From: a virus
Virus record (IMG/VR): IMGVR_UViG_3300025543_000124
Location: 1-31,730 of that record
Length of the DNA: 31,730 nucleotides
Direction: 5' to 3' (one strand)
Shown here: positions 1 through 31,730 of the stretch, piece after piece
Position numbering within the stretch: the first letter of the stretch is position 1
Layout: the number at the start of each line of letters is the position of its first letter
Position numbers and translations under genes: made by a program
The notes under the pieces: generated by a model
Told to the model about the DNA's origin: nothing
Database searches by the model: none
The model's input: the letters and a program-made list of their open reading frames with translations, nothing else

Positions 1-12
1 ATAGGATAAATT

Positions 13-696
13 ATGGCAACTTCAGGAACAGCAGCATTTAACTTAGATTTAAATCAGTTAGTCGAAGAAGCATTCGAGCGATGCGGTCAAGAACTTCGTA
101 CTGGATATGATCTAAGAACAGCACGACGAAGCCTTAACTTATTAACTGCAGAATGGGCAAACCGAGGAATTAATCTTTGGACAATTGAAGAAGGATCTAT
201 AGCTTTAACAAATGGTACAGCAACTTATAATTTACCTGCAGATACAATTGATTTATTAGACCATGTGATTAGAACAGGGACAGGTCAGAATCAACAAGAT
301 ATTACAATATCAAGAATATCAGCAGATACTTATATATCGATCCCTGCTAAGAATGCAACAGGTAGACCGATTCAAGTTTGGATAAATAGACAAGCAACTC
401 AGCCATCAATTAATGTATGGCCTACTCCAAACCAAGATAATACTTATACATTTAAGTATTGGAGATTAAGACGTATACAAGATGCAGGTACTGGAGTTAA
501 TACTCAAGATATACCATTTAGATTCTTGCCTTGTTTAGTTGCAGGACTAGCATTTTATTTAAGTATGAAGTTACCTAATGCTGGAGATAGAACTCAGTTT
601 TTAAAACAAGAATATGAAGAACAATGGATGTTGGCTTCAACAGAGGACAGAGAAAAAGCAGACTATAGATTAGCACCCCGTCCTCAATATTTGTAA
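13..696 (+). CDS. Head-tail adaptor protein, P22 gp4-like (packaged-DNA stabilisation)
   Basis: A 227-residue protein that probably forms the first adaptor ring below the portal and helps retain packaged DNA. This rests on family resemblance recalled from marine podovirus gp4-like proteins: an N-terminal helical part (LVEEAFERCGQELRTGYD, then LLTAEWANRGINLW), a middle beta-rich part (TATYNLPADTIDLLDHVIR) and a C-terminal helical part (PFRFLPCLVAGLAFYLS) near residue 170. The ATG at 13 follows a GGATAA ribosome site. It is the first of a tightly packed run of virion genes. No catalytic motif is present. A generic tail tubular protein A-like connector is the main alternative. Confidence 0.75.
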   Translation: MATSGTAAFNLDLNQLVEEAFERCGQELRTGYDLRTARRSLNLLTAEWANRGINLWTIEEGSIALTNGTATYNLPADTIDLLDHVIRTGTGQNQQDITISRISADTYISIPAKNATGRPIQVWINRQATQPSINVWPTPNQDNTYTFKYWRLRRIQDAGTGVNTQDIPFRFLPCLVAGLAFYLSMKLPNAGDRTQFLKQEYEEQWMLASTEDREKADYRLAPRPQYL

Positions 697-705
697 AGGT
701 TTAAC

Positions 706-1074
706 ATGGCTAATAAGTTTACCTCAGGCAAAAATGCAATAGCCGATTGTGACAGATGTGGGTTTCAGTTTAAGTTATCACAGTTAAGAAAGTTAACAAT
801 ACGAACAAACAATACTGAGATCAAAGTATGCAAAGAATGTTGGGAACCCGATCACCCACAAAATTTACAAGGTATGTACCCTGTAGAAGATCCGCAAGCA
901 GTGCGTGATCCAAGACCTGATTTAAGCTTTATCCCTGCAGGAGAGTATAGTAGTAGACAAATTCAATGGGGATGGGACCCTGTAGGATTAAATAACCCTT
1001 TGAAGTTAGAGGGATTAGAAGATGACTTACAAGCAAACGGCGGAGTAGGCACGGTTACAGTAACAACAACTTAG
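706..1074 (+). CDS. Small protein with two CxxC pairs (zinc-ribbon-like), unknown role
   Basis: A 122-residue protein with C15-x2-C18 and C42-x2-C45, then a PDHPQN stretch, spaced as in small zinc ribbons or zinc fingers. The rest is acidic and proline-rich, ends in a Thr/Val-rich tail (GGVGTVTVTTT), and shows no membrane segment. It lies between two head-tail connector-type genes, so a minor virion or assembly role is possible, but that is inferred only from position. The start has an AAGG site and sits 9 bases after the preceding stop. I recall similar proteins as unnamed conserved phage proteins. Zinc binding is predicted, not shown. Confidence 0.7.
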   Translation: MANKFTSGKNAIADCDRCGFQFKLSQLRKLTIRTNNTEIKVCKECWEPDHPQNLQGMYPVEDPQAVRDPRPDLSFIPAGEYSSRQIQWGWDPVGLNNPLKLEGLEDDLQANGGVGTVTVTTT

Positions 1075-1083
1075 GAGTATAAT

Positions 1084-1254
1084 ATGAACAAAGATAGAAA
1101 AGGTGCTAAGGTAACATATAAGCAACCAGAGAACTATAGCGAAGATATTTCTTGCTGTGGTTACCCAGAAAAAGATGTGAAAACAGAAGGCGTAGTAACA
1201 CGTGGTAATGGTGCTGCAACAAAAGGTACTAAAGCTCGTGGCCCAATGGCATAA
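1084..1254 (+). CDS. Conserved 56-residue phage protein ending RGPMA
   Basis: A short gene of 57 codons including the stop, with a good Shine-Dalgarno (TAGGAG) just before its ATG. The product starts MNKDRKGAKVTYKQPENY, carries a Cys-Cys pair at residues 24-25 and ends in a Gly/Lys-rich tail, GNGAATKGTKARGPMA. I recall very similar small proteins, with the same tail, at this position among marine podovirus structural genes. The function is unknown. The basic, glycine-rich C-terminus suggests a flexible nucleic-acid-contacting or scaffold-like tail, which is inference. Spacing to both neighbours is 9 bases. Confidence 0.75.
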   Translation: MNKDRKGAKVTYKQPENYSEDISCCGYPEKDVKTEGVVTRGNGAATKGTKARGPMA

Positions 1255-1263
1255 GGATAACTA

Positions 1264-1905
1264 ATGAATTACGCACAATTAGTAGCGGCAATACAGTCAT
1301 ACACTGAAAACCAGTATACAACTACTGATATAAATACGTTTATACAGAATGCAGAACAACGCATATACAATACAGTTCAGTTGCCTGACTTACGTAAAAA
1401 CGTAACAGCTAATATGACAAACGGTAATAAATATATGTCATTACCAAGTGATTGGCTAGCTACATTTAGTATTGCTGTGATTAATGCTAATAACGAATAT
1501 ACATATCTTTTAAACAAAGATGTAAACTTTATTAGAGAAGCTTTTCCTGATACTGATTCACCGTTTTACGGAAAGCCAGAGTACTATGCTATATTTGATG
1601 ATACAACAATGATATTAGGACCAACACCCGATGCAGACTATAATACTGAGCTTCATTACTATTATTACCCGACTTCTATTACTACCGCTGGTAGCAGTTG
1701 GCTTGGTAACAATTTTGACTCTGCTTTACTGTATGGAAGTTTGTTGGAAGCAGCTGCGTTCCTTAAAGAGGAACCTGATACGGTAGCAATGTATACAGCA
1801 CGATATAACGAAGCAATGCAATTATTACAAAACTTAGGTGAAGGCAAAAACAGACGCGATGCTTATCGAAGTGGACAAGAAAGGATACCGGTGATTAACC
1901 GATGA
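1264..1905 (+). CDS. Phage head-tail connector/adaptor-like protein
   Basis: A 213-residue protein beginning MNYAQLVAAIQSYTEN, then TDINTFIQNAEQRIYN and a beta-rich stretch (MSLPSDWLATFSIAV). This is the pattern of the small connector proteins often annotated as phage adaptor or tail tubular proteins. Its overall plan resembles the 227-residue gp4-like protein just upstream: an N-terminal helix pair, a central beta region, and a C-terminal helix with SALLYGSLLEAAAFLKE. The two may be distant paralogues forming successive rings. The start uses AAGGATA, and the stop overlaps the next ATG in an ATGA junction at 1902. The structural role is likely, but the exact ring position is unknown. Confidence 0.65.
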   Translation: MNYAQLVAAIQSYTENQYTTTDINTFIQNAEQRIYNTVQLPDLRKNVTANMTNGNKYMSLPSDWLATFSIAVINANNEYTYLLNKDVNFIREAFPDTDSPFYGKPEYYAIFDDTTMILGPTPDADYNTELHYYYYPTSITTAGSSWLGNNFDSALLYGSLLEAAAFLKEEPDTVAMYTARYNEAMQLLQNLGEGKNRRDAYRSGQERIPVINR

Positions 1906-2189
1906 ACATAGAAGAATTAAATTTAGGTAATATTAATTTTGAAGTACATACAACTGAAGGACGTGGACATACTCCTGAAGAACTAGCTGACCTAGCGTTA
2001 GATAAAATTATGTACGTCAGTAAAGATGCAAACCCTTTAATTAGGGATCAAGCAGAAGCTTTTAAGGGCTACATTAGACAAGTGCTAGTGAAATACTTAA
2101 AACAAGCGGTAACATCTGACCGCACAACTTTAGCGAATAAACTGCGTCAAGCAGGGCATTCAGATTTAATTAAAATTTTGGAGATTTAA
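1902..2189 (+). CDS. Conserved small phage protein, unknown function
   Basis: A 95-residue protein with no recognised domain. It reads MNIEELNLGNINFEVHTTEG, then HTPEELADLALDKIMYVSKD, and ends with a predicted alpha-helical part (IRDQAEAFKGYIRQVLVKYL; residues 48-95). The start overlaps the previous stop (ATGA), so translation is probably coupled to the adaptor gene. I recall homologues in the same place in other marine podovirus genomes, always unnamed. No signal peptide, Cys cluster or membrane segment is present. A small virion-assembly or connector accessory role is a guess from context. Confidence 0.65.
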   Translation: MNIEELNLGNINFEVHTTEGRGHTPEELADLALDKIMYVSKDANPLIRDQAEAFKGYIRQVLVKYLKQAVTSDRTTLANKLRQAGHSDLIKILEI

Positions 2190-2190
2190 A

Positions 2191-2646
2191 ATGGCAATTT
2201 CTCAAGCAATGTGTACGTCGTTTAAAGTTGAATTGCTTAGTGGCGGTCACAACTTTAACACAACTAACGTAGCTCGAAGCGCAAATACACAAGACGTGTT
2301 TAAGATCGCGTTGTTTACATCATCAGCAACATTAAATGATACAACCACAGCATACTCAACATCAAACGAAGTACCGAGCACAGGTAACTATTCAGCTGGT
2401 GGTAATACACTAACTGTATCAGCTGTTCCTCAAGCATCAAGTACTACAGCAATTTTAGACTTTGATAATACTACATGGTCATCTGCAACAATTACTGCTA
2501 ACGGAGCTTTGATTTATAACAGTACTAACAGTGATACCGCTGTTGCTGTATTAGCATTCGGTGGAGATAAAACTTCAACCAATGGTGACTTTACAATTCA
2601 GTTTCCTGCATTTGATGCTTCTAACGCTATTATTCGTATAGCTTAA
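2191..2646 (+). CDS. Small structural protein, beta-rich (virion surface or decoration candidate)
   Basis: A 151-residue Ser/Thr/Ala/Asn-rich protein with almost no charge clusters and many predicted beta strands. It includes VFKIALFTSSATLNDTTTAY, a GNYSAGGNTLTVSAV segment and an IQFPAFDASNAIIRIA end. This composition is typical of phage virion proteins, and I recall this family (CTSFKVELLSGGHNF, then FKIALFT) as a widespread uncharacterised phage structural protein. It starts right after a GGAG site at the end of the previous gene. It is followed by the 22-residue-repeat protein, so the pair may act together on the particle surface. Its exact place in the virion is unknown. Confidence 0.6.
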   Translation: MAISQAMCTSFKVELLSGGHNFNTTNVARSANTQDVFKIALFTSSATLNDTTTAYSTSNEVPSTGNYSAGGNTLTVSAVPQASSTTAILDFDNTTWSSATITANGALIYNSTNSDTAVAVLAFGGDKTSTNGDFTIQFPAFDASNAIIRIA

Positions 2647-2658
2647 TAGGAACGATCA

Positions 2659-3510
2659 ATGGCATCGTCTACTGAATATATAGGATATGGTGAGGCCCCC
2701 TGGTCTGAAGGTAGTTGGGGTCTAGACGTACTTATAATTTCTGTAGACGGAGTGTCTGCAACAGCGACACTTGGCGATGAAACTGTAGTTGCTAAAGCTA
2801 CTGTAAGTGTTACAGGTAATGCAGGAACTACTGCGCTAGGTGAAGAAACTGTTGTAGCTAAAGCAGTTGTTGAACCTACTGGAGTTAGTGCTACAGGTAA
2901 TGCAGGCGATGTAACTATAGAAGGTATAGCTGCTTTTAGTGTCACTGGAGTAGAAGGAACAGGACAAGAAGGTACTGTAGTAATTGAATTACCTATATTT
3001 GTTTCAGTTACTGGAGAAGAAGCTACTTCTGCATTGGGTGATATAACCCTTGAAACAAATAACCTTATTGATATTACAGGGTTAGTTGGTACAACTCAAT
3101 TAGGTGAAGAAACTGTAGTAGCAGAAAGTAATGTAAGTGTTACTGGAGAAGTAGGTACTACAGCACTTGGTGATGAAACCATAGTTGCTAAAGCTGTTGT
3201 ATTACCACTTGGTATTTCTGGTACAACTCAGTTAGGCGAAGAAACTGTAGTAGCTAAAGCCGTAGTAGAGCCGACAGGAGTTGACGCTACTGGACAAACA
3301 GGCAATGTTATAGTTATATCTAAAGCAGTAGTATTACCTACAGGCGTTGTAGGAACAATGCAGCTTGGTGAAGAAACTGTAATAGCTAAAGCTGATGTTC
3401 CTATTACAGGAGTAAGTGCTACAGGAGATGTGGGTAATGGACGGTTTACTTTAGTGTGGGGTTTAATAGATACTTCACAAAATGCTAACTGGGTACAAAT
3501 AGCAGCATAA
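2659..3510 (+). CDS. Repeat-built fibre-like virion protein (ten 22-residue repeats)
   Basis: A 283-residue protein with three parts. The 31-residue N-terminus is aromatic and Gly-rich (YIGYGEAPWSEGSWG). Residues 32-251 are ten gap-free 22-residue repeats. The 32-residue C-terminus ends VWGLIDTSQNANWVQIAA. The repeat consensus is roughly V-x-G/A-T, x2-LG-(D/E)-ET-V-V-A-K-A, x-V-x-x-TG. Strictly periodic short beta-prone repeats capped at both ends suggest an elongated beta-solenoid or stalk, with repeat number setting its length; this is inference. Related repeat proteins with the same WSEGSWG start and DTSQ end occur, from memory, in other marine phages. It lies between a small virion protein and the tail fibre, which supports a fibre or spike role. 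Confidence 0.6.
   Translation: MASSTEYIGYGEAPWSEGSWGLDVLIISVDGVSATATLGDETVVAKATVSVTGNAGTTALGEETVVAKAVVEPTGVSATGNAGDVTIEGIAAFSVTGVEGTGQEGTVVIELPIFVSVTGEEATSALGDITLETNNLIDITGLVGTTQLGEETVVAESNVSVTGEVGTTALGDETIVAKAVVLPLGISGTTQLGEETVVAKAVVEPTGVDATGQTGNVIVISKAVVLPTGVVGTMQLGEETVIAKADVPITGVSATGDVGNGRFTLVWGLIDTSQNANWVQIAA
2752..3411 (+). repeat. Ten tandem 66-bp coding repeats
   Basis: Residues 32-251 of the fibre-like protein divide into ten units of exactly 22 residues with no gaps. Several units are nearly identical in DNA, for example the stretches coding LGEETVVAKAVVEPTG at repeats 2 and 8. Others have diverged (repeats 3, 4, 5 and 9). Antisense reading of this block stays open over long stretches, which explains spurious minus-strand reading frames here. 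Such DNA can gain or lose whole units by recombination without a frameshift. Confidence 0.9.
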
Positions 3511-3525
3511 ATATAAGGATAGAAG

Positions 3526-3726
3526 ATGTTAGTAAAAGCAAAAGAAATTAATGGTATAATTACCAATAGATACGAGACTCACTTAGAGTGCTCAAACTGT
3601 GGCATGGAAGTTGATGCCGAAGAATATAATTCAGGAACCTGCTCTGATTGTGGTGCCGCGTGGGATGGTAAAAAACACATGACCGTTCACGTAACAAGCG
3701 TACCAGCGACAGGACAATCACAATAA
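3526..3726 (+). CDS. Small zinc-ribbon-like protein
   Basis: A 66-residue protein with four cysteines in two CxxC pairs, C22-x2-C25-G and C39-x2-C42-G, 13 residues apart. This is a textbook zinc-ribbon arrangement. The N-terminus (MLVKAKEINGIITN) and the C-terminus (HMTVHVTSVPATGQSQ) are short beta-prone flanks. It starts after an AAGGATA site and lies just before the tail fibre gene. In phages such small ribbons can be virion components, chaperone-like factors or nucleic-acid binders, and nothing here separates these options. Confidence 0.7.
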   Translation: MLVKAKEINGIITNRYETHLECSNCGMEVDAEEYNSGTCSDCGAAWDGKKHMTVHVTSVPATGQSQ

Positions 3727-3741
3727 TACGAGGTATATAAA

Positions 3742-4875
3742 ATGGCAAGTACATATTCAGATTTAAAATTTGAGTTAATTGGTACTGGCGAACAATCAGG
3801 TACTTGGGGTGTTACAACTAACACCAACTTAGGAACAGCCATTGAAGAGGCTATTACAGGTTCAGCTGATGTTACATTCGCAAGTGCACAAGTAACTCTA
3901 ACATTAACAGATACAAACGCGACTCAAACAGCACGTAATTTGAGACTTAATTTAACAGGTACATCAGGTGGTGCACAAAACTTAATAGTTCCGGCTATTG
4001 AAAAACTATATTTAGTAAACAATGGTTGTGCTGATGCAATTACAGTTAAGAACTCTACCGGTACAGGTATTGCAGTTCCAGCTGGTAAAGCGATGTTAGT
4101 ATTTAATGACGGTACAAACGTAGTTGATGCAATAACTCATCTATCTTCATTGACATTAGCTACAGCATTAGCAGTAGCACAAGGTGGTACAGGGGCTTCT
4201 ACGTTAACTGGATATGTTAAAGGTAATGGCACATCTGCATTTACAGCTCAGTCAGTTCCAATTCCTGTAGCTGACGGTGGTACAGGCGCTACTACTTTAA
4301 CTTCTAATAATGTTATCTTAGGTAACGGTACTTCAGCCCCTAACTTTGTTGCGCCTGGATCATCAGGTAATGTATTAACATCTAATGGTACAACATGGAC
4401 ATCTGCTGCAGCTGCGGCTTTTGATTCTGGAACAAGAATGATGTTTGCTCAAACATCAGCGCCAACTGGATGGACTAAAGATACATCTAATTATGATAAT
4501 CACGCTCTACGAGTTGTTACAGGTGCAGCAAGTACTGGAGGTTCTGTTGACTTTACAACAGCATTTGCATCTCAAACGCCAACTGGTTCTGTAACTATTA
4601 CAAGCGTTACAGGTAGTGCTGGAGATACTACTCTATCGACACCTCAGATTCCAGCCCACAGCCACACTATATCCACTAGGGATGCTTCTGGTGGAACAGG
4701 TTACGCTCAAAGAGCAGGTAATGCAAGTCCTGCCTCAGCAGGCACAAATAATCAAGGTGGAGGCGGATCTCACAATCACCCATTCAGTTTTTCTAGTGGT
4801 TCAGGTACATTTAGTGGTAGTGCAATTAACTTAGCTGTAAAATATTTAGATGTAATTACAGCTACAAAAGATTAA
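3742..4875 (+). CDS. Tail fibre protein with collar-like, His-rich C-terminal tip
   Basis: A 377-residue fibre and likely host receptor-binding protein. The N-terminal part (residues 1-140: DLKFELIGTGEQSGTWGVTT, then NLRLNLTGTSGGAQNLIVPA) is of the type that attaches to a tail. The middle (about 145-230) carries repeated GGTGA modules with NGTSAP strands, common in trimeric fibre shafts. The C-terminus (about 230-377) resembles the phage tail-collar domain: MMFAQTSAPTGWTKD, then PQIPAHSHTIST and GGGGSHNHPF. The two HxH motifs match the metal-binding pattern known in T4 gp12-type tips. Gly/Ser-rich sequence dominates. The gene is followed by two small conserved genes and the oxygenase pair. 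Confidence 0.8.
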   Translation: MASTYSDLKFELIGTGEQSGTWGVTTNTNLGTAIEEAITGSADVTFASAQVTLTLTDTNATQTARNLRLNLTGTSGGAQNLIVPAIEKLYLVNNGCADAITVKNSTGTGIAVPAGKAMLVFNDGTNVVDAITHLSSLTLATALAVAQGGTGASTLTGYVKGNGTSAFTAQSVPIPVADGGTGATTLTSNNVILGNGTSAPNFVAPGSSGNVLTSNGTTWTSAAAAAFDSGTRMMFAQTSAPTGWTKDTSNYDNHALRVVTGAASTGGSVDFTTAFASQTPTGSVTITSVTGSAGDTTLSTPQIPAHSHTISTRDASGGTGYAQRAGNASPASAGTNNQGGGGSHNHPFSFSSGSGTFSGSAINLAVKYLDVITATKD

Positions 4876-4888
4876 TAGAAAGGTGTAA

Positions 4889-5185
4889 ATGAGATTAGAA
4901 CAAGGGACTTATTGTCCTTTATTAAAAAAAGAATGTATTGGTATAAAATGTGCATGGTTCACTAGAGTACAAGGCTATGATACTAATACAGGAAAAGAAG
5001 TTGATGAATATCAATGTGCAATTGCCTGGATGCCTATGTTAATGGTTGAAAATTCCGGACAACAAAGACAAACAGGCGCGGCCGTAGAATCATTCAGAAA
5101 CGAAATGGTTAAAGCTAATGAAAATAGTATTAAGTTGTTAGCTGAAACATCAAAACAAAATTTATTAGGAGACAATAAAAAATGA
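4889..5185 (+). CDS. Conserved small protein with a four-cysteine motif
   Basis: A 98-residue protein whose N-terminal half carries C9-x6-C16-x4-C21-x21-C43 (CPLLKKECIGIKCAWF, then YQCAIAWMPML), followed by a helical Lys/Glu/Asn-rich tail. The four-Cys spacing could hold a metal ion or an Fe-S cluster, which is inference. I recall the family as a recurrent unnamed gene beside tail fibre genes in marine phages. It has an AAAGGTG ribosome site, and its stop overlaps the next ATG (5182). No membrane segment is present. Confidence 0.65.
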   Translation: MRLEQGTYCPLLKKECIGIKCAWFTRVQGYDTNTGKEVDEYQCAIAWMPMLMVENSGQQRQTGAAVESFRNEMVKANENSIKLLAETSKQNLLGDNKK

Positions 5186-5472
5186 GATTAATTGTAATCA
5201 AAGAAACAAATACTGTATTAAAAGATGGTCAAGGTTATAATGATTTGGACTTATCATCAGTTGCATTTCCAGAAAATTTCTGGGCATTACAATGGTATGA
5301 CAATAATACTGGGCATATAGAATATAATAGTCCTATGATTCAAAATGATGAGATTACATCATTACCATCATGGGCAAATGATTGCGTTGCAATCTGGCAA
5401 ACTGCTTATGATGAAGAACAAGCAGCTATAGCAGCAGCAGAAGCAGAGGCACAGCAAGAAATTTCAGAATAG
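5182..5472 (+). CDS. Conserved small phage protein downstream of the tail fibre
   Basis: A 96-residue acidic protein (MRLIVIKETNTVLKDGQGYN, then FWALQWYDNNTGHIEYN) ending in an Ala/Glu-rich helix (EEQAAIAAAEAEAQQEISE). It overlaps the previous gene by an ATGA junction and has a strong TTAGGAGA site. Size, position and the helical C-terminus resemble small tail-fibre accessory or assembly proteins, but no diagnostic motif is visible and this is inference from context. The Trp-rich core (WALQWYD) is typical of an uncharacterised family I have seen in other aquatic phages. Confidence 0.6.
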   Translation: MRLIVIKETNTVLKDGQGYNDLDLSSVAFPENFWALQWYDNNTGHIEYNSPMIQNDEITSLPSWANDCVAIWQTAYDEEQAAIAAAEAEAQQEISE

Positions 5473-5479
5473 CATATAA

Positions 5480-6037
5480 TTGATACAAGAATTACAAGAT
5501 AACTATTATGTAATAGTAGACAATTTTATTACTCCAATACAAGCAAGTGGGTTATATAATACATTTAAAAAAGATATAGAAGATAATCCTCAAGCATTCA
5601 TTAAAGATCCACAATGCCCAAAGTCTTTTGCAATATATAATCATAAACTTTTTTTATCTTTACTGTGTGATAAAGTTAACTTGATGAATAATATTATGCA
5701 AGAATCAATGCTACCTACATACGCATATTCGAGATTATATCAACATGGTGAAGTATTAACAAAACATCTTGATCGTCCATCATGTGAAGTCAGCGTAACT
5801 TTACATTTAGGTGGAGATACTGCTTGGGATATATGGTTTACAAAACCAAATGGTGAAGCAGTTAATTACAATTTAAAACCTGGGCAAGCTGCTATATACT
5901 TAGGCATGGTATCAGAACACTGGAGAGATGCTTATATTGGAGATAATTATGGTCAGGTATTTTTACATTATGTAAGAGCTAATGGCGAACACTGGCAACA
6001 TTACTATGATCGAGTAAATAATGGATGCCTTAGATAA
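5480..6037 (+). CDS. 2-oxoglutarate/Fe(II)-dependent oxygenase
   Basis: A 185-residue non-heme iron oxygenase of the prolyl-4-hydroxylase-like fold. Visible iron ligands are H96-x-D98 (TKHLDRPSCEVSVTLHLGG) and the distal H147 (SEHWRDAY), followed by GQVFLHYV on the last core strand. R149 or R166 may contact 2-oxoglutarate. The family hydroxylates protein side chains, nucleic acids or small molecules, and the substrate here is unknown. The start must be TTG at 5480, because an in-frame TAA immediately precedes it and no other start codon keeps the N-terminal strand. The gene overlaps the second oxygenase by 17 bases. Location straight after the tail fibre cluster suggests a virion or host-surface substrate, which is inference. 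Confidence 0.85.
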   Translation: MIQELQDNYYVIVDNFITPIQASGLYNTFKKDIEDNPQAFIKDPQCPKSFAIYNHKLFLSLLCDKVNLMNNIMQESMLPTYAYSRLYQHGEVLTKHLDRPSCEVSVTLHLGGDTAWDIWFTKPNGEAVNYNLKPGQAAIYLGMVSEHWRDAYIGDNYGQVFLHYVRANGEHWQHYYDRVNNGCLR

Positions 6038-6578
6038 ATATATTATAGTAATAAAAAACATTATCCCACATCAATTATGTGATGACATTTTAAATGAATA
6101 CAAAGATTCTAATGAATGGCAAGAATCTGGGGTTAGTAATGGTGAATCAAACAAGACTATAAGAAACTGTGATACTATACAAATATCACAACCATTTGTA
6201 ATACGAGATAACAATAATAGATTTAAAATAGATCAGGAATTATTTCAAGTTGCTGCTAATTGCATTAACCAATATAATAATTTATTTCAACATAGTTCTA
6301 TACAACAAGATACAGGATATGAATTATTAAGATACAAAGAAAAGAGTTTTTATATACAACATGTTGATTCTTTTTTACAAGCACCTAGATTAGTCAGTTG
6401 TTCTTTACATTTAAATGATGATTATGAAGGTGGTGAATTTGCTTTTTTTAATAGAACATTAAAGTATAAATTAAACAAGGGAGATGTATTAATGTTTCCC
6501 TCTACATTTATGTACCCACATGAAGTTATGCCTGTAACAAAAGGAACTAGATATTCAATAATAACTTGGTTTAGATGA
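6021..6578 (+). CDS. 2-oxoglutarate/Fe(II)-dependent oxygenase (prolyl-4-hydroxylase-like)
   Basis: A second, divergent 185-residue oxygenase. The iron-binding triad is H114-x-D116 (YIQHVDSF) and H167 (MYPHEVMPV), with R177 exactly ten residues after the distal His in the place of the 2-oxoglutarate-binding Arg/Lys (KGTRYSIITWF). DDYEGGEFAFF and KGDVLMFPSTF are typical of the P4H/PKHD-type family. The complete set of key residues argues that it is active. It shares little sequence with its upstream neighbour apart from the fold, so it is not a recent tandem duplicate. The ATG at 6021 lies inside the end of the first oxygenase, so they are probably co-translated. The substrate is unknown. Confidence 0.9.
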   Translation: MDALDKYIIVIKNIIPHQLCDDILNEYKDSNEWQESGVSNGESNKTIRNCDTIQISQPFVIRDNNNRFKIDQELFQVAANCINQYNNLFQHSSIQQDTGYELLRYKEKSFYIQHVDSFLQAPRLVSCSLHLNDDYEGGEFAFFNRTLKYKLNKGDVLMFPSTFMYPHEVMPVTKGTRYSIITWFR

Positions 6579-6609
6579 TTAATTAAAAAGTTAAAAAATA
6601 ATGTATAAT
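6579..6609 (+). promoter_or_regulatory. Candidate sigma70-like promoter before the envelope/lysis genes
   Basis: A perfect TATAAT hexamer lies at 6604-6609 in one of the two plus-strand gaps longer than 50 bases. A weak -35 candidate, TTAATT at 6579-6584, is 19 bases upstream, within an A/T-rich tract. The position makes sense for driving the 6644-9515 genes, but AT-rich DNA makes chance TATAAT matches common. Confidence 0.35.
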
Positions 6610-6643
6610 ATTGCCTATAAGTCAATACTTTTGGGGCAATTAG

Positions 6644-7168
6644 TTGAAAGATTTTATTTGGTATCTTAGCGTTGCTATAGGCGCTTCTTTCTTTTTGGTG
6701 TTAGCAAACTATGCTTTTGCTGATTCTAAAACAGTAATTGAATATAAAGGTCAACCCGTTCCCTCAGCCATGGCACCATCCATGTCTGCATTTTCCCAAG
6801 ATGTATGTGCTGTTCCTGTTTCAGGTGGAGCTAATACAGGAGTCTTTGCAATTTCAGGGGGGACTGTTATGACAGATGATAACTGCGTAAGACTAAAAAA
6901 TGCAAAGGCTCTACATGACATGGGGCTCAAAGTAGCAGCAGTGTCATTACTCTGTAAAAATCCAGATGTTTGGGATGCTATGGAAATGTCAGGCAGTCCT
7001 TGCCCTGTTATGGGATCAGTGGGTGATGCTGCAAGAGAAGGCTGGTGGCAACTTGATAAAGCTAGATTTAAAAAGCTTTATGGGTCAAACTATGAATTAA
7101 AAACAAAGAAGCAGGTGAAGGTCGATGAAGAGGTTACTACTCAGCCTTATAATCCTGATACTAACTAG
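6644..7168 (+). CDS. Secreted phage protein of unknown function
   Basis: A 174-residue protein with a clear N-terminal signal peptide: charged start, hydrophobic core VAIGASFFLVLANYAFA, likely cleavage before DSKT. The mature part has several cysteines (DVCAVPVSG, DNCVRLKN, LLCKNPDVW, SPCPVMGS), which could form disulfides in the periplasm. The start is TTG at 6644, directly after an in-frame TAG. It is the only start that retains the signal peptide, and the ribosome site (GGGG) is weak. I recall homologues next to holin/lysozyme genes in marine phages, always unnamed. It overlaps the next secreted protein by 44 bases. A role at the envelope is likely, and a lysis or superinfection role is speculation. 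Confidence 0.65.
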   Translation: MKDFIWYLSVAIGASFFLVLANYAFADSKTVIEYKGQPVPSAMAPSMSAFSQDVCAVPVSGGANTGVFAISGGTVMTDDNCVRLKNAKALHDMGLKVAAVSLLCKNPDVWDAMEMSGSPCPVMGSVGDAAREGWWQLDKARFKKLYGSNYELKTKKQVKVDEEVTTQPYNPDTN

Positions 7169-8255
7169 GAGTAATGTATATGCTTGGTCGTGTTATGCAA
7201 ATATTGAAAACAACCAAATCGTTACTGGGACACTATACTGTGACGGCATTGAACTGGATACGTTCCTTGAAACCTATCTCTGTGTACCAACAAGTTATTG
7301 GGTCAATGACCCGTACTGTACAGGCTATCAAGCACAACCCGCGTGTAGTAATACAGTGGAGTATCAAACAATTGCATGTACTCAGCCTAACACTATTGGC
7401 GTGGTTAATCAAAGCCGCGATTATTATTGTGAAGCTGATACATACGGGCCTTGGGTTACTACATCCGAAAATTGTAGCCCTGCACCAGCTACTTGTATCG
7501 AAACGGCAGAAAGTAGAGAACTAATATGCCAAACTGGTTACGAAGGAACAATAACACAGGTAAGAAGCTTTCAGTGCTCAGACCCTTATGGTCAAGGACA
7601 GTGGACAGATTGGGTAGACTCAAACAACACTTGCGTACAAACACTAACAAACCCAATGAATTTAACAAGTCCAGTAAGCCCAGTCTCGCCTATTGGAACT
7701 ACGCCTTCAACAAACCCGTCGACAGAAGTCAGTCAATCCATGAGTGCTATAACCACACCTACAGACAATGTAACTGCGCCGGAAAGTGTGCAGATTCTGA
7801 CTACGACGATGCCAGAACTTATGCCGCCCCCGAAGGTGGAGTCTGGAGAGGTGCAACAGAGTTCAGACAAGAAAGAAGAAAAAAAAGAAGTTACTACGAA
7901 CAGCTCAGAAGGGACAGAGTCGCAGCAAGGCTCAAAGCCAAAAGAAGAGCAGAAAGAAGAAAAGAAATTAGAGTCTAAACAGGAAGTCAAGGTTCCTGCA
8001 GGTAAAGAGCTAGTACCAGGATTTGGGATAACCATGTCACTGGATATATTAAACAACGGCCTCGAGCTGCAACAAATACAATTGAACGATATATTGAATT
8101 TAGTACAGGAACAAGAATATGGACAACAACAAAACATTCTCCTTGACTTTATCCTCCCGGACGATGTTAACGCTGGTCTTAGCGGCATTGCCGGTGCTAG
8201 GTGGAGGAGCTTATTGGATGATAACCCTTTACAATCAGATGCATTCGGTTATTGA
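7125..8255 (+). CDS. Secreted Cys-rich, low-complexity-linker phage protein
   Basis: A 376-residue exported protein. Residues 1-20 form a signal peptide (MKRLLLSLIILILTRSNVYA). Residues 21 to about 165 are a Cys-rich region with two similar modules (EYQTIACTQPNTIGVVNQSR; ESRELICQTGYEGTITQVRS, then FQCSDPYGQGQW) that recall thrombospondin-like repeats. About 170-290 is a Pro/Ser/Thr then Lys/Glu-rich linker. The C-terminal 85 residues are more hydrophobic (LVPGFGITMSLDILNNGLEL) and end NPLQSDAFGY. It starts 44 bases inside the previous gene with an AGGTGA site, and its last 45 codons overlap the next gene. I recall this family beside phage lysis genes. Its function is unknown. The long open frames that overlap it are treated as secondary. 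Confidence 0.65.
   Translation: MKRLLLSLIILILTRSNVYAWSCYANIENNQIVTGTLYCDGIELDTFLETYLCVPTSYWVNDPYCTGYQAQPACSNTVEYQTIACTQPNTIGVVNQSRDYYCEADTYGPWVTTSENCSPAPATCIETAESRELICQTGYEGTITQVRSFQCSDPYGQGQWTDWVDSNNTCVQTLTNPMNLTSPVSPVSPIGTTPSTNPSTEVSQSMSAITTPTDNVTAPESVQILTTTMPELMPPPKVESGEVQQSSDKKEEKKEVTTNSSEGTESQQGSKPKEEQKEEKKLESKQEVKVPAGKELVPGFGITMSLDILNNGLELQQIQLNDILNLVQEQEYGQQQNILLDFILPDDVNAGLSGIAGARWRSLLDDNPLQSDAFGY
7167..7171 (+). promoter_or_regulatory. Consensus Shine-Dalgarno with no assigned gene
   Basis: AGGAG overlaps the TAG stop of the 174-residue secreted protein and sits 8 bases before an ATG at 7180. That ATG is in a different frame from the surrounding 376-residue gene, whose own start is at 7125. 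The site is therefore unexplained by the assigned genes, and it could serve a hidden reading frame ending at 7524 or be accidental. Confidence 0.35.
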
Positions 8256-8535
8256 AGAATTTGATGGATCAAAAATAGAAGCATTAGAAATTAAACTTCA
8301 AGCACAACAAGAACGCTATATGGAGCTAATGCAAGCTAATATTAAGTTACAAGAAAAAGCCAGTGACGCCATTGCCCTAGCTCGTGAATCAACAGCAGTC
8401 AGTAAAGGAACTGCACGCGAAGTAGAAGCGTCATTATCAAGTATACGTAGTGAAGTCAATGCGGCTATATCAGGCGTAAATGACAAGATGAAAGCACTAC
8501 AAAAAGCAACAACAAATAGATTAGATATTAATTAA
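8119..8535 (+). CDS. Membrane-anchored coiled-coil protein (i-spanin-like candidate)
   Basis: A 138-residue protein with one N-terminal membrane segment (about residues 16-38, TMLTLVLAALPVLGGGAYWM and on). A long predicted coiled coil follows (about 48-125), rich in Glu, Lys, Gln and Ala (KIEALEIKLQAQQERYMELM). N-in topology would put the coiled coil in the periplasm, the plan of Rz-type inner-membrane spanins. It sits immediately before a holin and a lysozyme, which fits. It is not a sequence-level match I can name, so the spanin reading is inference. The ATG lies inside the preceding gene, 137 bases before that gene ends, with AGGAAC upstream. A virion- or replication-related membrane protein is an alternative. 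Confidence 0.6.
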   Translation: MDNNKTFSLTLSSRTMLTLVLAALPVLGGGAYWMITLYNQMHSVIEEFDGSKIEALEIKLQAQQERYMELMQANIKLQEKASDAIALARESTAVSKGTAREVEASLSSIRSEVNAAISGVNDKMKALQKATTNRLDIN

Positions 8536-8544
8536 GGAGCAACA

Positions 8545-9033
8545 ATGTTAAGTATATTATCAGGTATTTTAGGTTTTGCCACATCAGGGCTCCCTAGTGT
8601 ATTACAATTTTTCCAACAAAAAGGAGACCAGAAGCATGAATTGCAAATGGCTAAACTGGATATGGAACGAACTCTCGCTCTCGCCGAGAAAGGTTATGCG
8701 TCACAAGAACGCATTGAAGAATTTAGAACAGACCAAGTTGAAATGCAAACTTATGCAGAAGAACGAGTCGCCCTCTACAAACACGACGAAAAACTCCAAG
8801 AAAATGCGAGTCCTTTCATTCGCAGTCTCAGTGCTTCTGTGCGTCCTGTGGTCACTTATTGTTTTGTGTTCCTCTTATTGTTTACTGATATTGCTGGTAT
8901 GGTATGGGCTATAAAAACAGGAGTAGACTTTACTACAGCATTAACATTAATATTCTCTGATGAAGAGATGGCTATTGTAGCTTCTATTATTGGATTCTGG
9001 TTTGGTTCTAGACACTGGGATAAGAAGAGATAA
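8545..9033 (+). CDS. Holin, 3TM/GTA-type
   Basis: A 162-residue membrane protein that should permeabilise the inner membrane and release the lysozyme. Residues 1-23 are hydrophobic (MLSILSGILGFATSGLPSVL and on). A charged helical region follows (about 25-90). Two C-terminal membrane segments lie near 101-122 (PVVTYCFVFLLLFTDIAGMV) and 142-155, followed by the conserved ending FWFGSRHWDKKR. This layout and ending match the 3TM holin family first described from gene-transfer agents (PF11351, named from memory). The gene has a strong AAGGAG site and abuts the lysozyme by a TAATG overlap, forming a classical holin-endolysin pair. Confidence 0.85.
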   Translation: MLSILSGILGFATSGLPSVLQFFQQKGDQKHELQMAKLDMERTLALAEKGYASQERIEEFRTDQVEMQTYAEERVALYKHDEKLQENASPFIRSLSASVRPVVTYCFVFLLLFTDIAGMVWAIKTGVDFTTALTLIFSDEEMAIVASIIGFWFGSRHWDKKR

Positions 9034-9515
9034 TGAAAACTTCTGAAGAAGGAATCAAGTTAATTAAGCATTTTGAGGGTATTAAAAACCGCCCTTATAA
9101 ATGTAGTGCTCGTGTGTGGACCATTGGCGTGGGGCATGTTATTTACAATGCTCAACTACGCTTAAAATTAGCTGACAGAGATTCCTTTAAGTTAAAACCA
9201 GAAGATGATAGAATATGGTCTAGTGAGGAAATAGATGATTTACTTAGAAAAGATTTATTACGCTTTGAAGCTGGAGTACTTCGTCTGCTGGGTATTGTGC
9301 AACCAAAACAGTCTGAGTTTGATGCTCTTGTCAGCTTTAGCTTTAATCTTGGTTTGGGAACATTTCAGCGCTCGACAGTTCGGTCTGCATTTATACGTGG
9401 TGATAAGGAGACTGCTGGGGAGACGCTATTAAAATATTGTAGAGCAGGGGGTAAAGTGTTACAAGGGCTGCAACGTCGTAGATTAGCAGAACACGCTTTA
9501 TTAATGCGAGGATAA
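9033..9515 (+). CDS. Endolysin, GH24 lysozyme (T4/P22-type muramidase)
   Basis: A 160-residue lysozyme that cleaves the N-acetylmuramic acid to N-acetylglucosamine bond of peptidoglycan. The catalytic block near the start shows E15 (IKHFEG), then C24 at +9 and T30 (KCSARVWTIGVGH). This is the E-8-C-5-T pattern of many phage lysozymes, with Cys where others have Asp. FDALVSFSFNLGLGTFQRST (about 97-116) and LQGLQRRRLAEHALLM near the C-terminus are typical GH24 landmarks. There is no signal or SAR segment at the N-terminus, so release should depend on the holin just upstream. The length is normal for the family. Confidence 0.92.
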   Translation: MKTSEEGIKLIKHFEGIKNRPYKCSARVWTIGVGHVIYNAQLRLKLADRDSFKLKPEDDRIWSSEEIDDLLRKDLLRFEAGVLRLLGIVQPKQSEFDALVSFSFNLGLGTFQRSTVRSAFIRGDKETAGETLLKYCRAGGKVLQGLQRRRLAEHALLMRG

Positions 9516-9516
9516 T

Positions 9517-11685
9517 ATGGCACTAAAAAAATTAATATTTAAACCAGGTATCAACCGGGATAATACAAATTATGCTAATGAAGGTGGTTGGTATGAAATG
9601 GATAAAGTTCGGTTTCGTTCTGGTTTTGCTGAGAAAATTGGTGGGTGGCAAGTTCTAAACTTTGAACCCTATGCTGGACAATGTCGTAGCTTATATAATT
9701 ACCGAACAACAGACGGCAGCATAATTACAGGACTAGGTACCAGTGAAAAGTTTTATGTGCTTGTTGGAACAGCTCTATACGATATAACTCCTGTTCGAGT
9801 TATTTACACTTCAGCGACTACACCCTCAACAGATAATTGTTTTGACACAACGACAGGGTCTACTACAGTCACTGTAACTCTTGTTGGACATGGCGCTAAT
9901 GATGGAGATTATGTTACTTTTGCAGGGGCTACTGCTGTAGGCGGTGTTCCATCAGGTGAACTAAATACTGAACATCAAGTATCTAATGTTACGGCGACAA
10001 CCTTTGATATAACGGTAACAACAGCTGCAACTTCTACTGTATCAGGTGGAGGCGGTACGTCTATTACAGCAACTTTTCAAATTCCTATTGGCTTTGGGGG
10101 TAACATTTATGGTTATGGTTGGGGTACAGGAACATGGAGCCGAAGTACATGGGGTTCTGCGTCGACTAATCCAGTCTTACTCCCTCCACGAATTATTTTC
10201 CAAGATCAATTTAACAATGATTTAATCTGGAATATCCAAGCAGGAGATATTTATTATTGGGATTACACTTCTAATTTTAGTAACATTTCTGTTGGACTAA
10301 ATACTTTAGCAGGTTCCCGTGCTGTACCTGAACAAGTAGGTGAAGTTATGTTTGCTCCAAGTGGACATCTTCTTGCTTTATCTTGTACTGAATATGGAAG
10401 AACAACAACTACAGGCGCAGTTATAAACTCAATTACACGATCAGGAACAACAGCAACGATTACAACAAATACATCACACAGTCTATCTCCATTAGATTGG
10501 GTTGAGTTTAGCGGACAAGCTCCACAAGTTTATCAAGGCGAATACCAAGTTGTAGCCACTCCTACATCAACAACGTTTACAGTTACCTTACCGTATGACC
10601 CAGGTTCAAATGCAACGACTGTAGGAACCTTTGTATCGATTGATTATTCAGGAAACTTTGACCCATTACTTATTCGCTGGGCTAACGTTGATCCTGATAT
10701 TGGACCTCAGCCTGAAGAATGGAAACCTGAAATAACTAATTCAGCAGGATTCTTACGAGTAAAAGACGGGTCTCAAATTATTGCAGGTTATAAAACAAGA
10801 CAAGAGATTCTTATATTTACTGATACAGCAATTAATACACTTCAATTTTTAGGAACTACGGAAGTATTTAGTTTAAATTTAATATCTAATAACATTAACA
10901 TTGTTGGACCTAATGCTGTGGCTGAAGCTAATAATATAGTTTTCTGGATGGGGCACGATCAGTTTTTTATCTATGATGGTCGAGTAAATACCTTACCTTG
11001 CTCACTACGCCAATACATCTTTACTGATATTAATTTAGGTCAAAGCCAACTTATATTTGCAGGAACAAACCGAGAGTTTAATGAAATTATTTGGTTCTAT
11101 TGTTCAGCTAATTCTCCAAGTATCAATCGTTATGTCATTTACAATTACCAAGAACAGATTTGGTATTATGGTACATTAAATAGAACAGCATGGTTTGATT
11201 CTCAAATATTAACTTCTCCATTGGCTGCAAGTAATGGGTATATTTATGAACACGAAATTGGCAACGATGATGGTCAACCTACAGGACAAGCGCCACTACC
11301 TATCAATGCATACATACAATCTTCAGACATGGCCATTGAAGACGGAGAAAATTTTATCTTAACTAAACGAGTTATCCCTGATGTGAACTTTACAAACTCA
11401 AGTACTACAAACTCGGTAACAGGAGCGACCATCGTGCCAGAAGTTGAGATGACGGTTGGTGTACGTAACTTCCCAGGAGCTTCTAATAATACAAGTGATG
11501 TTGCAGGGAATACTTTAACAAGAGATGTGATTACTACGGCATCAATAAACCAATATACAAACCAAGTCTTTGTAAGAGCACGCGGTCGTCAGATGAATTT
11601 TAAAATAGCGTCAAATACAGTAGGAACTCAATGGCAGCTAGGTGCTGTACGTGTTGACTTTAGACCTGATGGAAGGAGAGGATAA
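9517..11685 (+). CDS. Tail hub / packaged-DNA stabilisation protein, P22 gp10-like
   Basis: A 722-residue structural protein beginning with a block that I recognise from gp10-like stabilisation proteins of marine podoviruses: KKLIFKPGINRDNTNYANEG, then GWYEMDKVRFRSGFAEKIGGW (residues 4-44). The body is beta-rich and includes Ig-like stretches (TTTGSTTVTVTLVGHGANDG near 110-130; AVINSITRSGTTATITTNTS near 300-320). The C-terminus ends VRARGRQMNFKIASN, then WQLGAVRVDFRPDGRRG. Such proteins form the nozzle below the gp4-like adaptor and plug DNA after packaging. It has a GAGGATA site and a TAATG junction to the next small gene. A T7 gp12-like tubular protein B label would describe the same role. 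Confidence 0.8.
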   Translation: MALKKLIFKPGINRDNTNYANEGGWYEMDKVRFRSGFAEKIGGWQVLNFEPYAGQCRSLYNYRTTDGSIITGLGTSEKFYVLVGTALYDITPVRVIYTSATTPSTDNCFDTTTGSTTVTVTLVGHGANDGDYVTFAGATAVGGVPSGELNTEHQVSNVTATTFDITVTTAATSTVSGGGGTSITATFQIPIGFGGNIYGYGWGTGTWSRSTWGSASTNPVLLPPRIIFQDQFNNDLIWNIQAGDIYYWDYTSNFSNISVGLNTLAGSRAVPEQVGEVMFAPSGHLLALSCTEYGRTTTTGAVINSITRSGTTATITTNTSHSLSPLDWVEFSGQAPQVYQGEYQVVATPTSTTFTVTLPYDPGSNATTVGTFVSIDYSGNFDPLLIRWANVDPDIGPQPEEWKPEITNSAGFLRVKDGSQIIAGYKTRQEILIFTDTAINTLQFLGTTEVFSLNLISNNINIVGPNAVAEANNIVFWMGHDQFFIYDGRVNTLPCSLRQYIFTDINLGQSQLIFAGTNREFNEIIWFYCSANSPSINRYVIYNYQEQIWYYGTLNRTAWFDSQILTSPLAASNGYIYEHEIGNDDGQPTGQAPLPINAYIQSSDMAIEDGENFILTKRVIPDVNFTNSSTTNSVTGATIVPEVEMTVGVRNFPGASNNTSDVAGNTLTRDVITTASINQYTNQVFVRARGRQMNFKIASNTVGTQWQLGAVRVDFRPDGRRG

Positions 11686-11870
11686 TGGCTATTATAACTT
11701 CAACAAAAGGACCTAACTTAACTAATCCAAGTTCTGAATACCAAAGAGAACAGATGCTTCAGTTAGTCAATCAGCTTCGTATTTATTTTAATACTATTGA
11801 TGCTAATAACAATGCAATTAAAACTAGGGCTGACGGACTAAATACATTGCACTGGTTAGGAGATTATTAA
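11685..11870 (+). CDS. Small conserved virion-region protein (61 residues)
   Basis: A 61-residue protein in a coupled run: its ATG overlaps the previous stop (TAATG), and its own stop overlaps the next ATG in the same way. The N-terminus is flexible (MAIITSTKGPNLTNPSSEYQ), followed by an amphipathic helix (REQMLQLVNQLRIYFNTIDA) and a short end, LHWLGDY. The helix could form a small coiled-coil oligomer. I recall this as a recurrent unnamed gene after the tail hub in related phages. No function can be assigned. Confidence 0.6.
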   Translation: MAIITSTKGPNLTNPSSEYQREQMLQLVNQLRIYFNTIDANNNAIKTRADGLNTLHWLGDY

Positions 11871-12205
11871 TGGCATTTCAAGATATTACAGGAACCCTTT
11901 TAGCTCAATATGCAGCGACTACAAATTACATTGCAGTTTATACTGTACCTGCTAATACAAGAACTTATGTAAAAGACATTACCGTGATGAATACTACAGG
12001 GTCAACGAAGCATATCTATATTAGTTTAGTTCCAGATCAAGGCACACCAAGTGCTTCTAATGCTTTGTTTTATAACACAGTTTTACCTGGATACACTACG
12101 CTTCAATGGACAGGCGCACAGATTATGAATACTTCAGATACGATTCAAATTAAAGCTGATGCTGCGGGATGCACTGTTAATATTACTGGAGGAGAAGCTC
12201 AATGA
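11870..12205 (+). CDS. Small beta-sandwich-like structural protein
   Basis: A 111-residue protein with alternating predicted strands: YIAVYTVPANTRTYVKDITV, then STKHIYISLVPDQG, LPGYTTLQWTGAQIMNTSDT and IQIKADAAGCTVNITGGEA. This pattern suggests a compact beta sandwich, as found in many phage decoration and tail appendage proteins. It is translationally coupled on both sides (TAATG at its start, ATGA at its end), so it is made with the following 414-residue protein. I recall it as an uncharacterised family in marine phages. The virion location is inferred from its neighbours. Confidence 0.6.
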   Translation: MAFQDITGTLLAQYAATTNYIAVYTVPANTRTYVKDITVMNTTGSTKHIYISLVPDQGTPSASNALFYNTVLPGYTTLQWTGAQIMNTSDTIQIKADAAGCTVNITGGEAQ

Positions 12206-13446
12206 CAATAAGTTATTATCCTCCGTTTGGGTCAAGTCCAGAACTTCCTATTAATGTTAACTTCCAAGGTACTACAGGTTCTGATGCGTTCGGACGTTTA
12301 CGAGTATCCAATCCGTTAACTTTGTTTGATAGCAAGAATGTTGGCTCTAAGAATACATTGTTTGATGAAAGTACAACAGGCTCCGCAACAGTTACTTACA
12401 CAGCTAATTCTTCTCAAGTAAATTTAAATGTAACAGAAACAACAGGTGATAAAGTAATTAGACAAAGTAAACGAGTCATGTCCTATCAACCTGGTAAGTC
12501 TTTATTGTTATTTAATACGTTTGTGATGCATGAACAAACAGAAAACTTACGCCAAGCGGTAGGTTATTTTGATGCTAATAATGGTATCTTTTTTGAAGAT
12601 ACAGGAACAGCCTATCAGATAGTGAGACGCACTTATGTATCAGGTTCACCTGTTGACACAGACATAACTCAAGCAAACTGGAATGGGGATAAGTTAGATG
12701 GTACAGGAGCAAGCGGTTATACATTAGACCCTACTAAAACTAATATTCTTTATATGGATTTGGAATGGTTAGGTGTTGGTGCAGTCAGAGTTGGCTTTGT
12801 TATTGATGGTAAATTTATTGTTGCTCATACTTTTTTAAATGCTAACAACTTAACGGCAGTTTATATGACATCACCAAACTTGCCTATTAGATATGAGATT
12901 GAAGTATTAGATACATTAGCAGCAGGTACGTATACATTAGGTCAGATATGTTCAACCTGTATATCAGAAGGTGGGTATGCTCCAGAAGGTACACGACATA
13001 TGATTGGTACTTCTCAAATTAATGCAGGGGTTAACTTAACAACAGCAAATACTTATTATAATATTGCAACGATTAGAATTAAATCAGGTCGACCTTATGC
13101 TGTCATTATCCCTGCAGGATTAGATGTACTTAATATATCTAACAACGATTTTGAATGGGCTTTATTTGTTAATGCAACACCAAGTTCAGCTTTTAGTTAT
13201 ACAAGTTTTAGTGATAATGTAGAATACGATTTAACAACAGTTGACTTAACCAGTACAGGAACTCGTGTAGCAGGTGGTTATATGGGGGGTAAAACAGCTC
13301 CATTTACTATTGGTGGAGAAGGATTTGCATTTGCTTATCAAATAGGTCAAACCATAGCAGGGGTATCGGATACTTTAACGCTTGCAGTTAGATCAGGTTC
13401 AGCTAACGGAGATGTTTCTGGACTGCTCAAATGGTATGATTTATAA
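12202..13446 (+). CDS. Virion-associated structural protein (SDAFGRLRVSNP family)
   Basis: A 414-residue protein starting MTISYYPPFGSSPELPINVN, followed by GTTGSDAFGRLRVSNPLTLFDSK at residues 24-46. From memory this signature marks a widespread uncharacterised virion protein family of environmental phages. The body is predicted beta-rich with a lectin-like feel (KSLLLFNTFVMHEQ, NILYMDLEWLGVGAVRVGFV, LPIRYEIEVLD, YAVIIPAGLDVL). It is the last gene of the tail-hub operon, since a 62-base gap with a promoter-like sequence follows. Adhesin or tail-appendage function is plausible but unproven. Confidence 0.6.
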   Translation: MTISYYPPFGSSPELPINVNFQGTTGSDAFGRLRVSNPLTLFDSKNVGSKNTLFDESTTGSATVTYTANSSQVNLNVTETTGDKVIRQSKRVMSYQPGKSLLLFNTFVMHEQTENLRQAVGYFDANNGIFFEDTGTAYQIVRRTYVSGSPVDTDITQANWNGDKLDGTGASGYTLDPTKTNILYMDLEWLGVGAVRVGFVIDGKFIVAHTFLNANNLTAVYMTSPNLPIRYEIEVLDTLAAGTYTLGQICSTCISEGGYAPEGTRHMIGTSQINAGVNLTTANTYYNIATIRIKSGRPYAVIIPAGLDVLNISNNDFEWALFVNATPSSAFSYTSFSDNVEYDLTTVDLTSTGTRVAGGYMGGKTAPFTIGGEGFAFAYQIGQTIAGVSDTLTLAVRSGSANGDVSGLLKWYDL

Positions 13447-13456
13447 GGCAAAACAG

Positions 13457-13485
13457 TTTATACATAACATAAAACATGGTATTAT
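13457..13485 (+). promoter_or_regulatory. Candidate extended -10 promoter for the ejection-protein genes
   Basis: The 62-base gap before the gene at 13509 contains TTTATA (13457-13462), a 17-base spacer and TATTAT (13480-13485) preceded by TGG, giving an extended -10. The -35 box matches 4 of 6 consensus bases. Transcription would start about 15-20 bases before the ATG. This gap and the one before 6644 are the only sizeable plus-strand gaps in the window. Confidence 0.45.
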
Positions 13486-13508
13486 ACAACTTAACAACGG
13501 ATTAATCT

Positions 13509-15719
13509 ATGGAAAATAAACAACTCGCACAAGGTATAGCTTCTTTAGGTCGATATGGTGATACTACGTTGATGCATATGCGTCCTGACGAGGTAGCACA
13601 ACTCACAGCTATTTCAAAAGCAAACGGTGGGGACATTACTATTAACCCAGATACTGGAATGCCTGAAGCATTTTTGGGTAATTTTATCAGTGCTTTAGCT
13701 CCAACAGCAGCGGGTTTAGCAGCAGGCGCTGCATTTCCAGGAGCTCCATTTTTAGCCCCTGCATTAGCAGGAGGAGCAACAGCATTCTTACAAGGGAAAC
13801 GAGACCCATTAAGTATTGGTATGGGCGCATTGAGTGGATATGGTGGTGCTCAATTAGGTAGTACTTTAAGTGGATTTGGTGCAACTAAAGCAGCAACTCC
13901 AGAATTAGCAGGCACCGCAGAAATAGCAGGGGGAGCCGGTGGAACCCCAGTAGCTGATGTAGCTACAACAGGCTCAACAATAGGAGCAACAGGCGGAACT
14001 ACAGCAGGAGCAAATACTTTTGGGCAACAACAATTTATTAGTCCATTTAATACTGCAGGTGAATTTGGAGCTCAGTCAGTTACAGGAGCTTTAAATCCAA
14101 CCTTACCTGCAACAACAGGAGCTACTTATGCTGGACCGACAGGTATGGCTCAGACACTACCAACTCCTCCAACACCGGCATATAGAGGGCCTGTATCAAG
14201 CGCACCAAGACCTAATTTTGGCGCAGCTCCTTCATCACCTAAAGATCAATTAAGTGCTATGGCTGACTACACTGGTGATACAAGTATGATGCAAAGTAAA
14301 AGACTAGGATCATTTGAACAAGGTATAGACTTAGGTAGAGGTTTAGCTGAAACAGGTAAAGGTTTTGAAGCGGCAATGCAAGATCCAATGGGTTATTTAA
14401 AATTTGCAGGTAAAGGTAGTGCTTTGATGGGCGGAGTTAAAACTGCATTACCCTTTGCAGGAGCTGGATTAGAAGCATATCAAAAAGGTATATACGAAGA
14501 TTTACCAACATACGAAGCTTCAACGGCTGGACGATATGACCCAACAAGAACACTTAATCTAGGCATGGATACAGGATTACGCTTATTGGCTAAAGGTGGA
14601 CAAGTTAAGAGATATCAATCGGGAGGTATGGCTATGTTTGGTATAAATCCTCCTCCGCCCCCTCCAGAATACGGTATTGTAGATGTTGGCGGTAACTTTG
14701 TTAAACTCGGCGAAAAAGAAGGCCCAGGATTAATTACTAAAGATCAGTATTACGAAACTTATAAATTTAAAGAGCCTGGTTATACTGCAGAAGCAAATAA
14801 AGAACAAGGTGATGGTGGTGATTTCGAATCTAAAGCAGGAATACAAGGCGGTGCAGGTGGAATAAACCCAGCAGTTGCACTACAAGCTGCTCAAGGTTAT
14901 GCAGAGTCACAGCAATCTAATTTAGATGAACAAGGTTTAGGCACATTAAAAACAGGTGGTAGTGTAAGACGCTTCCAAATGGGTGGTACAACTGCAGAAA
15001 AAAATATGTATGGTCAACAAGACTCTAATGAACCTGCAGGACTTGGTTCATTAACTACAGCAGAACAAAACTTGCCTGGAAGAATGGGTATGGCTGGAAG
15101 AACTGACTTACAAAATGCAACAACAGCTGAACAGAATATAGCTAGAGAACCTATGCAAGAAGCTGGTACTGTAGTCACTCAACAAATGGGTAATGACTTA
15201 GCATCAAGGGCAGGAGAAACTTTTTCTAGACTACCTGTAATACCAGGTGATGCTAATAATAACATGGCTAAAATTTTAGGTGTTGCAATGCAATCTAATC
15301 CTCAAGGATTTACAGTAGTTCCTAATGAAACTATACCCCCTACAGGAGCGCCTACTACAAGTTTAAATTTAAACACAGGCACACAAGAGCAGATGGCAAT
15401 GGGTGGAAGAGTTAGATATGCTGAAGGTGGAATTAGTGTATTAACTCCAGATGATGGTAAAATGTTAAATGGAAATGGCGACGGCGTAAGTGATGATATT
15501 CCAGCTATGATTGAAGGTGAACAAGAAGCTGCATTGTCTGACGGTGAATTTATAGTTCCAGCAAGAATCGTATCTGAATTAGGTAATGGTTCATCAGATG
15601 CAGGAGCTAAAAAATTATATGCAATGATAGACCGAATCCAAGCAGCAAGACAACAAACAATGGGTGACAATAAACAATACGCAAAAGATACAAATGCAGA
15701 AAGGTTTCTACCTGTTTGA
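13509..15719 (+). CDS. Putative internal virion (ejection) protein
   Basis: A 736-residue protein, the first of five genes that look like an ejection-protein set. It has an Ala/Gly-rich hydrophobic region (about 56-120, NFISALAPTAAGLAAGAAFP, then PFLAPALAGGATAF) that could insert in membranes. A long Gly/Thr/Pro-rich middle follows. Three copies of a GG-x-V-R-Y/F-x-x-GG motif start near residues 363, 483 and 632. The conserved C-terminal domain (about 640-736) reads ISVLTPDDGKMLNGNGDG, AALSDGEFIVPARIVSELGN, then AKKLYAMIDRIQAARQQTMG. I recall this C-terminal block from many marine podovirus genomes. The ejection role is inferred from composition and gene order, and the stop overlaps a TTG start of the next gene. 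Confidence 0.6.
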   Translation: MENKQLAQGIASLGRYGDTTLMHMRPDEVAQLTAISKANGGDITINPDTGMPEAFLGNFISALAPTAAGLAAGAAFPGAPFLAPALAGGATAFLQGKRDPLSIGMGALSGYGGAQLGSTLSGFGATKAATPELAGTAEIAGGAGGTPVADVATTGSTIGATGGTTAGANTFGQQQFISPFNTAGEFGAQSVTGALNPTLPATTGATYAGPTGMAQTLPTPPTPAYRGPVSSAPRPNFGAAPSSPKDQLSAMADYTGDTSMMQSKRLGSFEQGIDLGRGLAETGKGFEAAMQDPMGYLKFAGKGSALMGGVKTALPFAGAGLEAYQKGIYEDLPTYEASTAGRYDPTRTLNLGMDTGLRLLAKGGQVKRYQSGGMAMFGINPPPPPPEYGIVDVGGNFVKLGEKEGPGLITKDQYYETYKFKEPGYTAEANKEQGDGGDFESKAGIQGGAGGINPAVALQAAQGYAESQQSNLDEQGLGTLKTGGSVRRFQMGGTTAEKNMYGQQDSNEPAGLGSLTTAEQNLPGRMGMAGRTDLQNATTAEQNIAREPMQEAGTVVTQQMGNDLASRAGETFSRLPVIPGDANNNMAKILGVAMQSNPQGFTVVPNETIPPTGAPTTSLNLNTGTQEQMAMGGRVRYAEGGISVLTPDDGKMLNGNGDGVSDDIPAMIEGEQEAALSDGEFIVPARIVSELGNGSSDAGAKKLYAMIDRIQAARQQTMGDNKQYAKDTNAERFLPV

Positions 15720-16132
15720 AAAGATTAGAAGTTGTAAGTCCTAATCACATATATCATGTTTGGGACAAAGTAAAAGATTATTTAGCCTCGGGGTTAGAAT
15801 TATCAGGTGGAGAATATAATGTTGACCACTTAAAATTATATCTAACTTCAGGACAACAAACACTGTTGATTGTTATAGATGATGAACAAAAAATTCACGG
15901 TGCATTTACAATTGAAATAACTAATTTTCCTAATGAACGTATAGCATTTACTACGTCAGTAGGTGGAAAAGCAATAACAGAGCAATACCTGTGGGAAGAA
16001 TACGAAAACTGGCTCCGAAATAATGGGGTTACTATGGTTAGAGGAGCTGCTCACGAAACGGTAGCAAGGCTTTGGAGAAGAAAATTTGGTGTACAAAGTA
16101 GATACATCATTGTGGAGAAAAAATTAAAATGA
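15716..16132 (+). CDS. T7 gp13-like small virion protein, possible GNAT fold
   Basis: A 138-residue protein read from TTG at 15716, which overlaps the previous stop as TTGA. The first codons, KRLEVVSPNHIYHVWDKVKD, look like a genuine N-terminus. The order (helix, strands TLLIVIDDEQKIHGAFTIEI, then a late helix and strand ETVARLWRRKFG, SRYIIVEKKL) resembles an acetyltransferase-like core without a clear CoA-binding loop. T7 gp13, also 138 residues and placed just ahead of the ejection proteins gp14-16, has to my recollection a similar fold. The analogy rests on length, position and pattern, not an alignment. An active acetyltransferase is possible but not supported by key residues. Confidence 0.45.
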   Translation: MKRLEVVSPNHIYHVWDKVKDYLASGLELSGGEYNVDHLKLYLTSGQQTLLIVIDDEQKIHGAFTIEITNFPNERIAFTTSVGGKAITEQYLWEEYENWLRNNGVTMVRGAAHETVARLWRRKFGVQSRYIIVEKKLK

Positions 16133-17301
16133 TTAACTTATTTAAAGTATTTAAAACACTTATTGGTTTAGACCAAGACTTCTTTACATTCTGGGGTGGA
16201 GGCTCATCAGGAGGTGGCGGTGGTACTTCTGAAACTAAGTCTGTGACTACGAACTTGCCTGAATATGCACAGCCGTTCTATGAAGAACTCTTAAAGCAAT
16301 CTGGTAAACAAATTTATAAAACAGATTCTTCAGGTAGAGTAATTGGTGTCAAAGAATATCAACCCTACACAGGCCAACGTGTAGCTCCATTCTCAGCAGA
16401 ACAACAAGCAGTGCAACAAGAAGTTGCGGGTATGACTACGCCAGGTGCTTTTCAAACAGCATCAGGAACATTAGGAACAGTAGGAGCCCAAGCAGGCACT
16501 GCAGCTCAACAAGGTTTAACTCAAGCATTAGCTTATCAACCAGGTACGATTACTCCACAACAAGTACAAACGGGTCAATTTACTCAGCCCGGTGTAGCTC
16601 AAAGCTATATGGACCCTTATACACAAGCGGTCGTTGATGTACAAAAACGTGAAGCGCAAAGATTAGCAGACATACAAAAACAACAAGCAGCTCAAGCTTC
16701 TATTGGACGCGGCACTTTTGGTGGGGGCCGTCAGGCTTTAATGCAGACAGAACAAGATCGTGCAACACAAGACTTATTAAATAAAATACAAGCTGAAGGT
16801 GGAACAAGAGCATTCCAACAGGCACAACAAGCTTTCCAAGCTGACCAAGCAAGACAACTACAAGCAGCGCAGGCTAACCAAGCAGCTCAGATGCAAGCAG
16901 CACAACTCGGTCAACAGGCCCAACAATTTGGTGCAGGACTAGGCAAAGATATAGGACTAGCTGGATTAGCAACAGGGTTAGAGACAGGTAAGGCAACAGG
17001 TCAATTAGGTGCGACACAGCAGATGGCAGATCTTGAAAGATTAAAAGCACAAGCAGCCTCAGGTGCTGAGAAGCAAGCACTACAACAAGAGATTGATAAC
17101 TTAGCTTACCAACAATACAAAGAACAACAAGATTATCAAAGAGCATTACTCGAGTATCAATCAAATATTCTACGAGGTACTGCAGGTGCATTGGGTTCAA
17201 CTCAGGTGGCTTACGCACCCGCTCCAAGCTTAGCCTCACAACTCGGTGGTCTAGGTCTAGCAGGTCTAGGTTTATATAATGTACTAGGTAAACAAGGTTA
17301 A
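16129..17301 (+). CDS. Putative ejection protein, Gln/Ala-rich
   Basis: A 390-residue protein. A short N-terminal hydrophobic part (MINLFKVFKTLIGLDQDFFT) is followed by a Gly run (24-33), then VTTNLPEYAQPFYEELLKQS. A long Gln/Ala-rich helical region (about 150-330) is coiled-coil-prone (QAQQAFQADQARQLQAAQAN). The C-terminus is hydrophobic and Gly/Leu-rich (LGGLGLAGLGLYNVLG). This composition resembles podovirus internal core proteins of the T7 gp14 or P22 gp7/gp20 kind, which leave the capsid and line a channel across the envelope. That role is inferred from composition and from its position between a gp13-like gene and two very large genes. It is ATGA-coupled to the gene before it. Confidence 0.6.
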   Translation: MINLFKVFKTLIGLDQDFFTFWGGGSSGGGGGTSETKSVTTNLPEYAQPFYEELLKQSGKQIYKTDSSGRVIGVKEYQPYTGQRVAPFSAEQQAVQQEVAGMTTPGAFQTASGTLGTVGAQAGTAAQQGLTQALAYQPGTITPQQVQTGQFTQPGVAQSYMDPYTQAVVDVQKREAQRLADIQKQQAAQASIGRGTFGGGRQALMQTEQDRATQDLLNKIQAEGGTRAFQQAQQAFQADQARQLQAAQANQAAQMQAAQLGQQAQQFGAGLGKDIGLAGLATGLETGKATGQLGATQQMADLERLKAQAASGAEKQALQQEIDNLAYQQYKEQQDYQRALLEYQSNILRGTAGALGSTQVAYAPAPSLASQLGGLGLAGLGLYNVLGKQG

Positions 17302-17305
17302 GATT

Positions 17306-19126
17306 ATGGCTATTACAGGATTAATTGCAGATAAGAACATGAATCCCATCACGGACCCAAATCCAATTGAGGCGGTTGAAAATTTAAAATCATTACCTGA
17401 TAATACATTAGCTAAGTATGCACAAGATAAAGGTAACCCTAATGCAACCTATGCATTAGTTGTGTTGATGCAAAGACTAAAAGCTAGAAAAATAGCTGAA
17501 AAAGAAGCTCCGTCAGATACTACAGTTGCTGAAGATGTAGCGCAAGACGTTACAGGTGGTGGTATTGCAGGATTACAAGGTGCTGCTCCTATGATGGCTG
17601 AACAACAAGGTGTAATGACAGCTCCTCCAAGCCCAGACCAGTTAACTACTCAAGGCGTAGGATCACTTCCAGCTCCTAATGTAGGACAGAATTATGCAGG
17701 GGGTGGTATTGTTTCGTTCCAAGAAGGTGGAGATGTAGGCTTTCCCTCTAGCTATTCTCAGCTTTATCCAAGTCTTGAATTTATAGGAACAGGGCTAGGT
17801 GATGTTGCTAGTTATTTAAATCCTTATTCATACCAAAAAGTTATTGATCCTGTTACTGGTCGAGTAGTGTCTCGTACTGAGTTAGAAGGTGGTCGATTCG
17901 CTGACACTAGAAAAGTTATGGAGCGAGAACTTAGACAGGAAAGAGAAAACAGACAAGAAAGACAAAGAAAAAAATCTATTGCCGAGATACAAAAAGAACA
18001 AGCAGATTTTGCAAGAAGAGGTGTTGTAGATCCTAGCCTTGCTGCGTATACAGGGGATAGAAGTATGATGGAAGCCGAAGGTATGAGAGCAAGAGATGAA
18101 TCTCAAGGACCTGTTGTAGAAAAACCATCATTAGCAGAACGTGGAGAAGCTGAAGAAAAACAAAGAAGACAAATAGAAACAGCAACAGATACTACAACTC
18201 CATTGATTGACCAAATAGTTCGAGAAGGCCGAGATACAGGCATCGATAGTTTACGTCAAAAATATACTGAAGAAAAAGGTATACAAGATTATGCTGAAGA
18301 TGTAAGAAAATCTCAAGAAGCATTAGGGCTAGATAAGGATATCTATGCAGACATGGCAGCGGAAGTTAAACGTGATAGAGAAACATTAGCTAAATCAAAA
18401 GAAGAAGCAGCTGGACTATCAATGATTGAAGCAGGTTTAATGATCGCAGGGGGAACATCACCGAACGCATTAACTAACTTAAAAGAAGCAGCGCCTGCTG
18501 TAAGAAACTTTGCTAACTCTGTAAGAGATTTACGTGCTGAGGACAGATCGTTGAAAACTATGGAATTCCAGATTGCGTCAGCTGACCAAGCTATCAAACA
18601 AGGACGTGCAGATAAAGCTCTGGCTATGCTAGAAGCTAACAGAAATAGATCATTTGAATTAGATAAGATGGACTTAAACAACCAACAAACGGCCATCCAA
18701 AAAGAACTTGATAGACAAAACAATATTAGGATCCAAGAATTATCTAACAGGAGACCAACTGATTTTGATAGACAACTTACTGCAGCTAAACAATCAGGTC
18801 AATATAATGATGAAAATGGTAAGTTTAACTATAAAGAATTTTTAGGTGATTTAAGAAGTAGAACTCAGTTTGATAGATTAATAGACGCGGCTATGAAATC
18901 TGGACAATATACAACTCCAGAGGGTCAGTTTGACTTCCAAGCATTTATGAAAGATTATAAACCTGGATCAACATCAGCAGGTATAGATGAAGATACTATT
19001 GTCAGGGCATATACAAATGCTGGAGGAGATGTTGGAACTGGCATGACCTATCAACAATTCAAACAACAATTTGTGGGCGGCTCTGGTAATGCTTTTTCAG
19101 GATTTTCAGCAACTCTAATTCAATAG
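17306..19126 (+). CDS. Putative ejection protein with C-terminal 35-residue duplication
   Basis: A 606-residue protein. The N-terminal 75 residues form a small helical domain (LKSLPDNTLAKYAQDKGNPN, then YALVVLMQRLKARK). I recall that domain from several large internal proteins of marine phages. A GGGIVSFQEGG motif is at about 132-142, followed by a charged, helix-rich region (about 190-480) with many Glu/Arg/Lys. Two ungapped 35-residue repeats lie at 485-519 and 520-554. An Ala/Gly/Ile-rich helix near residue 375 (AAGLSMIEAGLMIAGG) is the only hydrophobic stretch. It lies just before the 2436-residue gene, so an ejected core protein of the T7 gp15 kind is plausible, though unproven. Confidence 0.55.
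   Translation: MAITGLIADKNMNPITDPNPIEAVENLKSLPDNTLAKYAQDKGNPNATYALVVLMQRLKARKIAEKEAPSDTTVAEDVAQDVTGGGIAGLQGAAPMMAEQQGVMTAPPSPDQLTTQGVGSLPAPNVGQNYAGGGIVSFQEGGDVGFPSSYSQLYPSLEFIGTGLGDVASYLNPYSYQKVIDPVTGRVVSRTELEGGRFADTRKVMERELRQERENRQERQRKKSIAEIQKEQADFARRGVVDPSLAAYTGDRSMMEAEGMRARDESQGPVVEKPSLAERGEAEEKQRRQIETATDTTTPLIDQIVREGRDTGIDSLRQKYTEEKGIQDYAEDVRKSQEALGLDKDIYADMAAEVKRDRETLAKSKEEAAGLSMIEAGLMIAGGTSPNALTNLKEAAPAVRNFANSVRDLRAEDRSLKTMEFQIASADQAIKQGRADKALAMLEANRNRSFELDKMDLNNQQTAIQKELDRQNNIRIQELSNRRPTDFDRQLTAAKQSGQYNDENGKFNYKEFLGDLRSRTQFDRLIDAAMKSGQYTTPEGQFDFQAFMKDYKPGSTSAGIDEDTIVRAYTNAGGDVGTGMTYQQFKQQFVGGSGNAFSGFSATLIQ
18758..18967 (+). repeat. Tandem 35-residue repeat with EF-hand-like loops
   Basis: Two adjacent units of exactly 35 codons match at 14 of 35 positions by eye (T-F-D-R, AA, SGQY, G-F, F, D pattern). 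Unit 1 contains a stretch (NDENGKFNYKEF) spaced like an EF-hand loop but lacking the first Asp. Unit 2 (TTPEGQFDFQAF) is more degenerate. A third, weaker match (GGDVGTGMTYQQF) follows near the C-terminus. Confidence 0.7.
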
Positions 19127-19137
19127 TAGGAGTTTAG

Positions 19138-22100
19138 ATGCCTTTATACGAAGTAACAGCTCCGGACGGCAAAAAATATCAAGTTAATGCTCCTGAGGGT
19201 GCCACCCAAGAGGACGCTATTGAGTATGTAGCTACGCAAGTTATACCTCAACAACCCGCTCCACAAGAAGCAACTGCAGGAGTAGGTGAAGCCCTTATTG
19301 GTGGGGCTAAGCGTATTGGGTCAGACATTATTACTGGTGTTACTGCTCCATTTGTAGGTGGCGAAGAAGCTGCCCAAAGAGGTATTGCAAGGCAAGAACA
19401 AATTACAGAACGTCCTGGAGCAAGCCTCGAAGAAGTCCAAAAGAAATATAAAGAAGAAGGTGCATGGCCTGCAATCAAAGAGGCTATCTCTCAAATACCA
19501 AGTGCAATCACTGAACAAGCTCCATTCTTAGCAACCATGTGGGCAGGGGGTAAAGCAGGTGCGGCACTTCCAGGTACTCCTCAAACAAAAGTTGTTACAG
19601 GTTTTATTGGCGCAGCCCTTGCTCCATTCCTAGCTCAATCAGGTTCTAACATCCAACGACAAGTTGAAGAACAAGTAGCAAAAGGAGAAGACCCTAATGT
19701 ATCTATGTCAAAAGCTTATGGTGGTGCAACAGCTCAAGCCGCGTTAGATGTATTCTCATTACAGTTTGGACTAGGTAGATTACTAGGAATTAAACCTGCT
19801 CAGTTCGGTACCCAACAAGCTGAAAAACTCGCCAAAGAAAAATTAACATTAATGCTAGCTAAAGGTACAGGTAAAACTGCATTAGCAGAAATACCAACTG
19901 AGATGACTCAGCAATTAATCGAACGAGCACAAGCGGGATTAGACTTAACTTCACCTGAAGCGGTGCAAGAATATTTATCGGCAGGTTATACGGCTGGATT
20001 AATCTCTCCAATCGGGGGTCCTGTTCGTGCGATGGAGCGAAGTGATGCTCGAAACTATTTAGCAGTTAAAGAAGAACAAGCTAAACAAGCCATGCAACAA
20101 AGTTTAGATGCAGAGATTGCTCGAATTAACGAAGCTAAATTTACTGAAGAAGAAAAGCAAAGAAAGATTGCAGAGGCTGAAGCTAAAGCACGAGCCCAAC
20201 GAAACGCAGTACTTGCAAACATCTATACTAATCCAGGCAAGACTGTACAAGAAATTATTGACGAGGCGACAGGCGTAGCTCGACCAGCAGAAACTAAAAA
20301 GTCATTAGAAGAAAGACAGAAAGCACTTGAAACTCAACTTGATGAGAAAGCAAGAACCTACAAAAAAGCATTAAATAGTCCTTCAGGCGTATTTGCAAAA
20401 GACCCGTTTACTCAACAAGAATATGAATTAACAACAGGTGAGTGGCTGGGTCTTACCAGTCCTGATTTAGTATCGGAAATAGAAAGCTCAACTCCTGTTG
20501 AAGAACGGGGTGAAAGATTAGCTACTGATCCTGTTACTGAGACTACATTTATAGACATGGGTATTGGTCGTACAGCTAAACTTCACACTGCTTTAAAAGG
20601 TTTAGACCCACTAAAAATAGAAGACAATAGAGTCATTAGAAATACTCTAAATAACTATTTAAAAACTCGAGAAGCAGAAGACCCTCGTGCAGTAGCAGTA
20701 CAAGACTATTTAAATACAATCCCAACAACAGAGGAACTAGAATATGAGCCAGCCATCAGAGACCGACTTAGAAGCGATCTTCAAGTTTCTGGACAACCCG
20801 TACCAATATCACCTGCCGAAGCATTTGCAGGGTATGACGGAACTGGAATTGATAGGGTACCAGACAATATACGAGAATTTGCTCGAGGAGAAGAGTCATT
20901 CACCGATACAATAGAAAATGACCTAAAAGCTTTACGCGAAGAGATTGCAAAACCCTACAAAGGTGAAACTCTTAACTCTCGTATTAAAAAACTAGGGGGC
21001 ATTCTAACTAAAGACTTTAGAGACTTAGCAGGGGATAAATCTACAGCAGCATTAAATTTAACTCCAGGTCTAGCATCTAATAAAGGTAGAGAATTAGGTG
21101 AACTTATTAATGATGGATTATTAGACGACTTTTTACCGTTCCATTTGCAATCAGCTCCTGGATCTGATACTAGAGAAGCAGCTCAGTATTTAATTGGTCA
21201 GTTAGTATCTAACACCCGAACTATTCCTTATGCTGAACAACGTGCTAGAGATGAACTACAATTACAACACGATCAGCTATCTGAAGCATTATACTTACAA
21301 GAAAAAGAACCACAGAATCAACGCGCCGCAGAGTTTGGATTAACTCCTCAAGAAGAAGACGCTAATGCTATACTACGTCAGGAATCCGCAGCGATAAAAG
21401 AAGAAGGTGGAATCTCACCAACGGAAGAAGTTCCAGGCGAAACTATTGCAGAAGCTCGTGCTAAACCTAAAGAAACAATTGGTCAATTTTTAGACAGAGC
21501 TACACCAGAAGAATTAAAAGCATTTAGCCGACAGCAGCTTGCTAAAGATATGTCTGACCAAGGAAGACAAAGACGCCAAGAAGCTATCCAAGCATTGCAA
21601 ACTGAGCGTGAGACATTAGTAGAGGCATTCAAAGATACAAGAGACCCTGCTCAACGTAAAGCTATCAGGGAACGGGGTACAGCAATTGATGGAGAACTTA
21701 AAGCTCTAGGTTATAAACCTCAGTTTGCTGAAGCTCCTACTACTCAAACCATTGAAACATACAATAGAAACCCAGTCTCTCAAACCGAAAAATCTTTAAT
21801 TAATGAAGCAAAGGAATTTTTTAAAAACAAACTAAGATCTGAAATTAATACAACAGGAAAGAATGAATATTGGAATCAAGGCGAATTCATATTCACAGGT
21901 TTTCAAAATGGAAATAAAAACAATGCCTATCTTAACTGGAACTTCGCCTTTGATAATAAACTTAAAAACTCTAATTCTAATATACGGAGTACTGAATTAC
22001 AACGGGCAGCCTATGCATTAGCTAGACAAGAGCTTGGTGACTTTGAAATACAACTTGATCCAGTGTGGGGAGCACCTGATGTTCAACCTACTCAACTTGC

Positions 22101-25100
22101 TGAAGCGACACAACCTGAACTAATATTTGAAAATAAACCTATACCTAAACAACTTATAGACCAATATAGAAAAAATCAAGCGGCAGAAGAAAGAGCAAAC
22201 GTTAGCATGTCAGGTCCTAATAAAGCAGCGCAAACAAGAACATGGCAAACTTTAAGTAGAATGTATACAGATTTCTTAGGTGTAGATCCAAGAAGTAATT
22301 GGACAATGTCCCCTAGATTCTATGCCTTACAAGACATATTACAAAGAGAAGCAACTAAACCAACTCAACTTGCCCAAACTCTACAACCACTTCCCAATAC
22401 AGGGCAAACATCTGAGTCCATAACCAGCGTGTTAGAAGATGAGTTTGGCACTAATGTGCGTAATATGCAAAGACGGGGTAGACTACGTATTGTTGACTCG
22501 GTCGATCAGCTGCCTCCAAATGTAAGGGGCCAAGCAACACCGCGTTCAGTCGGAGCTTTTGACGGAGAGACTTCATATATTATTGCTGACCGAGTTAATC
22601 CCCAAAATGCTAGACGGGTCTTATTACACGAGGTAGGTGAACACTATGGCTTAGAAAGAATGCTAGGCCGGGACAATTATAGATCTGCGTTAAACCGATT
22701 AAAGACTTTGAGAAACTCAGACGACGTAGTCAGAAATGCCTGGAACCAAGTCAAGCAAGCTTACCCTAAATTAAAAGAAGGTTCAGACCCATACTTAAAA
22801 GAAGTCATGGCTAAGGTTGCAGAAGAAGCACCAAACATGACCCTTGTTACTAGACTACGTGGACTTATTAAAAACTTCTTAACACGACTAGGTTTATATA
22901 ATCCTGATACATTTACTTCTCGTGACTTACAAGATTTACTTATCCATTCACTACGTAGCAGCTTAGCTAAAGATTTAAACCCAGTCCTAGCTCAAGGTGG
23001 TATTCAGTTAAGTGAGCAAGAAAGAGCTGAACTGTTAGGTATGACAGATGAATCCGTACTAGACATGATTGAACGCCATGCAAACACTGTAGTAGATAAT
23101 GTAGGTAAAGGGTGGGTTACAATGATGTCTCCTGATGAGTTTTTACAACTGACTACATCTCCTAGTTATAGAGAGACTTTAGAAAAACAAGTTGAACAAG
23201 GTTTAGGAACATTTAAAACTTCTCCTCTAAAGAACAAAGGTAAATTTGATATAAAAAGCATGAAGCCGATGTTCTTAGAAGTTTCTGATTTTCCAGTTCG
23301 AGACGCAAGTGTAGGAGATGGTATACCTTTTGAGTATACTCCAGAAGGAGGGTATGACACTGAGGTTATCAAAGGTGTGCCTCTTGGTGTAGATGTTAAA
23401 GGACATGAAGGGCGACATAGAGCCATTATGGCTAAAAAAGCCGGCATAACACAAATGCCTGTAATGATATTTAGTAATACTGCAAAAACAAAACGCGATG
23501 TTATTCAAGAAAGAGATGGCCCTACACTAAGAGCTCAAGTTGAAGGACAGCCTTCAGTAGATTTAGCCTCTGAAATGATACCAATAGACTATGCTAATGA
23601 ACAGAATATAAGAAACATGATGCAAGGTACAGACATTCAGTTCATGGAAGTACCACCTGATATGCAAGGCACTGCCGTGTTTGGTAGACTTGATGCTAGT
23701 GAACAGTCATTCTATAACAACTATGTAAACCGCTTTGATGAGTTTAGACAAAGTCCTAGAGATTCACTTCAAGATATGTTTGTTAAAGGGCGTATCAATA
23801 TAGCAAGTTCAACTGCAGGTGTTGAAGAAAAATTAATTAAAGACTACAACGGCGCAGTGAATGATGCGATGAATAATGTTCGAGCAGACATTCTTTTAAA
23901 CCAAGCTCTTGAATCAAACATTATGGCATCTCAAGCAGCAGAAGAAGGTAAAGTAGACTTCCTAGATAATGGTTTGGCTAAGGTTGTACCTGATGAAAAC
24001 AATATTAATAAACTTATTCAGCTCCGTGAACAGCTCGGTCAAGAAGTAGGCGACCCAACTAGAGCTAAGTATCTTGTTCAGCACTACCTAGTAGGTAGAC
24101 GATTCAAACGTGAAATAGAACTTAATGCTCAACGTGAACAAAACATAATTAATCTTAAAGCAATGATCGTTGAACAACGTAGAATCTTACGCGACTCACA
24201 AGGTAGAGGCCAAGCTGAGCAAAGAAACAATGCTGAAAAATTAATGGATAGATACAAAAAACTAATTGAAATGAATCGTAAGGCGATGACAGATATTACT
24301 GATGAGCAAATAGCCGCGATTGGACCTGCCTTAGATTATGCAAATCAACATCCTATCCTAAATCAAATCGGTAGTGTAGTAGATGGTATTAACAGAAATA
24401 GAATTGATATGCTAGAAAAAGCAGGATACTACGATGCAGACACCGCTGCCTTCTATAGATCTAACTTAGGCTATGTGCCTTTATTCCGAGTAATTGAAGA
24501 CCTAGACTTTATGCATCCCGGAACAAAAGAATACTTCCAAGGGTTTGCTAACTTAGGTCGTGAGTATGAGTTTAGAGGTTCTGAACGAGATGTAGATGAT
24601 GTATTAAATAACATGTTGAAACAACACTTCTGGGCAGTTAATGCCGCTGTACGTAACAATGCTAACTTCCAAACAGCTAAAGCATTAGGTATGCACGAGA
24701 CTGTAACTGATCCTGAAACAGGTGCAGAAGTTGAACGACTGATGACTCTAGATAAAAAACCTGATGGTAGAGCAGGTGAGTCTGTTGCTCCAGTCTATAT
24801 CAATGGTGAGCGTAAGTTTATCGAATACAGTGATCCTAATTTAGCTATCGCTATACAAGGTGCGGTACCTGCATTTACAGGAATACTTGCATGGTTTGGT
24901 CAAGCGTCTAAGATATTTAGATTAGGTATTACAGCTAACCCTATATTCCAATCATACCAAGTAGTTAACGATGCTATCAGTGCAGCATTATTCTCAGGTG
25001 TTAAGAACCCATTTGCTTTAGGTAAAGAAATTATAGCTGGGTTTGCTAAAGATACTTTCAATTCGACTGATGCAATTAATAAACAAATGGCCAGACTAGG

Positions 25101-26448
25101 TATTGCAGGTGGATACGGTAAGACCGCTAGAGATATATTTGAACAATCAGAACGTAAATTTAATTTGGCAAACAATAGCTTAATCAAAAACTTGTATGAT
25201 AAAGCTGATAAGTTTGCATCTAAATCAGATCTTGCTCAGCGTCGTGGTATATTTATTCAAACCCTATTAGAGACTGGTGGGGTACGTCAGCCTGATGGTA
25301 GTGTTCAAGGTGGTAATGAAGTACTTGCTATGAATAGAGCATTAAACATTATTAACTGGCAGAAACGTGGACTTGCTACTCCTGTTCGAGCATTGACTCA
25401 TGTTGTACCATTCTTAAATGCCTATATCCAAGGTATGGACGTTCTGATGAATGCGATTCGGGGTAAAGGTATATCAGGTCAAGAATCTCGTAAAGCTCAA
25501 ATGTTATTATTTAAAACTGCTATGACCCTTATGGCACTGAACGCTATGTATGCAATGCTAGTAGCAGGTGATGATGAGTATGATAAGCAAGATGATAGAA
25601 CTAAATTTAGAAACTATTTCATTCCAGGCACAAACTTTAAGATGCCTGTACGTGCTGAGATTTCTTTCTTAACTAAATATTTACCTGAACAAACCTATCA
25701 ATATATGTTAAAACGAGGTACAAACGATGAGCCTGATTCAAGAAAATTAGCACAAGGTTTCTCAACGGCCTTCACTGATGCTATGTTAAGCCCGAACTTA
25801 TTTCCTCAATTATTTAGAGCAGGGTTTGAAGTAGCGACTAACTATGACTTCTATAATGATAGACCTTTAATTGGCATGGGATTAAATAGACTAGCTACAA
25901 GTGAACAATACAATGAAAGAACTTCGCAGTTTGCTAGATGGATTGGTGCTAGTGGGATCGTTGCTCCTATTAATGTAGACCATTTAGTACGAGGTTATAC
26001 AGGTACGCTTGGATCAACTGCATTATATTTAACTGATTCAATAGCAAACTTATTTTATACAAATAAACTTCCTGAAAGACCATTACGAGAGCTTCCAATT
26101 ATATCTCCTCTTATGATGAGACCAGAGGGTCGAGACAAACTCAATGACTTCTATGATTTAAAACAAATGTCTGATGAAGTTTCAGCCACATTTAATAACT
26201 ATGTAAAACTTGGTAAGGGTGAACAAGCTCGTGAATACAGAAAAGATAATGTAAAACTAATGGCACTACGAGGACAAATTAATAATATAAACAATAGACT
26301 TAAAACTATTAGAGACCAAAGAAAATTAATAGTTGAAAACCCCAGAATGTCTGCAGAAGTTAAACGCGAACGCTTAGAGAAACTAGATAAGATGATGAAT
26401 GCTGCAGTGATAAATGTATCTAGATTAAGAAGAAACGCAGGGCTATAG
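19138..26448 (+). CDS. Giant polyvalent-type internal virion protein (2436 residues)
   Basis: The largest gene in the window and probably the last ejected protein, in the position of T7 gp16. The N-terminus, YEVTAPDGKKYQVNAPEGAT, is a small domain known from other phage virion proteins. Hydrophobic and helical regions follow (about 90-330). A zincin-like motif sits at 1164-1169 (LLHEVGEHYGLERML), with one residue more than canonical HExxH. A ParB/sulfiredoxin-like motif lies at 1422-1428 (GHEGRHRAIMAKKAG). The C-terminal third resembles large polyvalent-protein modules (GILAWFGQASKIFRLGITAN; TPVRALTHVVPFLNAYIQGM), with a hydrophobic stretch near 2120-2145, and ends in basic helices. Multi-domain proteins of this kind enter the cell with DNA. 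Start supported by TAGGAG. Confidence 0.75.
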   Translation: MPLYEVTAPDGKKYQVNAPEGATQEDAIEYVATQVIPQQPAPQEATAGVGEALIGGAKRIGSDIITGVTAPFVGGEEAAQRGIARQEQITERPGASLEEVQKKYKEEGAWPAIKEAISQIPSAITEQAPFLATMWAGGKAGAALPGTPQTKVVTGFIGAALAPFLAQSGSNIQRQVEEQVAKGEDPNVSMSKAYGGATAQAALDVFSLQFGLGRLLGIKPAQFGTQQAEKLAKEKLTLMLAKGTGKTALAEIPTEMTQQLIERAQAGLDLTSPEAVQEYLSAGYTAGLISPIGGPVRAMERSDARNYLAVKEEQAKQAMQQSLDAEIARINEAKFTEEEKQRKIAEAEAKARAQRNAVLANIYTNPGKTVQEIIDEATGVARPAETKKSLEERQKALETQLDEKARTYKKALNSPSGVFAKDPFTQQEYELTTGEWLGLTSPDLVSEIESSTPVEERGERLATDPVTETTFIDMGIGRTAKLHTALKGLDPLKIEDNRVIRNTLNNYLKTREAEDPRAVAVQDYLNTIPTTEELEYEPAIRDRLRSDLQVSGQPVPISPAEAFAGYDGTGIDRVPDNIREFARGEESFTDTIENDLKALREEIAKPYKGETLNSRIKKLGGILTKDFRDLAGDKSTAALNLTPGLASNKGRELGELINDGLLDDFLPFHLQSAPGSDTREAAQYLIGQLVSNTRTIPYAEQRARDELQLQHDQLSEALYLQEKEPQNQRAAEFGLTPQEEDANAILRQESAAIKEEGGISPTEEVPGETIAEARAKPKETIGQFLDRATPEELKAFSRQQLAKDMSDQGRQRRQEAIQALQTERETLVEAFKDTRDPAQRKAIRERGTAIDGELKALGYKPQFAEAPTTQTIETYNRNPVSQTEKSLINEAKEFFKNKLRSEINTTGKNEYWNQGEFIFTGFQNGNKNNAYLNWNFAFDNKLKNSNSNIRSTELQRAAYALARQELGDFEIQLDPVWGAPDVQPTQLAEATQPELIFENKPIPKQLIDQYRKNQAAEERANVSMSGPNKAAQTRTWQTLSRMYTDFLGVDPRSNWTMSPRFYALQDILQREATKPTQLAQTLQPLPNTGQTSESITSVLEDEFGTNVRNMQRRGRLRIVDSVDQLPPNVRGQATPRSVGAFDGETSYIIADRVNPQNARRVLLHEVGEHYGLERMLGRDNYRSALNRLKTLRNSDDVVRNAWNQVKQAYPKLKEGSDPYLKEVMAKVAEEAPNMTLVTRLRGLIKNFLTRLGLYNPDTFTSRDLQDLLIHSLRSSLAKDLNPVLAQGGIQLSEQERAELLGMTDESVLDMIERHANTVVDNVGKGWVTMMSPDEFLQLTTSPSYRETLEKQVEQGLGTFKTSPLKNKGKFDIKSMKPMFLEVSDFPVRDASVGDGIPFEYTPEGGYDTEVIKGVPLGVDVKGHEGRHRAIMAKKAGITQMPVMIFSNTAKTKRDVIQERDGPTLRAQVEGQPSVDLASEMIPIDYANEQNIRNMMQGTDIQFMEVPPDMQGTAVFGRLDASEQSFYNNYVNRFDEFRQSPRDSLQDMFVKGRINIASSTAGVEEKLIKDYNGAVNDAMNNVRADILLNQALESNIMASQAAEEGKVDFLDNGLAKVVPDENNINKLIQLREQLGQEVGDPTRAKYLVQHYLVGRRFKREIELNAQREQNIINLKAMIVEQRRILRDSQGRGQAEQRNNAEKLMDRYKKLIEMNRKAMTDITDEQIAAIGPALDYANQHPILNQIGSVVDGINRNRIDMLEKAGYYDADTAAFYRSNLGYVPLFRVIEDLDFMHPGTKEYFQGFANLGREYEFRGSERDVDDVLNNMLKQHFWAVNAAVRNNANFQTAKALGMHETVTDPETGAEVERLMTLDKKPDGRAGESVAPVYINGERKFIEYSDPNLAIAIQGAVPAFTGILAWFGQASKIFRLGITANPIFQSYQVVNDAISAALFSGVKNPFALGKEIIAGFAKDTFNSTDAINKQMARLGIAGGYGKTARDIFEQSERKFNLANNSLIKNLYDKADKFASKSDLAQRRGIFIQTLLETGGVRQPDGSVQGGNEVLAMNRALNIINWQKRGLATPVRALTHVVPFLNAYIQGMDVLMNAIRGKGISGQESRKAQMLLFKTAMTLMALNAMYAMLVAGDDEYDKQDDRTKFRNYFIPGTNFKMPVRAEISFLTKYLPEQTYQYMLKRGTNDEPDSRKLAQGFSTAFTDAMLSPNLFPQLFRAGFEVATNYDFYNDRPLIGMGLNRLATSEQYNERTSQFARWIGASGIVAPINVDHLVRGYTGTLGSTALYLTDSIANLFYTNKLPERPLRELPIISPLMMRPEGRDKLNDFYDLKQMSDEVSATFNNYVKLGKGEQAREYRKDNVKLMALRGQINNINNRLKTIRDQRKLIVENPRMSAEVKRERLEKLDKMMNAAVINVSRLRRNAGL
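26443..26448. other. Shared palindromic stop of two convergent genes
   Basis: The hexamer CTATAG reads Leu-stop on both strands. It ends the 2436-residue plus-strand protein (NAGL) and the 66-residue minus-strand protein (CWRIL). The two operons therefore meet with no spacer and no room for an intrinsic terminator between them. Confidence 0.95.
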
Positions 26449-26643
26449 TATCCTCCAACACCGAACACCCATGCAATTATCTTTTATTGTTTGATATGTT
26501 TTAACTTTTACCTTAGCCCTCTTAGCCCCTGACTCGATGGCATAAATCAAGGGCGAAGGCTTCAAGGTAGGGATAAAGAAACTATCCCCGACTTCCATAA
26601 ACTCAAACGGAAATATCCATTCAGGTTCAGTATGTAGACTCAT
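26443..26643 (-). CDS. Small conserved phage protein (GDSFFIPT motif)
   Basis: A 66-residue protein (PFEFMEVGDSFFIPTLKPSP, then AKRAKVKVKTYQTI, and GVRCWRIL at the end). Short proteins with this order (a GDSF-x-P strand, a helix with basic residues, a C-terminal GVR-W strand) are common in phages, are usually unnamed, and look like a small basic alpha-beta domain. DNA or protein binding is a guess. The ATG lies 17 bases inside the end of the primase-helicase gene, so it is probably translated by coupling. It is the last gene of the minus-strand operon and shares its stop hexamer with the convergent giant gene. Confidence 0.7.
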   Translation of the reverse strand: MSLHTEPEWIFPFEFMEVGDSFFIPTLKPSPLIYAIESGAKRAKVKVKTYQTIKDNCMGVRCWRIL

Positions 26644-29509
26644 TTGAATTTTCTATTGAAGACAGAGTATCTGCAAATTGTTTCACTGGAAATACGTATG
26701 CTTCTACGTTAACTGCTGATGTTGCATCTTTCCAATTAGCACCTAGACGCTTTCTAGCTTCTTTAACTTCAATTTTTTTCTGTGACATCTGATACATAAA
26801 CTCTCTTGAACTTACCATATTCTCTGCAAGAAACTTTCTAAACTCTGGCTTAGCAATGTAGATAAGGCCATTATCAATTTCAGCTCGAATAACTAATGGC
26901 ATGCGAGGTTCCATCACTATCTTATCTTCTTTAAATGCTAAGATACCTGTTTGGTGTTGGTTGATAAATTCACCGACTAATGATTCATAATTTATGTTAT
27001 TAACTTTAACTACATTGTCTCTAATGTTTATCATTTCGCCTACAATCTTTTGATATATACGTTCTAAATCATAATCTACAATGTCTGCCTTAACTGCTAT
27101 CTCACCTGCAGTCATAGTTGCGGCTACTAAGTTTTCATAGAATCGATATGAAGTATCTTCTCCAAAATCTTTTCTAAACTTATCTGTCCAGTTGTCCATC
27201 ATACTAAGTACTTCTTTATCAGAATATTTAAATAGATTGAAGATAAAATCTCTGCCTGCCCAACCATAGTTGTATCTAAACTTATCAAATATATCTTTAC
27301 CGAGTGATGCTTCGTCTTTTAATATCTGAGGTTTTCTTACAGAAAATTCTATAAGTCTGGCAATCTCACCGTTAGGATCTTTTTTTAGTATGGATAACTT
27401 ATCATATAAAGAATGATTGGAAGTAAATATTGCAACTAATGATGCTGACATTTCATGGTCTCGCTCGGCATTAACTGAGGCCTGCATACGAATCTTTGCT
27501 TTACCATGAGATATTTTATGTATTAACTGAGACAGTTCTCGAGGTGGGATATTACTTACTTCATCTAAACCAAATGGTAAGTTATGTAAACCTAAATATC
27601 GACCAGTCATTCCGTTAGCTGTTGCAGTTTGTTCTGTCGCAGAGATGTCCTTAGGATTAGCCCATACAGATAAACACCCATACAATGCTCCTGTTTTAGC
27701 GGCACCTGATTCACCAGTCAATGATATGGTAACACCTGATGTTGATGTTCTATCCATTAGTACAGATCCAAAACCTGACAATAAACAAAACGCATGAAGT
27801 TCTAATGACCTGTTGTTCAAACGATTTGCAGCTTCTTTCCATATTTTGTAGTCGCCTTTTGGCACTAAATGTTTTGCTAATGCTTTGTTGGCGGGAGATA
27901 CGGCAGATGATATTTCTTTTCCTTTTCGATTAAGCTCTTTGTCTCCTATAACAAATACTTCTTTGTCTTCTGTCCATCCCATTTGCATACGCATAACTTC
28001 TGCGGCACTTAAAGATGTTAAGTGATGTCCCCATTTAATAATATAATTTTGCACGAGTTGCCCTCCTTTTGGGTCTGTGTTAAATAAAACGCCTTGAGAA
28101 GCTATAATCTCTTTTAGTTTTTCTAGAGCATATACCTTACTTATAGGCAATAAAAATTCTCTTTCGGGGTCGTGTGGTAATATTGCTTTCATTAACAAAC
28201 ACTCTCCATCCAGAGGACTATAAATTCTTTTCTCCGGCCATATATCATATAGAGTAACTAATACAGGGTCAGATTGTATAGGCACTCCCTCTTCATCATA
28301 CTTAGGAGCAGGCATGTAATAAATACCTCCGTTCTTACCATATACAAATGGATAAATTTCTTCAGGTAATGTACGAAGCCCTCTTGATAATGGGTTTGAT
28401 TTTTGTTGTTCAAGTGTCGTCACTGCTTCAACAGGTATAGCTGTTTGATAAGGTATCTCTTCTTTATCCTCAGCAGTTGCTATCTTAAACACCTTACCAA
28501 TAGATAATGGATTAGTTATCTTGCCTCGATGCGGACACCCTTCACATACACCTGGATTCACACTATTAAATGTTTCACAAGAATGGGGCTTACCTTGTGT
28601 TTGATTTGCTTTTCTTTCTGTCTCATCAGGGCTATAGCTAGGATAGTCTTCTGAGATTAAATGAATTGCAGTATCACGGTCTTCACAATGTTGGGCAATA
28701 GATAATCCCGAATACCATAGTGGCTCGGGTAAAGTCTTAGCATTATCTAAAATAAATTTGATTTGTTTACATCCTTGTCCCTGACGGGATAGCTGAACTA
28801 TCTTCTCAAAACTATTCTCAAAGTTATCTAACTTCAATAATTTGCGTTGATCTTCAGACATACCTTTAGGAATGCTTTGTAGTATGTCATTCAATGAGGG
28901 CTCAGTCTGACCAAGAAAATCTCTAAACTCATCAAAGACATATACAGGTAGTTCTTCATCTATTAATTTAGTTGGACTAGGTGGGTTTGTTTTTAAATTA
29001 AATGTATTTGGTGCACGTAAGATCCTAGCTAAGTCTGCTGTTACAACAGGATCAATACGAAGCCCACTAGAGATACATAAATTTTTAAACTTCTCCGCAT
29101 AAGGTTTCCATTCCGTTGCATCAATGTCACGGTCGAATAACCAGTACGCATGAATGCCTGTACCCGAATCAAGTTTTATAGGAGGAGGTAGATCTGCCGT
29201 CGCAGTAAACTCATCAAGAGCTTTCAATGCAACTTCTTTAGACTCATAACCTTTGCCCTCTCCCACATCTAAGTCTACAAAGAATGACCGCACGTACATC
29301 GCTTCATCAGCTTTACGGCTATATCCTTTGAATGAACTTAGTGCAACAAAGACGTTTGTGTTTTTGTTTTTGAACTCATTGATAACAGGTTCAATTTCAT
29401 TAATAGATTCTACAAATTTATGTTTAGGTATTTTACTGGTAGGGTCTATTGCAGTTATACAATACACGCCATTACTAGGTAGTGCTTTTTTATAAAATTC
29501 TGTAATCAT
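26627..29509 (-). CDS. Primase-polymerase / DUF927-type helicase fusion (replication)
   Basis: A 960-residue replication protein. The N-terminal part (about 1-200) is an archaeo-eukaryotic-type primase domain: catalytic D79-x-D81 (FFVDLDVG), DSGTGIHAYWLF at 114-125 with H120, and ARILRAPNTFNLK near 161-173. A Cys/His zinc cluster follows (H309, C311, C322-x2-C325, H327). The C-terminal helicase has Walker A G599-T606 (GESGAAKT), Walker B L644-E650 (LPFGLDE), a likely sensor Asn at 698 (IFTSN) and a candidate arginine finger, R718. Such fusions prime and unwind DNA at phage origins. The start is ATG at 29509. A good promoter lies 86 bases upstream. All visible key residues are intact. Confidence 0.88.
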   Translation of the reverse strand: MITEFYKKALPSNGVYCITAIDPTSKIPKHKFVESINEIEPVINEFKNKNTNVFVALSSFKGYSRKADEAMYVRSFFVDLDVGEGKGYESKEVALKALDEFTATADLPPPIKLDSGTGIHAYWLFDRDIDATEWKPYAEKFKNLCISSGLRIDPVVTADLARILRAPNTFNLKTNPPSPTKLIDEELPVYVFDEFRDFLGQTEPSLNDILQSIPKGMSEDQRKLLKLDNFENSFEKIVQLSRQGQGCKQIKFILDNAKTLPEPLWYSGLSIAQHCEDRDTAIHLISEDYPSYSPDETERKANQTQGKPHSCETFNSVNPGVCEGCPHRGKITNPLSIGKVFKIATAEDKEEIPYQTAIPVEAVTTLEQQKSNPLSRGLRTLPEEIYPFVYGKNGGIYYMPAPKYDEEGVPIQSDPVLVTLYDIWPEKRIYSPLDGECLLMKAILPHDPEREFLLPISKVYALEKLKEIIASQGVLFNTDPKGGQLVQNYIIKWGHHLTSLSAAEVMRMQMGWTEDKEVFVIGDKELNRKGKEISSAVSPANKALAKHLVPKGDYKIWKEAANRLNNRSLELHAFCLLSGFGSVLMDRTSTSGVTISLTGESGAAKTGALYGCLSVWANPKDISATEQTATANGMTGRYLGLHNLPFGLDEVSNIPPRELSQLIHKISHGKAKIRMQASVNAERDHEMSASLVAIFTSNHSLYDKLSILKKDPNGEIARLIEFSVRKPQILKDEASLGKDIFDKFRYNYGWAGRDFIFNLFKYSDKEVLSMMDNWTDKFRKDFGEDTSYRFYENLVAATMTAGEIAVKADIVDYDLERIYQKIVGEMINIRDNVVKVNNINYESLVGEFINQHQTGILAFKEDKIVMEPRMPLVIRAEIDNGLIYIAKPEFRKFLAENMVSSREFMYQMSQKKIEVKEARKRLGANWKDATSAVNVEAYVFPVKQFADTLSSIENSNESTY

Positions 29510-29550
29510 ATTTGCAGTTGCTTTCTATTTTTAAAGTCAACAGTATTCCC

Positions 29551-29566
29551 CCATAAATTAATATGG
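29551..29566. repeat. Short inverted repeat in the primase-helicase leader
   Basis: CCATA-AATTAA-TATGG forms 5-base arms around a 6-base centre, about 22-37 bases downstream of the predicted minus-strand start site. It could be an operator for the neighbouring HTH protein. On the plus strand it is followed by six T, so a weak terminator against antisense transcripts is another option. Confidence 0.3.
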
Positions 29567-29594
29567 TTTTTTAAAATTGGGTTGGGACATAACT

Positions 29595-29623
29595 ATTATA
29601 CTACTTCCTTCAAAGTTTGCTAA
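29595..29623 (-). promoter_or_regulatory. Candidate sigma70 promoter for the primase-helicase gene
   Basis: On the minus strand TTAGCA (29618-29623), a 17-base spacer and a perfect TATAAT (29595-29600) are present. The -35 box matches 4 of 6 consensus bases and lies inside the last codons of the HTH gene. The leader to the primase start is about 80 bases, long for this compact genome. Confidence 0.5.
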
Positions 29624-29921
29624 CAATTTTTTCTGTTATAAAATTTCTTGCCTGCGAAGTACTTAGTACAGGCAAGTTTCCCTTGTTTAAATTATCTTCA
29701 ATAATATCCATAAAGCGTTCTACCTTTTCTACATTCTTTTGGTTAACTACTTTGCCCCTGAACCAGTTATATACTGACATACGTGAGACGGCCATAGCGT
29801 CGGCAATCATACTAGGTGGCAGATTGGCTTTAACACAAAGTTTACCAAACTGCACACCTATACGTTTTTCATTCAGATCATTCAGGCTCAATAAATATTT
29901 TTCACTATATGATTTAGCCAT
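29610..29921 (-). CDS. Helix-turn-helix DNA-binding regulator
   Basis: A 103-residue protein with a Cro/C1-type HTH at about residues 22-57: FGKLCVKANLPPSMIADAMA, then VSRMSVYNWFRGK. The VYNWFRG recognition-helix pattern is one I recall from small regulators of marine podoviruses. A helical C-terminal tail (KVERFMDIIEDNLNKGN) could mediate dimerisation. A strong AAGGAGA ribosome site precedes the ATG, overlapping the stop of the gene before it. It lies directly upstream of the candidate primase-helicase promoter and a short inverted repeat, so control of early or replication genes is likely, though the target site is not known. Confidence 0.8.
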   Translation of the reverse strand: MAKSYSEKYLLSLNDLNEKRIGVQFGKLCVKANLPPSMIADAMAVSRMSVYNWFRGKVVNQKNVEKVERFMDIIEDNLNKGNLPVLSTSQARNFITEKIVSKL

Positions 29922-29929
29922 ATATCTCC

Positions 29930-30847
29930 TTAGTTTTTAACTGACCATTTTTTAATTGTGTTAGAAATATCTACTGGTTTTTTAACTTCGCTCGAACCAG
30001 AATCTTTTAACTGTGGTTGTTCAGCATCAACGTCAGACTGCGGTAGTGTTTCAGCAGATAGAGGTTGTGGTGCTTCAGCTTGTGGTTGAACAGGTGCTTC
30101 AACTTGTGCCTGAACAGGTGCTTCAACTTCATCAGTCGGCTTATAGATAGATAATTTAACAGCGTTTGTAGCTACTTCTGATTGTGCTTGTTTCTCAATG
30201 ATTGGATAGTCGTTTGGATTAACTGCTCCAACAGGCGAGAATAAAACTTTAGGCACAGGTGACTTAGTATCAAACTGCATCTTAGTAATAACTCTAGAAG
30301 CCGCAACATTGTTACTTGCTAACATCTGCATGTATGGTCTAAAGCCCCACTTACCACCATCTTCTTTTTGCCAACATGAAGTAGAGGGCAATACTAATTG
30401 TAATACATCACCGTTTGGATCATCAGGTAATACAACTGCTGTTCTCCAAGACAATCTACATTGTGATCCATTAGCCGCCACAGAATTCTTTACACTGTAT
30501 GGGCATTGATCGCACGATGCTGATGGTGGATTAGGTACATCTTTGTCAGGTGTTCTCGAGTCGCTTGACCAACAACTCGGGGATACTTTCTCTCCCTCTT
30601 TATAACTTGATGCGTAGTACATACGAGAAGCATTGTGAGCCATCTTAACAAAGACAACATTCATGTGCCTATCTTCTATACTACCTACTTCTTTACCACC
30701 TGCGTATTTTCTAAATACTCCGCCCTTAATTGAGATTCGTTTTGGGCCTGATGATATACCACCAGCAACGGCAAGTGTATCTTCATCAAGACCAGTCTGA
30801 ACTAGGGCCGGATTCTGATTAATTAAATTTGCTAATTCGTTAGCCAT
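29930..30847 (-). CDS. Cys-containing replication-region protein (possible ssDNA-binding type)
   Basis: A 305-residue protein. The first 220 residues form a conserved core: KRISIKGGVFRKYAGGKEVG, VSPSCWSSDSRTPDK, CDQCPYSVKNSVAANGSQCR. Its cysteines (C93, a CxxC near 114-117, C132) could bind zinc. A Pro/Gln/Glu-rich flexible tail with 8-residue repeats begins near 241 and ends TIKKWSVKN. I recall homologues in the replication operons of marine podoviruses, usually unnamed or called ssDNA-binding-like. The core plus disordered tail fits that idea, but the tail is not the acidic end of classical SSBs. It has an AAGGAG site and lies between two small genes. Confidence 0.55.
   Translation of the reverse strand: MANELANLINQNPALVQTGLDEDTLAVAGGISSGPKRISIKGGVFRKYAGGKEVGSIEDRHMNVVFVKMAHNASRMYYASSYKEGEKVSPSCWSSDSRTPDKDVPNPPSASCDQCPYSVKNSVAANGSQCRLSWRTAVVLPDDPNGDVLQLVLPSTSCWQKEDGGKWGFRPYMQMLASNNVAASRVITKMQFDTKSPVPKVLFSPVGAVNPNDYPIIEKQAQSEVATNAVKLSIYKPTDEVEAPVQAQVEAPVQPQAEAPQPLSAETLPQSDVDAEQPQLKDSGSSEVKKPVDISNTIKKWSVKN
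30056..30127 (-). repeat. Three 24-base repeats coding an 8-residue linker motif
   Basis: Codons 241-264 of the 305-residue protein form three consecutive 8-residue units, VEAPVQAQ, VEAPVQPQ and AEAPQPLS. The first two are nearly identical in DNA. This is a Pro/Gln linker that could vary in length by slippage. Confidence 0.75.
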
Positions 30848-30858
30848 ATAATAACTCC

Positions 30859-31281
30859 TTATGATTTACTAGGTTTTTTAACTACAATACTATACTCTCT
30901 AATCGAAGTGACCCCGGGTGGCAGTCCATCATTGCCGTGTGTGACTAGGTATTCTTTTAGATTTCCGCTATGTAAACGTTGTTGCATTAAGTCTATGAGA
31001 TTATTTTCTACAATGAAGGCTTTTAAATTTTCCCAGTCATTGCATATAAAGTTTTCTCGGAGGGTTTTGATGATCGTACCCTGACTTGTTTTAATACTAT
31101 CGGCATTGATTTGATTACATTGAGATAGTAATACTTCTTCTATCTGCGCCATCTCAGCTTTTAGTTCTAAATCTTTCGATTCATATTCATGTTTAAGTCT
31201 GTCTCGTTCACCTCGTATCTTTAAATACACAGACACAATATCGTCGAGACCTACTTCTTGAGTGGTGACTTCTTCACTCAT
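30859..31281 (-). CDS. Conserved phage protein with N-terminal coiled coil
   Basis: A 140-residue protein. The first half is a charged helix (YLKIRGERDRLKHEYESKDL, then KAEMAQIEEVLLSQCNQ) likely to form a coiled coil. The second half has a small mixed domain: SIKTSQGTIIKTLRENFICN, then DWENLKAFIVENNLIDLMQQ, and LPPGVTSIREYSIVVKKP. I recall this layout (SxKT-GT, then DW, then LPPGV) as a frequent unnamed family beside replication genes of marine phages. A nuclease-inhibitor or recombination-accessory role has no direct support here. The stop of the upstream 82-residue gene overlaps its ATG (31278-31281). Confidence 0.65.
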   Translation of the reverse strand: MSEEVTTQEVGLDDIVSVYLKIRGERDRLKHEYESKDLELKAEMAQIEEVLLSQCNQINADSIKTSQGTIIKTLRENFICNDWENLKAFIVENNLIDLMQQRLHSGNLKEYLVTHGNDGLPPGVTSIREYSIVVKKPSKS

Positions 31282-31526
31282 TTTAAATCTCCTTTCATAA
31301 ATTTACTTAATAGTTTTTTAACTGCTTTTATTGACGTGAGTGCATTCCGATGAGTATTAGTTACATCATCAGCAAATTTCTCAATATCAACCTCGTAACT
31401 AGATAGCGTGGTTAATACCAATGCCATCATAAATAATTCGACTTGGTGTGGGTGTTCACAATGTTCTTCTATAAACTTGTCTACCTCACGCCGTAATACT
31501 TCAAACTCTTGTTTCGGAAAATCCAT
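31278..31526 (-). CDS. Small helical phage protein, unknown function
   Basis: An 82-residue, mostly helical protein (MDFPKQEFEVLRREVDKFIE, then HPHQVELFMMALVLTTLSSY, and a basic helical end, IKAVKKLLSKFMKGDLK). No motif is recognised. Its ATG overlaps the stop of the helicase gene as TAATG, and its stop overlaps the next ATG as ATGA, so it is made together with both neighbours. The hydrophobic centre (ELFMMALVLTTL) could be a buried helix or a weak membrane segment. It may modulate the helicase encoded next to it, but that is a guess from coupling alone. Confidence 0.6.
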   Translation of the reverse strand: MDFPKQEFEVLRREVDKFIEEHCEHPHQVELFMMALVLTTLSSYEVDIEKFADDVTNTHRNALTSIKAVKKLLSKFMKGDLK

Positions 31527-31730
31527 TACTCTAATATCTCTCTATATAAATCAACTAATTTAGTATGCAAATCAACTTTACCCTGTAACATAGCATACAT
31601 TTTTTTCTCTACGTCTGAACCCTGTATGTGTACCACAGTCATCTTGTTCTTCTGACCATAGCGATCAATACGGGCGATACACTGTAAATAAGTTTCAACT
31701 GAAATGACTGGTGACCAAAAAACTATTGTA
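31526..31730 (-). CDS. SNF2-type helicase, C-terminal 67 residues (partial)
   Basis: The end of a gene that runs off the right edge. The readable 67 residues start TIVFWSPVISVETYLQCIAR, then IDRYGQKNKMTVVHIQGSDV, and finish DLYREILE. The block QCIARIDRYGQKN fits the Q-x2-x-R-x-x-R-x-GQ pattern of SNF2 helicase motif VI, and SPVISVETYLQ is the usual preceding segment. It ends with TAA overlapping the next ATG. SNF2-type helicases in phages are thought to act in replication or recombination. The ATPase core lies outside the window. Confidence 0.85.
   Translation of the reverse strand, partial: TIVFWSPVISVETYLQCIARIDRYGQKNKMTVVHIQGSDVEKKMYAMLQGKVDLHTKLVDLYREILE

Follow-up and report, generated by a model that had tools for sequence, protein, structure and literature searches.

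Organization of the repeat-array locus

The window analysed here comprises a whole 31.7-kb virus record (31,730 nucleotides), for the first 25 kb of which a megablast comparison with 50,697 phage records found no match. A gene for a repeat-array protein of 283 aa is located on the plus strand at 2659..3510, starts with ATG and is preceded by a Shine-Dalgarno-like AGGAA (2648..2652, +), read from the sequence six bases 5' of the start codon. The protein is constructed from a Trp/Gly-rich N-cap with the W/G motif GYGEAPWSEGSWG (residues 1-31; 2659..2751, +), ten 22-residue units with a 66-bp period (residues 32-251; 2752..3411, +) and a C-cap ending in VWGLIDTSQNANWVQIAA (residues 252-283; 3412..3507, +). 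This gap-free division and the two distinct caps had been proposed in an earlier note on this DNA and were confirmed in the open reading frame, as was the strict phase across diverged copies: at an offset of 22 residues the array is 38.3% identical to itself, whereas 20,000 shuffles of its residues averaged 9.6% and never exceeded 17.6%. The identity at an offset of 44 is as high (38.1%), and therefore some two-unit alternation is present in the window array. The same note had described near-identical DNA units, which is wrong for this array, whose units are pairwise 36-76% identical in DNA and 23-86% in protein. Tandem Repeats Finder (minimum score 30) reported no array at 2659-3510. The protein matched no PHROG and no Pfam family above the cut-off in a scan to E <= 1, and the profile comparison with the PDB returned 6u83 alone (E 0.22).

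The array gene lies in a tail-module setting, where the adaptor, fibre-like, nozzle-like and ejection genes are co-directional with it. According to Pfam/PHROG matches, a SU10-type adaptor-like protein is encoded at 13-696, and is followed by a small CDRCGF-type Cys-rich protein of 122 aa with a half-unit C-terminus (706..1074, +) and by a SU10-type adaptor protein of the tail/connector module (1264..1905, +; PF24175, E 1.7e-27; phrog_2941), whose match to the PDB adaptor 7z47 is weak (E 0.063). Directly upstream of the array gene stands the gene of a phrog_644 protein (2191..2646, +), a conserved neighbour which served as the survey anchor. A small zinc-ribbon-like protein (3526..3726, +) is encoded between the array and fibre-like genes; its C-terminus HVTSVPATGQSQ is weakly unit-like by eye, and its nearer relatives have a C-terminus close to HVTSVPASGQSS, which weakly resembles a unit junction. 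The next protein (3742..4875, +), which we take to be fibre-like from tail-fibre tip motifs in its sequence, matches phrog_31104, a PHROG of unknown function.

Further downstream, an endolysin and virion structural proteins are encoded, among them a tail nozzle-like virion protein (9517..11685, +; phrog_3287 'virion structural protein', E 1.3e-56; PDB 9nwi_Y, E 7.8e-15), as well as an ejection-type protein (16129-17301). The term nozzle-like is a label given here, PDB 9nwi_Y (six chains) being titled 'Capsid and scaffold protein'. Adjoining ORFs at 5480-6578 match PHROGs labelled as ferrochelatase and 2OG-Fe(II) oxygenase, a pairing that PMC9599517 describes in HTVC023P-type pelagiphages.

A widespread family of 22-residue repeat proteins

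Relatives of the array protein were found by tblastn in five phage records, including HTVC023P gp68 and CRP-901 gp53, and every one of them is annotated as hypothetical. A search of viral contigs yielded 10 loci with one query and 142 with another, the best 80 of these 142 being retained for analysis. A genome collection gave a single match, L205, a contig of 7 kb that had been binned with a Gammaproteobacteria MAG and is probably a stray phage contig. A total of 127 loci, chosen without L011, L016, L017 and L096-L125, contributed 128 complete array ORFs, and clustering by shared 6-mers reduced these to 69 representatives; L008 and L199 are the same contig, and pair counts were made without L199.

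The representatives carry 5 to about 46 units, W/G caps occasionally being counted as a unit. Distances from unit to unit amount to 22 residues in 678 of 757 cases, 24 in 26 and 23 in 10, the remainder being mostly larger owing to skipped units or inserts; in the listed 24-residue units the extra length lies mostly between positions 13 and 19, as judged by eye. In the consensus, Gly occupies position 8 in 94% and position 22 in 85%, and positions 10-12-14-16-18-20 alternate hydrophobic or small residues.

Sorted by simple patterns, the N-caps fall into a W/G type (49), an MF..PFSSAPF type (12) and others (8). In many relatives the W/G N-cap reads GWGRGTWGxGxWG, and W/G motifs occur inside some arrays too. 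Five of the eight other caps hold a domain that looks like a cupredoxin; an N-terminal domain of this kind, with a His/Cys/His/Met pattern discerned by eye, is seen in the arrays of L029, L030, L057, L062, L074, L084, L086 and L090. The C-cap pattern, defined as a VW-like motif together with at least one Asp-x-x-Gln...Trp/Tyr-like motif within the last 60 residues, is present in 61 of the 69 representatives, and seven of the other eight have at least three of the 11-residue motifs which, in up to about five copies, make up the C-cap in relatives. The eighth is a 502-aa ORF of L018, where another array ORF has the C-cap; the two (1384-2892 and the second) look like one long array split in two. 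The L010 protein encoded at 4665-5147 carries the C-cap motif DTYQNANWVQI but another tandem repeat, a combination which suggests that the C-cap is an exchangeable module.

The W/G motif of the array N-cap recurs as GWGTGTWSRSTWG at 10117-10155 in the nozzle-like protein, which was found in 23 of 51 records searched and bears the motif in 15 of the 23. It is present in the nozzle-like proteins of L010, L022, L028 and HTVC023P despite other repeat-protein caps. It is absent in L031, though the array there has W/G motifs, in L030, L057, L074, L084 and L090, where the arrays have W/G motifs and an extra N-domain, and also in MW202675 and in L020, where the protein is a 174-aa fragment. The motif occurs irrespective of cap type, and a simple docking of the array cap with the nozzle-like protein through paired motifs is unsupported.

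When 25 family members were compared with PHROGs, two PHROGs matched, each with at most two members and both without description. A Pfam CTD match in one of the 25 (E 0.0032, in a scan to E <= 0.01) looks like chance. A search of one literature library on phage 22-residue repeats, fibre repeat-number variation and pelagiphage virion proteomics returned, in the excerpts it offers, no published account of the family, and the accessible portions of PMC10149686 (on CRP-901) and PMC10386132 contain nothing on it. The array belongs to a real, widespread repeat family, for which neither Pfam nor PHROGs holds a fitting model; it is a large family of marine phages, in which the N-caps are swappable and most members share the C-cap.

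Variation in unit number and selection

The in-frame length variation that the earlier note had supposed was borne out, and the comparison of repeat counts among relatives, which it had named as a test of its own proposal, found counts that vary: close relatives differ by whole units, L135 and L134 by 66 bp. The comparison covered 170 array-gene pairs with both flanks aligned. At 99-100% flank identity length differs in 3 of 62 pairs, the other 59 keeping their count, at 95-99% in 1 of 19 and at 90-95% in 5 of 27, and all nine of these differences are multiples of 22 residues. With more distant flanks, length differs in 26 of 44 pairs at 85-90% (6 by multiples of 22) and in 11 of 18 at 80-85% (1 by a multiple of 22).

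The three closest differing pairs set L135, with 15 units, against L133, L134 and L136, identical genes with 16; these genes are flanked by identical sequence over 460 bp upstream and 400 bp downstream and differ by exactly one 66-bp unit, possibly through a collapse in short-read assembly. A three-unit difference separates L022 from L028. The window and L001 have 10 units each and L002 has 13, the flanks of window and L002 being about 96% identical; units 5 and 6 of L002 are 98.5% identical in DNA, and its first three and last three units best match the first three and last three of the window. L032 is a partner in each of the remaining four close pairs, in which the 22-residue difference lies within the C-terminal 11-residue motifs and not in the array, as it does between L063 and L064. 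Array changes account for only five of the nine close pairs, and length therefore changes in two places.

Purifying selection acts on the array genes of relatives, with a median dN/dS of 0.13 in 39 same-length, non-independent pairs that are 85-98.5% identical; the 15 pairs listed come from groups other than the window's own. Divergence between the window and L002 is unevenly distributed: identity amounts to 94-99% over 292-2541, 76-85% over 2542-3291, which is mostly array, 92-98% over 3292-3791 and 66-84% over 3792-5291, which covers the fibre-like gene and beyond. L001 is otherwise nearly identical to the window, including an identical array, and its differences are clustered at 946-1195 and 4446-4945, the latter patch covering the 3' end of the fibre-like gene, the second divergence hot spot. 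Host-contact genes usually show concentrated divergence, and the focus on array and fibre-like gene indirectly fits genes of this kind.

Predicted fold of the array

The monomer structure prediction that had been called for earlier was performed with AlphaFold2 on the window protein and an alignment of 40 rows, composed of relatives in full length and of stretches taken unchanged from longer arrays, and it yielded a beta-solenoid instead of a disordered chain, to which the known solenoid bias of the method applies. The mean pLDDT was 69.0 and the pTM 0.64; ten-residue blocks over residues 31-250 range from 67 to 83 in pLDDT, and residues 1-25 and 267-283 fall below 50. The five models vary in confidence from 69.0 down to 46.9, and a run with 23 rows was poorer (mean pLDDT 57.7). 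In the modelled unit, strands occupy about positions 2-7 and 10-16, with a short one near 19-21 and turns at Gly 8 and Gly 22; the pattern becomes irregular beyond about residue 182, where strands run together.

According to Pratt et al. 2025 (PMC11795689), AlphaFold2 folds perfect repeats into solenoids that are confident but unrealistic, a worry which is partly eased here because the window repeats are diverged and not perfect. Glu or Asp at the inward-alternating position 10, found in 20% of 826 units, is a suspicious feature of the kind these authors caution against. Foldseek returned no match against the PDB at E <= 0.001. On re-alignment of 72 chains with VIA, CsgA 8c50 came out on top (Z 24.6, rmsd 8.1), ahead of numerous beta-helices with Z 13-14, P22-type tailspikes among them. 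In BFVD, the first model matched the phage protein A0A6J5P871 with a TM of 0.81, only the first BFVD match having E <= 0.001; the second model again had this protein on top, with a TM of just 0.64. On the strength of these models, the array is likely to fold as a beta-solenoid.

Half-unit tails on small proteins

The half-unit tail LQANGGVGTVTVTTT is situated at the extreme C-terminus of ORF 706-1074 (1027..1071, +) and corresponds to about the first 15 residues of an array unit, the domain of this protein reading as zinc-ribbon-like. Homologues of query residues 1-95 numbered 76 distinct sequences, many of them interrelated. In 50 of the 76 the tail scores above the 99th percentile of the protein's own shuffled ends, and 43 of those 50 have it at an identical spacing from the stop. 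Six homologues are entirely without the tail (L180, L184, L189, L195, L199, L200) and others have a weaker one; L180, L195, L199 and L200 nevertheless have arrays, and these tail-less cases count against an obligate role of the tail. By mean majority-residue frequency over 77 sequences, the tail (0.58) is more strongly conserved than the preceding linker (0.41) and comes close to the domain (0.64).

A tail score of at least 12 is reached by 47 of 74 family members versus 7 of 3138 other mechanical ORFs. One of these seven (L046) looks like a diverged member of the family, and the other six (L101, L103, L106, L108, L109, L110) are small proteins encoded directly 3' of the nozzle-like gene. By BLAST the six comprise two kinds, L106/L108/L109/L110 (68-89% identical) and L101/L103 (55-58%), between which only the last 14-16 residues, that is, the half unit, align. 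In the window itself, the small ORF 11685-11870, which follows the nozzle-like gene, ends without such a tail.

Among six contigs with an ORF706 homologue on which the array was initially out of view, five have an array elsewhere (G051, G052, G056, G057, G058; G056 and G057 encode the same proteins), and none was found on G059, a 15-kb fragment. By the shuffle test, G051, G056 and G057 (L158, L164) have weak tails. Tail and array are both present in G049 and G055, G020 has tails at both positions besides its array, and in G054 (L140) an array is accompanied by a tail offset by one residue. In HTVC023P and G019 the tail that accompanies the array is degenerate, and in DSL-LC04 and MW202675, which also have an array, no tail is clearly recognizable. 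G008 encodes a repeat protein of another type, with neither array nor tail above threshold. In CRP-901, an ORF706-type domain is fused to the array, the domain match being weak (E 7e-4, 34% identity).

The tail was also compared with the array of its own genome. For 38 records of the ORF706 group, 24 of 5000 permutations reached the observed value with the best unit and 89 of 5000 with the mean; the own array ranked first in only 4 of 38 (best unit) and 1 of 38 (mean). A second tail group of 14, which includes chance ORFs and misassigned members, gave 6 and 9 of 5000. The permutations, which ignore shared ancestry, give a hint that tails are slightly closer to their own genome's array than to others'.

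The fusion, together with the conservation, suggests a working relation between tail and array. A plausible hypothesis is that the half-unit tail docks onto the end of the solenoid, and the two might also share descent without interaction. A broader proposal, less likely true than not, is that the 22-residue coil serves as a shared plug-and-socket: at least three kinds of small protein, namely the ORF 706-1074 family and the two kinds encoded directly 3' of the nozzle-like gene, would end in a half coil that completes or caps the solenoid, the array would be a variable rod clamped to the tail, and CRP-901 would have both halves fused.

Proposed function and alternatives

At a probability of about 0.58, we infer that the product of the array gene is a beta-fibre of adjustable length associated with the virion tail of a marine podovirus-like phage, both the fold and the location in the virion forming part of this inference. 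Each 22-residue unit would form one coil that turns at the Gly residues of positions 8 and 22, and a stack of ten such coils would make a rod between the W/G-rich N-cap and the Asp-x-x-Gln...Trp C-cap. The number of units would set the length of the rod and would change in frame, most simply via unequal recombination between neighbouring units. The rod would probably space or support the host-contact end of the tail, jointly with the product of the adjacent fibre-like gene.

Most phage fibres are trimers, and the units may instead build the shaft of a trimeric beta-fibre, as a triple beta-spiral or trimeric beta-helix, with the function unchanged. The acidic position 10 suits a single-chain core poorly and a monomer prediction by AlphaFold2 cannot reveal a trimer, but the single-chain model closes a three-strand coil at moderate confidence, and we regard the trimeric shaft as rather unlikely. 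Less probable again is a decoration protein of the head or neck in place of a tail fibre. The array gene stands in one co-directional block downstream of the connector and phrog_644 genes, and head fibres can be repeat proteins as well; against this, the array co-diverges with the adjacent fibre-like gene in the comparison with L002 and shares its W/G motif with the nozzle-like protein, neither of which is decisive.

It is quite improbable that the protein is secreted during infection to form an extracellular, curli-like fibre instead of a part of the virion. The top VIA match is CsgA, though at the high rmsd given above, parts of PMC9599517 report curli secretion genes in some pelagiphages, and CsgG was found in 2 of 31 searched records (L206 and L207, the records of L006 and L088). 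However, CsgG was not found in the other 29, which include the window and may be fragments, the curlin-repeat family (Curlin_rpt) of Pfam was detected neither in the protein (E <= 1) nor in 25 members (E <= 0.01), and the array gene lies in the midst of tail genes. Slippage expansion of a low-complexity repeat with little function would account for the varying unit number but is scarcely tenable in view of the diverged units in strict phase, the median dN/dS of relatives, and the widely shared caps and context.

The tail-associated fibre so proposed gives a name to a repeat-fibre family that is widespread among marine phages, is as yet uncharacterised and varies by whole 22-residue steps, and which could be utilized as a natural system for the effect of fibre length on adsorption. 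The half-unit tail on ORF 706-1074 and on other small proteins is new here. Its conservation offers a simple, testable idea of how such a rod may be anchored on the virion; it also provides a sequence marker by which several 'hypothetical' genes of HTVC023P-like and related phages could be named.

Comparison with known systems

The array model resembles the right-handed beta-helix tailspikes and related beta-helices of P22, HK620 and Det7 in its predicted stacked coils, with VIA Z of about 13-14 over about 230-250 residues, whereas the sequence identity is about 6-10%, the 22-residue unit is far more regular, the unit number varies greatly, and the protein matches no tailspike family in Pfam or PHROGs. 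CsgA, like the predicted array, is a beta-solenoid of tandem coils, and its unit length is similar to that of the array; its identity to the array is 5% in the 8c50 alignment, and the differences extend to the missing curlin-repeat match and the lack of CsgG in the window record. With the tail apparatus of SU10/Kuravirus, the window has the adaptor in common, through its PF24175 family match and its weak PDB match to 7z47.

Homologous counterparts are DSL-LC04 WJZ48131.1, HTVC023P gp68 and CRP-901 gp53, all annotated as 'hypothetical protein', which have the same 22-residue repeat as the window protein and whose genes are located near adaptor, nozzle-like or fibre genes, as in the window. Their unit numbers differ from that of the window, the arrays of HTVC023P and CRP-901 possess other N-caps, and in CRP-901, unlike the window, the array and the ORF706-type domain are joined in one protein.
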